This document shows, piece after piece, positions 1 to 64,000 of a stretch of DNA of 64,000 nucleotides; position 1 is the first letter of the stretch; each line of letters starts with the position of its first letter. The DNA lies in assembly GCF_014698825.1 (NCBI RefSeq), contig NZ_JACJTT010000006.1, positions 146,046 to 210,045 on the forward strand, read 5' to 3'. The notes beneath the pieces are model-generated. The model saw nothing but the letters and a program-made list of their open reading frames with translations. It was not told the DNA's origin and made no database searches. This DNA is from Richelia sinica FACHB-800. Lineage in GTDB: Bacteria > Cyanobacteriota > Cyanobacteriia > Cyanobacteriales > Nostocaceae. The position numbers and the translations under genes were made by a program.

Positions 1-1524
1 GCTATTACGGCCTTTATTGAAGGAGAATTTGATATTCAAGGTAAATATTTTGATTTGCAGACAATGATAGAATCAAAATCTAGATTAGATCAACAACAGT
101 TAGTACAAAAAACTCCTGTTCTCGAAAGGAAATACTGTGAAACTATAGGCAGTTATATTCTTCCACTTTCTGTTTATTCCTTTGATGATAATGATAAAGT
201 GGATGAAGTTTTTAGAAGGATTAACTCTAATGGTAAACATTTATCAAAACAGGAATTACGTTCAGCAGGTGCAACTTCTAAATTTGCTAATTTAGTAAGA
301 ATAATCTCAAGCGAAATAAGATCAGATGCATCAGCTTCAGATATTGTTCTTCTTAATGAGATGAAAAAAATTAGTATTACTAATAAAGAACTGGAATATG
401 GTATTAAAGTTGATGATATTTTTTGGGTGAAAAACAAAATTTTAACAAAAGAAATGCTGAGAGAGTCAAGAGATGAACAAATTGTTGCTGATATTATTGC
501 ATATATGCTGTTACCTGAGACACCTGGAAGTAGTGCATCTATCTCGGATGAATATTATGGCTTTAAAAATGGTCAACATCAGGAAAAAATAGAAACTTCA
601 TTAGTGTTGAAGCAACCTGAATCTATTAGAAAAGAATTTATGATTATATATAATCATATTCGTGAGATATTACAAGAATCAAAAAGAAATTTTAGTGAAT
701 TAATTACTTTAAACAATTTGAAATATATGCCTCGTCCTTTTCAAGTAATATTTTTCAGTTTTTACGATTTGGTTTTTCGTGAGAAAATGGAAATAGCTAA
801 TTATGATGGATTAATAAAATCCTTAAGAAATATTAATCAAGATATAGATATCACTAGTGGACAAACATGGAGCTATCAAAATAAAAGACGTAACATTAAC
901 AAGGTTAAAGGTATTATTAGAGAATTTTTTAAAGTAAGAGATAATAACGATCCTGCTAAAGATTCATGGTTAACAGAGTTTGAAACTCTACTAACTCAAT
1001 CAAAAACAGAACAAACTTTATATGATTTTAAACAAGGTTTTACACAACTAAATGAACGAGGACAATTTGATCAAGACAGTTTTAGTAAAATAATTCTAAC
1101 TTTAACTGCAATGGCAAATCATTCGCCTGGTGCAACTGGTTATGTTTGTGTTGGAGTAGCAGATAATGATCAGACAGCAGAAAGGATAAAAAATTTATAC
1201 AATATTGAACCAATAGAATATAAAAATTTTAAGATAACCGGAATAGAACACGAAGCCAAGAAATTACAGGGGAATATTGATAATTTTTATCGCTGGATTA
1301 CTCAACAAATTAAATCAGAACCTATTCATCAAACAGTTAAAGACACTATAGGTAGAGAGATTAAAATAATTGATTATTACGATAAAAGTGTACTGATATT
1401 TTGTTTAAAAGCTGGAGAAAACCCAATATCATACGATGGAAAATTTTATCAACGTATTGGTGCAAATATTGAAGAAATTAAAGTTGACGAATACGCAGAG
1501 CTTTTTAAACGGTTTTCTAAATAA
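1..1524 (+). CDS. DUF262 (GmrSD N-like) + AlbA_2 protein, 5' truncated by window edge
   Basis: The reading frame is open from base 1, so the true start lies outside the window; a TTG at 55 is only an internal candidate. The N-terminal part resembles DUF262/GmrSD-N: the segment ITAFIEGEFDIQGKYFDL, then VFRRINSNGKHLSKQELR, which is the classic DUF262 block. The last ~180 residues look like an AlbA_2 (Schlafen-type) nucleotide/nucleic-acid-binding domain (TLYDFKQGF, ILTLTAMANHSPGATGYVCVGVAD, FYQRIGANIEEI). DUF262 proteins include GmrSD modification-dependent restriction enzymes, and AlbA_2 proteins are frequent in defence loci, so a nucleic-acid-directed defence role is plausible but inferred. 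No HNH (GmrD/DUF1524) domain is visible. The AT-rich composition and the neighbouring MITE and toxin-antitoxin pair suit an accessory region. Confidence 0.75.
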   Translation, partial: AITAFIEGEFDIQGKYFDLQTMIESKSRLDQQQLVQKTPVLERKYCETIGSYILPLSVYSFDDNDKVDEVFRRINSNGKHLSKQELRSAGATSKFANLVRIISSEIRSDASASDIVLLNEMKKISITNKELEYGIKVDDIFWVKNKILTKEMLRESRDEQIVADIIAYMLLPETPGSSASISDEYYGFKNGQHQEKIETSLVLKQPESIRKEFMIIYNHIREILQESKRNFSELITLNNLKYMPRPFQVIFFSFYDLVFREKMEIANYDGLIKSLRNINQDIDITSGQTWSYQNKRRNINKVKGIIREFFKVRDNNDPAKDSWLTEFETLLTQSKTEQTLYDFKQGFTQLNERGQFDQDSFSKIILTLTAMANHSPGATGYVCVGVADNDQTAERIKNLYNIEPIEYKNFKITGIEHEAKKLQGNIDNFYRWITQQIKSEPIHQTVKDTIGREIKIIDYYDKSVLIFCLKAGENPISYDGKFYQRIGANIEEIKVDEYAELFKRFSK

Positions 1525-1671
1525 ATACAAACATTTGGAGATTTTGTATTTTCCCAATGAGTTATTCTCTAAAAAAATATTTCTCCACCCCTTGACAAAA
1601 ATCTAACTTCCTGATTCTTGTTATAGAACTCTGTGCGCTCATTCATACTCAAGTTTTCTCACCATAATGAT

Positions 1672-1977
1672 ATTTGTCTGAATCAGGATAACCAGGATTA
1701 AAGGATGAACAGGATGGTAATTTTGGTTCTTCGGTACTTTTTATGGAGAACCCAGTTCAAAATCATTGAAAGTCTTATTGTGTCGGCATTTCATTGAAAA
1801 TATGGGCATAATTGTTTATAACCCTTGCCCCGTAAGGGTTTTATGATAATCAATTCTCAACTACCATAAAATATCCGAAAGAGCCGTAATTTTTAGATTG
1901 TTTATAATCATTTAAAGACAATCATCAAAAAACATCCTGTAAATCCTAAAATCCTGGACATCTTGATTCAGACAAAT
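1672..1977. repeat. Host inverted repeat (~45-nt arms) interrupted by a MITE
   Basis: The arm at 1672-1715 (TTTGTCTGAATCAGGATAAC...AACAGGAT) is the imperfect reverse complement of 1931-1977 (ATCCTGTAAATCCTAAAATC...GATTCAGACAAA). Without the 161-bp insertion and one copy of its 8-bp duplication, the arms would flank only about 50 nt and could form a long hairpin. The arms are diverged, so this is probably an old dispersed intergenic repeat. Confidence 0.7.
1725..1885. mobile_element. 161-bp MITE-like element, ISL3-type ends, 8-bp TSD
   Basis: The left end GGTTCTTCGGTACTTTTTAT is an imperfect inverted repeat of the right end, whose reverse complement is GGCTCTTTCGGATATTTTAT; 16 of the first 22 positions match. 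The element is bracketed by a perfect 8-bp direct repeat, GTAATTTT, at 1717-1724 and 1886-1893. Eight-bp duplications and GGCTCTTT-type termini are typical of ISL3-family elements. There is no coding capacity, so it would need a transposase in trans. An internal CCCTTGCCCCGTAAGGG palindrome lies near 1831-1847. Confidence 0.8.
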
Positions 1978-2038
1978 AAAATACCCAACATCCTCACAAA
2001 CAATCTATCCAAACCCCTACCCTAATATCACCCTAAAA

Positions 2039-2362
2039 CTAACTATCTTTAACTTCTAACTTAATTCGATATCCTAAAGCGTCTAAAAATTCAATCAAAG
2101 TATAAAGATGATTTCCAGAATTTTCAGACAGCATCTGCTCAAGTTGTTGATATTTCTGTTTAGCTGTTTCCGAAAGATTATTTGCTGCCAATCGGGAGTC
2201 AATAATATCTTTTAATGCAGAACGTAAGACTTCAGGTTCACGTCCTTCTTCATTCGATTCTAAAAAAGTTTCTAAATATGCAGCTGCTTCTTCAACATCT
2301 TGGAGAGATGAAATTAAATATTCTTTATAACTTTTACTTGTTGGGGTTATTACTTCTTTCAT
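2039..2362 (-). CDS. Antitoxin of a HigBA/RelBE-like addiction module
   Basis: A 107-residue acidic protein (SLQDVEEAAAYLETFLESNEEG near the N terminus, YTLIEFLDALGYRIKLEVKDS at the end). It follows the killer-protein gene on the same strand with a 29-bp overlap. This toxin-first order and size are typical of HigBA-type 'addiction module antidote' proteins, which bind the toxin and usually repress their own promoter. A helix-turn-helix is plausible in the C-terminal half but not certain by eye; the call rests largely on the partner. Confidence 0.7.
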   Translation of the reverse strand: MKEVITPTSKSYKEYLISSLQDVEEAAAYLETFLESNEEGREPEVLRSALKDIIDSRLAANNLSETAKQKYQQLEQMLSENSGNHLYTLIEFLDALGYRIKLEVKDS

Positions 2363-2678
2363 AATCTCTCCAATATTCCTTAGCTATCAAAATATCTTTT
2401 TCTTGTGTACTTTTATCGCCACCGCAAAGCAGGAGTACGATTGTAGTTCCTATCTGACCAAAATAGACACGATAACCTGGCCCGTAATCAATTTTGAGTT
2501 CACATACTCCTTCCCCAACTGCACGATAGTTTCCTAAATTACCTAATTCTACTCGCTTGAGCCTATTTCTTATTTTAGCTCTTGCCGTTCTATCTCGCAG
2601 TGAATCAAGCCATTCTTCAAAAGGAATTTTTCCTTCTAGTGTGATGTAGTTTTGAATATCTCTCGGTTGCGCGTCCAC
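2334..2678 (-). CDS. RelE/HigB-superfamily toxin (addiction module killer protein)
   Basis: 114 residues matching the phage-derived Gp49/HigB-like killer family: PFEEWLDSLRDRTARAKIRNRLKRVELGNLG, then VCELKIDYGPGYRVYF and VLLLCGGDKSTQEKDI. The conserved Arg/Tyr-rich segment (GYRVYF) and the GGDKSTQ strand are the recognisable landmarks. Members are usually ribosome-dependent mRNA interferases. It is the first gene of a two-gene unit, and its 3' end overlaps the antitoxin start by 29 bp, implying translational coupling. The ATG at 2678 gives the family's usual length. Confidence 0.85.
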   Translation of the reverse strand: MDAQPRDIQNYITLEGKIPFEEWLDSLRDRTARAKIRNRLKRVELGNLGNYRAVGEGVCELKIDYGPGYRVYFGQIGTTIVLLLCGGDKSTQEKDILIAKEYWRDYERSNNPNK

Positions 2679-2805
2679 TTTTCATCATTAATTCTGCATA
2701 ACTTAATTTACCCCGAAGGTGAACTTGACTTGAAATATGATTAAAAAACGCAAAGACACAAAAAACACTTTGCGCCTTTGCGTCTTTGCGCGAAACTAAC
2801 CTAAA

Positions 2806-2979
2806 CTATGCACCTTCCCGTAATTTATCTAAAACACTGCTGTCTTCCAAAGTCGAAGTATACCCCGACACCCCCTGACCAGCAGTCAAATTCCGCAACA
2901 ACCGACGCATAATACCCGATCGCGTTTTCGGCAAAGCATCAGTAAACCTGATTTCACCAGGACGAGCGATCGCTTGGAG
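2806..2979 (-). pseudogene. C-terminal fragment of acetyl-CoA synthetase (acsA remnant)
   Basis: The minus strand reads [20 protein letters not shown], then [12 protein letters not shown]...[16 protein letters not shown] and a TAG stop, clearly the last ~56 residues of an AMP-forming acetyl-CoA synthetase. Upstream of about 2979 the frame becomes unrelated, and no start codon or body of the gene is present. The family motif PKTRSGKIMRR has lost its Lys here (GGT ATT in place of Gly-Lys-Ile). That Lys is needed for the adenylation half-reaction, so loss fits decay. A full-length copy presumably exists elsewhere. Confidence 0.8.
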
Positions 2980-3083
2980 TGGCCAGCGAAGACTACGTAA
3001 AACAAAAAATATTTATGCAAAATGACAATTATCAAAGTGAAACAATATCACCTATTCCCTATTTTGCATAACTACTTATTTAC

Positions 3084-3980
3084 TTACTCAGCTAACAACT
3101 TGATAAACTTGCGAATTAAGCCAATTGTTACTGCTGGTAATTCTAATTGTGGTGTTAAACCAACATTGTCTAATTGTTGGAAAAACTTGATACTTTGAGG
3201 ATTAATTTGTGCTAAACGACGACCAATATCTGGCCCAGTAAATTGGGATTTTTGACCCCAAATAATCGCTGTGGGAGTGGTCAACTGTTGAATGTAGAGG
3301 GACAAGTCAAAGCATAGGTCACCACGCACGAAGGATAGTGCTGCATATTCAGCGTTTGGTTGCTGGGCAGATTGGAGATAGGCATCGACAATTTCTTGAT
3401 AGACTCGATTAGATTGAGCAAATTGTCTTTGGTCTAAAAAGCTCCGAATTCCTCCTTCTGTGGCAATGCCAGTGTTATATAATAGACGGTCAACAATGGG
3501 AACACTGACTATTTGGGCAAAAATGCTGCGGGTGTAGTCTTCACCAAAGTCTGAGAGTCCAGCAGGACTGACAAGAATGAGAGATTTAAATAACTGAGGA
3601 TAAGCGATCGCTACTCTAATAGTAAAGGCTGCGGTGAGAGAAGAGGCGATCGCTACTACTGGCCCGTTGCTAATTTGGCTAATAAATTCTTGAATCGTGG
3701 TCAAATAATCATCAAGTTTATAGTTTCTCTGGGGATGTTCGGAACGACCCCAACCGATTAAATCTGGTGCGACGACTCGGTATTCTGAGGCAAAAGCTGG
3801 ATATACCTTAGACCACTCATAGGCAGAAGACCCACCACCAAACCCATGTAAAAATACTAAAGTTTCTCGGTCAGATGTTAATTTTTCATCCTGCCAAGGT
3901 GCGCCTACGGCAGTATAGTATACCATCCTGCCTAGAGAAGTTTTGATGGAGCGTTGCTCAAATCCCAGTGGTTGCAACAT
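3084..3980 (-). CDS. Alpha/beta-hydrolase fold protein, catalytic His replaced
   Basis: 298 residues with an alpha/beta-hydrolase core: oxyanion region FLHGFGGGSSAYEW, strand EYRVVAPDLIGWGRSEHP, and nucleophile elbow VAIASSLTAAF (probable Ser in A-S-S-L). The expected C-terminal GH-x-P-x-x-E-x-P motif reads VGLTPQLELPAV, with Leu where the catalytic His normally sits. The elbow is also not the usual G-x-S-x-G. It may be an atypical hydrolase using another His or a non-catalytic member. No substrate can be assigned. It appears monocistronic, with ~100 bp of non-coding sequence before the acsA remnant. Confidence 0.75.
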   Translation of the reverse strand: MLQPLGFEQRSIKTSLGRMVYYTAVGAPWQDEKLTSDRETLVFLHGFGGGSSAYEWSKVYPAFASEYRVVAPDLIGWGRSEHPQRNYKLDDYLTTIQEFISQISNGPVVAIASSLTAAFTIRVAIAYPQLFKSLILVSPAGLSDFGEDYTRSIFAQIVSVPIVDRLLYNTGIATEGGIRSFLDQRQFAQSNRVYQEIVDAYLQSAQQPNAEYAALSFVRGDLCFDLSLYIQQLTTPTAIIWGQKSQFTGPDIGRRLAQINPQSIKFFQQLDNVGLTPQLELPAVTIGLIRKFIKLLAE

Positions 3981-4445
3981 AAGTATTTTTTGTTATGTCG
4001 AAATTATCAAGTGTCAACTTGAATGATTAATTAATCTCTCTTGTTTATTATCAACTAACCAATCCCTTCCCTGCTTCTCACTAGCGTTGGATGCTGTGGC
4101 CGTATTTTTTCATTGGTTGTTCTTTGCCTACAGAGACCATAGTTGTCTGATATTACATCGGTTGACTGAGGATAGCGATCGCTAAATTGAAGGTAAATCA
4201 GAGGTGACAAGGGATTTATTCACCAAATTTTTCCGGTTCCCATGTATTAACCATGTACAAGTATATAAACTGTCACTAAGGGAGGAACAGGGGCATGGGG
4301 TTTTATGCTATTTTGATTAAAAAACCAGTATTAATTCGGTTTACGAAAATAAATTTGTTGTGTTGAACCGCGTAGGCGATCGTATATCCCACAAAACAAT
4401 CGGTTGATAAAGATAAAAACTTAAAGTAGGGAAAAGCACTTTGTC
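3981..4445. other. Intergenic region between divergent genes (465 bp)
   Basis: This gap separates the minus-strand hydrolase from the plus-strand 198-residue protein and should carry both promoters. It contains two HIP1-type GCGATCG sites near 4175 and 4376. I see no RNA gene, no clear repeat and no ORF worth calling. Confidence 0.5.
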
Positions 4446-5042
4446 ATGGGCAATCTGGGTACTCTGCAAGCGGAAAAAATGCTCAGTTTTGAAGAACTAA
4501 ATCAAGAGTTTGACAACTTTGATTTGCCAAGCCCAATTGTCACCCCCATTTGTCAAAATAACGTTGAAGAATACATAGACCCTTCTCATAGTGATACTTC
4601 TAAATGTATTCGCATTAATTTTGATAATCTTAAATCCTTTGAAGTTGTTGAACGTCAATATGAGTCCTGGGGTGTAATCTTTAATAATTCTCTAGCTATA
4701 CAGCCTTCTAATCCCGCATTTCCAACCAATTCAGGGGCAACAGTATTAATGGCTTCTCCTAAAAATGGAGTATTAGAAGTCATATTTCTCGAACCTGTAG
4801 CTTGGGTGAGTGCCTTAGTGACCAGTTCACAACCATTGATATTTTCTGCTTACAACAAAACTGGCCAGCTACTGACTCAATCAACTTTACCGACCGCTAA
4901 TCTGGCAAATTCCGACTCCGCAATGTCACCGAATACATTATTATCATTAGAGGCAAAGGATATCAAAAGCGTGACTTTCTGTGCCTTTGATGGGCAATTT
5001 ACAATTGATGAATTTCGCTTTTGTTTTTCCTCCTTAGCCTGA
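4446..5042 (+). CDS. Conserved cyanobacterial protein of unknown function (198 aa)
   Basis: A soluble protein with no signal peptide. The core IRINFDNLKSFEVVERQYESWGVIFNNSLAIQPSNPAFP resembles the beta-sandwich modules of cyanobacterial surface and PEP-CTERM proteins that begin with 'F(x)nG(V/I)xF...aiqPSNPAF'. The following strands (GVLEVIFLEPVAWVSALV, SVTFCAFDGQFTIDEFRFCF) fit a jelly-roll fold. It lacks an anchor or a secretion signal. The ATG at 4446 is chosen; Met12 (4479) is an alternative. Function not recognised. The next gene lies 53 bp downstream on the same strand. Confidence 0.6.
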   Translation: MGNLGTLQAEKMLSFEELNQEFDNFDLPSPIVTPICQNNVEEYIDPSHSDTSKCIRINFDNLKSFEVVERQYESWGVIFNNSLAIQPSNPAFPTNSGATVLMASPKNGVLEVIFLEPVAWVSALVTSSQPLIFSAYNKTGQLLTQSTLPTANLANSDSAMSPNTLLSLEAKDIKSVTFCAFDGQFTIDEFRFCFSSLA

Positions 5043-5095
5043 TATTAGGTAAAGATTGTAAAGTTATTGATCTTGTATTCGCGTAGGTACACACG

Positions 5096-5842
5096 GTGAC
5101 ACAGGCTTCTTCTTGGTGGCAATTAATCAATCAAGTTCCAGGAATGAAAACAGGAAGCGCAAAGCAGCGTCATCTCCAGCGTTTTTCAGAACCAGGATTG
5201 CTGCTTGGGTTGCTAACAGTTATTGTCGCTATGCTGTTCTGGAACTGGAAGCTGTTATTAGCACTAGTAGTGGGTATTAGTGTCATGACTTGTGCTTATT
5301 CCCTGCAAAAATGGAATTGGCAACTCAGTTGGTTAGAAATCCGTAAGTTTTTAGATAGTGCTAACCATCGGTTAGCTTTAGCTGTTACCAGTGGTGGTAT
5401 AGCTACAGTTGTGACATATATGGCTGCATCCATCTGGGTTGATGCTCAAAGTCATTGGATTGCTGCTGGTGCCATTGTCCAAGGAATAGGGACAATCTTA
5501 ACTTTAGTGCTGTTGGTGTGGCAAATCTTCAGTCTCAATGGTAAGCGAGAAGAAGATTATTTAGAACAGCTATTACATAATTTAACTGCACCAGACCCTT
5601 TAAAACGTTTGGTTGCAGTTCGTCAGTTGACCAAATATCTTAGCCGTCCCCAGGTTGATACAGCTATACAGCAAGATGTAATTGAATGTTTGCAGCTATT
5701 ACTGACTCAAGAAGAAGAAGAAGTGATTCGTCAAGCAGCTTTGAATAGTTTGCAAATTTTAACGGATACAGAGATATTATCATCCACACCTTTGCAACCT
5801 TTAAGACCTATACCCACTAAATTAAAACAAGAACTAGTTTAA
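5096..5842 (+). CDS. Membrane protein with C-terminal helical (HEAT-like) region
   Basis: 248 residues starting at GTG 5096. Residues ~33-70 and ~93-148 hold four hydrophobic segments (LLLGLLTVIVAMLFW, LLLALVVGISVMTC, LALAVTSGGIATVVTYMAA, IVQGIGTILTLVLLVWQIF). The C-terminal ~90 residues are amphipathic helices with a HEAT/armadillo-like rhythm (DPLKRLVAVRQLTKYL, EEEVIRQAALNSLQIL). It looks like a membrane-anchored scaffold or adaptor; nothing identifies a function. It converges with tilS and overlaps it tail to tail by 4 bp. Confidence 0.6.
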   Translation: MTQASSWWQLINQVPGMKTGSAKQRHLQRFSEPGLLLGLLTVIVAMLFWNWKLLLALVVGISVMTCAYSLQKWNWQLSWLEIRKFLDSANHRLALAVTSGGIATVVTYMAASIWVDAQSHWIAAGAIVQGIGTILTLVLLVWQIFSLNGKREEDYLEQLLHNLTAPDPLKRLVAVRQLTKYLSRPQVDTAIQQDVIECLQLLLTQEEEEVIRQAALNSLQILTDTEILSSTPLQPLRPIPTKLKQELV

Positions 5843-6870
5843 TTTAGTATAAAATATATCCAATCTCCTTCTACTTTGGCGATCGCACCACCAGGAAAAG
5901 GATCTGTTTGAGAACGGTTAGGGGCAGTAATTAAAGCTGTTAATTTTTCAATATGTTCAAACCCTGGTGCCTGTGGCAATATAGCTTGTAAGGTTTGACG
6001 CATCACTCGCCGTTGTAAGGCTAAGGGTGCGCTTTTTAATTTTTTGCGGTTTAAACGCCAGATTTCCTGGTCATTTTCCTCCAGTAATTCCTCTGCATCT
6101 TCTCGTAATTTTTGAGCAATTTCTTCTAAGTATTCTACCTCTGCTTGTAAGAGTTCTGCCGTTTGTGCTAAGGCTAATTCTACTTGGGGGTTGAAATTTC
6201 GTTGCAAATACGGCACTAAATCGAGACGGATGCGGTTACGAGCATATTGTAAGTCTTGATTAGTAGAATCGTCCCAAATGGGTAAGTTGAACTGTTGGCA
6301 AAATGCCTCAGTTTGGGAACGGGTAACATCTAAAAGTGGACGGACGACGGTAATTGCTGTTGTTATAGGACGTTGCCAAGTTAAGGCTTGTAAACCATCG
6401 GCACCAGTACCCCGCACTAAATTATAAAGTAGGGTTTCCGAGCGATCGCTCGCCGTATGTCCAGTGACGATATATTGATAATTATGAACCTGGGCAATTC
6501 TGGTTAAAGCCTGATATCGCCAATTTCGCGCCTTTGCTTCCGTAGAAACATCTTCTTCAGCTACAGCTAAATAAAATGGTAGATTCCAACCTTGCGCTAA
6601 ATTTTCCACATGTATCGCATTAGCTTGGGAATCATTCCGCCACCGATGGTCACAATGGGCAATACCTAAATTCCATCCCCATTTTGATTGTAAATCTAAT
6701 AGTAATTTAATTAAACATAGAGAATCCTGACCACCAGAAACAGCCACTAATAAACTTTGGTTATGTTTAAATAAACAACGGCTGCGGATAGTGCGGTGTA
6801 CTTGGGCATGGAGGGGAGTCCATAAACTTTTCAACATTTGGGAATATAGACCGATGAAACTTAGCACCAA
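5839..6870 (-). CDS. tilS: tRNA(Ile)-lysidine synthetase TilS
   Basis: Modifies C34 of the CAU-anticodon tRNA(Ile) to lysidine, using ATP and lysine, so that AUA is read as Ile. The N-type ATP-pyrophosphatase PP-loop VSGGQDS is at residues 44-50, followed by HCDHRW, TGHTASDRSETLLYNLVRGTG and the WDDSTNQDLQYARNRIR block typical of TilS. At 343 residues it is full length for the short cyanobacterial form without the long E. coli C-terminal domains. Met12 (6837) is an alternative start. It lies 17 bp downstream of the acylphosphatase gene on the same strand, so the two are probably cotranscribed. Confidence 0.95.
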   Translation of the reverse strand: MVLSFIGLYSQMLKSLWTPLHAQVHRTIRSRCLFKHNQSLLVAVSGGQDSLCLIKLLLDLQSKWGWNLGIAHCDHRWRNDSQANAIHVENLAQGWNLPFYLAVAEEDVSTEAKARNWRYQALTRIAQVHNYQYIVTGHTASDRSETLLYNLVRGTGADGLQALTWQRPITTAITVVRPLLDVTRSQTEAFCQQFNLPIWDDSTNQDLQYARNRIRLDLVPYLQRNFNPQVELALAQTAELLQAEVEYLEEIAQKLREDAEELLEENDQEIWRLNRKKLKSAPLALQRRVMRQTLQAILPQAPGFEHIEKLTALITAPNRSQTDPFPGGAIAKVEGDWIYFILN

Positions 6871-6887
6871 TATACTGAAACTAACTG

Positions 6888-7187
6888 CTAACGCCTCACC
6901 TCAAATCCCGACAACCCTTCTGGTGACTCATATTCCAGTACCACTTCCTTCACCATTGCCGCAGGTGGCCCAGCATGACACCACCTTACCATTTCCTCCA
7001 CAACTTCCCTAGCCCCCTCAAATACTGCTTCCACACGGCTATCAGGCAAATTTCGCACCCAACCAGTTAAACCCAATTCTGTGGCAGTATCTACAGTGGC
7101 ATAGCGATATCCTACCCCTTGAACTCGACCGGCAATAAAAACATGGGCGCGTACTTGTTTTGGTGGTGAACTATTTTGCATAAACAA
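6888..7187 (-). CDS. acyP: Acylphosphatase
   Basis: 99 residues with the family signature GRVQGVGYR (residues 20-28, Arg28 binding phosphate) and the GWVRNLPD block carrying the catalytic Asn46. It hydrolyses acyl phosphates such as acetyl- or carbamoyl-phosphate in the cytosol. The ATG at 7187 is used; Met3 is possible. It is the first gene of a probable two-gene unit with tilS. Confidence 0.93.
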   Translation of the reverse strand: MFMQNSSPPKQVRAHVFIAGRVQGVGYRYATVDTATELGLTGWVRNLPDSRVEAVFEGAREVVEEMVRWCHAGPPAAMVKEVVLEYESPEGLSGFEVRR

Positions 7188-7568
7188 ATCTGCTTAATTA
7201 AAAATGTAAAAAAGCTAATCTTGACATTCTTTTCCACTATTTTCAACAGTTACTGCGTCATGATTTTAGTTAGGGAATGATAATTTTTGATGACTTATAC
7301 TCCAGTATATTGGATATTAATGGAAGTCATACATTAAAATTATAAACATCCTATTGTAGACATACTCATCAACACCGTGTAATTTTACTAATTTTTAATT
7401 TATCTTGTAGTCACTAAAGCAAATAATTAATTTTTGAACAACTAATATCATTTATATCTTCCCTCATCCCCTATCTAAAACTGAATTGTGATATTTTTTC
7501 AAGATTCAGTATGATTTAGATACATACTCACAAACAACATCTCTATAATTACAGATTTTGAACCTATC
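7188..7568. other. AT-rich intergenic region between divergent genes
   Basis: This 381-bp stretch separates the minus-strand acylphosphatase/tilS unit from the plus-strand DUF1823 gene. It is AT-rich and presumably holds both promoters. I could not single out a convincing element, repeat or RNA. Confidence 0.4.
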
Positions 7569-7946
7569 ATGTCTAGCCTTCCACCACTCAACACAGACAC
7601 ACTTTGGGCAATTATCAATGATACAATTGATGATCACACAGTTAATCAATTAGTTTGGTATTACTTGGGTTATCGCTACAATTTAACAACAGATCAATGG
7701 GACACTAGTCAAGTTGCACCAGAGTGGAAAGAAGAGTACCCCGAACCCCCAAACTTTCTAGAATCTCGTCCAGCTACCATGAAATTAACTCGTTCTATTC
7801 CCCAACCCAACAAACAACTTTTGAAAGAAGAACTAGGGTTTAAAGGTTATAAAATTGGAGAATTTGGACCAAGACAAACTCGGAGAGCAACGGCAGCAAA
7901 TTGGTTATTAAGCCATATGAAATTGTTAGCTACCCAGTCTAATTAA
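7569..7946 (+). CDS. DUF1823 family protein
   Basis: 125 residues with the cyanobacterial/plastid-lineage DUF1823 pattern: LWAIINDTIDDHTVNQLVWYYLGYRYN near the N terminus, VAPEWKEEYPEPPNFLESRPATMKLTRSIP in the middle and a basic C-terminal helix (RQTRRATAANWLLSHMKLL). No membrane segment or signal peptide. The family is confined largely to oxygenic phototrophs and has no known function. The ATG at 7569 is the only good start. Confidence 0.75.
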   Translation: MSSLPPLNTDTLWAIINDTIDDHTVNQLVWYYLGYRYNLTTDQWDTSQVAPEWKEEYPEPPNFLESRPATMKLTRSIPQPNKQLLKEELGFKGYKIGEFGPRQTRRATAANWLLSHMKLLATQSN

Positions 7947-8074
7947 CAGAGAAAAATCATAATTTATTGCTGCTTATAAAGCTTTGAGGTGAGTATTTTG
8001 CTCACCCTTATTTATACTAATTAGATATAATAGGTATCTGGTGAAAATTAAATGTGTTGTTCCTAGAAACCTTG

Positions 8075-8100
8075 TAGAGACTTTCCATGGAAAGTCTCTA
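8075..8100. repeat. 26-bp perfect palindrome upstream of the alpha-type DAHP synthase
   Basis: TAGAGACTTT followed by its exact complement (centre CCATGG) makes a 13+13 palindrome with no loop. It resembles the GTAGAGAC hairpin at 43428-43458, suggesting a dispersed repeat family. It sits 110 bp before the DAHP synthase start and has no T-run. Confidence 0.6.
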
Positions 8101-8210
8101 TAATCTTTTCTGGAGATGTCTAATATATTGTATTTTTACTTAAAAATGTGTATATTTAATAATTACCCTACTAAATTGCATCTGCACACACAGAACCAAA
8201 AGCTTGGATT

Positions 8211-9248
8211 ATGAACAAATTAATTAACACTAACATTAAAAGTTCTCACGTCTTATTAACACCTCATGAAGTTAAGGCGAAATTACCTTTAACGAAGACT
8301 GCTGAACATACTATTTTAAAGTATCGACAAGAATTAGAACATATTCTAGATTTTAAAGATAGCAGAAAATTCATTGTAGTTGGACCTTGCTCAATTCACG
8401 ACCCACAAGCAGCCCTAGAATATGCTGATAAATTAAAAGTATTAGCAGAAAAAGTCAAAGATAAACTCCTATTAATTATGCGAGTTTACTTTGAAAAACC
8501 AAGAACAACAACAGGGTGGAAAGGGCTAATCAATGACCCAGATATGGATGATTCTTTCCATGTTGAAAAAGGTATCTTAATGGCGAGAAATTTATTATTA
8601 AAACTCGCTGAACTAGGATTACCCACAGCCACAGAAGCCCTAGACCCAATTATTCCTCAATACATTAGTGAATTAATCTCGTGGTCAGCCATTGGGGCAC
8701 GTACTACCGAATCACAAACCCACAGAGAAATGGCTAGTGGTTTGTCCATGCCTGTAGGATTTAAAAATGGTACTGATGGTAATATTCAAGTAGCATTAAA
8801 TGCCCTGAAATCTGCAAAAACCCCCCACAATTTTTTAGGTATTAATCAAAAAGGACAAGTAAGCTTATTTCAAACTAGGGGTAACGACTATGGCCATGTG
8901 ATTTTACGGGGTGGAAATCAACCTAATTTCGATGTAGAAAGCGTGAAAATAGTCGAGGAACAATTAAAGGCTGAAAATTTACCTCCCAGAATAGTAATTG
9001 ATTGTAGCCATGGCAATACGAACAAAGACTACAGATTACAACCAGCCGTATTTGAGCAAGTAATTAAACAGATTATAGATGGAAATAATTCCATTGTAGG
9101 AATGATGTTGGAATCCCATTTATATGAAGGCAATCAAGCAATTACTGGTAAACGGGAAGATTTAAAATATGGTGTTTCTGTAACCGACAAATGTATTAGT
9201 TGGGAAGAAACAGAAAGAATTATTTTATCTGCTCATAGTAACCTATAA
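8211..9248 (+). CDS. aroG: DAHP synthase, class I alpha (AroF/G/H type)
   Basis: 3-deoxy-D-arabino-heptulosonate-7-phosphate synthase condenses PEP with erythrose-4-phosphate, the first step of the shikimate pathway. At 345 residues it has the size of the E. coli AroFGH family. Landmarks: VVGPCSIHD (~58-66), MRVYFEKPRTTTGWKGLINDP, SWSAIGARTTESQTHREMASGLSMPVGFKNGTDG, and the metal-binding VIDCSHGN and GMMLESHL motifs. The feedback subtype (Phe, Tyr or Trp) cannot be told by eye, so the symbol is generic. A non-homologous-length beta-type enzyme is encoded at 59177. Confidence 0.93.
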   Translation: MNKLINTNIKSSHVLLTPHEVKAKLPLTKTAEHTILKYRQELEHILDFKDSRKFIVVGPCSIHDPQAALEYADKLKVLAEKVKDKLLLIMRVYFEKPRTTTGWKGLINDPDMDDSFHVEKGILMARNLLLKLAELGLPTATEALDPIIPQYISELISWSAIGARTTESQTHREMASGLSMPVGFKNGTDGNIQVALNALKSAKTPHNFLGINQKGQVSLFQTRGNDYGHVILRGGNQPNFDVESVKIVEEQLKAENLPPRIVIDCSHGNTNKDYRLQPAVFEQVIKQIIDGNNSIVGMMLESHLYEGNQAITGKREDLKYGVSVTDKCISWEETERIILSAHSNL

Positions 9249-9801
9249 AGCTTGACAAGCCTCAGCATTAATTAGCCACTAGATGGTAATGGTTAATTTA
9301 GCCAAAACCAAAAGGTGGCTTTTTAGTTTGGGAATATGTAGTTTTTACTTAAGAAAAATTTATATTATGAATTTTAGATAAAGATAAGTGATTTTCGTAA
9401 TTTTATTTAAATAGCAAGATTTGATATGACTAAACATAATGTTATTAACTGTTTTTGATAGTTGTTATTCTTTCAGGATAAGAATTTCCACTTCTGATTT
9501 ACTTTTCAGTCTATCAAGCTATTAAATAGATATTTCTTGTTCTAAACTTTACAGAAAAATATAAATTATTTATGAAGTTATATCTTCATAATTTTTACTG
9601 ACCATAAATCGTGATACTTAAAAATTACGTACATTTTCTAGTTGTCTCATCAGGTGCTCAACTTTAAGTAATTCAGATTGGTCTCCTTACAGTACGTTGC
9701 ATGTAAATAAAGGACACTGCTATCTGAATGCCATCAAGATGATGGGGTAGACATTTTGCCTGCCCTTATAGATTTCACTGACATCAAAATTGCTGTGCTG
9801 T
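9249..9801. other. Intergenic region downstream of the alpha DAHP synthase
   Basis: About 550 bp. The proximal part holds the probable terminator listed separately. The rest is AT-rich, with a leader of ~90 bp before the PEP-CTERM gene (short palindromic CATCAAGATGATGGGG near 9731). No ORF or RNA is recognised. Confidence 0.4.
9274..9325 (+). terminator. Probable intrinsic terminator of the alpha DAHP synthase gene
   Basis: AGCCAC (9274-9279) pairs with GTGGCT (9315-9320), followed directly by TTTTTAG. An alternative smaller stem uses AGCC at 9300-9303. Position 26 bp after the stop codon fits transcription termination; the long loop makes the exact fold uncertain. Confidence 0.5.
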
Positions 9802-10473
9802 ATGAAAATTAAATCAAATTCATTTTGGTCTTTACTCTTAGCTTTACCTATCACTTCTTTAGCTTCAATTCCTGCCTCTGCTGCTACGCTAACATGGTTG
9901 GGTGGAACATGTAGTTTGGATATATCTCAAGCAATTCCACCAACATCCTTAACAATTGGTGGGTGTGTTAAAAGTCAGGCAATAAAGGATTTAGATATAT
10001 CAAACAAGATAAATGATTTACATATTACACTTAGTGTTCTGAACAAGAACACTGGGAAAAATGAGGAACTGAAAACAGATTTCTTTTTCAATGCAGGAAC
10101 TGAACCTACTGAATATAAACCGATATGGAGTTTTCAGGATTTGATGGGTTTTGGGTATAACGCACAAGATCAAAGAACACAAGCTATTAGTATTGTTGAT
10201 GCCAAGAGTTATTGGACAATTGACGGAAAAAAAGTTTGTCTAACCAGCCCTGATAAAAAAGTAGAACTTCACTCTAACAAAACATCAGGTTCTAAATTTG
10301 CGTGGGGGTTATTAGACTCTGTTTTAGGTTTATTAATTACCCCAGCCTATGCTACTGGGGCTTGTCCTGTTCCTGAACCCGATTCTTCAGCAGGTATGGT
10401 CTTGATGGGGACTACATTACTGCTATTGGGTATGAAAATTAAATTGAAAGCCAAAAACCCATCTCATACTTAA
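9802..10473 (+). CDS. PEP-CTERM sorting-domain protein
   Basis: Starts at ATG 9802 (MKIKSNSFWSLLLALP); an in-frame TTG at 9790 is less likely. It has an N-terminal signal peptide with cleavage likely after ASA in TSLASIPASAATL. The C terminus carries the PEP-CTERM tripartite signal: VPEPDSSAG, a hydrophobic stretch (MVLMGTTLLLLGM) and a basic tail (KIKLKAKNPS). It should be exported and processed by an exosortase. The body is of unknown function, with three Cys residues after the signal peptide (GGTCSL, GGCVKS, KVCLT). Confidence 0.8.
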   Translation: MKIKSNSFWSLLLALPITSLASIPASAATLTWLGGTCSLDISQAIPPTSLTIGGCVKSQAIKDLDISNKINDLHITLSVLNKNTGKNEELKTDFFFNAGTEPTEYKPIWSFQDLMGFGYNAQDQRTQAISIVDAKSYWTIDGKKVCLTSPDKKVELHSNKTSGSKFAWGLLDSVLGLLITPAYATGACPVPEPDSSAGMVLMGTTLLLLGMKIKLKAKNPSHT

Positions 10474-10566
10474 TCAAGCTTATTTGCCAATTTTTAGTCA
10501 CAACTATTTTCAGAGATAGGTTGTGTAAAAAATTTTGCTAGCTGGCAGTTATTTTGATTAAATTAT

Positions 10567-10594
10567 CGTCATCCCCCATATCTAGGGGATGACG
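10567..10594. terminator. Bidirectional hairpin between convergent genes
   Basis: CGTCATCCCC (10567-10576) is perfectly complementary to GGGGATGACG (10585-10594), giving a 10-bp stem with an 8-nt loop. It lies between the ends of the PEP-CTERM gene and prmA. There is no long T-run, so it may be a dispersed repeat acting as an mRNA 3' end rather than a strict intrinsic terminator. Confidence 0.55.
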
Positions 10595-10617
10595 AGAAAG
10601 CAAAATTAACGAGTAAA

Positions 10618-11538
10618 CTAAATCCTACGGGCATTGAAGCAGCACCATTCTTTCCGCTTCCAAAGAGTAGCTACAATCCAACCATTCTGTTCCAAAGCAT
10701 CAGCAATAGCCTTAGATTGTTCAAGGAGAATACCGCTAAAAATACCCCAACTACTGGATGCCGTAATGCTGCTAATTTCTGGTAGTAATTCGATAATTAC
10801 ATCAGCCAAAATATTGCAGACAACACCATTGACTGGTGCATCAATTTGCGCCTGTACAGCCTCTACACTACCCTGTAATGCTATCAATCTATCTGATGTA
10901 ATATCATTGAGGGCGCGGTTGCTAATGGTGGATTGTACTGCTAATGGGTCGTTATCAACGGCATAAACTTTTTTCGCACCTAACAGCAATGCACCGATGG
11001 AGAGAATTCCAGAACCACAACCAATATCAGCAATAATTTGTGGTTCGTTTTGTTCATCTGACCCAATAAAAGATTTAGGCAGGTCACTCAGACGCATTTC
11101 CAGTGATTCTAAGCACAACTGAGTTGTCGCATGGTTACCTGTCCCAAAAGCTACTCCAGGGTCAAGACGAATGACAAGGCGTTCTGTTGAAGCTGGAAAA
11201 GGTAGCCAAGCGGGGTTGATGAGAAAGCGATCGCCTATTTCTTGGGGTTGCCAATATTGTTTCCAGCTACTGGCCCAGTCTTCCTCATCAATTAACTGCC
11301 AATGCAATATCGGTGCAGAAAGCCCCACACAGAGGGCATCCTGACGCAACCATAAGGATAGTGCCCCTAAATCTAGCAATTGGGCTTGAAAACTGGGTAA
11401 ATAACCTTTAATTAATGAAGAATTACCTTTACTTTCCGAAGCTGTTCCACGACAACCAAATGTTTCCAGTCGCCAAAAGATAGAATCTTCTAGGTCTGGT
11501 TCACATAAAATTTTCAGTTCCCACCAGGTATTTGCCAT
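10618..11538 (-). CDS. prmA: Ribosomal protein L11 methyltransferase PrmA
   Basis: SAM-dependent trimethylation of ribosomal protein L11. 306 residues with the family's N-terminal substrate-recognition domain, then [21 protein letters not shown], the SAM motif [19 protein letters not shown], acidic loop [11 protein letters not shown], and the [10 protein letters not shown] motif that corresponds to the N-P-P-Y-like catalytic loop of PrmA. Full length. It is 118 bp downstream of serA on the same strand and may be cotranscribed. Confidence 0.94.
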
Positions 11539-11656
11539 AAAAGTTTAAATTTAGATTTTTGATTTCCCATTGGTAATGGTAATCGGTACTATCTTTTAAG
11601 TTACCAATCACCACTTACCAATTAGCTATCTTCCAGCCAAAATCCAAAATCTAAAG

Positions 11657-13237
11657 TTACAGTGTGACAGTATAGGCATCACGGATGCCAGGAACTTTGG
11701 TGATTTCATCCAAAATACCATCGGGTAATGGATCATCGATACTCAATGCCATAACTGCATCCCCACGGACAATTTTCCGTCCTACTTGCATACTGGCAAT
11801 ATTCACATTGAAACTGCCTAGTAGGGAACCGAGTTTACCAATAATTCCTGGCATATCTCGGTGGAGGGTAAATAGCATATATTTGCTGGGGGGGACGTTA
11901 ATGGGGAAACCATCAACATCTGTGAGGTGAATTTCCTTATCACCTAACAAAGCACCTGTAACAGAGTGAGTTCCTAAACTACCTGTAGCTTCCAGATGAA
12001 TTGAACCTGCATAGTCGCGGGCAGAAGCATCTCTAGTTTCAATTACCCGAATGCCTCTTTCTTTGGCTTCGATAGTGGCATTAACATAATTGACTCGTTC
12101 CCGGAGAGCTTGATAAAGTAATCCTTTCAAAGCTGCTACTACCAAAGGCTGACTCTTATTGGTTGCTAGTTCCCCTTGCAGTCTCACCGTTAAGGTTTCT
12201 ACCCGACCTCCGGCCAATTGTCCCACCAAGTTACCCAAGGTTTCTGACAACTGCATATAAGGCTTGAGTTCTTCTAAGACATCGGGGCCTAGTCCAGGGA
12301 TATTCACTGCGGAACGGGCTGGTAGTCCTAAGAGAACATCGCGAATTTGTTCAGCTACATCAATAGCTACGTTGACTTGGGCTTCTGTGGTGGATGCACC
12401 TAAGTGGGGAGTGAGGATGATATCTTTACCAAGCGATCGCAATTCTGACTCACCCAATGGTTCAGAATCAAACACATCCAACGCTGCACCCGCAATTTTA
12501 CCCTCACGAATTGCTGCTGCTAAAGCTGCTTCATCAATAATTCCACCTCTAGCACAGTTAATAATTCTGGCTGTAGGTTTCATCTTCCCTAAGGTTTTAG
12601 CGTTAATTAAATTAGTTGTTTCTGGTGTTTTGGGAATGTGGAGAGTGATATAGTCTGCTTGCTGGAACAGCAAATCTAAATCTACTAATTGACAACCCAG
12701 CTGTTCAGCCCGTTCTGTGGAGATAAAGGGGTCATAAGCCAATAATTTCATCCCCATTGCTTTAGCAACATTCGCTACATGGGAGCCAATTTTCCCTAAA
12801 CCCACCACACCGAGAGTTTTTTTGTATACTTCTGCGCCAACAAAAGTTTTCCGATCCCATTCACCTTTTTTCACAGAAGCATTAGCATCTGGAATGTGAC
12901 GGGATAACGATAACATCATTGCTAGAGCATGTTCCGCAGCAGCAATGGTATTGCCTTCAGGGGAATTTACAACTACAATACCTTTACGGGTAGCGGCGGG
13001 AACATCCACATTATCCACTCCCACACCAGCACGACCAATAATTTTTAATTGTGTGCCAGCTTCTATTATTTCTTGAGTGACGCGAGTTCCAGAACGAATC
13101 ATCAGTGCGTCATATTCACCAATAATTTCGATTAGTTCTGCTGGCTTAAGACCTGTTTTGACATCAACTGTTGCCACTTGGGAAAGGATGTCAATACCAG
13201 CCTGGTCAATGGGATCGGAGACAAGAACCTTGGACAT
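11657..13237 (-). CDS. serA: D-3-phosphoglycerate dehydrogenase SerA
   Basis: Catalyses NAD-dependent oxidation of 3-phosphoglycerate, the first step of serine synthesis. 526 residues, the long type-I form: catalytic/NAD domain (VVGLGKIGSHVANVAKAMG Rossmann motif at ~146-164, NCARGGIIDEAAL, and catalytic His in ILTPHLGAST), an intervening domain (~320-445), and a C-terminal ACT domain (YMLFTLHRDMPGIIGKLGSLLGSFNVNIASMQVGR) probably sensing serine. The ATG at 13237 gives the standard MSKVLVSDPID start. Confidence 0.96.
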   Translation of the reverse strand: MSKVLVSDPIDQAGIDILSQVATVDVKTGLKPAELIEIIGEYDALMIRSGTRVTQEIIEAGTQLKIIGRAGVGVDNVDVPAATRKGIVVVNSPEGNTIAAAEHALAMMLSLSRHIPDANASVKKGEWDRKTFVGAEVYKKTLGVVGLGKIGSHVANVAKAMGMKLLAYDPFISTERAEQLGCQLVDLDLLFQQADYITLHIPKTPETTNLINAKTLGKMKPTARIINCARGGIIDEAALAAAIREGKIAGAALDVFDSEPLGESELRSLGKDIILTPHLGASTTEAQVNVAIDVAEQIRDVLLGLPARSAVNIPGLGPDVLEELKPYMQLSETLGNLVGQLAGGRVETLTVRLQGELATNKSQPLVVAALKGLLYQALRERVNYVNATIEAKERGIRVIETRDASARDYAGSIHLEATGSLGTHSVTGALLGDKEIHLTDVDGFPINVPPSKYMLFTLHRDMPGIIGKLGSLLGSFNVNIASMQVGRKIVRGDAVMALSIDDPLPDGILDEITKVPGIRDAYTVTL

Positions 13238-13663
13238 AATTAGGTCATTTAAAGTTACAAATTTTGCTGGACAAGACTTTTAAGTTTAGTCTTTATCTGT
13301 TGCCCTTCAGCAAAAAATTATGTGTTTTTATATCAAACCAGTCTCAGCAAACTCCTGACTGATGTTAAGAGTCTGTATGTTTGACCAGACAACATCGGTT
13401 GATGAACACCGAGTGTCGGTAGATTTGAAATACCACAGAATCCTAGAATATCAAAGATTGTGACATAGAAATTTGGGAGTTCAGAAGTATGCCTATGGCA
13501 CGCTACGCGAACAGGAGTTCAGGAGTTACAGAAGTATGCCTACGGCACGCTGCGCGAACAGGAGTTACAGAAGTTCAGGAGTTCAGAAGTATGCCTACGG
13601 CACGCTACGCGAACAGGAGTATGGTTAGGGCTGGGCATGAGTTTTAGGCTTTGAGGATAAATT
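13238..13663. other. Intergenic region with triplicated 38-nt repeat
   Basis: The serA-proximal half should contain the serA promoter. The distal half is taken up by the short repeats listed separately. No ORF with coding character is seen. Confidence 0.5.
13482..13620. repeat. Three near-identical 38-nt direct repeats
   Basis: Copies at 13482-13519, 13529-13566 and 13584-13620 share CAGAAGTATGCCTACGGCAC followed by GCTACGCGAACAGGAGTT, with single-base differences. The gaps are 9 and 17 nt and themselves consist of AGGAGTT(A/C)-type partial copies. The core GCCTACGGCACGCTACGCGA resembles a dispersed Nostocales intergenic repeat. The unequal, repeat-derived gaps rule out a CRISPR array. Confidence 0.85.
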
Positions 13664-14431
13664 TTAACTGACTGAGTTAGGGTCAATACCTAGTTCTCTT
13701 AACTGTTGGGCTAATAAATCAGCCCGTTGGCGTTCTTGTTCGGCCCGTTGATGTTCTTGTTCGGCCCGTTGGCGTTCCTGTTCTGCTTGTTCTTGACTCC
13801 AAAGAAGTAAATTTCCTTCTTTATCCCACCACCGTAGCCAATTTGTGGTTTGGCATAATCTTTCACCTTGCCAAATGCCGAGAAATAACTCTATCTCAGG
13901 AATCCATATCCTGCCGTTGGCATCTGCTAATTGTAAGGTATATTTGCCATTTTCTAAGTACCGCACTTCTAAACTCGGTTCGTAAAGATCATAGGTAACG
14001 TAAGCGGGAACTTTGAGAATCTGTTCGTAGAAGTAAAGTTTACCGTAGGGTGGAGTTGAGCGCACAGATAATTCTCCACCATCTGTATCAGAGAGAAATT
14101 CCATCACTACCGCTACTTGTTCACCTTCTAAGTTGGGGGTATAGCTGCGACGAATAATATCTGCTGCTACAGGTTGTACTTGTGGTACATAGAACCAGTC
14201 AGGGGCTTTAACGATAATTTTTTTGTTAACCGTGGCTACTAGTCCAAAGTTGGAACCAATGAGCATTTGAGGTTGAATGCGTCCTGCATTACCTAAAGCA
14301 TCTGTTAGTGCCGCAGCTAGGGTTGGTTGCTGGATATTTTCCACGGGGTCGTCAGGTAAAATATAGTCTGCGGGAAGTGCTTCCCAAGTGATAGTGGGTT
14401 TTTTGGGAATGGGGGGAGTTTGCAGAACCAT
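13664..14431 (-). CDS. Uma2 family (DUF820) putative endonuclease
   Basis: 255 residues of the Uma2/DUF820 family, greatly expanded in cyanobacteria. It has a PD-(D/E)XK-like core: VKAPDWFYVPQV, then VAVVMEFLSDTDGGELSVRSTPPYGKLYFYEQILKVPAYVTYDLY. The C-terminal ~45 residues are a charged coiled coil made of repeated AEQERQR-type units encoded by 21-bp DNA repeats (13720-13790). The real biological role of the family is not established; nuclease activity is inferred from the fold. Confidence 0.85.
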   Translation of the reverse strand: MVLQTPPIPKKPTITWEALPADYILPDDPVENIQQPTLAAALTDALGNAGRIQPQMLIGSNFGLVATVNKKIIVKAPDWFYVPQVQPVAADIIRRSYTPNLEGEQVAVVMEFLSDTDGGELSVRSTPPYGKLYFYEQILKVPAYVTYDLYEPSLEVRYLENGKYTLQLADANGRIWIPEIELFLGIWQGERLCQTTNWLRWWDKEGNLLLWSQEQAEQERQRAEQEHQRAEQERQRADLLAQQLRELGIDPNSVS

Positions 14432-14487
14432 GTTTTGTCTCCGTAGTAAATAGTATGTGGGATTTGGGGCACTAATTAATTACCCAA

Positions 14488-15258
14488 TTAGGGAAATTTT
14501 CTTTCCTTCACTTCTGAAACGTAAGTTGCTACGGCTGTAGTAATTTGTTCTCGCAGATTTGTATAAACTTTGGCAAATGGAGGATGTCTTTCTGCTAGTC
14601 CTAACACATCAGAAGTAACTAGAACTTGACCATCACAGTCTCCCCCAGCACCAATACCAATAGTAGGAATTCGTAATTTTTGTGTAATTTCTAATGCTAA
14701 CTGACTGGGAATATGTTCTAATACTACCGCAAAGGCTCCTGCTTGTTCTAGGGCGATCGCTTCTTGTAAGATTCTCTCGCTTGCTTCCTGGGTTTTGCCT
14801 TGTTGTCGTAAACCTAGTTGATGAACAGATTGGGGTGTCAAACCCACATGACCCATCACGGGAATACCTGCCTGTACCAGCCGTCCTACAGTTTCCACCA
14901 TTGCTGGATATCCACCCTCTAATTTTACTGCTTGCGCTCCTGTTTCTTTCAACACTCTCCCCGCCGAGTGCATGGCCTGGGAAATACTTTCTTGATAAGT
15001 CAAAAACGGTAAATCAACTACTACTAAAGCCCGTTTTACCCCGCGACGTACAGCTTTAGCATGATAAATCATTTCCTCTAAGCTAATTGGCAGTGTTGTT
15101 TCATAGCCGAGAACTGCCGCCATAGAATCACCTACTAAGATTAAGTCTACACCAGCTGCATCTAACAACTGAGCGATCGCATAATCCCAGGCAGTCAAGG
15201 CCACAATAGCACGTCCCTGCTGTTTCCATTGAATTAATTGCTGGTTGGTAACTGCCAT
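14488..15258 (-). CDS. panB: Ketopantoate hydroxymethyltransferase PanB
   Basis: Transfers a hydroxymethyl group from methylene-THF to alpha-ketoisovalerate, the first committed step of pantothenate/CoA synthesis. 256 residues, full length: [38 protein letters not shown], the VKLEGG motif, [19 protein letters not shown], and the [22 protein letters not shown] block. Asp43/Asp82-type Mg ligands (VGDS and VVDLPF) are visible. Neighbours are unrelated. Confidence 0.96.
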
Positions 15259-15383
15259 AAGTGATTTTAAATTCTGGATTTTAGATTTTGGATGAGGTAA
15301 TGGGTAAGAGGCAATAGGGTTAAGAAATAATAAAACATATGACCATCATTAACTACCAATTACCAATTACCAATCACCAATCC

Positions 15384-16478
15384 CTACTTCACTGCCCGAC
15401 CAAAAGCCAGGTGAGGTTCTGCTTTCCTCATATTAGGCATGACCCAAGCTAAACCTTCGCTAGTTCCTACCCACAATTTATTACCCATATCTGCGGCTAG
15501 AGTCACTACCTGGCTAGAAGGTAGTCCAGTCACCATATCCAACACAGATCCTGTATGGGGATTTAATCTTAATAAACCATTAGTAGTTCCTACCCAGACA
15601 CTACCATCTTTAGCAAATTTGATCGATGTTACACTTCTGCCGCGCAGAGGAGTAACAGACCGCAACACTATACCATTTTTAGGATTAACTACTAACAATT
15701 GGTTTGGCATTCCCGCCCAAATTAATCCTTCTGGACTAATAGCTAAAGCTTGCACTGTTGCCCCTGGTAAATTATCAATGCGCTTCATGATTAAAGCACT
15801 AGCGGTATTTACCCGTATTAATCCATCCAACGTACCTACCCAAAGTTGACCATCTGCATCTAAAGTCATGGCATTGGCACTGACACCAGGCAGATTTCTC
15901 AAAGTAGTCATGATTAAACCTTGGTCGGGACTAATCAAAACTAAGCCGCTATCAGTACCTGTCCATAAATAACCACGCTTATCTACTAACAGTGATAAAA
16001 CTCGCTTGGAAGGCAACAATAAATTTTGAGCAGTAATTTGGTTAGTAAGTGGATCAACTCTGGTCAAACCTTCATAGTTTCCCACCCACAGCCTACCGAC
16101 TTTATCTTGGGCTAATGCGTCAATGGTAATGTTAGGCAAACTGATCCGAGAAATAATTCTGCCTGTATTTGGGTTAATCCGCGATAAACCTCGCCAAGAC
16201 CCCACCCAAAGATTACCTGTAACATCTCCCAATAGATGACTAATCCGATAATCTGTTTCTAGAGAGCGTTCTTCCACATCCCGCTCATTGGGTAGTCTAT
16301 CTATCCGTGGTGGTGGAGGTACGGCAGGATAGGCAGGTTGGGAATTGAGAGAACGATAAGGGTTGGTGTTAACAGTTTGATTTTGTGCAGTTGCTGGAAA
16401 GATGATGCTCGGTAACGCTATTAACCCCAGCACAGCTGATGTCATGAATAAATTAGCACACCTGAAAGACAAGGCCAC
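15384..16478 (-). CDS. Exported beta-propeller protein (two-component-regulator propeller repeats)
   Basis: 364 residues with an N-terminal signal peptide (LFMTSAVLGLIALPSIIFPATAQ). From ~residue 80 it has 6-7 repeats of the form 'G-x-LWVG-x-GL-x-R(I/V)NPxTG' (DVTGNLWVGSWRGLSRINP, DKVGRLWVGNYEGLTRVDP, DADGQLWVGTLDGLIRVN, KDGSVWVGTTNGLLRLNP), typical of the Reg_prop beta-propeller. Unlike Bacteroides hybrid sensors, no kinase follows, so it is a free-standing periplasmic propeller. Ligand unknown. Confidence 0.8.
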   Translation of the reverse strand: MALSFRCANLFMTSAVLGLIALPSIIFPATAQNQTVNTNPYRSLNSQPAYPAVPPPPRIDRLPNERDVEERSLETDYRISHLLGDVTGNLWVGSWRGLSRINPNTGRIISRISLPNITIDALAQDKVGRLWVGNYEGLTRVDPLTNQITAQNLLLPSKRVLSLLVDKRGYLWTGTDSGLVLISPDQGLIMTTLRNLPGVSANAMTLDADGQLWVGTLDGLIRVNTASALIMKRIDNLPGATVQALAISPEGLIWAGMPNQLLVVNPKNGIVLRSVTPLRGRSVTSIKFAKDGSVWVGTTNGLLRLNPHTGSVLDMVTGLPSSQVVTLAADMGNKLWVGTSEGLAWVMPNMRKAEPHLAFGRAVK

Positions 16479-17284
16479 AATCGTACTTCCTTTACAGAGT
16501 AATGACTATAACTAGATAACTATTGCCTAAACTGGCTGAAAATTCATTACCAGTGTTCCCTTTATTAGCATTTTTTAAACTTTTTGAGCTAAAAATTTTT
16601 TAATCTGCTCACTGCTGATGGTACAGCGTCAAATTCACTCCTGAACTTCCGCACTTACAACTAAAGGCCGTCCTTTGTAAAGCATTCTTAATAAAATATT
16701 GAAAACTTTCTTTAATAAGAAATTTAAATGAATAAGTTAAAAAGTTTCAAAGAATAACTTATTGAAATCTTGATATATTGTGAGACAAGTTACAAATTTC
16801 GTGGTGTGCAACCTTTTTATCCTTGTCCCACCTGTTACTAAACTGCAAGTATTATGTGTATCGTTCCTTGGCAAAGGAAAGGTATCAGAAAAAATAGGAG
16901 AATCAGCAATTAAGCCAACTCCCCTTCAAAACTACCCAATTTTCCAGAATAACTGCCCAGACATAATAAAAACGGCAGAAGTTCCTATGGTGTTGAGTCA
17001 GTTTAGTCAGGTAATTAGGACAGATAAAAAAACTTTAGTATTTAGTGATCAGAATGAAAAACTACTGCGTCCAAAATTGAGTACCTATAAGTAAATGTAA
17101 AAGGTATTGTATTTTACTGCGTATAAAGTGGTTTTTTGCATCAACACAGATCCTGTCCTAAAGTTCGCCCCAAAATATAAGTTTTCCTTATATCAGCTAT
17201 GAGAAAGGAAGAAAAAAAAGGGTGAGAGTAATTAGCACATAACGTGATTTGATAGTAAAAAGAGTGACTTCTTGGAAGGAAAAT
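16479..17284. promoter_or_regulatory. rbcL upstream region and ~500-nt leader
   Basis: About 800 bp separate the propeller gene from rbcL. In Anabaena sp. PCC 7120 the rbc operon is known to be transcribed from roughly 500 nt upstream of rbcL, and the NtcA-like site here is at the matching distance. A small hairpin ATATAAG/CTTATAT lies at 17175-17193. An open frame at 16780-17094 begins with TTG and lacks coding character, so I treat this stretch as untranslated leader. Confidence 0.6.
16779..16794 (+). promoter_or_regulatory. NtcA/BifA-type binding site upstream of rbcL
   Basis: TGT-N10-ACA (TGTGAGACAAGTTACA). NtcA/BifA (VF1) of Anabaena is reported to bind TGT(N9-10)ACA sites, including one in the rbcL promoter region. 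The site is 491 bp before the rbcL ATG. Location relative to the known start implies repression or nitrogen-dependent modulation; this is inferred. Confidence 0.6.
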
Positions 17285-18715
17285 ATGTCTTACGCGCAAA
17301 CGAAGACTCAGTCTAAAGCTGGGTATGAAGCCGGGGTTAAAGATTACAGACTAACTTATTACACACCCGATTACACTCCTAAAGATACAGATATTCTCGC
17401 TGCATTCCGTGTTACACCCCAGCCTGGAGTTCCCTTTGAAGAAGCAGGTGCTGCGGTAGCCGCTGAGTCTTCCACAGGTACTTGGACAACTGTATGGACA
17501 GACTTGTTAACTGACCTTGATCGCTACAAAGGTCGTTGCTACGACATCGAACCAGTTCCTGGTGAAGATAATCAATTTATTGCTTACATTGCTTATCCTC
17601 TGGATCTGTTTGAAGAAGGTTCTGTAACCAACATGTTTACCTCCATTGTAGGTAACGTATTTGGTTTCAAAGCTCTGAAAGCACTGCGTCTAGAAGACTT
17701 GCGGATTCCCGTAGCTTATTTGAAGACCTTCCAAGGGCCTCCTCACGGTATCCAAGTAGAGCGCGACAAATTGAACAAATATGGTCGTCCTCTGTTGGGT
17801 TGTACAATTAAGCCTAAATTGGGTCTGTCTGCTAAGAACTACGGTCGCGCTGTTTACGAATGTTTGCGCGGTGGTTTGGACTTCACCAAAGACGACGAAA
17901 ACATCAACTCTGCTCCTTTCCAACGTTGGAGAGACCGTTTCTTGTTCGTAGCTGATGCTATCCACAAGTCTCAAGCAGAAACCGGTGAAATCAAGGGTCA
18001 CTACTTGAACGTAACTGCGCCTACCTGTGAAGAAATGCTGAAACGGGCTGAGTACGCTAAAGAACTCGGAATGCCCATCATCATGCATGACTACCTAACC
18101 GCAGGTTTCACCGCTAACACCACATTGGCTCGTTGGTGTCGTGATAACGGTATTCTGTTGCACATCCACCGTGCGATGCACGCTGTAATCGACCGTCAAA
18201 GAAACCACGGTATCCACTTCCGTGTATTGGCTAAAGCTCTGCGGATGTCTGGTGGTGACCACATCCACACCGGTACCGTTGTTGGTAAACTGGAAGGCGA
18301 TCGCGCTATCACCATGGGCTTCGTTGATTTGTTGCGTGAAAACTACGTTGAACAAGACAAGTCTCGCGGTATCTACTTCACCCAAGATTGGGCTTCCATG
18401 CCTGGTGTAATGGCTGTTGCTTCCGGTGGTATCCACGTATGGCACATGCCCGCACTAGTAGAAATCTTCGGTGATGACTCCGTACTACAGTTCGGTGGTG
18501 GTACATTGGGTCACCCCTGGGGTAACGCTCCTGGTGCTACCGCTAACCGTGTGGCTCTGGAAGCTTGTATCCAAGCTCGTAACGAAGGTCGCAACTTGGC
18601 TCGTGAAGGTAACGACATCATCCGCGAAGCTGCTAAGTGGTCTCCTGAATTGGCTGCTGCTTGCGAACTGTGGAAAGAAATCAAGTTCGAGTTTGAGACA
18701 GTTGATACCGTCTGA
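17285..18715 (+). CDS. rbcL: RuBisCO large subunit (form IB)
   Basis: Carboxylates RuBP in the carboxysome. The ATG at 17285 gives [21 protein letters not shown] and 476 residues; a GGAAGGA ribosome-binding site is at 17274-17280. Active-site blocks: [26 protein letters not shown], the carbamylated Lys in [26 protein letters not shown], and loop 6 [13 protein letters not shown]. The C terminus ends in [12 protein letters not shown], carrying the peptide bound by RbcX. Codon use is strongly biased to C-ending codons, as expected of a very highly expressed gene. First gene of rbcLXS. Confidence 0.99.
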
Positions 18716-18731
18716 TCCAGGCTGAAGGTGC

Positions 18732-18765
18732 AAGGATGAAGGTTAATGATAATAACCTCATCCTT
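18732..18765 (+). other. Stem-loop in the rbcL-rbcX spacer
   Basis: AAGGATGAAGGTTA (18732-18745) pairs with TAACCTCATCCTT (18753-18765). The stem is 13 bp with one bulge, starting 17 nt after the rbcL stop. There is no T-run. It could stabilise the abundant rbcL 3' end or act as a partial terminator that lowers rbcX expression relative to rbcL. Confidence 0.55.
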
Positions 18766-18805
18766 TAAACTGCATTCTTCATCCTATAGAGGGGACGGGT
18801 CAAGC

Positions 18806-19195
18806 ATGAATCTCAAGCAAATTGCGAAAGACGCGGCCAAAACTCTCCAAAGTTATCTGACTTATCAGGCGCTGAGGACTGTTTTGGCACAGCTAGATGA
18901 AACAAATCCACCATTGGCAATCTGGTTACATAACTTTTCTGCGGGAAAAGTTCAGGATGGAGAAAGATACATCGAAGAACTGTTTCGAGAGAAGCCAGAT
19001 TTAGCCCTGCGGATTATGACTGTAAGAGAGCATATCGCTGAAGAAGTGACAGATTTCTTACCAGAAATGGTGCGCGCGGGTATTCAACAAGCCAATATGG
19101 AACAACGTCGGCAGCATCTTGAACGCATTACGCAATTGAGTTTATTTGAACCCACCCCAGAAACAGATTCTAACTCGGATAACATATCCGGTTAG
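18806..19195 (+). CDS. rbcX: RuBisCO assembly chaperone RbcX
   Basis: Homodimeric chaperone that clamps the RbcL C-terminal EIKFEFD-like peptide during L8 assembly. The real start is ATG 18806 (MNLKQIAKDAAKTLQSYLTYQALRTV), not the upstream in-frame ATG at 18746, which lies in the hairpin spacer. 129 residues, all-helical, with the conserved LTYQAVR...L.ET.P....WL..FS region and MRVREHIAEE-like helix (MTVREHIAEEVTDFLPEMV). The variable C-terminal tail is typical. Confidence 0.96.
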   Translation: MNLKQIAKDAAKTLQSYLTYQALRTVLAQLDETNPPLAIWLHNFSAGKVQDGERYIEELFREKPDLALRIMTVREHIAEEVTDFLPEMVRAGIQQANMEQRRQHLERITQLSLFEPTPETDSNSDNISG

Positions 19196-19238
19196 CGCCT
19201 TAATTAAGTAGTAAACAATAGCCACTCATCATTTAGCT

Positions 19239-19568
19239 ATGCAGACCTTACCAAAAGAGCGTCGTTACGAAACCCTTTCTTATTTACCCCCCCTGTCTGA
19301 CGCACAAATCGAAAAGCAAGTTCAGTACATTCTGAACCAAGGTTATATTCCTGCGATTGAATTCAACGAAACTTCCGAACCTACTGAGTTCTTCTGGACA
19401 ATGTGGAAGTTACCTTTGTTCAATGCAAAAACCACTCGTGAAGTATTGGGTGAAGTTCAAGCTTGCCGTTCTCAATATCCTACCCACTACATCCGTGTTG
19501 TAGGTTTTGACAACATTAAGCAATGCCAAATCCTCAGCTTCATCGTTCACAAACCCAACAGATACTAA
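19239..19568 (+). CDS. rbcS: RuBisCO small subunit
   Basis: 109 residues, the usual cyanobacterial length. Landmarks: [24 protein letters not shown] at the start, [10 protein letters not shown], and [24 protein letters not shown] at the end. It caps the L8 core to form L8S8. Third gene of the rbcLXS operon, 43 bp after rbcX, and followed by a terminator hairpin. Confidence 0.99.
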
Positions 19569-20248
19569 AACCTGAGTTGGTTTAATTTAAGTTATTTATC
19601 CCCCAAGGAGAGGTAGTGATTTCTATCTCTCTTTTTTTATAGTTTTTCTGGGTTAGGTATCACTTCGTAATCTGCGGGAAGCAAGCTACCACCTAGCCTA
19701 CTCATCTGTTTGATTCTTGTCTAAAATTGGTATAACTTCTGTCCCTATTACTCTGGCTTCGACTCAAAGATATAGTGTATAAAACTGGTCAAACAATTTA
19801 TCAAATTAAGCACTCCTTACTGTCAAATTATTTAGTTCAGCAACTAAAACAGCTGGATGTTCCCATGCTTATTGTCTAGTTGTTTGGCACTGGCCACCGT
19901 CGCTTGTGACAGTTGCGTAAGTCCTGATAAATTAATCAATTTTCCATATTTCTCTAAAAATAGTATTACTTGTTACATACATTTCCCAAAACCGTAGATA
20001 ACATTAAAAAAATCTTCTCCTTACAGGAGATGTATATAATCAAAGGAACATTTTTTGTACATGTTTATTTCCCCATTGGCAGATTAGCCACCCAAAGGAG
20101 TAGGCAGATTTCAGTAATTTCCCTGCAAAGAATAATGATTTAAGGGCTTTATATTGGATATGAAGCCATAAAGTACACCGCAAGGGTGAGGTATTGCTTC
20201 ACCGTAGTCGGTCATTATGCAACATACGCTAATGCAAAGGAGTTTGCC
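19569..20248. other. Intergenic region after the rbc operon (680 bp)
   Basis: Apart from the rbc terminator, the stretch is AT-rich with no ORF of coding character. A Rubisco activase gene, found near rbc in some Nostocales, is not present. AGGAGAT and AAAGGAG motifs near 20025 and 20094 are not followed by usable ORFs. Confidence 0.4.
19608..19638 (+). terminator. Intrinsic terminator of the rbcLXS operon
   Basis: GAGAGGTAG (19608-19616) pairs with CTATCTCTC (19623-19631) with one G-U pair, a 6-nt loop, then seven Ts (19632-19638). It lies 40 bp after the rbcS stop. Confidence 0.85.
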
Positions 20249-20512
20249 ATGCAACGACAAATGTGCTGGTTGTCTAAGTCTAATGGCGATGATGAAAAAA
20301 TATTGTACTTGCAAGCTGCACCTGGTCAACCTTGGCGACCTTACACAGCTTTTCCTCAGTTTTCAGTGCCAGATTACAGGATTCCTGGGGGTTCTAAAGG
20401 TTGGGCAACCTATCAAAAACTGTTAAAGGTTGGTTGGACTTTAGTTCCTAGTGCCAGAGCTAGTGAATTTGCCAATCCTGTTTATGCAGAATCGACTGTA
20501 CATAATCAATAG
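20249..20512 (+). CDS. Conserved small cyanobacterial protein, unknown function
   Basis: The best start is ATG 20249 (MQRQMCWLSKSNGDDEKILYLQ), with AAAGGAG eight bases upstream; this gives 87 residues. An in-frame ATG at 20186 has no ribosome-binding site. Soluble, with a Pro/Trp/Tyr-rich centre (APGQPWRPYTAFPQFSVPDYRIPGG). I do not recognise a family. It overlaps the convergent gamma-glutamyltransferase by 7 bp at its end. Confidence 0.6.
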   Translation: MQRQMCWLSKSNGDDEKILYLQAAPGQPWRPYTAFPQFSVPDYRIPGGSKGWATYQKLLKVGWTLVPSARASEFANPVYAESTVHNQ

Positions 20513-22341
20513 CCTTGAGCAGTTCCTTCTCCGCGAGGATCGGCTGCTGCTTCTAGATTACCATTTTTTTGAACAACGATCGCATTTCCATTCCCCCAAG
20601 GCATAACTTCTTTAATTTTATGTCCCCGACGGCTTAGGTCTTGCAGCGTTAGGGCATCTAAACCCCAAGGTTCTACACGCAGTTCATCAGGAAGCCACTG
20701 GTGATGTATGCGTGGGACGGATATTGCTGCGCCCACATCCATGTTGTATGTGAGAATATTCAAAATCACTTGCAATACTTGAGTAATGATGGTGCTACCA
20801 CCAGGGGCCCCTACTACCATTCGCAGGCGATCGCTTTCGGTGACAATAGTAGGAGTCATGCTAGATAGAGGAGTTTTGCCTGGTGCTATGGCATTGGCAT
20901 CATTGCCAACTAAACCGAAAGCGTTAGGTACTCCCGGTGCAATAGCAAAGTCATCCATTTCGTTGTTCAAAACTATTCCTGTTCCTGGTGTGACAATGGC
21001 TGCACCAAAACCTAAATTAATGGTGAAAGTTAAACTGACGGCATTTTTATCTGCATCTATAACATTCAGATGACTAGTTTCTGTTGACTCTTGAGGAAGA
21101 CGAGAAAATTTACGACTTTTGATGAGGGAATTTTGCCTTGTATCTAGTCCTGGTTTAATATCTGTCGAAGGTGTAGCCACATCCATATTAATTTCCTGGC
21201 GGCGCTTTTGACCATAAGCCGGACTAATCAGTTGTGAAACGGGAACTTTGACAAAATCAGGATCGCCTAAATATTCAGCGCGATCGCGATAGGCCCGTTT
21301 CATGGACTCTGTTAACAAATGTAAAGCCTTCGGGTGATGCCATCCCCACGCTTGTAAATCTGTGTCACCAATCATATTTAAAATCTGCAATAGGTGGACA
21401 CCACCAGATGATGGGGGTGGCATAGAACAAACCCTAGCTTGGCGAAATTGACCACATACAGGGGTGCGCCAAATGGGTTTATATGCCTTTAAATCTGCAA
21501 GAGTGATTAAACCGCCGTTTTTCGCCATATCTGCGGCGATAGTTTGGGCGATGTTACCTGTGTAAAAACTTTGGGGATTTTCAGCAATACTGGTTAAAGT
21601 TTTAGCTAAATCACCTTGTATTAACCTTTCTCCTGGTTGATAAAATTCGCCGTTGCGGGTGAAGATTTGTTTGGCGGCTAAGTTGTTGAGAATAGCCTGT
21701 TTACGAATGGAAAAGGCAGAAAGAGAACGCCAAGAACTTTTATTACTAATTATAAAACCGTCTTTTGCTAGTGCGATCGCAGGTTTAACTACATCTGGCC
21801 AAGGTAACTTGCCATAACGCCGATGCACTTCATACATACCTGCCACAGTTCCCGGTGTGGCTACTGCTAAATATCCAGTAGTGCTAGCATTAGGACGCAC
21901 TTTCCCCTCTCTATCCAAATACATATTTTTAGTAGCTGTCAGGGGTGCCCGTTCCCGAAAATCTAAAGCTTGAATTGACCCTGTTTTGCCAGAATGTAAA
22001 AGTAAAAAACCACCACCACCAATACCCGCCGAAAAAGGTTCCACTACCGAAATAGCAAAAGTTGTAGCCACTGCTGCATCAACCGCATTTCCACCTTTTT
22101 TTAATATTGATAGTCCTGCTGCCGTTGCCAAAGGGTGTGCAGAAACTACCATAGCCTTTTTGCTGCGTACAGGTACAGTGATAGTTGCTGATGCAGCTTG
22201 GTAGGTAAAGATAGCACTAAGAGAAAAACAGGTTAGGAGAAATTGGTAGGATTTAGCAAGCCAGGGCAAAGTAAAAAGAATTTTCAAGATTTTGTATCTA
22301 ATATATCTATTTTGTAAAGGATAGTTGATATTTATTGTCAA
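20506..22341 (-). CDS. ggt: Gamma-glutamyltranspeptidase
   Basis: Ntn-hydrolase that cleaves glutathione and transfers gamma-glutamyl groups; periplasmic. 611 residues. A hydrophobic N-terminal signal (FLLTCFSLSAIFTYQAASA, ~33-52) precedes MVVSAHPLATAAGLSILKKGGNAVDAAVA. The autocatalytic Thr is in ESTETSHLNVIDADKNAVSLT, the start of the small subunit. The oxyanion/donor-site blocks GTGIVLNNEMDDFA and MTPTIV, and the GGSTIITQVLQVILN region, are present. Full length with nothing missing. Confidence 0.94.
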   Translation of the reverse strand: MTININYPLQNRYIRYKILKILFTLPWLAKSYQFLLTCFSLSAIFTYQAASATITVPVRSKKAMVVSAHPLATAAGLSILKKGGNAVDAAVATTFAISVVEPFSAGIGGGGFLLLHSGKTGSIQALDFRERAPLTATKNMYLDREGKVRPNASTTGYLAVATPGTVAGMYEVHRRYGKLPWPDVVKPAIALAKDGFIISNKSSWRSLSAFSIRKQAILNNLAAKQIFTRNGEFYQPGERLIQGDLAKTLTSIAENPQSFYTGNIAQTIAADMAKNGGLITLADLKAYKPIWRTPVCGQFRQARVCSMPPPSSGGVHLLQILNMIGDTDLQAWGWHHPKALHLLTESMKRAYRDRAEYLGDPDFVKVPVSQLISPAYGQKRRQEINMDVATPSTDIKPGLDTRQNSLIKSRKFSRLPQESTETSHLNVIDADKNAVSLTFTINLGFGAAIVTPGTGIVLNNEMDDFAIAPGVPNAFGLVGNDANAIAPGKTPLSSMTPTIVTESDRLRMVVGAPGGSTIITQVLQVILNILTYNMDVGAAISVPRIHHQWLPDELRVEPWGLDALTLQDLSRRGHKIKEVMPWGNGNAIVVQKNGNLEAAADPRGEGTAQGY

Positions 22342-22394
22342 ATCAATTCTTGAGGTTAGAAACTAAAAGAATATAACACTGGCAATTATGCTTT

Positions 22395-22883
22395 ATGAAT
22401 ACTATTTCTAAACTGGAATTTCATCGGCCAGGTTGGCAAACAGCTATTGCCTTGACCTTGGGCTTGTGGCTAAGTGCAAGTTTGCTTTTAGATTGGGTAA
22501 TCATGCCTATTCTTTATTTTGCAGGCATGATGAATGAGGCGAGTTTTGCCACCGCTGGCTATTCAATTTTCTGGAACTTTAATCGCTTAGAAATATTAGC
22601 AGCAGCGACTATCTTTACTGGCGTTTTGGCTGTGAGTAAATTGCAGTCCCACTGGCGTGTTAGCTGTATCTTGTTATCTGGATTGCTTTTAACAGTAACT
22701 TTCCTAGATACTTACTTTCTCACACCGCAAATGTGTGCTTTGGGCAGTCATTTCAATTTATTTACAGCAGCAAATCCTGTTCCCACCAGCATGAATTTAC
22801 TTCATAGTGGTTATTTTCTGCTGGAAACTTTGAAATTAGTGGCAGGTGGCACGCTGTTGAGTTGGTGCTGGCGGGAAGTTTAA
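22395..22883 (+). CDS. Four-helix integral membrane protein, unknown function
   Basis: 162 residues with four predicted membrane segments (~17-42, ~57-80, ~86-108, ~138-157). It has conserved-looking polar positions between them (WNFNRLEILAAA, LHSGYFLLETLKLVAGG). The pattern recalls DUF4149-type proteins, but I am not certain. Divergent from ggt by ~50 bp, and its end is 3 bp from the end of the convergent GDT1-type gene. Confidence 0.6.
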   Translation: MNTISKLEFHRPGWQTAIALTLGLWLSASLLLDWVIMPILYFAGMMNEASFATAGYSIFWNFNRLEILAAATIFTGVLAVSKLQSHWRVSCILLSGLLLTVTFLDTYFLTPQMCALGSHFNLFTAANPVPTSMNLLHSGYFLLETLKLVAGGTLLSWCWREV

Positions 22884-22886
22884 CAA

Positions 22887-23177
22887 CTATGATTCTGATT
22901 CTGCTTCACTGCTGGGCAAAAGTAGGCGAATAGCCAGGACAGCAAACCCTAAAGCAGCGATCGCTTTTAATAACCTGGTTGGTAATATTTCTGCCACTGC
23001 ACCTCCAGCTAATGCACCTAAAAAGCTGGTTAATAACAGTGCCCCGGCTGTACCAAAGAAAACTGCCTTTTGAGACTGACCGCGACCAGAAAGAGCGATC
23101 GCTGCTAACTGGCTTTTGTCACCTAATTCAGATAAAAACACTGTGATAAAGCTGAGTCCTAAAAGATGCCAATTCAT
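22887..23177 (-). CDS. Half-size GDT1/UPF0016 cation exporter subunit (Hmx-type)
   Basis: 96 residues, three membrane segments, carrying one copy of the family signature E-x-G-D-(K/R)-(S/T): FLSELGDKSQLAAIALSG. GDT1/TMEM165/Mnx proteins export Mn2+ (and Ca2+) and normally have two such halves in one chain. Here each half is a separate gene, as described for the hemi-manganese-exchangers of Anabaena, so the functional unit is presumably a heterodimer with the product of 23224-23628. The gap between the two genes is 46 bp. Confidence 0.85.
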   Translation of the reverse strand: MNWHLLGLSFITVFLSELGDKSQLAAIALSGRGQSQKAVFFGTAGALLLTSFLGALAGGAVAEILPTRLLKAIAALGFAVLAIRLLLPSSEAESES

Positions 23178-23223
23178 AATTCAAATTTGTGCAGATAAAT
23201 TTGTGCAGAGATTTAATAACTGT

Positions 23224-23628
23224 CTAACCTTGGATTACATCCCAAATCAACATCACAGAAATCAGCAACAACATCATCCCAGCTGATTTTTCCACGGTTT
23301 TCGGGCTGAGTTTGCTAGCTATCCAACCACCTAACAGCACACCTAATAAACTAGTAGTGATGAGGGCCAGTGCTGAACCAATGAACACGACCCAAGGCTG
23401 ATGGGATTCTGCGCTCATTAATAAAGTTGAGAGTTGAGTTTTGTCACCAATTTCCGCTAAAAATATGGTAATAAAGGTAGTGGCAAATACTGCCCAAACA
23501 GACTCCTGTTTTTTGCTACCTGTGCTTAATCCAGACTGGGGTTGAGCATGATTGTTTTCTTTTAGTGCTAACTGACCATCAGTTGCCGATACTTCAGCGA
23601 TTTTTAAAGGTGCAGAGTCAAGTTTCAC
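23224..23628 (-). CDS. Half-size GDT1/UPF0016 cation exporter subunit, partner of 22887-23177
   Basis: 134 residues. The N-terminal ~40 residues are hydrophilic and cytosolic (KENNHAQPQSGLSTGSKKQ). Then come three membrane segments with the signature FLAEIGDKTQLSTLLMSA and the G-x-x-L-A-L-I-T-T-S-L-L-G-V-L-L-G-G helix that matches the ALLLTSFLGALAGG of its partner. Together the two supply the two EGD motifs of a full GDT1 protein. Probable role: Mn2+ efflux to protect photosynthesis and cytosolic enzymes. First gene of the pair. Confidence 0.87.
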   Translation of the reverse strand: MKLDSAPLKIAEVSATDGQLALKENNHAQPQSGLSTGSKKQESVWAVFATTFITIFLAEIGDKTQLSTLLMSAESHQPWVVFIGSALALITTSLLGVLLGGWIASKLSPKTVEKSAGMMLLLISVMLIWDVIQG

Positions 23629-23768
23629 AGGCAGTCCATTAAGTATTTTTCATATTTCTTTCATTTTCTCAGATAGATGTAACAAATTGCAACTCCTCTG
23701 CTTGAGTTTTTTTGCCCACTTCGCCACTCAAGGGTTCAGCACAAGCCCAATCATTGATTCAGCACATC

Positions 23769-26700
23769 CTATTGATTTTCAAGAAAACTAGAACAAGCAG
23801 ATTGAGGCTGAGGAACAGTAGGATTGGCACTAGGAGTATGAGCAACTAAATAAACACGACCTTGAGCATCAACAGCCCAACCCTGTGCTTGAATCATAGG
23901 AATGGTTGGACTAGAAGCACTAGTCATGTTGACAGTCTGGTGATTTTTCTGGGCCGGTAATAAATCTACTAAATCTACTAAATCTACTAAAGAATTTGCA
24001 CCTGTGAATAACTCATTAGGATTGGATGGTACTCCTCCCCTACCAGTCACAATAAATCTGTTTTGTTGGTTGCCTGAATTAGTACCACAACTGGGAGAAA
24101 CTTGATTTTTATTGTCTAAAAAATTAACAGGCAAATTAATTAATCCTTTGGCTGGATCAATATTTAATGTATTAATAGTGATTTCCCCATTTAAACCAAA
24201 CTCAGAACTAGCAGTAATATCACTTTTATAGGTATTTTGAGGACGAGCCGCTAAACCAAAAATGCCTTGAGTTGTAATATTAATATTGCCTCCGTTACCT
24301 TTGCTGGCATTGGCAATAATATCACTATTCTCCAAGGGCAACGCTACTACAAAACCACTATTAGCATCAATATTAATATTTCCTCCTTTAGCACTGTTAA
24401 AAGCTTGGGCTGAAATCCCACTGTTATTTCTCATTAGGAGTAAATCTTTGACAAATAAGCTAATTTCTCCGCTTTCTGTGGTTTCATTTGCGCCAGTTAC
24501 TGCTAATAATTTACTTTTATTAAGAAATAGTTTATCTGCCGTAATTTTAATATTTCCTGCCTGATTTCTCACCGCACTGACAGAGACTGTAGCTGTATTA
24601 GAAAAAGATAAAGAACCAGCGGTAATATCAATACTTCCTCCTAGACCTTCTCCAGCTGATTCCACTGTACTAAACACTCCACTAAACAATCCCTTATCAT
24701 CTATTCCATCAAAAGCAGCACGATTATCAGCACGAATCACGATTGTACCTGCATCCCCCTGGCCACGAGTAGCAGCAGCTATCTGTGCTCCTCTACTCAC
24801 AGATAAATCACCTGTAGTAATCTTAATTCCTCCTCCCCTACCCTCTGCTCCCGGTTGCACTACACTAAATATTCTGCTGTCTTCTGCGGAAAAAAGGTTT
24901 TTAGTCTTAACAGTGATACTGCCTGCATCTCCCTTTCCACTGGTGCTGGCATTCAATTGGCTACCATTATTCATAAATAGAGAACGAGCCACAATATTAA
25001 TATCACCCCCCTGTCCTTCTGCGCCTGGTTCTACTGAGCTAAATGCTCCACTGGCAACACCATTCGTACCTAGGCCATCGAAGGAAACATCCCCTTGGGC
25101 ATGAATTATGACCTTACCAGCATCTCCTTTCCCACGGGTAGCAGCAGCTATTTGCGCCCCATTAGTAGCCGATAAAGACTGAGTAGTGATATTGACACCG
25201 CCGGCTTTTCCATTTCCTCCCGGTTCAATATTGCTGTAGGCTCCACTGCCAAAACCATTAGTACCAACTCCATCGAAGGAAATATGTTCTTGAGCATGAA
25301 TAATGACCTTACCTGCATCGCCTTTTCCCAAGGTACTAGCAGTTAAGAAAGCTCCATTACTAACTGATAGGGTACGGCTGTTAATTTCAATATCACCTCC
25401 CTGGCCTTCTCCATTTTCTTCCACTGAACTGAATACTCCCGTAGAAAATTGATTATTACCAATTCCATCAAAGGAAATATGTTCTTGAGCATGAATAATG
25501 ACCTTACCTGCATCTCCTTTTCCACGAGTAGCAGCAGCTATTTGCGCCCCATTACTAGCAGACAGTGAGCCAGTTTGAATGTTGACAGTCCCACCATCAC
25601 CTCTACCGTCGGTTTCTACTATACTGAATACTGCACTGGGCTTACCACTCATACCTACTCCATCTAAGGTAATCTGATTTTTGGCATGAATGAGGACATC
25701 GCCTGCTAAACCTTTACCAAAGGTGGTGGCATTGACTTGTGCACCATTCGTCACTGATAAGGAAGTAGTAGTGATGTTAATATCACCACCGTTGCCTTTC
25801 GCGCCTGCTTGGACTGTAGTAAATACCCCAGAAGATAAATTATTTTTAGCTGTTCCATCTAAGGAAATATGATTGTCGGTATGAATATGAATATTTGCTG
25901 TGTTTCCTTTAGCAAATGTACTGGCAAGGATTTGACCACCTTGGGAAAGAGAGAGGGATTCGGCAGTTATATGCATATCCCTAGCATTTCCTTCGGCTAG
26001 GGCTGCGATATTACTGAAAATTCCACTAGGGAGAAAATTTGTGTTGACTAATTTTTTTTCATGTCTGGTTGTGCGGTTTCTAGAAATATCACTATAAACA
26101 ATATTGCTATTTGCTTGTTCCAGAAAATCCAGTTTTTTGCTGTTAATTTTTTGACTAGTGAATAATTCATTAGTAAGAATATTTTCACCTACTCCATCAA
26201 TAGCAATTTGTTTTTTAGCATAGACATTGACAGCACCTACATCACCTTTGCTAATTGTGGTTGTCTGGATACGACCACCATTTTTGATCAAAATTGACCC
26301 AGATGTGGCTGTGAGATTAATATCACTGCCTTTAGTCAAACCAGTATAAATGTTACTAATATAAGCGTTGTCGAGGGTGATTAATCCTGTATTACTAATA
26401 ATATTAATATTGTTATTAATAGCTTGATTGATATTTGGACTGTTGCCATAGGCAAATATGCCATACTTACTGATGTTAATATCTCCTTCTGCATGGAGAG
26501 CGATCACACCAGCATAACCAGATGCAGAATAGGAGGAAGTATCCACAAATAATGTCTCTATCTTGCCTGTGCTTAGTACAGATATATTGCCACCATTGCC
26601 AGGTTCACCAAATAAGGAAAAGGCAGAAGTATCCAAAGATGTAGTGATAATATCACCATTGGTAGCGTGGAGAGCGATCGCCCCACCATGACGATTTTGT

Positions 26701-27659
26701 CCCTCTACACCTGCATAAATATTCCCCAACTGCAAACTTGCCCCAGAAATAGCAATATCACTACCATGGGTATTGATAGTATCGCCCAAGTTAGTCATCA
26801 CCACACCACCAATACCATTACCATCTGCATCAGCAGTGAAATCAATCTGACCCCCATTGGTGATGAAATTCAACTGATTATCAGTTAAATCTTTGATTGT
26901 AATATCATTACTTGCTTGCAAATTTATATGTGGATTTCGAGATGATAATTCCTGGTTTTTCTCCATCGATGCCACATCAATGCGACTATTTTTCAACAAA
27001 TTGATATTTGTGCCGATAATTTCTATTGTTCCTCCTGGTGCCACCAAGGAACCCGTGTTGGTGACGGTATTTCCTAATAAAGTTAGCCTTTGTCCTGGTG
27101 ATACAGTTAAATTTCCGGCATTACTAATTTCTCCTAAAGAATCTGCTCCCCATTGCACACCCATGGGAACATTAACTTGTAATAATGGTGGGGATTTAGG
27201 ATTAGTAGCACTATACTCACTACCATCAGTAAATTGCCAACTGTCTCTCGTGCTAGCTATAAAAGAACCACCTATTTTTAAGCTGGCATTGGCACCAAAA
27301 ACTATTCCGTGAGGGTTAAGAAAATACAAATTGGCACTACCATTAGCTCGAATTTGCCCATCAATATGGGAAATAGATTTACCTGTAACTCTAGTGAATA
27401 TGTTTTGAATCGTTGCATTATTGTTGAAATAAGCTACCCCTCCAGTGGGGATAGAAAATTCCTTGAAGCTGTGAAATAAATTGTCTCTAATAAGAGTACC
27501 ACCAGTAATTTGACAATTAGAATTACATCCTGTTTCTATTACTGATGGTTGGGGTAGGGTTTGGTCAGGAATGATTTGTGCAAAGGTTATATCTATTGGA
27601 TAAGTCAATAAAAGGATTAAGTAATAACTCCATCGAACAAAAGTTTTGCTCGGTTTCAT
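23769..27659 (-). CDS. Two-partner-secretion filamentous haemagglutinin-like adhesin
   Basis: Start taken at ATG 27659 (MKPSKTFVRWSYYLILLLTY), which heads a signal peptide ending near TFAQ; an upstream ATG at 27686 is also in frame. Residues ~25-170 form the TPS/haemagglutination-activity domain (TLIRDNLFHSFKEFSIPTGGVAYF, LYFLNPHGIVFGANASLKIGGSF). The rest is a right-handed beta-helix made of ~70-residue repeats, each with GKGDAGKVIIHAQEHISFDG-like and GGDI-I-SLSVSNGAQI segments, about seven copies in the middle. A 9-bp microsatellite near the 3' end (23961-23990) encodes LVDLVDLVDL. No TpsB pore gene is nearby. Confidence 0.9.
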   Translation of the reverse strand: MKPSKTFVRWSYYLILLLTYPIDITFAQIIPDQTLPQPSVIETGCNSNCQITGGTLIRDNLFHSFKEFSIPTGGVAYFNNNATIQNIFTRVTGKSISHIDGQIRANGSANLYFLNPHGIVFGANASLKIGGSFIASTRDSWQFTDGSEYSATNPKSPPLLQVNVPMGVQWGADSLGEISNAGNLTVSPGQRLTLLGNTVTNTGSLVAPGGTIEIIGTNINLLKNSRIDVASMEKNQELSSRNPHINLQASNDITIKDLTDNQLNFITNGGQIDFTADADGNGIGGVVMTNLGDTINTHGSDIAISGASLQLGNIYAGVEGQNRHGGAIALHATNGDIITTSLDTSAFSLFGEPGNGGNISVLSTGKIETLFVDTSSYSASGYAGVIALHAEGDINISKYGIFAYGNSPNINQAINNNINIISNTGLITLDNAYISNIYTGLTKGSDINLTATSGSILIKNGGRIQTTTISKGDVGAVNVYAKKQIAIDGVGENILTNELFTSQKINSKKLDFLEQANSNIVYSDISRNRTTRHEKKLVNTNFLPSGIFSNIAALAEGNARDMHITAESLSLSQGGQILASTFAKGNTANIHIHTDNHISLDGTAKNNLSSGVFTTVQAGAKGNGGDINITTTSLSVTNGAQVNATTFGKGLAGDVLIHAKNQITLDGVGMSGKPSAVFSIVETDGRGDGGTVNIQTGSLSASNGAQIAAATRGKGDAGKVIIHAQEHISFDGIGNNQFSTGVFSSVEENGEGQGGDIEINSRTLSVSNGAFLTASTLGKGDAGKVIIHAQEHISFDGVGTNGFGSGAYSNIEPGGNGKAGGVNITTQSLSATNGAQIAAATRGKGDAGKVIIHAQGDVSFDGLGTNGVASGAFSSVEPGAEGQGGDINIVARSLFMNNGSQLNASTSGKGDAGSITVKTKNLFSAEDSRIFSVVQPGAEGRGGGIKITTGDLSVSRGAQIAAATRGQGDAGTIVIRADNRAAFDGIDDKGLFSGVFSTVESAGEGLGGSIDITAGSLSFSNTATVSVSAVRNQAGNIKITADKLFLNKSKLLAVTGANETTESGEISLFVKDLLLMRNNSGISAQAFNSAKGGNINIDANSGFVVALPLENSDIIANASKGNGGNINITTQGIFGLAARPQNTYKSDITASSEFGLNGEITINTLNIDPAKGLINLPVNFLDNKNQVSPSCGTNSGNQQNRFIVTGRGGVPSNPNELFTGANSLVDLVDLVDLLPAQKNHQTVNMTSASSPTIPMIQAQGWAVDAQGRVYLVAHTPSANPTVPQPQSACSSFLENQ
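23961..23990. repeat. 9-bp microsatellite inside the adhesin gene
   Basis: AAATCTACT is repeated just over three times (TAAATCTACTAAATCTACTA...), coding for LVDLVDLVDL on the minus strand. The unit is a multiple of three, so copy-number change would alter length without a frameshift. Confidence 0.8.
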
Positions 27660-27882
27660 AGGTTGGTGTTGACAATATTTGTCCACTTTTTATCATTATT
27701 ATGTGGCATTTGTATACATTTGTATAAAAAGTAACTTATAATCCAAGCATTCCTCAAAATCAATCACCGGGTAAAAGTTAAAGGACAGATTGTCCCTGTA
27801 TAGTGATCAATGAAACAATGGAGAATAAGTTTTCTTCTTTATTCCCCAGTTGAAAATTACGAATTCAGTGGAACTCGGCAAC

Positions 27883-28215
27883 ATGGACATTAATATCCAG
27901 ACAATTGAAGACGTAACCTTAGCGGTGGTTGCAGGTGACATAGATGCTAGTACCGCACCATCAGTTACAGAGACTATTCGACCTGTGGTGGAACCAGGTT
28001 GTAAAATCCTACTCGATATGAATAAAGTATCCTATATGTCTAGTGCCGGACTGAGGATGCTGCTGTCTTTGTATCGGGAAACTGCTGCTAAAAAAGGTAA
28101 GTTGGTACTCGTGGGTTTAACAGAAGATATTAAAGACACCATGTCTGTGACTGGATGCCTAGAATTTCTTCCCACTAGCGAAACCATTACCCAAGGTTTA
28201 GAAGCGCTGAAATAG
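27883..28215 (+). CDS. Anti-sigma factor antagonist (STAS domain)
   Basis: 110 residues from ATG 27883 (MDINIQTIEDVTLAVVAGDID); a TTG at 27850 is less likely. A single STAS domain with the phosphorylatable Ser block VSYMSSAGLRMLLSLY at residues ~48-63, as in SpoIIAA/RsbV. It would bind and sequester the downstream anti-sigma kinase when unphosphorylated. Followed at 28458 by the RsbW-like gene and at 29209 by a PP2C phosphatase: a complete partner-switching set on one strand. Confidence 0.9.
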   Translation: MDINIQTIEDVTLAVVAGDIDASTAPSVTETIRPVVEPGCKILLDMNKVSYMSSAGLRMLLSLYRETAAKKGKLVLVGLTEDIKDTMSVTGCLEFLPTSETITQGLEALK

Positions 28216-28457
28216 AGGGAATTATTCACGAGTCAGCACTCAGGGAGATGGTTAGGCGATCGCTGTGTCGTCGTTGATTAAGTCAATAAATATACATTTA
28301 TTACCCCACCATGATTGGACAAGATGAGTATCACCCAAACAAGATAGAAAGCTTTGAGGTTGGTAATTAAGAAATTAATACCTTCCTGACTCATCTTTTT
28401 TACCATTACCTCTGATATCAAGGTTGCTGGATTTATTGATGATTACTGCACCTGTCT

Positions 28458-28877
28458 ATGGAAAATCTTACAGTATCGGGAACACTCCACTCTTTGAGTG
28501 CGATCGCCGAATTTGTCAAGGCCGCATCACTATCTGCTGGCTTAGATAAAAAAGCATCCTATCAACTGCGGTTAGCTATTGATGAAATTGCCACTAATAT
28601 TATTATTCATGGTTATGAAGAAGCAGGTTTAAATGGAGAATTAAGCTTATCTGCTCATATGAATGAGCATCACTTAACAATTGTGATCGAAGATACTGGT
28701 ACTGAATATAACCCCCATACCATGAACACTGTTACCACGGAAGAGTTAAGCCGACCCTTAGAAGAACGAAAAATCGGTGGATTAGGTGTATATTTGGCAA
28801 TTCAATGTGTTGATCAGTATTTGTATGAACGGGTAGAAAACAGAAATCGCAACATTTTTATAGTCAACCGTGTGTAG
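28458..28877 (+). CDS. Anti-sigma regulatory factor (RsbW-like Ser/Thr kinase)
   Basis: 139 residues of HATPase_c fold: N-box LRLAIDEIATNIIIHGYEE, G1-box VIEDTGTEYNP and G2-box KIGGLGVYLAIQCVD. This is the GHKL kinase type that phosphorylates STAS antagonists and binds a sigma factor or another target. No sigma factor gene is adjacent, so the regulated partner is unknown. 242 bp separate it from the STAS gene. Confidence 0.9.
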   Translation: MENLTVSGTLHSLSAIAEFVKAASLSAGLDKKASYQLRLAIDEIATNIIIHGYEEAGLNGELSLSAHMNEHHLTIVIEDTGTEYNPHTMNTVTTEELSRPLEERKIGGLGVYLAIQCVDQYLYERVENRNRNIFIVNRV

Positions 28878-29208
28878 GATTTACTGCTAAAAAATATACT
28901 GGCTTAACATCATAATATTATACTCTGTTAATTCATCACTTAGTAATGTTTTTGTGACTAGATAAGAACCTACGTACCAAAAATTTACTCAATTGTGTTT
29001 TACTAGACAAAGGTTGCACGCATCTATTAGACATCTCTAAACCAGAAAGTAGAGCAGTTCCATAGCGGGGAAATGACTGCAAGACAAGATTTATAAGATT
29101 CATCGTTGTACTGCATGAACCTGCTACAGGCTGTATTGCCAAGTCGGAGATATCTATTCAAAAACACAGGTTCAATTAAAAATTTGAATCATTTGCTATC
29201 GGGGGAAT
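28878..29208. other. Intergenic region upstream of the PP2C phosphatase gene
   Basis: 331 bp between two same-strand signalling genes. No convincing repeat, RNA or terminator. A minus-strand frame at 28936-29142 has no ribosome-binding site or recognisable content. Confidence 0.4.
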
Positions 29209-30642
29209 ATGGATTTTAATAATCAATCTGATGAAGATGAGTTGCAGGAAATAGAAATATTACGCCAACAGATAGCCAGACTCAAAAATGAAGAAGCAGC
29301 TTTCAAAGCCCAAAGTAAACTATTAGAAAAATTAGTATCCATCGCTAGGTCTTCTTCAGAAGAAGAGGTATTAAAAGGAGCTTTACAAACTACTTTAGAT
29401 GTGGCTACAGAGCAAACAGCTTCAGAAAAAGGTAGCCTCTTTTTGATAGAACCTTCTGGTAAAGTCTCGGATGCCATTTTGTCCCGGTCTGAAGTGACAC
29501 CAGAACAGCGTCAGAATTTGATTGGCAGCGTGTTAGATAAAGGTTTAGCGGGTTGGGTCATCCGTCATCGTCAAGTGGGACTAATTATGGATACGGAAAA
29601 TGACCAAAGGTGGTTAACTTTACCAAATCAGCCCTATACTGTTCGTTCTGCTTTGGCTGTGCCGATTTTGCGGGGTGAAGAGTTATTAGGAATTATTACC
29701 CTTTTGCATCCCCAGCCAAGACATTTTAGTCCAGAAACTGCTAATTTGATGCAATTAACTGCTGATCAAATGGCTTTAGTGTTAGAAAATGCTAGGCTGT
29801 ACTCGAAACTCGAAAAATATTCTAAGGCTTTAGATGCAGAGTTAGAAAAAGGACGACAAATCCAAATCGGTTTTCTCCCCTATCAACTTGTGCAATTACC
29901 TAATTGGGAAATTGCAGCTTGTTTCTACCCTGCACGTCAGGTAGCTGGGGATTTTTACGATAATTTTGAATTACCTAATCATCATATCGGACTGGTGATT
30001 GCTGATGTGTGCGACAAAGGTGTGTGTGCGGCACTGTTTATGCCCTTGATTAGGAGTTTGTTACGGATATTTTCTACAGAAAGTCAAATACAAGATACAG
30101 AATTAAATCTTTTAGAAGTTAATGAACCTGTTGGTGGTTGGATTGGTGAATCTGTTCATACTAACCTAGCCCATGTGCGTGCTTTGCAAGCTGTTTCTCG
30201 TACCAATGAATATGTAGCCCTCAATCATTGGCAGTTGAATATGTTCGCTACTATCTTTTTTGGTGTGTTAGAACCGGAAACAGGCTTACTTACTTATATT
30301 AATGGTGGTCATGAACCAGTGTATATTGTGAATGAATCAGGGATAAAGAACATCCTGAAATCAACCGGCCCCGCTGTAGGCATGATATCAGGCATGAAAT
30401 TTAAAATTCAGCAGGTGAAGCTGGAATCAGGGGATATATTATTTGGTTATACAGATGGTGTCACAGAAGGCAAAAATCCTGATGGTAAATTATTTACTGC
30501 TCATCGGTTGAAAGCCTTACTAGACCAATCCGCACCTTCAGCTACTGCGTTGCTGGAGTCAATTAAAACTCAATTATTCGCTTTTATTAGCGATGCGCCA
30601 CAATACGATGATATTACTATGTTGGCTATGCGAAAAGCATAG
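29209..30642 (+). CDS. GAF-domain PP2C (SpoIIE/RsbU-type) serine phosphatase
   Basis: 477 residues. An N-terminal coiled coil (~1-45, LQEIEILRQQIARLKNEEAAF) is followed by a GAF domain (~50-200, including SLFLIEPSGKVSDAIL and SALAVPILRGEELLGIITLLHPQ) and a SpoIIE/PP2C domain (~235-475). All metal-binding Asp blocks are present: AGDFYDNFEL, VIADVCDKGVCAALFM, GDILFGYTDGVTEG and YDDITMLAM. It should dephosphorylate the STAS protein encoded at 27883 in response to a GAF-sensed signal, closing a partner-switching loop. Confidence 0.92.
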   Translation: MDFNNQSDEDELQEIEILRQQIARLKNEEAAFKAQSKLLEKLVSIARSSSEEEVLKGALQTTLDVATEQTASEKGSLFLIEPSGKVSDAILSRSEVTPEQRQNLIGSVLDKGLAGWVIRHRQVGLIMDTENDQRWLTLPNQPYTVRSALAVPILRGEELLGIITLLHPQPRHFSPETANLMQLTADQMALVLENARLYSKLEKYSKALDAELEKGRQIQIGFLPYQLVQLPNWEIAACFYPARQVAGDFYDNFELPNHHIGLVIADVCDKGVCAALFMPLIRSLLRIFSTESQIQDTELNLLEVNEPVGGWIGESVHTNLAHVRALQAVSRTNEYVALNHWQLNMFATIFFGVLEPETGLLTYINGGHEPVYIVNESGIKNILKSTGPAVGMISGMKFKIQQVKLESGDILFGYTDGVTEGKNPDGKLFTAHRLKALLDQSAPSATALLESIKTQLFAFISDAPQYDDITMLAMRKA

Positions 30643-30714
30643 GCAAATGAAAAATAATACCAATATAATTAGTGATATGCAGGTTTTAATCAAACGATAA
30701 GCCTCAGTATTAGT

Positions 30715-31461
30715 ATGATGAATTTACAAAAATATATACATCCTATCCAGAAAATAGCTGTTACAGTTGCTCCTGTTTTAGTAATTGTTGCTGGTTTGCC
30801 GTCAGAGTTGCTAGCCCAATCTTCACCCATGGAAATCAGTTTAAAATTTCCAGTAGTTGATGATAGAGGTGCTCCGCAACGCACTATTGGAGGAGGAACG
30901 AGGAGTCCTTCTTGTTTGAGTCTGGAGGAAGGAAAGCCTTCTTTAACTGCTGTAATGCCAACTAAGGAAAATGCGGGGCAAACTATTTCTGAACATCCCA
31001 CATTTTATTGGTACGTCCCCAAAACTACAGCGAAAATGGGAGAATTTGTGCTGATTGATGACCAGGGAGAAGAAATTCACAAAGCAAATGTGAAGTTACC
31101 GGATATTGCTAGCATTGTCAGATTTAGTCTTCCCAATACTACTTCTCTGAAAATCGGCAAAAACTATCAATGGTATTTCACGATGTTGTGTGATACTGAT
31201 GATTGGAGTCAAAATCAGTTCGTTTCTGGTTCTATTCAACGGACTACACTCAGTTCTTCTTTAGACAATTATTTGGATCGTTCTGCTCCTCTCAAGCAAG
31301 CCAAAATTTACGCTCAGTATAAAATTTGGTATGACACTTTAGACCGGGTAGCACAAATTCGTACTCAACAACCTGCTGAATGGGAAGAGTTGTTAGAATC
31401 AGTGGACTTAAAAGCGATCGCAAAAGAGCCAATTTTTGACTGCTGTATACCTAAACCTTGA
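30715..31461 (+). CDS. DUF928 exported protein
   Basis: 248 residues with a signal peptide (VTVAPVLVIVAGLPSELLAQ). The DUF928 hallmarks are present: GGGTRSPSCL, LTAVMPTKENAGQTISEHPTFYWYVP, and YQWYFTMLCDTDD, with the C-terminal AKIYAQYKIWYDTLDRVAQI helix. DUF928 genes in cyanobacteria are often directly upstream of CHASE2-domain genes, as here, where the following gene starts at the stop codon. Probably a periplasmic partner of the CHASE2 sensor; the mechanism is unknown. Confidence 0.85.
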   Translation: MMNLQKYIHPIQKIAVTVAPVLVIVAGLPSELLAQSSPMEISLKFPVVDDRGAPQRTIGGGTRSPSCLSLEEGKPSLTAVMPTKENAGQTISEHPTFYWYVPKTTAKMGEFVLIDDQGEEIHKANVKLPDIASIVRFSLPNTTSLKIGKNYQWYFTMLCDTDDWSQNQFVSGSIQRTTLSSSLDNYLDRSAPLKQAKIYAQYKIWYDTLDRVAQIRTQQPAEWEELLESVDLKAIAKEPIFDCCIPKP

Positions 31462-33704
31462 TTTTGACGCATCTGACAATGTGGACAAAGGTCAAAAATT
31501 TAGTTTGGCAATGGCGCGGTGTCTGGATCACTACTCCCACAGTGACAGGTTTGATTATCCTGCTCCGCTTATTCGGTCTATTACAGTCCTGGGAATGGGG
31601 AGTTTTCGATTTATACATGCGTTGGCGACCCCAGGAACCAAAAGACGATCGCGTTGTCATTGTGAGTATTGACGACAGAGATATTCATCATCTCCAGCGT
31701 TCCGCCATTTCTGATGCAACTTTAGCCAAACTACTCAATAAACTCAAAGCCCAACAGCCGCGAGCTATTGGTTTAGATATTTATCGAGATTTACCTGTAG
31801 ACCACGGTTATGAAGACTTAGCGAAAGTATTTACCTCTACCCCTAATTTAGTGGGGATTCAAAAAGTAGTTGGTAAAAGCGATCGTGATATCGTGGCTCC
31901 ACCACCTATACTCAAGGAACGAGATCAAGTAGGAGCAAATGATCTCGTCATTGATGCCGATAACAAAGTTCGACGCAGTTTCTTTTACCTCACAGATAAC
32001 AACGGGAAAACAGTATTTAGCTTCAGTCTCCATTTAGCTCTCCATTATCTAGAAAAAGAAGGAATTTTCCCTAATAAGGATTGGCAAATAGGGAAAGCCC
32101 AATTTCGTCCCTTTGAGGCTTATGATGGCGGGTATGTGAGAGCAGATGCCAAAGGTTACCAAATACTAATCAACTATCGAGGGGGCAGTCGCTACTTTGA
32201 GAGCATTTCCATGACCGATGTTCTCCTAGATAAAGTACCAAAAAATTGGGGACGCGATCGCGTTATTTTAATTGGGAATGTAGCTGAAAGTTCAAAAGAC
32301 TTTTTCTTTACTCCCTACAGCAGCACCCTCCTCAGTCTGCCAGAACCCATGACAGGGGTAGAAATTCACGCCAATCTCACCAGCCAAATTATCAGCGCAG
32401 CTTTAGACAACCGCTCTTTATTTAAAAGTCGGACTGAACCAGAAGAATGGCTGTGGATCTTTTTCTGGAGTTTCGTTGGTGCTACCCTCACTTGGCAATT
32501 ACGGTATCACTCAATCTTTGCCTTGGAAAGATTTGTTTGCAGTATTATCACTCTGGGAATTCTGTTAGGAAGTGGCTATATTGCCTTTATTTGGGGTTGG
32601 TGGTTACCCATCGTCCCAGCCTTAATAGCTCTCATTAGCTCTGCCATTGGTATTACAGCTTTTGTAGCTCGTTCAGTTGCTGACATTCGCAAAATATTTG
32701 GACGTTATCTCAATGAAGCAGTCGTCGCTAACTTATTAGAAAGTCCAGAAGGATTAAAACTAGGTGGTGAACGTCGCAAAATCACCATTCTCACCTCTGA
32801 TTTAAGAGGCTTTACAGCCACATCAGAGCGATTACAACCAGAAGAAGTAGTGAAAATCCTCAACTTTTATCTGGAATGTATGGCAGATGTAATCACCCAG
32901 TATCAAGGAACCATTGATGAGTTTATGGGTGATGGGATTTTAGTTTTGTTTGGCGCTCCCACCCAAAGAAAAGATGACGCAGAAAGAGCCGTGGCTTGTG
33001 CAGTGGCTATGCAATTAGCTATGGAGAAAGTGAATACAAAAATGCAGGAATGGGGTTTACTACCACTAGCAATGGGTATTGGTATTAATACAGGTGTTGT
33101 AGTAGTTGGTAATATTGGCTCAGAAAAACGCACCAAATACGGCATTGTTGGCAACCAAGTTAATCTTACCTATCGCATTGAAGGTTATACAATTGGTGGA
33201 CAAATTTTAATTTCCGAATCTACCTTAAAGGAAGTGGGTTCAATCGCTATGGTGATTGGACAAAAACAAGTCAAACCCCAAGGAGTAAAGGAACCAATTA
33301 CAATTTATCAAATTGGTGGGATTAGTGATCCATATAATCTTGTTTTACCAAGCAAAAAAGAAGAATTAAAGACTCTACCACAACCTATTTCCATTCAATA
33401 TGCGGTTCTCGATGGCAAAGATATATGTGACACTTTATTTAAAGGCAGTTTCATTAAACTCTCTTGTCAGGAAGCAGAAGTGTGTGTAGAAAATATTTCA
33501 CCAGAAGAATTACCTGCCGAGTTAACCAATATCAAACTTAACTTATTAAGTTTTCCTCTGCATGAATTAGCTGATGAAGATGTCTATGCTAAGGTGTTAA
33601 CAAAGCCTACTAGTCAAGGAAATTTTTATATTTCTTTTACCTCAAAACCGCCAACAGTGGAAGCAAAATTGAAATCTTTAATTAGTGAAGTTAGTCACAA
33701 TTAA
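31458..33704 (+). CDS. CHASE2-domain class III nucleotide cyclase
   Basis: 748 residues. TM1 (~20-40) precedes a periplasmic CHASE2 domain (~50-310: VVIVSIDDRDIHHL, ARAIGLDIYRDLPVD, NDLVIDADNKVRRSFFYL, GRDRVILIGN). Three more TM helices (~325-400) lead to the cyclase domain (~440-620). Metal Asp residues are in TSDLRGFTATSE and FMGDGILVLFG, and the transition-state Asn/Arg in GNQVNLTYRIEG. The purine-specifying positions read Glu (IDEFMGD) and Gly (KYGIVGN), not the Lys/Asp of adenylate cyclases. TTG 31458 overlaps the DUF928 stop; ATG 31479 is an alternative. Confidence 0.88.
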   Translation: MILTHLTMWTKVKNLVWQWRGVWITTPTVTGLIILLRLFGLLQSWEWGVFDLYMRWRPQEPKDDRVVIVSIDDRDIHHLQRSAISDATLAKLLNKLKAQQPRAIGLDIYRDLPVDHGYEDLAKVFTSTPNLVGIQKVVGKSDRDIVAPPPILKERDQVGANDLVIDADNKVRRSFFYLTDNNGKTVFSFSLHLALHYLEKEGIFPNKDWQIGKAQFRPFEAYDGGYVRADAKGYQILINYRGGSRYFESISMTDVLLDKVPKNWGRDRVILIGNVAESSKDFFFTPYSSTLLSLPEPMTGVEIHANLTSQIISAALDNRSLFKSRTEPEEWLWIFFWSFVGATLTWQLRYHSIFALERFVCSIITLGILLGSGYIAFIWGWWLPIVPALIALISSAIGITAFVARSVADIRKIFGRYLNEAVVANLLESPEGLKLGGERRKITILTSDLRGFTATSERLQPEEVVKILNFYLECMADVITQYQGTIDEFMGDGILVLFGAPTQRKDDAERAVACAVAMQLAMEKVNTKMQEWGLLPLAMGIGINTGVVVVGNIGSEKRTKYGIVGNQVNLTYRIEGYTIGGQILISESTLKEVGSIAMVIGQKQVKPQGVKEPITIYQIGGISDPYNLVLPSKKEELKTLPQPISIQYAVLDGKDICDTLFKGSFIKLSCQEAEVCVENISPEELPAELTNIKLNLLSFPLHELADEDVYAKVLTKPTSQGNFYISFTSKPPTVEAKLKSLISEVSHN

Positions 33705-33900
33705 GAAACCAAACTGTGTAAATATAGTAAATACGTAAAATATTCTAGACAATGCTTGTAGTATATATTTTGAAACTATTAAAAATGCCAGTAGCGATCG
33801 CACAGTTAGAAAGCGAGATTTGGTAAATATTTAATCATGATATAGCCCTAATGATCCTCATTATATTGATGTTGATTTTTGCAACTATTATATCAGGCTG

Positions 33901-33917
33901 GCGGGCAAGATGCCCGC
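33901..33917. repeat. GCGGGCA-AGA-TGCCCGC palindromic repeat
   Basis: A 7-bp perfect stem with a 3-nt loop followed by ACCACAAGA. This 'GGCGGGCAAGATGCCCGCACCACAAG' type unit is a frequent intergenic palindrome in Nostocales genomes. Confidence 0.6.
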
Positions 33918-34083
33918 ACCACAAGACTTACAGTTGATTTCAGGTCTATAAGGGACAATCTGAACCCTGCTCTGTGTCTCTTCCCCTCGGCTGTAAATAT
34001 ATGACGATGAGCAAATTTAGCCGATATAGCAATGGACAGAGCGGTTAGGACATTAACTAATACCAATTTAAAAAATGATTGTT

Positions 34084-34176
34084 ACAGATGTAGGTTGGGT
34101 TGAGGTACAAAACCCAACACTCTAAAACCTTGTAAACGTTGGGTTTCACTTTGTTCAACCCAACCTACGCATCTGT
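34084..34176. repeat. Long imperfect inverted repeat (TAGGTTGGGTT type)
   Basis: ACAGATGTAGGTTGGGTTGA at 34084-34103 continues to AACCCAAC at 34118. It pairs with 34138-34176 (GTTGGGTTTCACTTTGTTCA...CCTACGCATCTGT). Arms of ~35-39 nt surround a ~19-nt loop. It matches a dispersed cyanobacterial repeat and could fold into a stable hairpin. Confidence 0.7.
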
Positions 34177-34241
34177 CGCATTCTTTTATGGAATGGGTAT
34201 AAGAATAAAACTTAGACAGCAAAAGGCTTTTAGCACTGTCA

Positions 34242-34320
34242 CCCTGTTCGCGGAGCGTGGCGTTAGCCATAGGGGTGCACCAGTCGCTCATGGGGGAAAC
34301 CCCCAAGACCGCGCTGGCTT
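34242..34320. repeat. Dispersed Nostocales repeat with GGGGG-AAA-CCCCC hairpin
   Basis: Contains TTCGCGGAGCGTGGCGTTAG, CACCAGTCGCTCATGGGGGA and CCCCCAAGACCGCGCTGGCT units. The GGGGGAAACCCCC hairpin is at 34292-34304. The GC content is much higher than the surroundings. Confidence 0.65.
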
Positions 34321-34345
34321 ACCTGTTACCTGTCACCTGCTATAA

Positions 34346-36097
34346 CTAACGCAGCAATTCCTCAATTTGGTGCTGACTCCATAAAGTTTGATAAAGTCCT
34401 GGCTGTGTTAACAATTCAGAATGTTTACCGGTTTGGATAATTTTGCCTTTATCCATGACAAAAATTCGGTCAGCTGTAGCCGCAGCAGATAGTTGATGAG
34501 TAATAAAAATCACGGTTTTCTTTTGATTGCCCAAAGACAGATTGTTGAGAATTTGTGTAGCAGTTTGATTATCTACACTAGAAAGAGCATCATCTAAGAT
34601 AAGCACTGGTGCATCGATGAGCATGGCTCTAGCTAAGGCTGTACGCTGTCTTTGACCACCGGAGAGGGTAATTCCCCGTTCACCGACTAGTGTTTCATAC
34701 TGCTGAGGAAAATTCGTGATTTCTGCATCTATTTGTGCGAGAGTGGCCACGGACTTAACTAATGATTGCTCGCTAACTGGGTCACCATAGCGGATATTAT
34801 TTTGAATGGTGGTGCTAAACAAAAAGCTGTCTTGGGGCACATAAGCGATCGCACTCCGTAAATCACTTAAGGCTATTTTGGTAATATCGATGCCATCTAG
34901 AAACAATTGTCCCGGTTCAATATCTAATAACCTGGGTAGGGCATTAGCTAAGGTGGACTTACCAGAACCAATGGCACCGACAATGGCAATAATTTCTCCA
35001 GGTGCAATGGTGAAGTTGATACGATCTAAAGCTGGGGTAGTGCTTTCGGGATAGGTATAAGTCAAATTTTTAGCCGTCAATTCACCTTTAACTTTATCTT
35101 CCCCAATATGAATAGCATCGGGAGAGTCTTGAATTTTGGGTGTGACACTGAGAATGGATTCTAGTCTGTCAATGCTCACTTCACCTCGTTGATAGGCTGT
35201 AATGGTGAAACCTAACAAAGCGGTAGGAAACACCAATCTTTCCACATAAATCAACAAAGCCAAAAAATCGCCGATAGCTAAAGTGTTGGCGGATATTCGC
35301 ATTGTTCCCAACCAAATAATAATTAGGGAACTGAGATTTGCCAAACCACCAATCAACGGAAATAAAGTGTTGCGGCTTTGGGCCAGTTTCAAATTAGCCG
35401 CTAATAACTGCTGATTTTTTTGATTAAAAGCTTGACGCTCATTTTCTTCTTGAGCATAAATTTTAATTAATGCAATGCCACTAATATCTTCTTGAATCAG
35501 TCCGCTAATATCGGCAAGTTGTTCTTGGACTTCAGCTTGCTCTCGGCGCAAGCGATCGCTAAATAAGTGTACCAAAAAGAACATAATTGGATACACTGCT
35601 AGAGCATATATAGTTAATTCCCAACTAATCGATATCATTACAGGTAATGTTAGAGCATAGGCAAAGACAGTATTAGCTAAACTCAACACCGCAAAGCCTA
35701 CCAACCGTCTCACATTATCAACATCGCTAGTGGCGCGACTAATTAAATCTCCAGGAGTATTCTTAGTAAAGTAAGATGGCTCTAATTTCAGGAGATGTTC
35801 AAAAATTCGCTGTTTCAGTTCATACTCTACCTGACGACCCACACCAAAAATCCAGATACGAGAAGCCATTCGCAGCAGCCACATCGCCGAACTGAGCAAG
35901 ATGATAATAACTGCGTAATTAATTATTTGATTTAAGCTGAAGTTTTTTGAGAGTTTTTCTACCCCAGAGCGAATCAATAAAGGGATATATACACCTAATC
36001 CATTTACGGACAATAGCGCAATAATACCCAATGTCGTTTGTTGCCAATGGGGACGTAAATAATTGCCAATTTTTCCTAGTCGTCGAGATTGTGCCAT
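34346..36097 (-). CDS. ABC exporter half-transporter (membrane-ATPase fusion)
   Basis: 583 residues. A type-I exporter TM domain (~15-310, six helices) is followed by an ATPase domain (~340-575). Walker A is IVGAIGSGKSTLAN, Q-loop AYVPQDSFLFS, signature LSGGQRQRTALARAM, Walker B VLILDDALSSVD and H-loop IFITHQ. The residue after the Walker B Asp is Asp, not the catalytic Glu. This substitution is typical of the degenerate-site subunit of heterodimeric exporters such as BmrC or the MdlA group, although no partner gene is adjacent. Substrate unknown. Confidence 0.88.
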   Translation of the reverse strand: MAQSRRLGKIGNYLRPHWQQTTLGIIALLSVNGLGVYIPLLIRSGVEKLSKNFSLNQIINYAVIIILLSSAMWLLRMASRIWIFGVGRQVEYELKQRIFEHLLKLEPSYFTKNTPGDLISRATSDVDNVRRLVGFAVLSLANTVFAYALTLPVMISISWELTIYALAVYPIMFFLVHLFSDRLRREQAEVQEQLADISGLIQEDISGIALIKIYAQEENERQAFNQKNQQLLAANLKLAQSRNTLFPLIGGLANLSSLIIIWLGTMRISANTLAIGDFLALLIYVERLVFPTALLGFTITAYQRGEVSIDRLESILSVTPKIQDSPDAIHIGEDKVKGELTAKNLTYTYPESTTPALDRINFTIAPGEIIAIVGAIGSGKSTLANALPRLLDIEPGQLFLDGIDITKIALSDLRSAIAYVPQDSFLFSTTIQNNIRYGDPVSEQSLVKSVATLAQIDAEITNFPQQYETLVGERGITLSGGQRQRTALARAMLIDAPVLILDDALSSVDNQTATQILNNLSLGNQKKTVIFITHQLSAAATADRIFVMDKGKIIQTGKHSELLTQPGLYQTLWSQHQIEELLR

Positions 36098-36242
36098 GCA
36101 AGATTTGATCGTTTTTTCTTCTATTCAGCACCCTGTAATAACCTACTCTAGCCGATGACAAAGCCATCGCAAACAAGGCACAAAAATAAGGCCAGCTATT
36201 CGCTGTGAGCATAGCGGCCTTGTGAGTATCAATTGTTGAATC

Positions 36243-36956
36243 TTAGGCAGGACGACCACGTAAGAAAATATAAATTTGGTTTAGATAACTTTCCCAAACT
36301 TGGGTAGTAAGTTGTAGTGTTTCCGCATTGGGGACAAAATCTTCTACCCGTAAACCTCTGGTTCTAATTTCTTGAGGATTTTGTAGCAAATAAGTCGGTA
36401 TTTTCACTTCCACAGGACTGAATGCTAAGGCTACGGTTGTTTCACCCATATCTGCCGCAGGTAAGATGTTATTGCTGCCTACATCTGAGATGTTAGAGGT
36501 AGAATTTGTTGGGCTTAAAGCTACTAATGTGCTTGGGTTAACGGCAGTGGTAGTAGCAATAGGAGACCTGACTAAAAAATAAGCAATAGCTGGGGTACTA
36601 GCTAACAGTAAAACTGCCAAAGCCCATCCTAATAAATAGCCTCCTGGTTTATCTATTCCACCACCTTTAATCTTTTGAGCGGCCACAAATAACATCAACA
36701 CTGAAGCACCTAGGGGCTTGAGTGGAAAAGAAATCATCCGCCATAGAGACGCAACGGCAGGCTCATTAGGATTCAGAAAAGCTAAAGCTAACAAAAATAT
36801 CACCAACCCTAAGACAAATCTGCCAACAAAGGTTGCTGTAGGATAAAATCGCTGGAACAGAGAAAAGGCTACAACACCTATAAGTAGCCAAAGCAATACC
36901 CGGCTTAGCAGTTGAAACATAGATTCACTCTCTAATTTTCTAGTGCGGTCAGCCAA
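36243..36956 (-). CDS. Membrane protein of unknown function (237 aa)
   Basis: Met13 (36920, MFQLLSRVLLWLLIGVVAFSL) is probably the true start; the upstream ATG at 36956 adds 12 hydrophilic residues. Four hydrophobic segments lie at ~13-35, ~42-62, ~75-95 and ~105-130. A ~110-residue soluble tail follows (VEVKIPTYLLQNPQEIRTRGLRVEDFVPNAE). The N-terminal membrane half resembles the one found in cyanobacterial DUF218/YdcF-type proteins, but the DUF218 domain itself is absent. Function not recognised. Confidence 0.55.
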   Translation of the reverse strand: MADRTRKLESESMFQLLSRVLLWLLIGVVAFSLFQRFYPTATFVGRFVLGLVIFLLALAFLNPNEPAVASLWRMISFPLKPLGASVLMLFVAAQKIKGGGIDKPGGYLLGWALAVLLLASTPAIAYFLVRSPIATTTAVNPSTLVALSPTNSTSNISDVGSNNILPAADMGETTVALAFSPVEVKIPTYLLQNPQEIRTRGLRVEDFVPNAETLQLTTQVWESYLNQIYIFLRGRPA

Positions 36957-37329
36957 GAGGCAGCGAGAAGTGGATGAATTTTATCGTCAAACAGTAATTT
37001 CTCCATAAGCTGACTGAAAAAATATCTCAAACCTCACACCCAAAGACTACCGTCGTAGTGATTTTAGTGCAATTTTTTGACACTGGGGCTATTATTCAGA
37101 AATTTATACAGGAGTAATGTATCACCAGTGATTATTCCTGGCACCAAAGCCGCAAATTCAGCGAACAACACAAAGTCTATCTGCAAAATTTGAACCGCTG
37201 GTGTTTGCATATACTACACCCTCGAAGCTGTAATGACAAAGCCTTATCAGTCTGTGGATATATTAGAAACTGAGGGGAGCGGGATTGAATTAGATTAGTT
37301 GAGTAATTGTCAACTAAAAAGGAAAAACT
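36957..37329. other. Intergenic region upstream of galE
   Basis: 373 bp between divergent genes. The stretch contains no ORF, clear repeat or RNA. Promoters for galE and for the minus-strand membrane protein are presumed here but not pinpointed. Confidence 0.4.
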
Positions 37330-38328
37330 ATGTCGTCGCCAAAACCCAGGATTTTAGTGACAGGGGGAGCAGGATATATTGGTTCTCATGCCGTGTTAGC
37401 CCTGAAACAAGCAGGTTATGAGGTAGTTATCCTGGATAATTTGGTCTATGGGCATCGTGACTTGGTAGAAAAAGTTTTGCAGGTTGAGCTAGTGATCGGT
37501 GATATTAGCGATCGCTCTTTATTAGATCAATTGTTTACAACCTATGAATTTGCCGCAGTCATGCACTTTTCCGCCTATGCCTATGTAGGTGAATCAGTCA
37601 CAGACCCCGCCAAATACTACCGCAACAATGTGGTCGGTACTCTCACTTTATTAGAGGCTATGGTAGCCGCTTCCATTCAAAAATTTGTGTTTTCTTCCAC
37701 CTGTGCCACCTACGGTGTACCAGAAATTATTCCCATCCCAGAAACCCATCCCCAACATCCCATCAATCCCTATGGGGCTACTAAGCTGATGGTGGAGCGC
37801 ATTCTGGCTGATTTTGATGTGGCATATAATTTAAAATCCGTGCAGTTCCGCTACTTTAATGCTGCCGGTGCTGACCCTAGTGGTTTGCTAGGAGAAGACC
37901 ATCATCCAGAAACCCATTTAATCCCTTTAGTTTTACTCACAGCTTTAGGTAAACGGGAAAACATCTCAATTTTTGGTACAGATTATCCTACTCCCGATGG
38001 CACCTGTATTCGGGACTATATTCATGTCAGCGACCTAGCAGATGCTCATGTTCTAGGTTTGGAATATTTATTGGCAGATGGAGACAGCGAAATTTTCAAT
38101 TTAGGTAACGGTAACGGCTTTTCTGTACGGGAAGTGATTGCTGCGGCAGAAGATGTAACTGGATTAAGCATACCAGTTAAAGAGTGCGATCGCCGTCCTG
38201 GAGATCCACCGATGCTGATAGGTACCAGTCAAAAAGCCATTAATACCCTTGGTTGGCAACCCCGCTATCCAGGCATTAAAGATATTGTTGCCCACGCTTG
38301 GCAATGGCATCAACAGCGCCATAAATAA
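37330..38328 (+). CDS. galE: UDP-glucose 4-epimerase GalE
   Basis: Interconverts UDP-glucose and UDP-galactose with tightly bound NAD. 332 residues, extended SDR: Rossmann motif GGAGYIGSHAVLALKQ at 12-27, HFSAYAYVGESV, catalytic Ser/Thr in FSSTCATYG and the Y-x-x-x-K pair in NPYGATKLMVE, then RYFNAAGADPSG and DYPTPDGTCIRDYIHVSDLADAH. Supplies galactose units for exopolysaccharide, lipopolysaccharide or galactolipid pathways. Start at ATG 37330 preceded by AAAGGAAAAAC. Confidence 0.95.
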   Translation: MSSPKPRILVTGGAGYIGSHAVLALKQAGYEVVILDNLVYGHRDLVEKVLQVELVIGDISDRSLLDQLFTTYEFAAVMHFSAYAYVGESVTDPAKYYRNNVVGTLTLLEAMVAASIQKFVFSSTCATYGVPEIIPIPETHPQHPINPYGATKLMVERILADFDVAYNLKSVQFRYFNAAGADPSGLLGEDHHPETHLIPLVLLTALGKRENISIFGTDYPTPDGTCIRDYIHVSDLADAHVLGLEYLLADGDSEIFNLGNGNGFSVREVIAAAEDVTGLSIPVKECDRRPGDPPMLIGTSQKAINTLGWQPRYPGIKDIVAHAWQWHQQRHK

Positions 38329-38370
38329 GCGAGGAGGAGCAGGTAGGATACTTTCAGTCTTTCCTACTCC

Positions 38371-39729
38371 CTATTCCATCTGGGGTTGTTGGATGGGTAT
38401 TTCCATAACAAATTCTGCACCTGCACCTGGAGACGAGTTGCAGGTGAGTTTGCCGTGATGTTTGTGAACAATTATTTGATAACTAATAGATAGTCCTAGT
38501 CCTGTGCCTTTACCAACTGGCTTGGTAGTAAAGAAGGGGTCAAATAAACGCGATCGCACTGCTTCTGGTATGCCTGGCCCGTTATCTGCGATCGCTATTT
38601 TCACTGTTTGTGCTGTGGTTAGCTGGGTAGTGATGCGAATTTCGGGATGTTCAATTGGTTTTGATAAAAGATTTACTTCTAAATAATGTCGCTGGGAATT
38701 ATTCTTTTCTCCTAATTTTGACAGGCTAGCATCTATCTCTGGTACTTCAAATACATCTATAGCATTACTCAAAAGATGTATTAACACTTGATTGAGTTCA
38801 CCAGCGTAACATTCCACCAAAGGTAATTGACTATAATCTTTGATAATAGTAATTTCTGGTCTTGATTCAGTTTTCCTCAACCGATGTTCTAGCATCAGCA
38901 AGGTACTTTCAATTCCTTGATGAATGTCTACCTCTTTCATTTCTGCTTCATCTAGTCGAGCAAAATTTTGCAGAGCATGGACAATCTCCCGAATGCGATT
39001 TGCACCTCGGTGCATAGCTGACATCAAGTTTTGCAAATCATTAAACACAAAATATAAGTCGATGTCTTCAAAAATACTTTGAATTTTGGCTGTGGGTTGG
39101 GGATATTCTTGTTGATAAACTTCGATTAAATCTACCAAGTCTTGGACATACTGACTGGCATATTGAAGATTGCCGTAAATAAAACTAATGGGATTATTGA
39201 CTTCATGGGCAATACCGGCTACTAATCTGCCGAGAGATATCATTTTTTCTTTTTGAATACGCTCGACTTGGGCGGCTTCTAAATCTACTAAAGCTTGAGA
39301 TAATAACAGGTTTTTTTCTTGTAATTTTAATTGTAAATTCCGGACATTAAGTTGATTTTCAACTCTTAATATAACTTCTGTACTATGAAAAGGTTTTGTA
39401 ATATAGTCTACACCACCCAATTGAAAGGCTTTTGTTTTATCTAAAACATCGTCCAGGGCACTAATAAAAATTACTGGTATATGGCTAGTTGTGTGATCAG
39501 ATTTTAATTCCTGACATACTTGGTAGCCATCCATGTCTGGCATGTTAATATCTAGCAAAATTAAATCTGGAATCTTGGTTTGACATGCTGTCAGTGCCAT
39601 TTTTCCGCTTAAGGCTTTGCGAACATCATAACCTTGAGCAGTCAACACAGCAGACAAAAGCCGTAAATTATCTGGAGTATCATCTACTACTAAAATATTC
39701 CCTTTTTGATGATCTTGATGTGATAGCAT
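38371..39729 (-). CDS. Response-regulator/histidine-kinase hybrid (REC-HisKA-HATPase)
   Basis: 452 residues, cytosolic. N-terminal REC (~10-125) with phospho-Asp in LILLDINMPDMDGYQV and Lys in YITKPFHSTEV, then a coiled coil (~125-165). HisKA carries the phospho-His in GIAHEVNNPISFIYGNLQYA. HATPase_c follows (N-box NQVLIHLLSNAIDV, G1 IADNGPGIPEA, G2 GTGLGLSISYQI). The REC-first order suggests it receives a phosphoryl group from another kinase, possibly the hybrid kinase encoded just upstream on the same strand (39871-43164), 141 bp away. Confidence 0.9.
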   Translation of the reverse strand: MLSHQDHQKGNILVVDDTPDNLRLLSAVLTAQGYDVRKALSGKMALTACQTKIPDLILLDINMPDMDGYQVCQELKSDHTTSHIPVIFISALDDVLDKTKAFQLGGVDYITKPFHSTEVILRVENQLNVRNLQLKLQEKNLLLSQALVDLEAAQVERIQKEKMISLGRLVAGIAHEVNNPISFIYGNLQYASQYVQDLVDLIEVYQQEYPQPTAKIQSIFEDIDLYFVFNDLQNLMSAMHRGANRIREIVHALQNFARLDEAEMKEVDIHQGIESTLLMLEHRLRKTESRPEITIIKDYSQLPLVECYAGELNQVLIHLLSNAIDVFEVPEIDASLSKLGEKNNSQRHYLEVNLLSKPIEHPEIRITTQLTTAQTVKIAIADNGPGIPEAVRSRLFDPFFTTKPVGKGTGLGLSISYQIIVHKHHGKLTCNSSPGAGAEFVMEIPIQQPQME

Positions 39730-39870
39730 TTGCTCAAAAACGATTTTCGTGGTAAGCGATCGCGTTTACCCAAGAGTGCATATGATGATTATTCCCATAG
39801 TCTACACCCTAGTAACTATACACCCAGCTAAAAAGAAATTCCTTAGGCTAAAAGAGTAGAGAGGGAAAAG

Positions 39871-42800
39871 CTAGACAGAAATGTCAGTCATTTCCATGAT
39901 GGTTTCAAACTTGAAATTCTGAGCTAAGTCTCTAATCAAATCGCAAATTTGGCTGTGTTCTGATGTTAAATGCTGCAAAAGTTCTAAAATCATGTCATCA
40001 CTACCTATAGCTGCGGCTTGATTGACTTGTTGTAGCCAATCTGAGGGCAGTTTTGATAAATGCTGACGTATTTCCAGATCATTAGCACAAACTTGTGGTG
40101 TAGTCCCTGGGAGTGGTGCTTGGGTAGTTGCTACATTGCTGCTATATTTTACACCCAAGTATTCTTGGAGTTTATCTAATAAGATTTGTTGGGTGAACGG
40201 CTTGCGAATGACATCATCACAACCATGAGCAAGAATTTTGTGTCGTTCTTCTTCAAAAGCATTAGCTGTTAAAGCGATAACCAACGTATTAGCCACTTCT
40301 GGGTGCTCTTTAATCGCTTTTGTGGCTGCGTAACCATCCATGACAGGCATTCGCATATCCATAAGTATCACATGGGGTTGCCAAGATTGCCATTGAGCGA
40401 TCGCTTCTTGACCATTTGTCGCTTCTGCTACCTGAAAACCTACGTAAGATAGCATTTTTACTAGCAATAATCGAATTTCCTTCGCATCATCCACTACTAA
40501 AATTCGATACGTTGGTTGATCAGGTGCTAATTTAATAAATTCTTCTTTGCTGGGTTGAGTAGGAAGTTCGGTAACTGAAGCTAGATGAATTTGAATATTA
40601 AAAGCAAAAGTGCTACCCACTCCAGGACTACTTTGAACAGTAATATCTCCTCCCATCAGTTGTACATACTTTCTACTAATGGCTAATCCTAATCCTGTTC
40701 CTTGTTGAGATTTTTTCCCTGTTTCTGTTTGTCCAAATGCAGAAAATAAAATTTCCAATTCGTCTGCGGCAATTCCCAAACCTGTATCTTGAACTTCAAA
40801 GCGGAGTATTTTCTGGTTATTTTCTCCTTCCGCTTGGTCAGCAAAAGCTCTGAGAGTAATTGTCCCTGTTTCTGTAAATTTTATTGCATTACCCAGCAAA
40901 TTAATTAAAACTTGACGTAATTTATTCTCATCAGTATTAATATATTTCGGCAAATTGGGTGCTAATTCAAACACCATCTCTAAACCTTTAGACTGCACCC
41001 GGTGTTTTAACATTGATTCCAAATTACCTAACATACAAGCTAAATCAAAATCAGTCAGGTGCAATGTAGTTTTTCCAGCTTCAATTTTTGACATTTCCAA
41101 AATGTCATTAATTAAATTCAGTAGATGTTCACCTGCCCGATTAATAATGGCTATATTCTGAATATTTTCTTCAGACAAAGAATGGTCATTACTCATAATT
41201 TGGGTAAAGCCAAGAATTGCGTTTAGGGGTGTACGCAATTCATGACTCATATTCGCCAAAAATTCGCTTTTAGCTCGATTAGCTTGTTCAGCAGCCGATT
41301 TTCCTCTAGCAGCTACTTTTTGAGCAACAATTAACTGTTTCTGAGTGCTTTGTAGTTCCTGAATCACCTTGAGTAATTCTTGGGTACGACGTTTGACATT
41401 AGCTTCTAAAACCCGATTATATTCAGCTAATAATTTTTCCGTATGTTTTCGTTCACTGATATCAAAAAAAGTCGCAATGGCAAAGGTAATATTGCCAGCT
41501 TCATCATAAATAGGAACACCTACAGCCTCTAAGGGAATTTTTTTATTATTTACATGAATTTCTATGTCATCAACTTTGACACTTTTTCCTTGTAATGCCT
41601 TAAAAATTGGCAATTCCTGACTATCGTAAAGTTGGTCAGACCCAGCTAAATAAACTTTATAAGCTGTCACTAAATTTTCTAGAGACGCATCTGCAACTAA
41701 TCCCTTACCCAAAATCTCTTCACCAATATGATTGACATAGTAAGGAGTACCTTTGGCATCAGTAATAAATACACCCACGGGCATGGCTTCCAAGAATTTA
41801 TTGAGCCACATCTGACTTTCAGATAAAGCGGTATTTAAGGAATTTAATTCCTGATTTTTATCTTCTAATTCTAAAAAAGAATTTTGTAATTGCTGTGCCA
41901 TAGTGTTAAATGAATTTGCTAATTCACCTAATTCATCTATGCGATTCATTCTTGTTAAGTTATTCCAGTCACCAGCAGCGATTTTTTGGGATGAGGTATT
42001 TAATTCTAAAATTGGTCGAATTACCCAGCGACTAGTAAAAATACCCACGATTGTGGATAGTACCAAAGCAATTAGGCAAATAATCACTGTCATATGATTA
42101 TTCGCGTTAATTTCCTGTGTAAAATCAGCTTCAGGAAGTACAACCACAATTAACCAATCTAGTCCGAGACGATCTCGCCAATTTTTTAATTGCACAAAAT
42201 AGGACAAACCTTGGTGTTGAAAAATTAGTTGATTTTCACCAAATATTTTCTGCCAGTTACCAAATTTTTCCTGAATATGCTGTGCGGTGAGACGAATTAA
42301 AAAATCCTGACTTTCAATTGCCAGTAGGCGTTTTGGCTTGCCATTGACTAATACATAAGGTTGATTACCAGTAGATGTAGCTACTATTTGTCCAGAACGT
42401 TCTAAAATAAAAGTTTTACCAGATTTACCAACTTTTAATTGTTTGAGAAAATCACTAATTTGAGATAGTAATAAATCAATGCTAATTACCCCCATTAGCT
42501 GCTTATTTTGGTCGTACACTGGATAACTGGAAGAAATGGATAAGATTTCTGGCTTATCTTCCCATTGATAAATTTGACTCCATACAGGCCTACCAGCTTT
42601 AACAGCATCTGAATACCAAGCCTCTGACCGAGGGTCGTATTCCTTTGTTTCCTGCAAAACATTTCGTTTCCCCTGCTGATTAGAATTGTAAACATACAGT
42701 TTACCTAATCCTTTCTTTTCAGAAACTTCATTAATTAATAATGAGCCATTGTCTAGTCTTTCAATACCAATAAACTCACCTTGAGGATTGGCAAAACTGT

Positions 42801-43164
42801 TATAGCCAACATTAAAAACCCGCATTTGTTTCCAAAAATAATTACTCGTAGTCTCAAAGTCATTAAGATTGAGTAATCCCAGATTAATAGCATCTAAATT
42901 AATTTGATTAATCTGGTGAGGTGTAGCTAAATAAGTATAAAGATGTTGTTCTATCCGATTACTAACTTCATTTTGTAATTGAGTAACTAAATCATTAATA
43001 GATTTTTGCTGATTCTGAAAAGAAATATAGCCTACTAACCCGACTGCACCACCAATTTGTAATACAAAAGGCACAATAAGAACTGCTCTCAAAGGCAGTT
43101 TGGCATAAACTCTATCCAATAGAGAATAAAAATATTTGAGGGGATGACGTTTTGAAAAAATCAT
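39871..43164 (-). CDS. Membrane hybrid sensor histidine kinase (Cache-HAMP-PAS-HisKA-HATPase-REC)
   Basis: 1097 residues. TM1 (~28-48), a periplasmic dCache-type sensor (~50-350, DPRSEAWYSDAVKAGRPVWSQIYQW), TM2 (~357-376), HAMP (~378-430), a coiled coil, PAS (~455-580), HisKA with FLANMSHELRTPLNAILGF, HATPase_c (NLLGNAIKFTETG, DTGLGIA, GTGLGLAISRKYV) and REC (VILMDMRMPVMDGYAATK). The last ~75 residues (LPSDWLQQVNQAAAIGSD...FKFETIMEM) match the conserved tail of many cyanobacterial hybrid kinases. The dCache pocket suggests a small-molecule ligand; not identified. Confidence 0.92.
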   Translation of the reverse strand: MIFSKRHPLKYFYSLLDRVYAKLPLRAVLIVPFVLQIGGAVGLVGYISFQNQQKSINDLVTQLQNEVSNRIEQHLYTYLATPHQINQINLDAINLGLLNLNDFETTSNYFWKQMRVFNVGYNSFANPQGEFIGIERLDNGSLLINEVSEKKGLGKLYVYNSNQQGKRNVLQETKEYDPRSEAWYSDAVKAGRPVWSQIYQWEDKPEILSISSSYPVYDQNKQLMGVISIDLLLSQISDFLKQLKVGKSGKTFILERSGQIVATSTGNQPYVLVNGKPKRLLAIESQDFLIRLTAQHIQEKFGNWQKIFGENQLIFQHQGLSYFVQLKNWRDRLGLDWLIVVVLPEADFTQEINANNHMTVIICLIALVLSTIVGIFTSRWVIRPILELNTSSQKIAAGDWNNLTRMNRIDELGELANSFNTMAQQLQNSFLELEDKNQELNSLNTALSESQMWLNKFLEAMPVGVFITDAKGTPYYVNHIGEEILGKGLVADASLENLVTAYKVYLAGSDQLYDSQELPIFKALQGKSVKVDDIEIHVNNKKIPLEAVGVPIYDEAGNITFAIATFFDISERKHTEKLLAEYNRVLEANVKRRTQELLKVIQELQSTQKQLIVAQKVAARGKSAAEQANRAKSEFLANMSHELRTPLNAILGFTQIMSNDHSLSEENIQNIAIINRAGEHLLNLINDILEMSKIEAGKTTLHLTDFDLACMLGNLESMLKHRVQSKGLEMVFELAPNLPKYINTDENKLRQVLINLLGNAIKFTETGTITLRAFADQAEGENNQKILRFEVQDTGLGIAADELEILFSAFGQTETGKKSQQGTGLGLAISRKYVQLMGGDITVQSSPGVGSTFAFNIQIHLASVTELPTQPSKEEFIKLAPDQPTYRILVVDDAKEIRLLLVKMLSYVGFQVAEATNGQEAIAQWQSWQPHVILMDMRMPVMDGYAATKAIKEHPEVANTLVIALTANAFEEERHKILAHGCDDVIRKPFTQQILLDKLQEYLGVKYSSNVATTQAPLPGTTPQVCANDLEIRQHLSKLPSDWLQQVNQAAAIGSDDMILELLQHLTSEHSQICDLIRDLAQNFKFETIMEMTDISV

Positions 43165-43764
43165 GATTTGATTCCCCCCTCATAAAAATGAATAGATTTT
43201 TTTGATATAAATGCGAAAAACTGTGAAGAACAGTGAATATTTTGGCATTATTCCTAAGTTTTTTAATTTTCAGGAAATGCTGATGGTAACTCTAAATACT
43301 TAATAAAGTTTACAATAGCTGACGAGGCTTGTACCAGTATTAATTTCATTTTCATCGGATCTTGTACAAAAATTCACATTTTGCTTTGTAAGTGTAAATT
43401 GACCAAATAGACATATCCAAAAATGAATGTAGAGACGTGCCACCAGCACGTCTCTACAAGGGTTTCAAACCATGCACATTTAATTACCACTAATTACCAC
43501 CAGATATCTAATGAGATTAATTATTAACTGGAATTCAATCCCAGTCTAGATAACTGATTTGGTGGTCTTCAACATCAGATTTAAGGCTGTCTTTGGCAGC
43601 CTCTACCTCCCTATTTTCGTAGTAAATTCAATAGTTAAGTTTTATGTGATTGCAGTGGGATAGACAAAGAACAGATACAACTTGGGGCTAGGTTAAATCA
43701 CAATTAAATCCCTAGCTTGCAGGGTTAACTGACCTGTTGGGTTGTTTCTGCATAGCCTTTTTCA
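43165..43764. other. Intergenic region (600 bp) with one perfect hairpin
   Basis: AT-rich stretch between two minus-strand genes. The only clear structure is the GTAGAGACGTGC hairpin listed separately. No ORF or RNA gene recognised. Confidence 0.5.
43428..43458. repeat. 13-bp perfect hairpin, TGTAGAGACGTGC type
   Basis: TGTAGAGACGTGC (43428-43440), loop CACCA, GCACGTCTCTACA (43446-43458). This is a dispersed cyanobacterial palindrome. The 26-bp palindrome at 8075-8100 shares the TAGAGAC/GTCTCTA ends. Confidence 0.75.
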
Positions 43765-44385
43765 TTAAGGTTTAATCTGTTTGATTCCTTCCCAGGAAGA
43801 ATTCGCTCCTACCTCACATGTATCCCACAGTTCATTGACTAAACTGGTGTGAGCATAAACAGGTCGTGCAAAGGGAATATCATCTGGGTCTGGTTCAGCT
43901 TCTGTTACTGATGTGGTAGTGTAGGCGGGACGGTCAAAGGTAGTTGGTTGATAAGTTGGTTCAGGAGTAGCTGTAAAACTGGGATTTGGTGCTGGTGGGG
44001 TGGTTTCATACTCTGGAGAACGGTATGGTGCAGGTTGGGATGGGGGAGGTGCAGCAACTGGGGTTCTAGTAGGAGAAGGAACAGTGGCACCAATATTGTG
44101 AATGCGTTGTAGTGTCAACTCAGCACGCTTTTCTTTGTATCCTTGGGGAGTTTCAAAAGTATTCATCCCTAAGCGCCCTTCCAAAATGACGCGATCGCCT
44201 GGATGATAGTTTTGATGGATTTCTTTAGCTAAATTACCCCAACCCACTACCTTTAGTGGATGGGATGGGTCATCTGGTCTGAGTCCAGAGATATGTACTA
44301 TCATTTCCGTGACTTCCAACCCATCTGGTGTATGACGGAGTTGAGGGCTATCATAAATTTCCGCAGTGACAATACAGCTGTTCAT
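43765..44385 (-). CDS. ssb: Single-stranded DNA-binding protein with extended tail
   Basis: 206 residues. OB-fold residues 1-100: MNSCIVTAEIYDSPQLRHTPDGLEVTEM, LKVVGWGNLAKEIHQNYHPGDRVILEGRLGMNT, YKEKRAELTLQRI, the cyanobacterial SSB pattern. A Pro/Thr-rich linker (~101-160) leads to DPDDIPF at 166-172, which looks like the acidic tip that normally ends SSB and recruits partner proteins. Here 34 further residues follow (ARPVYAHTSLVNELWDTCEV...). There is no sign of a frameshift by eye. Binds ssDNA in replication and repair; mfd is divergent next door. Confidence 0.88.
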   Translation of the reverse strand: MNSCIVTAEIYDSPQLRHTPDGLEVTEMIVHISGLRPDDPSHPLKVVGWGNLAKEIHQNYHPGDRVILEGRLGMNTFETPQGYKEKRAELTLQRIHNIGATVPSPTRTPVAAPPPSQPAPYRSPEYETTPPAPNPSFTATPEPTYQPTTFDRPAYTTTSVTEAEPDPDDIPFARPVYAHTSLVNELWDTCEVGANSSWEGIKQIKP

Positions 44386-44674
44386 GGAATCCTCCTGCTT
44401 GGCAAATGCTGAGTGGAAAAAGAGAAGTTTAGGGCTGTGCTAGTATGGGGATGCCACCCTGGCTTGTATCTCTCCATTCAGTAAAGCTAACATTTTCCTG
44501 TTGACCTAAGCTAACATACACTTGGTCTGTACCCATCTGAAATAGTTTTCACTAATTCAGCTACGATTTTCATGTGCCAAGATTTCGGGATGAGAACGGT
44601 TACACTCATAGAGGTGATAGGCAGTGACAGGGTGACAGGGTAACAAGAATGATTTTCCATTTAGTGTAGAGTCT

Positions 44675-47600
44675 ATGGCTTTTTCTTCTATTGTGCGTGC
44701 TTTGGTGCGATCGCCTCTCACTTCAGAACTCACAACCAAACTCAATAAACAGCAGGAATTACGGTTAAATGGCATTCCCCGCTTGCCCAAAGGTTTAATA
44801 GCTTCTGCATTGGCCAGTTATGAAGATAGGGATTTATGCGTAGTTTGTGCGACTTTAGAAGAAGCTGGTCGAGTTTACGCGCAAATGGAAGGGATGGGAT
44901 GGAAAACTGTACATTTTTACCCCACTTCCGAAGCTTCACCCTATGAACCATTTGACCCAGAAAATGAATTGAGTTGGGGTCAAATGCAGGTTTTGGCTGA
45001 TTTAGTGGGTGGTCAGTCTGCTAGGAAAAATACGGCGGTAATTGCTACTATTGGGGCATTACAACCCCATTTACCACCACCATCCGTCTTTAAATCCTTT
45101 TGTTTGACCTTAAACAAGGGGATGGAATTTGATTTAGATGAATTTGCTGAAAAAATTACGACCTTAGGATATGAAAGAGTTCCTTTGGTAGAAACAGAAG
45201 GTCAATGGAGTCGCAGGGGAGATATTGTAGATGTGTTTCCTGTATCTTCCGAGTTACCTGTGCGGTTGGAATGGTTTGGGGATGAAATAGAACAAATTCG
45301 CGAATTTGACCCCACAACCCAACGTTCTGCCTTAGATAAAGTTGAGAAAATTTCCCTGACTCCCACTAGCTTTTCACCCATTGTGATGGCTGCACTGAAA
45401 GATAGTCAACAGTTGGATGTATTGAGTAGGGAGTTAAATACTGATACTGAAGACTTTACCAATTCAGAATTGGAAGGCAGCAGACGTTTTTTAGGTTTAG
45501 CTTTTGATCAACCTGCGTCTTTATTAGATTATTTAGCAGAAAATACCATTTTAGCCATTGATGAGGTAGAACAGTGTCATGCCCATAGCGATCGCTGGGT
45601 GGAAAATGCTGAAGAACAATGGCAATTGGTCAGGGAATTTCAGACATTACCAAAAATCCATCGTTCCTTTGATGAATGTTTAGCCGCATTTAATCAATTT
45701 AATACTTTATATTTATCAGAATTAGCTGAAGAAAATGGCGGGATGAATCTAGCTAGTAGACCAGTTCCCGTTACTCCCCATCAATTTGCTAAATTAGCCG
45801 AAACAATTCGTCAAGAAAGGGAACGAAAATTTTCTGTCTGGCTACTTTCTGCCCAACCTTCCCGTTCTGTCTCATTATTACAAGAACACGATTGTCCAGC
45901 CCAATTTATTCCTAATCCCCGTGACTATCAAGCAATTGAAAAATTACAAATCAACCGCACTCCTGTAGCAATTAAATATTCCGGTTTAGCAGAATTAGAA
46001 GGTTTTGTTCTCCCTTCATTTCGCTTGGTTGTTGTCACCGACAGAGAATTTTACGGTCAACATTCCTTAGCTAGTTTCGGTTATATCCGCAAACGTCGCA
46101 AAGCTGCTTCTAAACAAGTTGACCCCAATAAACTACGTCCTGGTGATTATGTTGTCCACCGCAGTCACGGCATTGGTAAATTCGTTAAATTAGAAAGTCT
46201 GACCATTAATAACGAAACCCGTGATTATTTGGTGGTGCAGTACGCTGATGGTTTGTTGAGAGTCGCTGCTGACCAAGTGGGTTCCTTGTCCCGGTTCCGG
46301 TGTGCAGGGGATAAAGTCCCAGAACTGCACAAAATGACTGGTAAGGCTTGGGATAATACCAAAAATAAAGTCCGCAAGAATATCAAGAAATTAGCGGTAG
46401 ACTTATTGAAGTTGTATGCTGCGCGATCGCAACAACAAGGTCATGCTTTTCCCCCAGATATGCCTTGGCAAGAAGAATTAGAAGATTCTTTCCCCTACCA
46501 AGCAACCACAGACCAGCTAAAAGCCGTCCAAGATGTGAAACGGGATATGGAGAGCGATCGCCCCATGGATCGGTTAGTATGTGGTGATGTAGGCTTTGGC
46601 AAAACAGAAGTAGCTATTCGTGCTATTTTCAAAGCCGTCACAGCAGGGAAACAAGTGGCACTCCTCGCACCGACCACCATTCTCACCCAGCAGCATTACC
46701 ACACCATTAAAGAACGGTTTGCACCATACCCGATGAATGTCGGTTTACTCAACCGTTTCCGCAGCGCAGAAGAAAAGCGGAATATTCTCAAACGTCTGGC
46801 AACTGGGGAATTAGATATCGTGGTGGGGACACATCAACTTTTAGGCAAAAGTGTCCAATTCCGTGACTTGGGACTGTTAGTCATAGACGAAGAACAAAGA
46901 TTTGGGGTCAACCAAAAGGAAAAAATCAAAAGTCTGAAAACCCAAGTAGACGTTCTCACCCTTTCTGCAACTCCCATCCCCCGCACCTTATATATGTCCT
47001 TGTCGGGAATTCGGGAAATGAGTTTAATTACCACTCCACCCCCCACCCGCAGACCCATTCAAACCCATCTGGCACCCCTCAACCCAGAAACTGTCCGCAG
47101 TGCCATTCGCCAAGAATTAGACCGGGGTGGACAGGTTTTCTATGTAGTACCACGAGTTGAAGGCATTGAAGAAACCACAGCTTCCTTGCAGCAAATGATA
47201 CCAGGGGCGCGTATCGCTATGGCCCACGGTCAAATGGATGAAAGTGAGTTAGAGTCAACCATGCTCACCTTCAGCAATAATGATGCGGATATTCTCGTTT
47301 GTACAACAATTATTGAATCTGGGTTAGATATTCCCCGTGTAAATACTATTTTAATTGAAGATGCCCACCGTTTTGGATTAGCTCAATTATACCAATTACG
47401 TGGTCGTGTGGGACGCGCAGGTATTCAAGCACACGCCTGGCTATTTTATCCCAAACAACGAGTATTATCTGATGCCGCACGGCAAAGATTACGAGCGATT
47501 CAGGAATTTACTCAACTGGGTTCCGGTTATCAATTAGCCATGCGGGACATGGAAATTCGCGGGGTGGGTAATTTACTCGGTGCAGAACAGTCCGGTCAAA

Positions 47601-48148
47601 TGGATGCAATTGGCTTTGATTTGTACATGGAAATGCTAGAAGAAGCCATTCGCGAAATTCGTGGTCAAGAAATTCCCAAGGTTGACGATACCCAAGTTGA
47701 CCTGAATTTAACTGCGTTTATTCCTTCCGAATATATTCCGGATATTGACCAAAAGATGAGTGCTTACAGGGCTGTAGCCACTGCCAAATCCAAAGAGGAA
47801 TTAAAAGCCATTGCTGGAGAATGGAGCGATCGCTATGGTACCATTCCCGTCCCGGCAAATCAACTATTGCGGGTGATGGAATTGAAGCAATTAGCGAAAA
47901 AATTAGGTTTTAGCCGCATCAAACCAGAAAATAAACAGCATATAGTGTTAGAAACTCCGATGGAAGAACCAGCTTGGAACTTACTAGCAGAGAATTTAAC
48001 TGAAACTATGCGTAGTCGGTTTGTTTATTCTCCTGGGAAAATCACAGCAAGAGGTTTAGGAGTATTTAAAGCTGAACAACAGTTAAATAGTTTAATTGAT
48101 GCCTTTGAAAAAATGCAGGGTGCCATACCTGAAGCTGCTTTAGTGTGA
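44675..48148 (+). CDS. mfd: Transcription-repair coupling factor Mfd
   Basis: Removes RNA polymerase stalled at DNA lesions and recruits UvrA. 1157 residues, full length. UvrB-homology N-terminus (~1-330: [33 protein letters not shown]), RNAP-interacting CarD-like domain ([17 protein letters not shown], ~485-560), RecG-like translocase with Walker [15 protein letters not shown] and DEEQ box [10 protein letters not shown], helicase motif [18 protein letters not shown], and the C-terminal TRCF domain. A minus-strand frame at 44557-44790 is a shadow. Confidence 0.97.
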
Positions 48149-48192
48149 TATAACTGTAGCCAAGATAATTAGGACATTAGATCATCTTCAGT

Positions 48193-48225
48193 TGTAGAGG
48201 TAAAGCGCAGTGCTAAACCCCTACA
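48193..48225. repeat. Dispersed hairpin repeat downstream of mfd
   Basis: TGTAGAGGTAAAGC pairs with GCTAAACCCCTACA across GCAGT, giving an imperfect stem, and it is nested within ATTAGGAC (48168-48175)/GTCCTAAT (48242-48249). The GTAGGGGTTTAGCA type unit is common in Nostocales intergenic DNA. It may double as the mfd 3' end. Confidence 0.55.
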
Positions 48226-48437
48226 AATTATAATTTTTTACGTCCTAATCTTAGTGGCTGTTGCTATATAGCTGATTATCTTGGTGTTTTTGCCTATACT
48301 TTTATTCTTTGGCATCAGCTTACTGACGGGTTTAGACGTAGGTGGGAAACTAAACATTTGCACACTTTTGGTGATGCTTAGAGTCCTTTAGAAAGGCTAT
48401 TTCTTTACGATATAAAATTATCGCATCTAGACAGCAT

Positions 48438-50009
48438 CTAAGTTCGGGCTAAATAAATAATTTGTTGCATAATATGCAAATTATTAATACCTAACAAAAC
48501 AATTAATAAAATTGTTCCTAGCATATAATAACGCTGCTTCATGATGGAAGTATTCAATATGAGTAGTAGAAAGGGAAAACTAAAGTAAGAAGTGAAAATA
48601 AACATTTCGGGCGTATCAAATACTGAATAGAAGCAGATATTAAATACTGTCGCTAAAAGAGTTGCACCTAAAAAATACAGGTTGCCTTCTTGATTAATAT
48701 CTCGAAAGTTCTTATATAAACCAATCACTAGAAATAATATCCAGAGAATTACAGCGATTAAACCAACTACGCTATACAGCATGGGTTGATCAAAGAAGTT
48801 TAAAACTATTTTAGTACCAGGAACAATTTTCTCTGGAAAAGGTGATGGTGAGACAACACTGACTAAGAAAAAGTGTTTAAATAACTCTGACAACACTAGT
48901 AGCGGATGATTGAATATAGTTACTTTCACCCACTCCAATTCTGTATCAAGAGTCTCGGTAACAAAAAAATACTTGCCGCCAAAAAACCTTTTTTGTACAA
49001 GACTGAGGAAAAAAGCTATCAGAAAAATCCCTCCTAGATACTCAAGAATCCTCGTAATTTTATTGTTATTTTTTAACCCAAAAAGTAAGACAGAAAAACA
49101 TATAATAGTATTTGAAAAATTAGTTATTGTCACACCAAAGGAGAATAATCCAGCTAAAATCCAATACCCTAAATAGAGCTTTTGGTGCTGCCAAGAAATA
49201 ATAAATAGTAGATAAGTAGCAATTATACTTGCCGTACCAAGAGCACGAGCTTCAACCAATGTACTAAAAAATAGATGGGTCATGCTCAGTCCGAAAAGAC
49301 AAGTCCACAGAAAAGTGACTATACGCTTTTTGCTTATATTCCAGAAACAAAGCGATGCTAAAAAAACACTCATCGCGCCACAAAAAGCATTTATGATGAT
49401 AGCAATCACTATTTTCGGTACTGGAGGAGATATCAACTTGAGAACGCTAAAGGGAGCTAAAATTAGCAATCTCAAAGCATGGGAACCCTTATGATATTTA
49501 CTCCATTCAAGTTTGATCCAATCTCCCTGATCGGCAAAGAAAAAAGTAAATTTATTGTAAGCGTAGCCTGGAATTAGTGAGAGACCAAGCGCTAAGTATA
49601 AAGCAAAAAAGCCAACAGACAACAAAGTCAAAAAAGATAGTATTTTTCTATTATCAATAATTAAGGTTTTAAATTTGGTGATTTCATTGCCAAGAATGGT
49701 AATTAAATTGACTTTATCCTTAATAAAAATTTTTGACAAAAAGGATATACCTAATATACCCAGAAAAATGAAAATATTGCCTTTAATAAAAAAACTATCT
49801 GCACGTCGCAAATAAAAATCTAGAGGGTTTTGAGATTTATGTTTAATCAGAAAATCCAATGCTGGCAGTTTATCACTATAAATTGCTGTGATAATGTGAT
49901 GAGCCAATAGAAAATATACAATTATGCCTAATAAAATAATTGTACACAAACTAACGATTAGTTTATTATTTTTAGCCCAAGCTTTACAAAATTCAGCAGA
50001 GTTAATCAT
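48438..50009 (-). CDS. Polytopic membrane protein, GT-C glycosyltransferase-like
   Basis: 523 residues with about 11-12 hydrophobic segments. A first-loop region after TM1 contains acidic residues (IYSDKLPALDFLIKHKSQNPLDFYLRRADSFF). A second loop, FTFFFADQGDWIKLEWSKYHKGSHALRLLILAPF, has the 'D..W........H.LR.L...P' look of GT-C/PMT-like enzymes. GT-C enzymes use polyprenyl-phosphate sugars from the periplasmic side. Family membership is inferred from topology and from being the last gene of a cluster with UbiA, HAD and SMR genes. It could also be a polysaccharide polymerase. Confidence 0.5.
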   Translation of the reverse strand: MINSAEFCKAWAKNNKLIVSLCTIILLGIIVYFLLAHHIITAIYSDKLPALDFLIKHKSQNPLDFYLRRADSFFIKGNIFIFLGILGISFLSKIFIKDKVNLITILGNEITKFKTLIIDNRKILSFLTLLSVGFFALYLALGLSLIPGYAYNKFTFFFADQGDWIKLEWSKYHKGSHALRLLILAPFSVLKLISPPVPKIVIAIIINAFCGAMSVFLASLCFWNISKKRIVTFLWTCLFGLSMTHLFFSTLVEARALGTASIIATYLLFIISWQHQKLYLGYWILAGLFSFGVTITNFSNTIICFSVLLFGLKNNNKITRILEYLGGIFLIAFFLSLVQKRFFGGKYFFVTETLDTELEWVKVTIFNHPLLVLSELFKHFFLVSVVSPSPFPEKIVPGTKIVLNFFDQPMLYSVVGLIAVILWILFLVIGLYKNFRDINQEGNLYFLGATLLATVFNICFYSVFDTPEMFIFTSYFSFPFLLLILNTSIMKQRYYMLGTILLIVLLGINNLHIMQQIIYLART

Positions 50010-50077
50010 GAATTTAAATGGTTACTCCTTAAACAATTACAAGATTTACCTCACTGTCATTAACATTAATTAAATGA

Positions 50078-50422
50078 TTATCTCTTCAAAAGAATAGCCC
50101 AAATACCAGTTAATATCAAACCTATTCCTATTCCATGATTTATGGAAATTTTCTCGTGCAAAAGTACAATTCCTACAAATGTTGTGGCCAAAATAGTCAA
50201 ACCTATAACTACAGGATAAGCAAAGGATAGATTAAATTTAGATAAGACTGCGATATAAGCAACAGTACTAAGTCCGTAAGATAAAATTCCACCTATTAAA
50301 TAAATATTTAATGGATTTTGTCCAGAGCCTAATTTTAATAGACTTTGGGCGATTGTATTCAGAACAACTGTAATTAAAATCAGAAAAAATAAAATAAATG
50401 GATGGTTCATATTCAACATCAA
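50078..50422 (-). CDS. SMR/EamA-type four-helix membrane protein (ArnE/F-like)
   Basis: 114 residues, four membrane helices (~8-28, ~38-58, ~65-87, ~95-112), with the SMR hallmark AYPVVIGLTILATTFVGIVLLHEKIS. In TM1 the position equivalent to the essential Glu14 of the drug exporter EmrE is Asn (VVLNTIAQSLLK), so drug/proton antiport is unlikely. ArnE/ArnF, which flip undecaprenyl-phosphate-aminoarabinose, are diverged SMR proteins, and the cluster context (UbiA phosphoribosyltransferase, HAD phosphatase) favours a lipid-sugar flippase. 9 bp downstream of the HAD gene. Confidence 0.72.
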   Translation of the reverse strand: MMLNMNHPFILFFLILITVVLNTIAQSLLKLGSGQNPLNIYLIGGILSYGLSTVAYIAVLSKFNLSFAYPVVIGLTILATTFVGIVLLHEKISINHGIGIGLILTGIWAILLKR

Positions 50423-50431
50423 ATTTTGATT

Positions 50432-51016
50432 TTATTTGAATTTATTATACTCGCTATGATTATTAAAGTATCCTAGTTCACTATGGTTTGGGTAAGGTTT
50501 TTGCACCCATTTACCAGCGATTTTTTCCCACCATCTTGGTGGATGGGGTAATGTAGCAACTTGAATACAATAACATCCACACAGCCAAGCTCCCAGAACA
50601 TCTGTATGAAAACTATCGCCAATAACTATTACTTGTTTTGGGTGTAGTTGCATTTTAGCCATTGCCTGTTTAAATGCTTTAGAAAAAGGTTTTTTTGCCG
50701 GACTAATAGCTGGAATATTTAAAGTTTCAGACCAATATTTAACACGATATAAGCGTTTACCATTAGAGAGAATAAAAAATTCTAATCCTGCTAATTTTGC
50801 TTGTGTTAGCCAATTTTCAGCCAAAGGAGATAAATAGCGATCATCTTCAGAAATAATGGTGTTGTCCAAATCAAGGATAACTCCTCTAATGCCTAATTGA
50901 GTTAATAAGTGAATATTTATTTGGGCTAATTTATATACTGATTGTGATGATTTAAATTTATGATTATGAAAATAATTTTTGTATATTCTAGATAATATTT
51001 TCCGAATACTTATCAT
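50432..51016 (-). CDS. HAD-IIIA phosphatase (YqeG-like)
   Basis: 194 residues. HAD motifs: I, VILDLDNTI (D-x-D-x-T-type, with N before T); II, FILSNGK; III, Lys in ISPAKKPFSKAF; IV, VIGDSFHTDVLGA. The closest family is YqeG/HAD subfamily IIIA. Sandwiched between the UbiA and SMR genes with gaps of 42 and 9 bp, it could remove the 5-phosphate from polyprenyl-phosphoribose phosphate, a job done in mycobacteria by the unrelated Rv3807c. This substrate is inferred; YqeG homologues also occur in other contexts. Confidence 0.85.
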   Translation of the reverse strand: MISIRKILSRIYKNYFHNHKFKSSQSVYKLAQINIHLLTQLGIRGVILDLDNTIISEDDRYLSPLAENWLTQAKLAGLEFFILSNGKRLYRVKYWSETLNIPAISPAKKPFSKAFKQAMAKMQLHPKQVIVIGDSFHTDVLGAWLCGCYCIQVATLPHPPRWWEKIAGKWVQKPYPNHSELGYFNNHSEYNKFK

Positions 51017-51058
51017 TTATTATTCCTTAAATATGGCTGAGAAAACTGTCTAAAATTT

Positions 51059-52015
51059 TTACTGAATTATTCCTTGTTGTTTGAGCAAGAGAATCGAAAA
51101 ACAGGTGAAAATCCAACCTGTTACCGTGAGTAAGGTTGGAACATCTTTTAATAACACTTCTTCTGGTCTTTCAGCCCGATTTCCTGGTTGCTCTTGTTCA
51201 CTGTTGGCAACATTTTCTCCTGGTTCACTAATTAATTGGTAACGGAAAATACCATATAAAACAAATGGTAATGTGATGAGCATCCAAGACGTTGAGGCTC
51301 CATTTAAGTAAGGTCCTGCACTCCAAAGAGCATAGGTTAAAACTGCACCTGTTGTTACCACATTTTCCATCCGATGCAACAGGGATAAAGAGTAGAATTT
51401 TAGTACAGAACGAGGTTTTGTACCTTTTATTTGTGTCAAACGCAGTTCAGCTTTGCGTTTTTCTATGCCTAAGAAAAGTGCTAACATAGCTGTACACAGT
51501 AAAAACCAAGGTGATAGTGTAATTCCTGTAGCTACCCCGCCAGCTAATGCACGTAAAATAAATCCAGTTGCGATCGCACCAATATCCAATATTACCAAAC
51601 GTTTTAGCCTCAAATTATAGGCTATTTGCAGGATGGCATAAGCTGTGATAGTTGCACCTAAATAGGGCGATCTCCACCAGCTAATCAGGAGAGAAGCACC
51701 TAGTAACACTACAGCCATTACCAAAGCAACTCTAATATTTACTAATCCCGCAGCAATCGGCCGCTGACACTTCACAGGATGCTGACGATCAGATTCCACA
51801 TCTGCAATATCGTTGATTAGATAAAAACTGCTTGATGTGGCACAAAAAAGTACAAATGCCATCAAACTACCAAAAAGTATTGGTAAATTTAAGCTAAAAC
51901 CAAAAAGTGGCGCAGCAAAAACAACTAAGTTTTTTGTCCATTGTCGAGGACGTAAAGCCATCAAGTAAGGCCATTTCTGGTTTTTAGATACTAGCTTTTG
52001 TGCTTCCGATTTCAT
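51059..52015 (-). CDS. UbiA prenyltransferase, decaprenyl-phosphate phosphoribosyltransferase type
   Basis: 318 residues, about nine membrane helices. The N-terminal LRPRQWTKNLVVFAAPLFG is the hallmark of the DPPR-synthase branch (Rv3806c), distinct from quinone or chlorophyll UbiA enzymes. The metal/pyrophosphate motif is NDIADVESDRQHP (N-D-x-x-D-x-x-x-D), and the second Asp motif is in LKRLVILDIGAIATGFILRALAGG. Predicted reaction: transfer of 5-phosphoribose from PRPP to polyprenyl phosphate. A ~65-residue segment near 240-275 is rich in Glu/Asn and poorly conserved. First gene of the four-gene cluster. Confidence 0.88.
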   Translation of the reverse strand: MKSEAQKLVSKNQKWPYLMALRPRQWTKNLVVFAAPLFGFSLNLPILFGSLMAFVLFCATSSSFYLINDIADVESDRQHPVKCQRPIAAGLVNIRVALVMAVVLLGASLLISWWRSPYLGATITAYAILQIAYNLRLKRLVILDIGAIATGFILRALAGGVATGITLSPWFLLCTAMLALFLGIEKRKAELRLTQIKGTKPRSVLKFYSLSLLHRMENVVTTGAVLTYALWSAGPYLNGASTSWMLITLPFVLYGIFRYQLISEPGENVANSEQEQPGNRAERPEEVLLKDVPTLLTVTGWIFTCFSILLLKQQGIIQ

Positions 52016-52579
52016 AACCTGACCTTAGTTCTTTTTAAATTTGATTTTGAGTTGATTTTAGTTAAAAATCGTATAAATTATTACTTTTATATGGTTGTAA
52101 TTTTTTTAACTTCAATCTAAAGGTATTATTATTAACATTGTAATTGCAATGATAATATAATAACATCATGCCTATGTATTTTTATCTCTCTTTACCAAGA
52201 AATCATGTAATACCAATTCTTTATGAAGCTGCGCTAAATAAAGCTTCAAGAATGAAATCGTAAGAAGTAAGAGAAGCAATCATCGAAGTGTTCATCTGAA
52301 CGCCTGGCGTGCGGATATACTGTCACAGCTTGTAGGCTTTGCTGTATAATAAATCTACGGTTTGGAGTCTAAAAAACTTTCCCGATTGACAAGGTTGATT
52401 TGATGGCTGAAGTTCCTTTTCTCAAAGGGTTGGCAAAATATGCTATCTCTGCATCATCACCTTTTTTGTCTCTTTTATTGCTAAGTCCAGTTACGTGATG
52501 GTGTAACAGTTCCTAATTACCGCAATTACTGTTGTGTGGTTCAAATTTTTATCTTATTAATGTGAAATCTACTGTAAAT
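52016..52579. other. Intergenic region upstream of the UbiA cluster
   Basis: 564 bp, AT-rich. A 31-codon frame (52403-52498) starts with ATG but has no ribosome-binding site or recognisable product. The promoter of the minus-strand four-gene cluster should lie in its left part. No RNA gene recognised. Confidence 0.4.
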
Positions 52580-53995
52580 CTAAATTTCAGCAAGCAAGAA
52601 GTAGGTACAAATTTCTCCTCGACCTTTGATGGGAATTACTCCCCGCTTTTCTACTTGGAAGGCATCTTTGATTAAGGAATAAGTTGCTTCTGAAACTTGA
52701 ATTTTGCCAACTACACCATGAGATTCCATGCGACTAGCTAAATTGACTGCATCACCCCATAAATCATAACTAAATTTTTTCAGTCCGATAACTCCCGCGA
52801 CAACGGCACCTGTATTAATGCCTATTCTGAGTTGAAAGCATTGTCCTGTCGTCGTTTGGATATGGGAGATGGATTTTTGCATATCTAATGCCATTTTAGC
52901 AACAGCGATCGCATGATCAGCACGTGGAGTGGGTAAACCACCGACTACCATGTAAGCATCTCCAATGGTTTTAATCTTTTCTAAACCATAAGCTTCTGCG
53001 AGACGGTCAAAGCTAGAAAAAATTTGATTGAGAGAATTAACTAATTCAATGGGGGAAATTTGGGTTGCTAAACTTGTGAAACTGACAATATCAGCAAAGA
53101 GAATAGTCACTTCATCAAAGCGTTGGGCAATGGCACTACGTTCATTTCCCGAAGCGATTGTACTTTGTTCCTTCTTTAATTCTTGGGCGATTTCTGCTGG
53201 TAAAATATTCAACAATAATCGTTCTGATTTGTCCTGTTCATCTCTTAAACAAGATTCTACTTTCTGACGATTAGTAATTTCTTGTCTCACTCGCGAAAAC
53301 ATTTGACTAAATGCCCATATTACTTCCCCCATTTCGTCAGCACGACGAAGAGATAATGTAGTAAATTTTGGATCATCACCGTTTTCACTAATAGCTTCTC
53401 CCGCAGCAACTAGGTCATCACGTAATTGTAAAATTGGTTTGATGACTACTACTCCCAAGGTCAGCATGGTTGTGAGGGTGACAAAAATAGAAATAATAAT
53501 AATCAACCCAGATATTCTTAAGGAAAAGGCAAATAATTCTTTTTGAACGGCAGTAGCATCATGACGGATAACTAACAAATATTTTCCTTGATGCATGGGA
53601 ACAATCCAAGCAATATCATAGCGATTTCCCTGTTTATTTATCGCTCTCATGACTGGAAGATTGGAAAAATTTTGAGATGCTATTTCTGGTTGTTCGCCAA
53701 ATTTGCTAATTAATTTACCATCTCTTTTTAACAGCACTCCACCTTTAATTAATGATTCTGGCTTGAGGTTTCGAGATATTTCTTCTAGCAATTTTCTTGC
53801 ATCAGCTTCCGAATGATTTTGATAAATTAAAGTTGCAAAAACTTCATCAGAAATCTTTTCTATTTTCCCTAAAAGTTCATTTTTACGCCGCCAATAGGAA
53901 GGGATGAGAATGATAATTTCAATGACAATAATGCTGGTAAATACCCAGGTAACAATGTACCGTGATAGTCTTGATTTAAAAAGGTTCAGGAACAT
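52580..53995 (-). CDS. HAMP-domain adenylate cyclase (class III)
   Basis: 471 residues. TM1 (~13-33), a periplasmic sensor (~35-155), TM2 (~160-185), HAMP (~187-245), then the cyclase domain (~290-465). Metal Asp residues are in VTILFADIVSFTSLA and IKTIGDAYMVVGG; the transition-state Asn/Arg are in GDAVNLASRMES. The purine-specifying pair is Lys (EKIKTIGD) and Asp (FSYDLWGD), the canonical adenylate-cyclase combination. Produces cAMP in response to an unknown extracytoplasmic signal. Contrast with the CHASE2 cyclase at 31458. Confidence 0.92.
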   Translation of the reverse strand: MFLNLFKSRLSRYIVTWVFTSIIVIEIIILIPSYWRRKNELLGKIEKISDEVFATLIYQNHSEADARKLLEEISRNLKPESLIKGGVLLKRDGKLISKFGEQPEIASQNFSNLPVMRAINKQGNRYDIAWIVPMHQGKYLLVIRHDATAVQKELFAFSLRISGLIIIISIFVTLTTMLTLGVVVIKPILQLRDDLVAAGEAISENGDDPKFTTLSLRRADEMGEVIWAFSQMFSRVRQEITNRQKVESCLRDEQDKSERLLLNILPAEIAQELKKEQSTIASGNERSAIAQRFDEVTILFADIVSFTSLATQISPIELVNSLNQIFSSFDRLAEAYGLEKIKTIGDAYMVVGGLPTPRADHAIAVAKMALDMQKSISHIQTTTGQCFQLRIGINTGAVVAGVIGLKKFSYDLWGDAVNLASRMESHGVVGKIQVSEATYSLIKDAFQVEKRGVIPIKGRGEICTYFLLAEI

Positions 53996-54097
53996 TTTAA
54001 TGAGGATAAAGATCCAAAAGACTAGAGAACTTTCACAGAAGACTCAACATTACCTGGGCATGTGCTCAAAGAGATATTTTAATTATTCCTACAACCG

Positions 54098-54607
54098 CTA
54101 ATCACAAAACAAAGTATCTCGTGTTTCTCTACCAGTGACGGGATTAGTTCCTTGTGCTGACTTGCATAATTTTGCCTGTTCATCACTACGCAGTAACACA
54201 TCAGTAAAATCTGCACCATCCACTATAGCACCGTCAAACTTGGCATTAGCTGCAAATGCACCTTCTAAAACAGCATTGGTTAAATTGGCTTTAATTAACC
54301 TTGCGGAATCTAAAGTCGCATTAGTCAAATCAGCACCAGTCAAGTTTGCAGATTCTAAATTAGCAGCAAAAAAGCTGACACCACGCAAATTAGCATGGGA
54401 AAAATTACTATAACGGAGATTTGCTTTGGTAAAACTGGAATCAGTTAAATCTCGTCCTGAAAAATCAGATTCAACTAAAATTTCTTTGTTGTATTGTAGC
54501 GCCGAAGCAGCAGGCACAATACCTAAAAGTGTTGTAGTATAAATAATTGCCAAAATTGTCAGACTAAGGCAAACAGTCCAAATTCGCTTGTAGAAATGAG
54601 TATTCAT
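54098..54607 (-). CDS. Exported pentapeptide-repeat protein
   Basis: 169 residues: a signal peptide (LTILAIIYTTTLLGIVPAASA), then ~18 pentapeptide units A(D/N)LXX (DLTDSSFTKANLRYSNFSHANLRGVSFF, ANLESANLTGADLTNATLD) forming a right-handed quadrilateral beta-helix. The C terminus (LLRSDEQAKLCKSAQGTNPVTGRETRDTLFCD) with two Cys matches lumenal/periplasmic pentapeptide proteins of cyanobacteria and plastids (TL17/TL15-like). Its role is unknown. Divergent from yraN, with starts 14 bp apart. Confidence 0.87.
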   Translation of the reverse strand: MNTHFYKRIWTVCLSLTILAIIYTTTLLGIVPAASALQYNKEILVESDFSGRDLTDSSFTKANLRYSNFSHANLRGVSFFAANLESANLTGADLTNATLDSARLIKANLTNAVLEGAFAANAKFDGAIVDGADFTDVLLRSDEQAKLCKSAQGTNPVTGRETRDTLFCD

Positions 54608-54621
54608 GCTATTTTTAATTA

Positions 54622-55116
54622 ATGCCTAACCCTCCTCCATCTAATTATCCACTAGATATTGGTCACTTGGGCGAAGACTTAGTAGCCAAGTGGTTAGAAT
54701 CTACGGGTTGGGAAGTTCTACACCGTCGTTTTGCTTGTCGGTGGGGAGAAATAGATTTAATTGCACAGTATCACGGAAACAATATAGCATCCACAGTATC
54801 AGGCGATCGCACCCAGCCGTCAACATTAGCCTTTGTGGAAGTCAAAACCCGGAGTCGAGGTAGTTGGGATGCAGGAGGGAGAAATGCTATCACAGCCAAA
54901 AAGCAAGAGAAACTTTGGCACACAGCAGAAATCTTTTTAGCTAAGTATCCAGAAAAAGCCGACTATCCATGTCGCTTTGACGTAGCTATTGTTTTTTGTC
55001 AACCCAACTCCCCATCATTACAAAAAATAGAAATGACTCCAAAATCTCTATTTAGCCTCTCCACTGATTTATACCGCTTGGATTTGCAAGAATATATTCC
55101 CGCGGCCTTTGGTTAG
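54622..55116 (+). CDS. YraN/UPF0102 family nuclease-fold protein
   Basis: 164 residues. LGEDLVAKWLESTGWEVLHRRFACRWGEIDLIA, then LAFVEVKTRS: the G-E-x-x-A, G-E-I-D-L and F-V-E-V-K motifs of the UPF0102 restriction-endonuclease-like fold (Holliday-junction-resolvase-like). Catalytic Asp, Glu and Lys are all present. Contains a cyanobacterial insertion after residue ~55 (YHGNNIASTVSGDRTQPST). The in-vivo role is unclear. Confidence 0.9.
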   Translation: MPNPPPSNYPLDIGHLGEDLVAKWLESTGWEVLHRRFACRWGEIDLIAQYHGNNIASTVSGDRTQPSTLAFVEVKTRSRGSWDAGGRNAITAKKQEKLWHTAEIFLAKYPEKADYPCRFDVAIVFCQPNSPSLQKIEMTPKSLFSLSTDLYRLDLQEYIPAAFG

Positions 55117-55148
55117 GCATAAAATCAGACATTTCCCATGTGGAATTT

Positions 55149-56069
55149 TTAATTTATTGCTTCTATAAAGGGAGAAATTGCTGCGACAAATTCAGTCGTT
55201 GATTCATAGGGTAAAACATTTCTACCGATAATTTTTATCCCCCGACCATTAGGTAAACCAGCCATATAAGCTGATATACGCTCATCTGGTGTTTCTTGAT
55301 TTGTATCTTTATTAATACTTGATGCTGTGTCTCCAACCACCACTAATGTTGGTTGCTCAATCTTGGCAATATCATCAGTATAGTCCCGTTGCCAAAATCG
55401 CGCTAAGAAAGCAAAGACTGCATAGCGTCCACCCATATTTTGTGCATCTTTTAATAATGTTGTTAACCAATCTTCATCAACGTTTTCTAATGATGCAAAT
55501 AATCTTTCTTCAGAAAAAGAACGTAGAAAATTACGAGTACGTGCATAACGGAAAAACGCATTACCGATAGGTGAATTAAAAATAGACCAAAGTAAATTTT
55601 GCCGCCATTTTACAGGCTTTTTAGTAATCAATTTCCAAGGTGGTGGGCCAGACATGACCACACCAGCAATGAAACTAGGTGCTAATTTGACTAATTCAAT
55701 GGCTACTGGTAGTAAAGCACCTTGGACAATTAAGATAACAGGTTGTTTTACTACTGTTTGGAGAAAATATTGTAATTGCTCGGCCCAATCAATAGGTTTA
55801 TAAGCCTTGCAAGGTGTGTCGCTGTCACCACAGCCTAATAAATCAGGGTTAAAAATTAAGTTTTGATGATTTGTCTGATACCATTCCCGACAAAATCTTT
55901 GCCAGAATAGTCTTGATAAACCTACTCCAATAGGATGAATTAATAATAGGGGAGTACCTGTAGAACTAGTATTTTTAGGTTGGTGAACTTCATAAGCACA
56001 ACGATAATTCTGCCAAGTATAAAACTGGGGATAAGATGAGTTTTGTTCATCAAATGTAGGTTCTAACAT
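55149..56069 (-). CDS. Alpha/beta-hydrolase fold protein without Ser/His catalytic residues
   Basis: 306 residues. The oxyanion region LLLIHPIGVGLSRLFWQRFC and NPDLLGCGDSDTP align with the alpha/beta-hydrolase core. The nucleophile elbow reads ILIVQGALLPVAIEL, with Ala where Ser is expected, and the C-terminal His motif reads GRNVLPYESTTEFV, with Val in place of His. The acid-strand segment PTLVVVGDTASS is kept. It therefore appears to be a pseudo-hydrolase with a binding or scaffolding role, or one using different residues. Substrate unknown. Confidence 0.75.
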   Translation of the reverse strand: MLEPTFDEQNSSYPQFYTWQNYRCAYEVHQPKNTSSTGTPLLLIHPIGVGLSRLFWQRFCREWYQTNHQNLIFNPDLLGCGDSDTPCKAYKPIDWAEQLQYFLQTVVKQPVILIVQGALLPVAIELVKLAPSFIAGVVMSGPPPWKLITKKPVKWRQNLLWSIFNSPIGNAFFRYARTRNFLRSFSEERLFASLENVDEDWLTTLLKDAQNMGGRYAVFAFLARFWQRDYTDDIAKIEQPTLVVVGDTASSINKDTNQETPDERISAYMAGLPNGRGIKIIGRNVLPYESTTEFVAAISPFIEAIN

Positions 56070-56173
56070 CTGTCTAAAAGTAAAATATTAACCACAACAT
56101 ATTAACTAGAACGATAGAGAACGGGTAATAATAAAACCCGTTCCATCAAAAATTATCACTATCACAGCAGGAT

Positions 56174-56998
56174 TTAAAACATAATTTGAGGATGAAGTAA
56201 TTGATATCCTGCATCTTTGAGTTTTTGATTTGATACCCATGTATTATAGGAACGGTTACTTTTATTAGCTGCATCCCAAATTACAGTGGGTAAATTATTT
56301 TTAGTTAAAACATGGTCAATTAATTCACGACTGGTTAAATGAGCATCATCAACAAGATTATAAATACCTTGTAAGCGATGCAGACGGGCAAATTCTACAG
56401 CCCCGATAATATCATCCAAATGAATCCAATTGGTGATTTCATCACCATTGCCAGGACGAGTTGCACCAGCTACTCTACCAAAGATTTTAATTAATTCTCG
56501 ACCCGGTCCGTAAATTCCTCCTAAGCGAAAAATGCACACCCGGAGATTTTCATTTTCTGCACCTAGTAAAACCTCTTCTGTTTTTCGCAAAATTTGAGCG
56601 TTGCGATTTGGAGGTGCTGGTGGTGTTTCTTCATCTACCCAAACACCATTTCTATCTCCATATACTGAATAACTACTGGTGTAAATTAAATGACGAATAT
56701 TAGTAAATTGCCGCAAGCTAGTGACTAAGGTTTTAGCAGTCTCTAAATAAGTTTCTTCATAGGCATTACCGTTTTTTGCTCCCATACTCAATAAAACAAC
56801 ATCTTGATTCTGTAAAACTGATTTTAATCCTTCTAGGTCGTTACCACGAGTGAGGATGACTTTGTGCGCGACATTTTCTAATGTTGGTATGCGCTCAGGG
56901 GTTGTGGTGGTGACAGTGAGGACAAAATTATGATTTTGCTGCCAATATCGAGCTAAAGCATAACCCACATAACCACAACCAATAATTGCTATATTCAT
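56174..56998 (-). CDS. NAD(P)-dependent epimerase/dehydratase-like SDR
   Basis: 274 residues. Rossmann motif IIGCGYVGYALARYW at 4-18; the extended-SDR Ser and Tyr are in IYTSSYSVYGDRNG, although the usual Y-x-x-x-K is not obvious. WVDEETPPAPPNRNAQILRKTEEVL, then FRLGGIYGPGREL and NWIHLDDIIGAVEFA complete the fold. It resembles the YeeZ group of SDR proteins, a family conserved in cyanobacteria with unknown substrate. Confidence 0.82.
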   Translation of the reverse strand: MNIAIIGCGYVGYALARYWQQNHNFVLTVTTTTPERIPTLENVAHKVILTRGNDLEGLKSVLQNQDVVLLSMGAKNGNAYEETYLETAKTLVTSLRQFTNIRHLIYTSSYSVYGDRNGVWVDEETPPAPPNRNAQILRKTEEVLLGAENENLRVCIFRLGGIYGPGRELIKIFGRVAGATRPGNGDEITNWIHLDDIIGAVEFARLHRLQGIYNLVDDAHLTSRELIDHVLTKNNLPTVIWDAANKSNRSYNTWVSNQKLKDAGYQLLHPQIMF

Positions 56999-57160
56999 GA
57001 TTATTTAAGAAAAATAAATTACTAATTTTTAGTCAATTTTCAATCATCGCAGAAATTTTGACTATTGACTAATTACTTATAAGTATTGGCAATATCTATG
57101 ACTAGTGAGAGAGTATTGCCAAATCTTCCATATAGCCGGTAGTTTTATCTGGGTTTGATT

Positions 57161-57829
57161 TTAGTGATGAACAGCACCATCAGGCATAATTGCACCGGCT
57201 AAGTTAGCGCCTATTAATTTTACCAGTAGGCGATCGCCTGAGCGAATCCTTGCCCCTGTCAAATCAGCACCCCGTAAGTCCGCACCACTCAAATCAGCAC
57301 CAATTAAATTCGCTGAACGTAAATTTGCCTCTCTCAAGTCAGCTAACAACAAATTGGCTCTAAATAAATTCGCTTCTGACAAGTCCGCACCTCTGAGGAT
57401 GACTTTGTGCATAAATGTATCACTGAGATTTGCACCGCTTAAATTTGCATAACTCAAGTTACGTCCAGATAAATCTCGATTACTCAAATTAGCACGACAG
57501 AAGTTTTGACCACTCAAGTCTTGATTTGGTTGTGGTGCTTGATACTTGCTTTGACTTTGGTAACTGTAGCTGGATGATTTTGTCGGTTGCTGATAAGCCG
57601 TAGAGTAGTGGTTTGTATGGGGTTTATCTTTAATAGACCGCAACTTATCCCGTGCTTCATTAATCGCTTTGAGCTTTTCTTGTGCTTTTTGCTGTAAGCG
57701 GATATTGTCTTTAGGAAGGCGGTCGGGATGCCAAACAAAGACCAAATCTTTGTAAGCCTGGTTTACCTCTTCTAATGTGGCTCCTGGCTCCAATTCCAAG
57801 ACTCTATAATACCGCTCCATTTCGCTCAT
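57161..57829 (-). CDS. J-domain protein fused to pentapeptide repeats
   Basis: 222 residues. An N-terminal J domain (~4-65) includes the HPD tripeptide in YKDLVFVWHPDRLPKDN, which stimulates DnaK ATPase. A Ser/Gln/Tyr-rich linker (~75-105) follows, then ~22 pentapeptide units (LSGQNFCRANLSNRDLSGRN, ANLSGANLSD, ADLSEANLFRANLLLADLREA). No zinc-finger or DnaJ C-terminal domains. A client-specific co-chaperone with a beta-helix platform is the likely design. This fusion occurs in other cyanobacteria. Confidence 0.9.
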   Translation of the reverse strand: MSEMERYYRVLELEPGATLEEVNQAYKDLVFVWHPDRLPKDNIRLQQKAQEKLKAINEARDKLRSIKDKPHTNHYSTAYQQPTKSSSYSYQSQSKYQAPQPNQDLSGQNFCRANLSNRDLSGRNLSYANLSGANLSDTFMHKVILRGADLSEANLFRANLLLADLREANLRSANLIGADLSGADLRGADLTGARIRSGDRLLVKLIGANLAGAIMPDGAVHH

Positions 57830-58095
57830 ACGATGTATTGGTAGACAATCAGATCATAATTAAATTAATTATTATGAGTAAAATAGCCATCTGTCAGTAT
57901 AGACATTGAGTAAATTTCTAGTTTATTTGCTATTTCTGGTGAATATTTAAATTCTTTGGCAATCAAGGTTAGTTTTTGGGCTGTCAATTAGTAAAAAATA
58001 CTACTAAAAACGGTAGGTATTTATTCATGATGATTCAGATATTGACAAAGTAAGAGTGACTGTTATTTTTAACTGGTAATTTGTAATTTTTAATT

Positions 58096-58587
58096 TTACC
58101 TAGTGGCTCTATTTCTCCACCGGGTGATGGCACGGAAATAAGCTGAAATAGGAATTTGATAAACTTCAATAAAAATCCAAATAATAATTGACAAATGTAA
58201 CAAAAAAGTTAGGATTGTCCAAATATAGGGAATCCAGGTGAGAGGAGCATGAGGAGTAGGGGGAAAATAATAAGCTCCTAACCCAATTAAAGCTGTGGGT
58301 AAAATCACAAACGCGATCGCTGCTAATCCATAACCCCAGCCTAGTTCTACACCCTCTAACTGAGCCTCTGTCCACTTTACACCATTCCACCGCCACATGA
58401 GAGGAGGTTCTCTAGAGGGCATTTTGATTTGCTGAAGTTCTAGATTAACAGTAAAAATCTCCTGGCAAAAATCACAAGACATAGCCTCCATCATCGGCAT
58501 ATGGGAAATTTTACCAATGCGACAAACAGGACAAGGATAATCCTCATGAAAGTTTAAAGGTGTAGCAAAAATTTTGGGTTTGGACAT
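58096..58587 (-). CDS. Zinc-ribbon membrane protein
   Basis: ATG 58587 (MSKPKIFATPLNFHEDYPCP) is preferred to the TTG two codons upstream. A zinc-ribbon near the N terminus, CPVC...CDFC (C-x2-C-x16-C-x2-C), is followed by a W-rich segment (PPLMWRWNGVKWTEAQLEG). Two or three membrane helices follow (~75-100, ~108-150), and the protein ends in a basic tail (RAITRWRNRATR). Function unknown; conserved-looking in cyanobacteria. Confidence 0.65.
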   Translation of the reverse strand: MSKPKIFATPLNFHEDYPCPVCRIGKISHMPMMEAMSCDFCQEIFTVNLELQQIKMPSREPPLMWRWNGVKWTEAQLEGVELGWGYGLAAIAFVILPTALIGLGAYYFPPTPHAPLTWIPYIWTILTFLLHLSIIIWIFIEVYQIPISAYFRAITRWRNRATR

Positions 58588-58593
58588 AATCAA

Positions 58594-58894
58594 CCTGGTA
58601 CTGCTGGAAGATGAATTTCATGAACAAGCTAGAGTACCGCTAGGCGGAATTAAAAATCAAAAATCCAAGATTCAATATTGAAAAAGCTCATAGAGAGCTA
58701 CAATCTAAAGCTGTGCCAAACCTGAAACTAAAAGTTATTGAGCCTTTTATTTTAGACTGTCGCACACCCGTAACTCTCACAGTTGTAATGAGTCTATCGC
58801 TTTTTGTCCTGAGATGGGGATCTTGACAGCCAAGAATCTTTTTGTTAACGTCTGTGAATAAGTCTATAAACTTTTCTTAGGCAACGCCACACAA
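58594..58894. other. Region upstream of the tandem aromatic leader peptides
   Basis: Non-coding stretch between the divergent zinc-ribbon gene and the leader array. The part at 58823-58870 holds promoter-like hexamers listed separately. No other structure seen. Confidence 0.5.
58823..58870 (+). promoter_or_regulatory. Candidate promoter for the leader-array/DAHP synthase transcript
   Basis: TTGACA at 58823-58828 matches a -35 consensus; TAACGT at 58846-58851 (17-bp spacing) is a weak -10. Alternatively TATAAA at 58865-58870 is a good -10 with a poor -35. Either would start transcription just before the first leader ATG (58895). Confidence 0.4.
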
Positions 58895-58951
58895 ATGTTC
58901 AGCAATAATTCCTATTTTTATTTTTGGTTTAGGGTGGTTCACCGGGGGTGA
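58895..58951 (+). CDS. Aromatic leader peptide 1 of the DAHP synthase attenuator (18 aa)
   Basis: ATG-TTC-AGC... to TGA encodes M-F-S-N-N-S-Y-F-Y-F-W-F-R-V-V-H-R-G. Seven of 18 residues are aromatic, six of them consecutive (YFYFWF at 58913-58930). The last five codons form the 5' arm (58936-58946) of a hairpin with 58975-58985. Position upstream of a terminator and of a DAHP synthase gene makes this a regulatory leader peptide rather than a functional protein. The ribosome-binding site is weak (TTAGG at 58877). Confidence 0.8.
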   Translation: MFSNNSYFYFWFRVVHRG

Positions 58952-58985
58952 ATCGAGTTTCCTGATGGAAACTGCCCGGTGAACC
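58936..58985 (+). promoter_or_regulatory. Antiterminator hairpin of attenuator 1
   Basis: GGTTCACCGGG (58936-58946) pairs perfectly with CCCGGTGAACC (58975-58985); a nested hairpin AGTTTCC-TGAT-GGAAACT (58956-58973) fills the loop. The 5' arm overlaps codons 14-18 of leader peptide 1. The 3' arm shares 58982-58985 with the terminator stem, so formation of one shortens the other. Confidence 0.7.
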
Positions 58986-59016
58986 GCAGAGCGAACTCTG
59001 CGGTTTTTGTTTTTTT
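58982..59016 (+). terminator. Intrinsic terminator 1 (attenuator 1)
   Basis: AACCGCAGAG (58982-58991), tetraloop CGAA, CTCTGCGGTT (58996-59005): a 10-bp perfect stem, then TTTGTTTTTTT. It lies between the two leader peptides. If the antiterminator forms, the stem is cut to GCAGAG/CTCTGC and is separated from the T-run. Confidence 0.9.
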
Positions 59017-59035
59017 AGGAGAAAATTTCCCGATC

Positions 59036-59098
59036 ATGTCCTATCTAACTAACTGGTTTTATGGCTTTTACTTTTGGCCCAGCCTCAGTTCCGGGTAG
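59036..59098 (+). CDS. Aromatic leader peptide 2 of the DAHP synthase attenuator (20 aa)
   Basis: ATG 59036 to TAG 59096-59098. Residues 3-14 read Y-L-T-N-W-F-Y-G-F-Y-F-W; eight of 20 residues are aromatic. AGGAG is at 59017-59021. The last three codons and the stop (59087-59096) constitute the 5' arm of the antiterminator. It shares the FYFW core with leader 1 (TTT-TAT/C-TTT-TGG), suggesting duplication of the module. Confidence 0.85.
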   Translation: MSYLTNWFYGFYFWPSLSSG

Positions 59099-59136
59099 AT
59101 AGCGTCATGTGAATGAATCAGAACGCACCCGGAACT
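59087..59136 (+). promoter_or_regulatory. Antiterminator hairpin of attenuator 2
   Basis: AGTTCCGGGT (59087-59096) is the exact complement of ACCCGGAACT (59127-59136): 10 bp across a 30-nt loop. The 3' arm is the same segment that forms the left side of terminator 2, so the two structures are mutually exclusive. Confidence 0.8.
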
Positions 59137-59156
59137 CTCAAGAGTCCGGGTTTTTT
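59127..59156 (+). terminator. Intrinsic terminator 2 (attenuator 2)
   Basis: ACCCGGA-A-CTC (59127-59137), loop TCAA, GAG-TCCGGGT (59142-59151), followed by TTTTTG. The stem is 10 bp with one bulged A. It ends only 20 bp before the DAHP synthase ATG, so it can act only by stopping transcription into that gene. Confidence 0.85.
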
Positions 59157-59176
59157 GTTGTAAGGAGACTCAAAAG

Positions 59177-60049
59177 ATGATTAACGCTAAACTGGCTGCT
59201 CAATCCCATAGTGATCACCAAACTGTGGTCAAACTTTCCGAAACAGTGGCTTTCGGGGGAGAGGAATTAGTGATTATTGGTGGCCCCTGTGCGGTGGAAA
59301 GTTGGGAACAAATGGAGACCGTCGCTCAAGAATTGGCAGCTACATCTGTTCACGGGTTGCGGGGTGGTGTTTATAAACCACGCACCTCTCCCTACGCTTT
59401 CCAAGGTCTAGGTGAAGAAGGTTTAGCGATTTTGGCTCAGGTGCGATCGCTCTACAATTTACCAGTAGTCACAGAAGTTATGTCTATTTCCCAAATTGAA
59501 GTTGTCGCTGCCCATGTGGATATGCTGCAAGTAGGTAGCCGTAATATGCAAAACTTCGACTTACTCAAGGCTTTGGGACAAGCTGGTAAACCCATATTAC
59601 TCAAACGGGGATTAGCAGCCACCATTGAAGAATTTGTCATGGCTGCCGAATATATTTTAAGTCACGGGAATCCTGATGTCGTCCTCTGTGAAAGAGGGAT
59701 TCGCAGTTTCGATAATTACACCCGTAACGTCTTAGATTTAGGGGCAGTAGCAGCACTGAAACAAATCACTCACTTACCCGTAATTGTCGATCCTTCCCAT
59801 GCTGTTGGTAAGCGGGAACTAATTGCACCTGTGGCTAAGGCTGCGGTGGCTTGTGGTGCGGATGGCTTAATTATCGAATGTCACCCAGTACCAGAAAAAT
59901 CCGTTTCCGATGCTCGTCAAGCCCTTTCCTTGGCAGATATGGCTAATTTAGTCAATAGTTTAAAGCCAGTAGCCACAGCCGTAGGACGGACAATATCAGA
60001 ACCAATGGGGGTAGGTTCACAACCTGCCCCTATTTATTGTGCTGCTTGA
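59177..60049 (+). CDS. aroF: DAHP synthase, class I beta (AroF/KDOPS-like type)
   Basis: First step of the shikimate pathway from PEP and erythrose-4-phosphate. 290 residues, the short beta form without an N-terminal ACT or C-terminal chorismate-mutase domain. Landmarks: ELVIIGGPCAVESWEQM, HGLRGGVYKPRTSPYAFQGLG, DMLQVGSRNMQNFDLLK, KPILLKRGLAATIEEFVMAAEYI, VVLCERGIRSFD and the metal site VIVDPSHAVGKREL plus IIECHPVPEKSVSD. AAGGAG at 59162-59167 precedes ATG 59177. Lacking a regulatory domain, it is probably controlled mainly by the tandem attenuator upstream. Confidence 0.95.
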   Translation: MINAKLAAQSHSDHQTVVKLSETVAFGGEELVIIGGPCAVESWEQMETVAQELAATSVHGLRGGVYKPRTSPYAFQGLGEEGLAILAQVRSLYNLPVVTEVMSISQIEVVAAHVDMLQVGSRNMQNFDLLKALGQAGKPILLKRGLAATIEEFVMAAEYILSHGNPDVVLCERGIRSFDNYTRNVLDLGAVAALKQITHLPVIVDPSHAVGKRELIAPVAKAAVACGADGLIIECHPVPEKSVSDARQALSLADMANLVNSLKPVATAVGRTISEPMGVGSQPAPIYCAA

Positions 60050-60220
60050 ATTCCACAAGAGAGCGATCGCTTATTTCCGCACTTCCACCTTGATGATCAT
60101 CCATGGTGGGAGTGAAATTTCCACATCCTCCTCCACGATTTTTCCACAAATGTACCGTACTCTCCAAATATCTACTCTAAATTCTCAGGCTGCAATCTAC
60201 TTCAAGGTAACGGAAAAATT

Positions 60221-60451
60221 ATGGGTAACTATGAAAATGCCGAACAAGGTCTTTTAGCTTGGACAGAAGTACCTAAAGTTTATTGGATTACCTACAGACA
60301 AGCATCCGGTAGCTGTTTCAGCTACAGAAACGAAATTATTATGGGTATTTCTACTGGCGCTGTCCGCAAACTCGCCGAATTAATGATGAAACCAGGTGAA
60401 CGGGTGAGTGCAGTTAAACATATTTACCCACTCCAACCAATAAATTTATAA
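60221..60451 (+). CDS. Conserved small protein, unknown function (76 aa)
   Basis: Starts at ATG 60221 (MGNYENAEQGLLAWTEVPKV). Soluble, mixed alpha/beta by appearance (VYWITYRQASGSCFSYRNEIIMGISTGAVRKLAELMM). Not recognised as a named family. Its end overlaps the convergent KAS gene by 6 bp. The 170-bp gap before it contains no terminator that I can see, so read-through from the DAHP synthase gene is possible. Confidence 0.55.
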   Translation: MGNYENAEQGLLAWTEVPKVYWITYRQASGSCFSYRNEIIMGISTGAVRKLAELMMKPGERVSAVKHIYPLQPINL

Positions 60452-61594
60452 CCGAGGTTGACCACAAGCCAGAACAGCATTTTGCCCACCAAATCCAAAG
60501 CTGAAACAGAGCATTTTTTCTACAGGAGTTGTTTGCGGTGTACAGATAAAATTCAAATCAAACTCTGGCTGCTGCAAACCAACACAAGGGGGTAATGTTT
60601 TCTGTTGTAAGGCTTTGAGGGCAAAAGCTACTCCTAGAGCACCCGATGCACCCAAAGTATGACCAGTGCTACCTTTAGTGGCTAAAATTGACACTTGTGG
60701 TGGAAATAGATGGTCAATAATTTGACTTTCAATGTGGTCATTCAAACGAGTAGCCGTACCATGAGTATGAATGAAATCTATATCTTGAGGATTGAGTCCA
60801 CTGCGGGTCAAACATTGTTGAATAGCAGCGATCGCACTTTTGCCTGTTGGTTCTGGTTGATTAGGGTGATAAGCATCTGCTGTTAAACCAAAACCTAATA
60901 TCTCTCCATAAATTTTGGCTTGACGTTGCTGGGCTAATGCTGCTGATTCGAGAATCAATATCGCTCCACCTTCACCTAAAACTAATCCTTCCCTGTGAAC
61001 GTCAAAAGGATAGGCCCCCGTACTAGCTAAAGCACCCATTTGCTGAAAACCAGCAATTGTGAGCGGTGTAATTGGGGCTTCCACAGCACCAGCGATCGCT
61101 CTTTGATATTGTCCAGTTTGAATTAAAAAAGTTGCTTGAGCAATGGCCCAAATCCCCGTAGCACAAGCTGCCATTGGTGCCAAAACTGTGCCCACAGAAC
61201 CAATTTGACGAGCCACTGCCATGGCATTCATGTGGGGTAAACTATCCAACCATCTTTCTAGGAATCTTGGTTGCCCATCTTGACCAGACATTTGCCTAGC
61301 CATATTTTCCCAAACAGCTTGATAGCCACGACTAGAACCAATCACCACCGCACAATCTGCTAAAGGAGGAACCAGTTCTCCATCAGCTAAGGCAGCAGCT
61401 ACAAGCATCTGCGTCAAATGACCTAACTCCGATGGTTGGGAAGAAATCAACCCTAGAGGAATCTGATGTAGTTCAGGAAATGGTTGATTTAACTTAATTC
61501 CCGTCTGACCAGTTAATAAACCTTGCCAGCTATCCTCTAGGGTTTGACCTAATGCGGAAACTAAACCAATACCAGTAACAACAACCTGGGACAA
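60446..61594 (-). CDS. Beta-ketoacyl-ACP synthase (KAS II/FabF-like)
   Basis: 382 residues with the thiolase fold. Catalytic Cys144 in PMAACATGIWAIAQA, His in IHTHGTATRLNDHIE, and Lys/His in ATKGSTGHTLGASGALG. About 30 residues shorter than housekeeping FabF (~412), so it may be the second, divergent KAS found in many cyanobacteria rather than the main FabF. It condenses malonyl-ACP with acyl-ACP. Only this one fatty-acid gene is present; acpP and a classic fabF are not adjacent. Confidence 0.88.
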   Translation of the reverse strand: MSQVVVTGIGLVSALGQTLEDSWQGLLTGQTGIKLNQPFPELHQIPLGLISSQPSELGHLTQMLVAAALADGELVPPLADCAVVIGSSRGYQAVWENMARQMSGQDGQPRFLERWLDSLPHMNAMAVARQIGSVGTVLAPMAACATGIWAIAQATFLIQTGQYQRAIAGAVEAPITPLTIAGFQQMGALASTGAYPFDVHREGLVLGEGGAILILESAALAQQRQAKIYGEILGFGLTADAYHPNQPEPTGKSAIAAIQQCLTRSGLNPQDIDFIHTHGTATRLNDHIESQIIDHLFPPQVSILATKGSTGHTLGASGALGVAFALKALQQKTLPPCVGLQQPEFDLNFICTPQTTPVEKMLCFSFGFGGQNAVLACGQPRL

Positions 61595-61728
61595 TTTTGG
61601 ATTTTGAATTTGAGATTTTGGATTGAAAAAACAGGATTTGCTAATATTCTGTCCCTGTCAATGAACATGATAGAGAAGGGTGATGAGGAGATAGAAACAG
61701 TCAATACCCCTCTTCGGTCACCTGTCAC

Positions 61729-62553
61729 TTATTTCAAATTTTCTAATCCTTGGGTAACTTTAGCAGAATCAATGCGATCGCCCTGCTGAATTTTGTTAAC
61801 TAAATCAAAGCCTTGGGTGACATAGCCAAAAACAGCATAGTTACCATCGAGAAAAGCTAAATCAGCTAAAGCAAAATAAAACTGTGAAGAAGCAGAATCG
61901 GGCATTTGGGATCTAGCCATAGCGATCGCCCCTTGCTTATGCTTTAACTCAGGTGGTTTAGTTACACCAGCCATCTCAAAAGTTTTGCTATAAATTGGAC
62001 TAGCTTCCCCCTGAGGCTTAATTTCTAGGGGAATATAGCGAATAGCATTAGTTTTGGGGTCAACGTAACTGCCTGTTCCTAACCGATTGACAGCAACACT
62101 GGTATTTTTACTTTGAGGATCGCCACCTTGAGCCACAAATGGTTGGGGGTCACGAATCACACGATGGAACATCAAGCCATCGTAAACACCCTTATTAACT
62201 AAATCTACAAAGTTTCCGGCTGTAATTGGTGCATTGGTTCCATCCACTTCAATCGTAATTGGCGCACCTTTTACCGTCATTACTACCGTAGCTTTTCCTT
62301 CGAGCCGTGGTAAATCTTTCATTCCTGGAATACTCTCACTAGTATTTGCTGGTGTAGTTGCTTGTGTAGTTGTTTCTGCTACTTGTTTAGTTTCAGTAGT
62401 CGTTTGATTGTTTGTCTCGGCCGCATTGGGGTTAGCTGTCGAGGTGGGAGAAGCATTAGAACTACTTTGACCTGTTGAGCAACCTGTCAACATCAAAGTA
62501 CCAATCATCAACAGCGCAACTAAAAATTGCGAAAACTTTAACCGCATTGCCAA
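61729..62553 (-). CDS. Cyclophilin-type peptidyl-prolyl isomerase, lipoprotein
   Basis: 274 residues. The N-terminal lipobox LMLTGC (Cys25) predicts lipid anchoring, and a Ser/Thr/Asn-rich linker (~26-75) follows. The cyclophilin domain (~85-274) has [34 protein letters not shown] (catalytic Arg in FHRV) and [25 protein letters not shown]. Likely acts in the periplasm or thylakoid lumen on proline isomerisation. The ORF begins at ATG 62553; Met3 is an alternative. Confidence 0.92.
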
Positions 62554-62759
62554 TTACTGATTCAACCAGAGTATCTTAACTTCTCTTTTGAAATTTTCCA
62601 GATCAGATTTTGGATTTTAGGGCTACCAAGCAAGAAATCTACCAATTAGGGTATCTTAGCCATGAAATCAACTTGTTGCGTTCATTATCCACCCTAAACA
62701 ACGGCAGGGTTGATGTTTGGTATTCCCTCGTCCAAAATCTCCAATCCAAAATTTAAAAT

Positions 62760-63329
62760 TTACAGACCTTCTAAAGGTACACCCAAAAAGCGAGCTAACT
62801 CAGCCCCTTGAATTTCCAAGTCTGACAAAGATAAGGGCTGACCAACTCTAGTCAGAGGGATGTCCCGTCTACCCTTGACCCGCAGATACAATGCACGTTG
62901 AGGATTGAGACCTTCTTTAATATAAATCCGCACCGATTGTACATCTTGAATGCGGCTTTCTATCTCAATCCGGCGATTTTTGCCAGGAAATCCCCACCGA
63001 AAGACCGTGAGTTTACCTGTTTCTTGATTAAATTCGTTATAGCCACCGCCTACATCCCAAAGAATGACCAGCCATAGATACAAGGCTAGCAACACACCAG
63101 CAGTGCCATATAAGCCCATAACCAACCCTTGGGGGACAAAGACTAATTGAGTTGGATCAGTAACTATGAGTAAATTGACTTTGAGGTAACTGGAGATAGC
63201 AGCTAATAAAAAGCCTGAAGCTCCTAAAGTGACGATACTGGCCCACCAGTAGTTACTAAACCGACGAGAACCGAGAACGTTTTGATGGAGAACGCTATCG
63301 CCTTTATTAATCGTTGATGATGCCGTCAT
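62760..63329 (-). CDS. ycf4: Photosystem I assembly protein Ycf4
   Basis: 189 residues. Two thylakoid membrane helices (~27-50 and ~65-90: WWASIVTLGASGFLLAAISSYL, LVMGLYGTAGVLLALYLWLVI), then the conserved WDVGGGYNEFNQETGKLTVFRWGFPGKNRRI and IYIKEGLNPQRALYLRVKGRRDIPLTRVG stromal region. Acts as a scaffold in PSI assembly. Divergent from psbD, the common cyanobacterial arrangement. Confidence 0.97.
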   Translation of the reverse strand: MTASSTINKGDSVLHQNVLGSRRFSNYWWASIVTLGASGFLLAAISSYLKVNLLIVTDPTQLVFVPQGLVMGLYGTAGVLLALYLWLVILWDVGGGYNEFNQETGKLTVFRWGFPGKNRRIEIESRIQDVQSVRIYIKEGLNPQRALYLRVKGRRDIPLTRVGQPLSLSDLEIQGAELARFLGVPLEGL

Positions 63330-63779
63330 AGAACTACCTTAGCCCATGAGTTATTCCCCTTAAAAGTCTGCCACTTCACGAGTCTGTATTGCAAGTTGTG
63401 ATCTTTCTGAGAAAAGTTGTGTCAGATTGTTAAATTTCTGATATTGATAGTAATAAATATCTTAAATACCTAATTCACTTGCGTATCTCCCACGCAAATC
63501 TGGATGAATGTGATAAGTTAAGAATCATTAAGTTACCACAAACTAGATTACTAGTGGATGGTACCGATAATGGCATAATCCTGAGAAATGGCCAAATAAT
63601 TACGGCAGCAAATTCTCAGAAACCTATCTACTGTTCAGTAGATAAAAGTGTCAAAAAACACGTTGAATTCCTCACGGTAGTGATTCAAGAGTCATACCAG
63701 GGAGAAATTCCCAGGCACAAAACTCAAGAATCTGCCTTAAAAACGTCGCAATTTTAGTAAAAAAGAGGATTTTACTTAG
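63330..63779. promoter_or_regulatory. Divergent ycf4/psbD intergenic region
   Basis: 450 bp, presumably containing the promoters for both genes and the psbD 5' untranslated leader. AAGAGGAT at 63763-63770 is the probable psbD ribosome-binding site. A TTG-initiated frame at 63479-63757 has no recognisable content, and I treat it as leader. Confidence 0.5.
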
Positions 63780-64000
63780 ATGACCATCGCAGTAGGCCGC
63801 CCCACGAGTAGCAGAGGGTGGTTTGACGTACTAGACGACTGGTTGAAGCGCGATCGCTTCGTATTCATAGGATGGTCAGGGCTATTACTATTCCCCTGCG
63901 CCTTCCTAGCACTAGGCGGTTGGCTCACAGGGACAACCTTCGTCACCTCCTGGTACACCCACGGACTAGCCTCATCCTACCTAGAAGGATGTAACTTCCT
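63780..64000 (+). CDS. psbD: Photosystem II D2 protein, 3' truncated by window edge
   Basis: ATG at 63780. [20 protein letters not shown]...[49 protein letters not shown] is the D2 N terminus: the stromal segment and the first membrane helix. 73 codons are visible of about 352. In cyanobacteria psbD often overlaps psbC, which would lie beyond the window. Confidence 0.98.

Follow-up and report, generated by a model that had tools for sequence, protein, structure and literature searches.

Leader-peptide attenuation is a textbook mechanism in enterobacteria. The his leader follows the general logic, with codons for the pathway product and mutually exclusive antiterminator and terminator structures. 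The trp, phe and his leaders all differ from the locus described here in having one leader, one amino acid and one attenuator, plus an established pause hairpin. The likeness of trp and phe to our locus, as these systems are described in the available text of PMC11802643, lies in pathway-product codons and in the mutual exclusion of antiterminator and terminator. In Corynebacterium glutamicum, an aromatic leader (aroR) lies directly before a DAHP synthase gene (aroF), as at our locus; ribosome stalling there raises transcription, and the system was reported to respond to Phe, not Tyr, limitation (Neshat et al. 2014; available portions of PMC11802643 and PMC7356990). In contrast to our locus, the same portions describe one leader with Phe-Tyr-Phe and mention no Trp codon, and the organism belongs to another phylum. 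Salmonella mgtCBR resembles our locus in having two short ORFs, with an attenuator each, on one leader mRNA; it differs in that its attenuators sense ATP and proline and act additively (PMC3641672, available portions). Hyper-sensitivity of attenuation has been modeled in PMC1183508, whose main text uses neither "tandem" nor "in series". A 2010 survey, in its available text, gave ermC and its own Firmicutes case as the only leader peptide systems it knew of outside Proteobacteria and Actinobacteria (PMC2965389). The initial annotation of our locus knew of no described example in a cyanobacterium, and we found none in the open-access literature, a scope that leaves out most subscription papers.

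The window, a 64,000-nucleotide stretch of the Richelia sinica FACHB-800 genome, had been annotated with one ribosome-mediated attenuator directly upstream of a DAHP synthase gene. By scanning the upstream regions of related genes, we noticed an extra aromatic ORF in nearly all of them. The annotated leader (59036-59098) is the second of two predicted attenuator modules in a row. The initial annotation is thus supported for that half and incomplete, as it missed the upstream ORF, antiterminator and terminator (58895-59016) and a promoter-like sequence (58823-58851). The features are:

58823..58851, plus strand: predicted sigma70-like promoter, TTGACA-N17-TAACGT, from a pattern count; missed by a default promoter scan
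58895..58951, plus strand: leader ORF 1, MFSNNSYFYFWFRVVHRG and stop; leader 1 with terminator 1 in 77/79 upstream regions
58936..58946, plus strand: antiterminator 1, 5' strand, GGTTCACCGGG, at the end of leader 1; pairs with 58975-58985 (covariation)
58975..58985, plus strand: antiterminator 1, 3' strand, CCCGGTGAACC; 5-nt overlap with the 5' arm of terminator 1, at the base of the hairpin
58981..59016, plus strand: terminator 1, 11-bp stem (58981-59006) and T-rich tail (folding, covariation)
59036..59098, plus strand: leader ORF 2, MSYLTNWFYGFYFWPSLSSG and stop, 20 codons; leader 2 with terminator 2 in 75/79 upstream regions
59087..59096, plus strand: antiterminator 2, 5' strand, AGTTCCGGGT, at the end of leader 2; pairs with 59127-59136 (covariation)
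59127..59136, plus strand: shared strand ACCCGGAACT, both the 3' strand of antiterminator 2 and the 5' arm of terminator 2 (three-way covariation)
59127..59156, plus strand: terminator 2, stem of 59127-59136 with 59142-59151, then a T run (folding, covariation)
59177..60049, plus strand: aroF-type gene, type I-beta DAHP synthase, 290 aa (TIGR01361; Pfam)

We propose that the two leaders and their hairpin pairs are, very probably, two ribosome-mediated transcription attenuators in series before the DAHP synthase gene. Both ORFs, the predicted terminator-like hairpins, the alternative pairings, their order and their conservation are established at the sequence level. Two predicted terminator-like hairpins with T runs, both conserved, lie between the leader ORFs and the gene, and each antiterminator overlaps its terminator, in full in module 2 and by 5 nt in module 1. 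As in mgtCBR, two ORFs, each with a putative attenuator of its own, appear to lie on one leader mRNA. Unlike in mgtCBR, both cyanobacterial leaders bear the same three kinds of aromatic codons and precede a biosynthetic gene, and this speaks against different signals for the two predicted attenuators. Ribosome-mediated attenuation as such is already known; what is new would be the doubled form with its putative two stages.

For module 2, the features annotated earlier were recovered. Residues 3-14 of the 20-codon leader contain two Trp, three Phe and three Tyr. The exact complementarity of 59087-59096 to 59127-59136 and the alternative terminator with 59142-59151 are present, and the T run ends 20 nt before the aroF ATG (59177), as claimed. 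The AGGAG site is likewise there (59017-59021), with a long spacing of 14 nt to the leader 2 ATG. When folded, the antiterminator 2 stretch (−21.9 kcal/mol, z −4.3) and terminator 2 (−15.3 kcal/mol, z −3.8) were each better than 200/200 shuffles, and terminator 1 (−17.3 kcal/mol) was matched by 0/200. The whole 166-nt leader was of ordinary stability (z −1.1), with 24/200 shuffles folding equally well or better. A candidate early pause or protector hairpin of module 2 appeared solely in the minimum energy fold of the window. The module 1 candidate, a local hairpin at the end of leader 1 (−10.1 kcal/mol), showed covariation no better than shuffles.

To assess conservation, we compiled two sets of upstream regions. 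Set A was picked through the DAHP synthase protein, not the leader, from the best 80 of 571 relatives; 78 GTDB loci and the window gave 79 upstream regions of at least 400 nt, L009 and L016 being too short. Set B comprised 36 short-type upstream regions from a 386-genome sample of the phylum; of the 38 source genomes, two were left aside, the one containing the window and G380 with its interrupted gene, and the regions partly represent the same species as set A (e.g., L088 and L014). By criteria that relied on sequence features of the terminators, both modules were found in 73/79 regions of set A and 32 of the 36 in set B, where leader 1 with terminator 1 occurred in 35 and leader 2 with terminator 2 in 33. 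One module was missing by these criteria in 10/115 regions (L039, L040, L044, L048, L073 and L078 of set A; L104, L112, L116 and L118 of set B). A terminator-2-like sequence is present in L048 and L040, which failed the energy threshold or had no leader stop ahead of it. In the Calothrix loci L039 and L040, the reading frame of leader 2 stays open across terminator 2, with no stop codon ahead of it; translation there might hinder rather than promote termination.

We also used a sequence-agnostic detector, which asks for an ORF in which 5 or more of 12 residues are aromatic and, within 110 nt, a hairpin of −12 kcal/mol or lower with a T run. It called two modules in 103 of the 115 real upstream regions, one in 11 and none in 1. 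Two modules were called in 0/395 controls (0/230 shuffles, 0/20 long-type paralogs, 0/13 other-lineage DAHP synthase upstream regions and 0/132 downstream flanks). Calls of one or more modules were made in 5/230, 2/20, 0/13 and 1/132 of these, respectively. In favour of the initial annotation, which had named this as a check, the leader frame and the aromatic codons are conserved among relatives, being kept across diverse Cyanobacteriota; the element is not limited to Nostocales.

The element is closely tied to one gene. In the window's genome, the covariance model of module 1 (R1) gave one strong match (E 1.4e-20) and a next match at E 0.46, at which level a second element elsewhere in the genome was set aside. 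In the 386 genomes it gave 37 matches at E ≤ 1.8e-9. By coordinates, 36 of these 37 adjoin a short-type gene, in one case interrupted by an insertion, and the 37th (G030) precedes a decayed aroF remnant. Counted by genome, the element occurs in 36 of the 38 carrying a short-type gene (E ≤ 1e-100); the genomes G141 and G343 have no match to the module 1 model, yet each carries one aromatic leader with a terminator. Scores of R1 and of model R2 at known loci arise by construction, because the models contain the window and loci later found. Four further module 1 matches (E 0.0008 to 0.0084) were regarded as chance. R2 touched module 1 in register at E 0.77, so homology of the two modules by duplication is a guess. 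Another R2 match in the window (2677-2734, minus strand, E 0.016) was rejected, as two small genes lie there and no aromatic leader was seen. Two small overlapping ORFs of 114 and 107 aa (2039-2678, minus strand) resemble a HigBA-type toxin-antitoxin pair.

The ferredoxin-like domain of DAHP synthase mediates feedback inhibition. Pfam analysis of the window enzyme returned DAHP_synth_1 only, plus one NeuB match, with the ferredoxin-like domain absent, which bears out the earlier description of a beta-type enzyme without an allosteric domain. The genome's other DAHP synthase, a 347-aa paralog, has the catalytic domain together with the ferredoxin-like PF18152 (E 1.2e-17). Because 0/20 long-type upstream regions carry two modules, the doubled attenuator goes with the domain-less form of the enzyme. 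The aroF product catalyzes the opening step of the aromatic amino acid pathway, and the attenuator-type leaders precede its gene. Thus, as with the trp, phe and his attenuators, the gene (TIGR01361) serves the biosynthesis of the amino acids that would be sensed.

To examine the alternative helices, we aligned 62 of 102 distinct tandem regions, picked for diversity, with loci lacking a module excluded. Paired cells made up 89.1% (antiterminator 1), 92.8% (terminator 1), 87.1% (antiterminator 2) and 92.1% (terminator 2), and the covariation scores were 0.226, 0.086, 0.217 and 0.283, against 0.106, 0.061, 0.163 and 0.182 in shuffles. Each of the four scores was reached by 0/500 shuffles. Antiterminator 2 was no better than shuffles in pairs with two-sided changes (377/500 reached it) or in further pair types (335/500), and the further pair types of terminator 1 were reached by 61/500. 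Since related sequences can beat shuffles without any structure, we also slid the registers, which preserves relatedness. All four helices then had a lower covariation score and fewer paired cells; for antiterminator 2, some slid registers had more pairs with two-sided changes, which counts against it.

The strongest single sign comes from the shared strand, where one base covaries with its partner in the antiterminator and also with its partner in the terminator. In this column triple of module 2 (18/79/94), the 62 loci read T-A-T in 23, C-G-C in 13, C-G-T in 4 and mixed in 22. The covariation of both alternative hairpins, put forward in the initial annotation as a check, was thus seen in the triple as well as in scores above all shuffles. 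Further, duplexes of a locus's own strands were on average stronger than those formed with strands of other loci (−26.8 vs −23.7 and −18.7 vs −16.9 kcal/mol), in 85 and 68 of 102 loci, respectively; with shuffled strands the means were weaker still (−14.9 and −10.3 kcal/mol).

The arrangement suggests how each module might work. If charged aromatic tRNAs are plentiful, the ribosome would reach the leader stop and cover the leader end, and the terminator would form. If any of the three aromatic tRNAs is scarce, the ribosome would stall upstream in the leader, the leader end could capture the terminator's 5' part by pairing, and transcription would continue. We infer from this ribosome stalling, antitermination and a response to starvation, such that lack of any one aromatic amino acid would derepress the gene, as proposed earlier for the single module. 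The pair would then control, at the transcript level, an isozyme without the ferredoxin-like domain. Because the two stages would be sequential, only polymerases that pass both would make full-length mRNA; leakage in the basal state would then be close to the product of the two single leakages, and the response steeper than with one stage.

We then asked where a ribosome would sit. If a ribosome footprint is assumed, the antiterminator 5' strand is on average 89% (module 1) and 98% (module 2) covered when the ribosome is at the stop, and 83% and 95% free when it is at an aromatic codon, a geometry that suits the model. In masked-ribosome equilibrium folding of module 2 in the window, the terminator probability was 0.93 without a ribosome and 0.94 with one at the stop, and it fell to 0.00-0.10 with the ribosome at Tyr 59042 through Phe 59066. 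It was 0.82-0.94 at the last three aromatic codons, against the model. Also against the model, module 1 of the window stayed at 0.72 or above at all ribosome positions, partly because antiterminator 1 leaves room for a shortened form of the terminator stem. Over the 62 loci, the mean terminator values without a ribosome, at the stop and at aromatic codons were 0.43, 0.85 and 0.59 for module 1 and 0.81, 0.95 and 0.75 for module 2, and the difference exceeded 0.2 in 37/62 and 22/62 loci, respectively.

A second scheme folded only the RNA made before the terminator 3' arm. In the window, the antiterminator value was then 0.85-1.00 at aromatic stalls and, with the ribosome at the stop, 0.07-0.10 (module 1) and 0.39-0.47 (module 2); it was 1.00 even without a ribosome, which goes against the model. 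Across the 62 loci, where the measure counts any pairing with the leader, it was 0.86-0.99 for ribosomes at aromatic codons; with the ribosome at the stop it still came to 0.43-0.49, likewise against the model.

The coding content of the leaders would fit sensing of all three aromatic amino acids. Trp and Phe codons occur in each leader at 62/62 loci and Tyr codons at 61/62. Among similar pairs of loci, changed aromatic codons of one member remained aromatic in 504 cases and lost this character in 290 for leader 1; for leader 2 the counts were 762 and 320. With both members counted, the differences in leader 1 were 274 synonymous, 230 F/Y/W swaps and 591 aromatic-to-other, and those in leader 2 were 524, 238 and 553. 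Therefore the aromatic residues are retained as a kind, not rigidly, and the frequent aromatic-to-other differences (591 and 553) count against the attenuator model. So does the scarcity of Shine-Dalgarno-like 4-mers, found before leader 1 in only 5/62 loci and before leader 2 in only 15/62.

Could these short ORFs act in another way? Arrest peptides of the TnaC kind, sensing free aromatic amino acids or another ligand rather than uncharged tRNA, would employ the same hairpins, and the leader peptides are partly well conserved, with FYFW in both. We consider this highly improbable in view of the F/Y/W swaps just given and of 93 distinct peptides among 102 loci for each leader, and the conserved leader ends are accounted for by RNA pairing. 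A strongly conserved RNA structure before a biosynthetic gene might also be a riboswitch, a T-box or a protein-bound leader that controls termination, the short ORFs being incidental. Such a reading is scarcely credible, as the enrichment of aromatic codons is confined, in each module, to a single frame: their fraction at the 62 loci is 0.48 in frame vs 0.20 and 0.14 in the other frames for leader 1, and 0.50 vs 0.19 and 0.13 for leader 2. Rfam gave no match at E up to 1 in 57000-61000 of the window, nor any at gathering thresholds in L003, L064, L079 and L162, and a riboswitch or T-box was set aside on this ground.

A further explanation keeps module 2 as the only attenuator of aroF and assigns the ORF and hairpin upstream of it to a separate RNA, a short transcript or a small RNA ending at terminator 1. 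It draws on the little switching of the window's module 1 in equilibrium folding and on L044, L078 and L116, where module 2 occurs without a recognised module 1 and so can stand alone; in L078 and L116, a promoter-like sequence before leader 2 was seen by eye. The distribution of a promoter pattern makes this explanation very improbable. The pattern TTGACN-N16..18-TANNNT lies within 130 nt 5' of leader 1 in 58/61 loci (0.45/61 in shuffles), a count that is not a blind test because the pattern was fitted after inspecting the upstream regions, the controls using the same pattern. It was found in 0/62 loci between the two leaders and in 0/62 between terminator 2 and the gene. Leader 2 of the window begins 19 nt past the terminator 1 tail, and module 1 has its own covarying antiterminator and aromatic reading frame. 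Two attenuators in series remain our preferred reading.

The serial attenuators would extend leader-peptide attenuation to many families of Cyanobacteriota, apparently in doubled form and with all three aromatic codons per leader; named carriers include Nostocaceae, Leptolyngbyaceae, Oculatellaceae and Coleofasciculaceae. They would offer a natural system for studying the gain from placing two like attenuators in series, relatives with a single module serving as comparisons. They also suggest what restrains an isozyme that has no allosteric domain, a point relevant to shikimate-pathway engineering in cyanobacteria.

Within another class of the phylum, that of G343, whose many families of small genomes suggest Vampirovibrionia, we examined 11 of 13 places at E < 1e-90. 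Two aromatic leaders were found in 5 of these 11 upstream regions, one in 5 and none in 1, and terminator 2 was called in 3 of the 5 with two leaders. Four loci of this class from two families (L168, L169, L171 and L172) carry, ahead of the DAHP synthase gene, a single aromatic leader and a terminator-like hairpin of the form CCGC...GCGG; the single-leader loci possibly represent the form before doubling. SZAS LIN-3 (L079), with both modules, lies outside the others in a protein tree whose fork is weakly supported and whose root sits on one very long branch. Common ancestry and transfer are indistinguishable on these data as the origin of the element in both classes. We offer only tentatively, with slightly more doubt than confidence, the wider picture in which the doubled pan-aromatic attenuator is as old as the split between photosynthetic cyanobacteria and this other class, acts as a multiplicative, sharpened switch replacing allosteric feedback, and is preceded by the single-module forms as its pre-duplication state.

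Two loci deserve description in their own right. In G030 (L160, reverse complement, 1045-1397), leader 1 is retained before a 94-codon decayed aroF remnant, as if aroF had been lost recently. In G380 (L161, reverse complement, about 1585-7421), both leaders are intact upstream of a short-type aroF that is interrupted by about 5.8 kb. This insert is bounded by a 16-nt direct repeat and contains a 425-aa ORF that resembles a recombinase; possibly the insert is an excision element of the sort found in nifD or hupL of heterocystous cyanobacteria.
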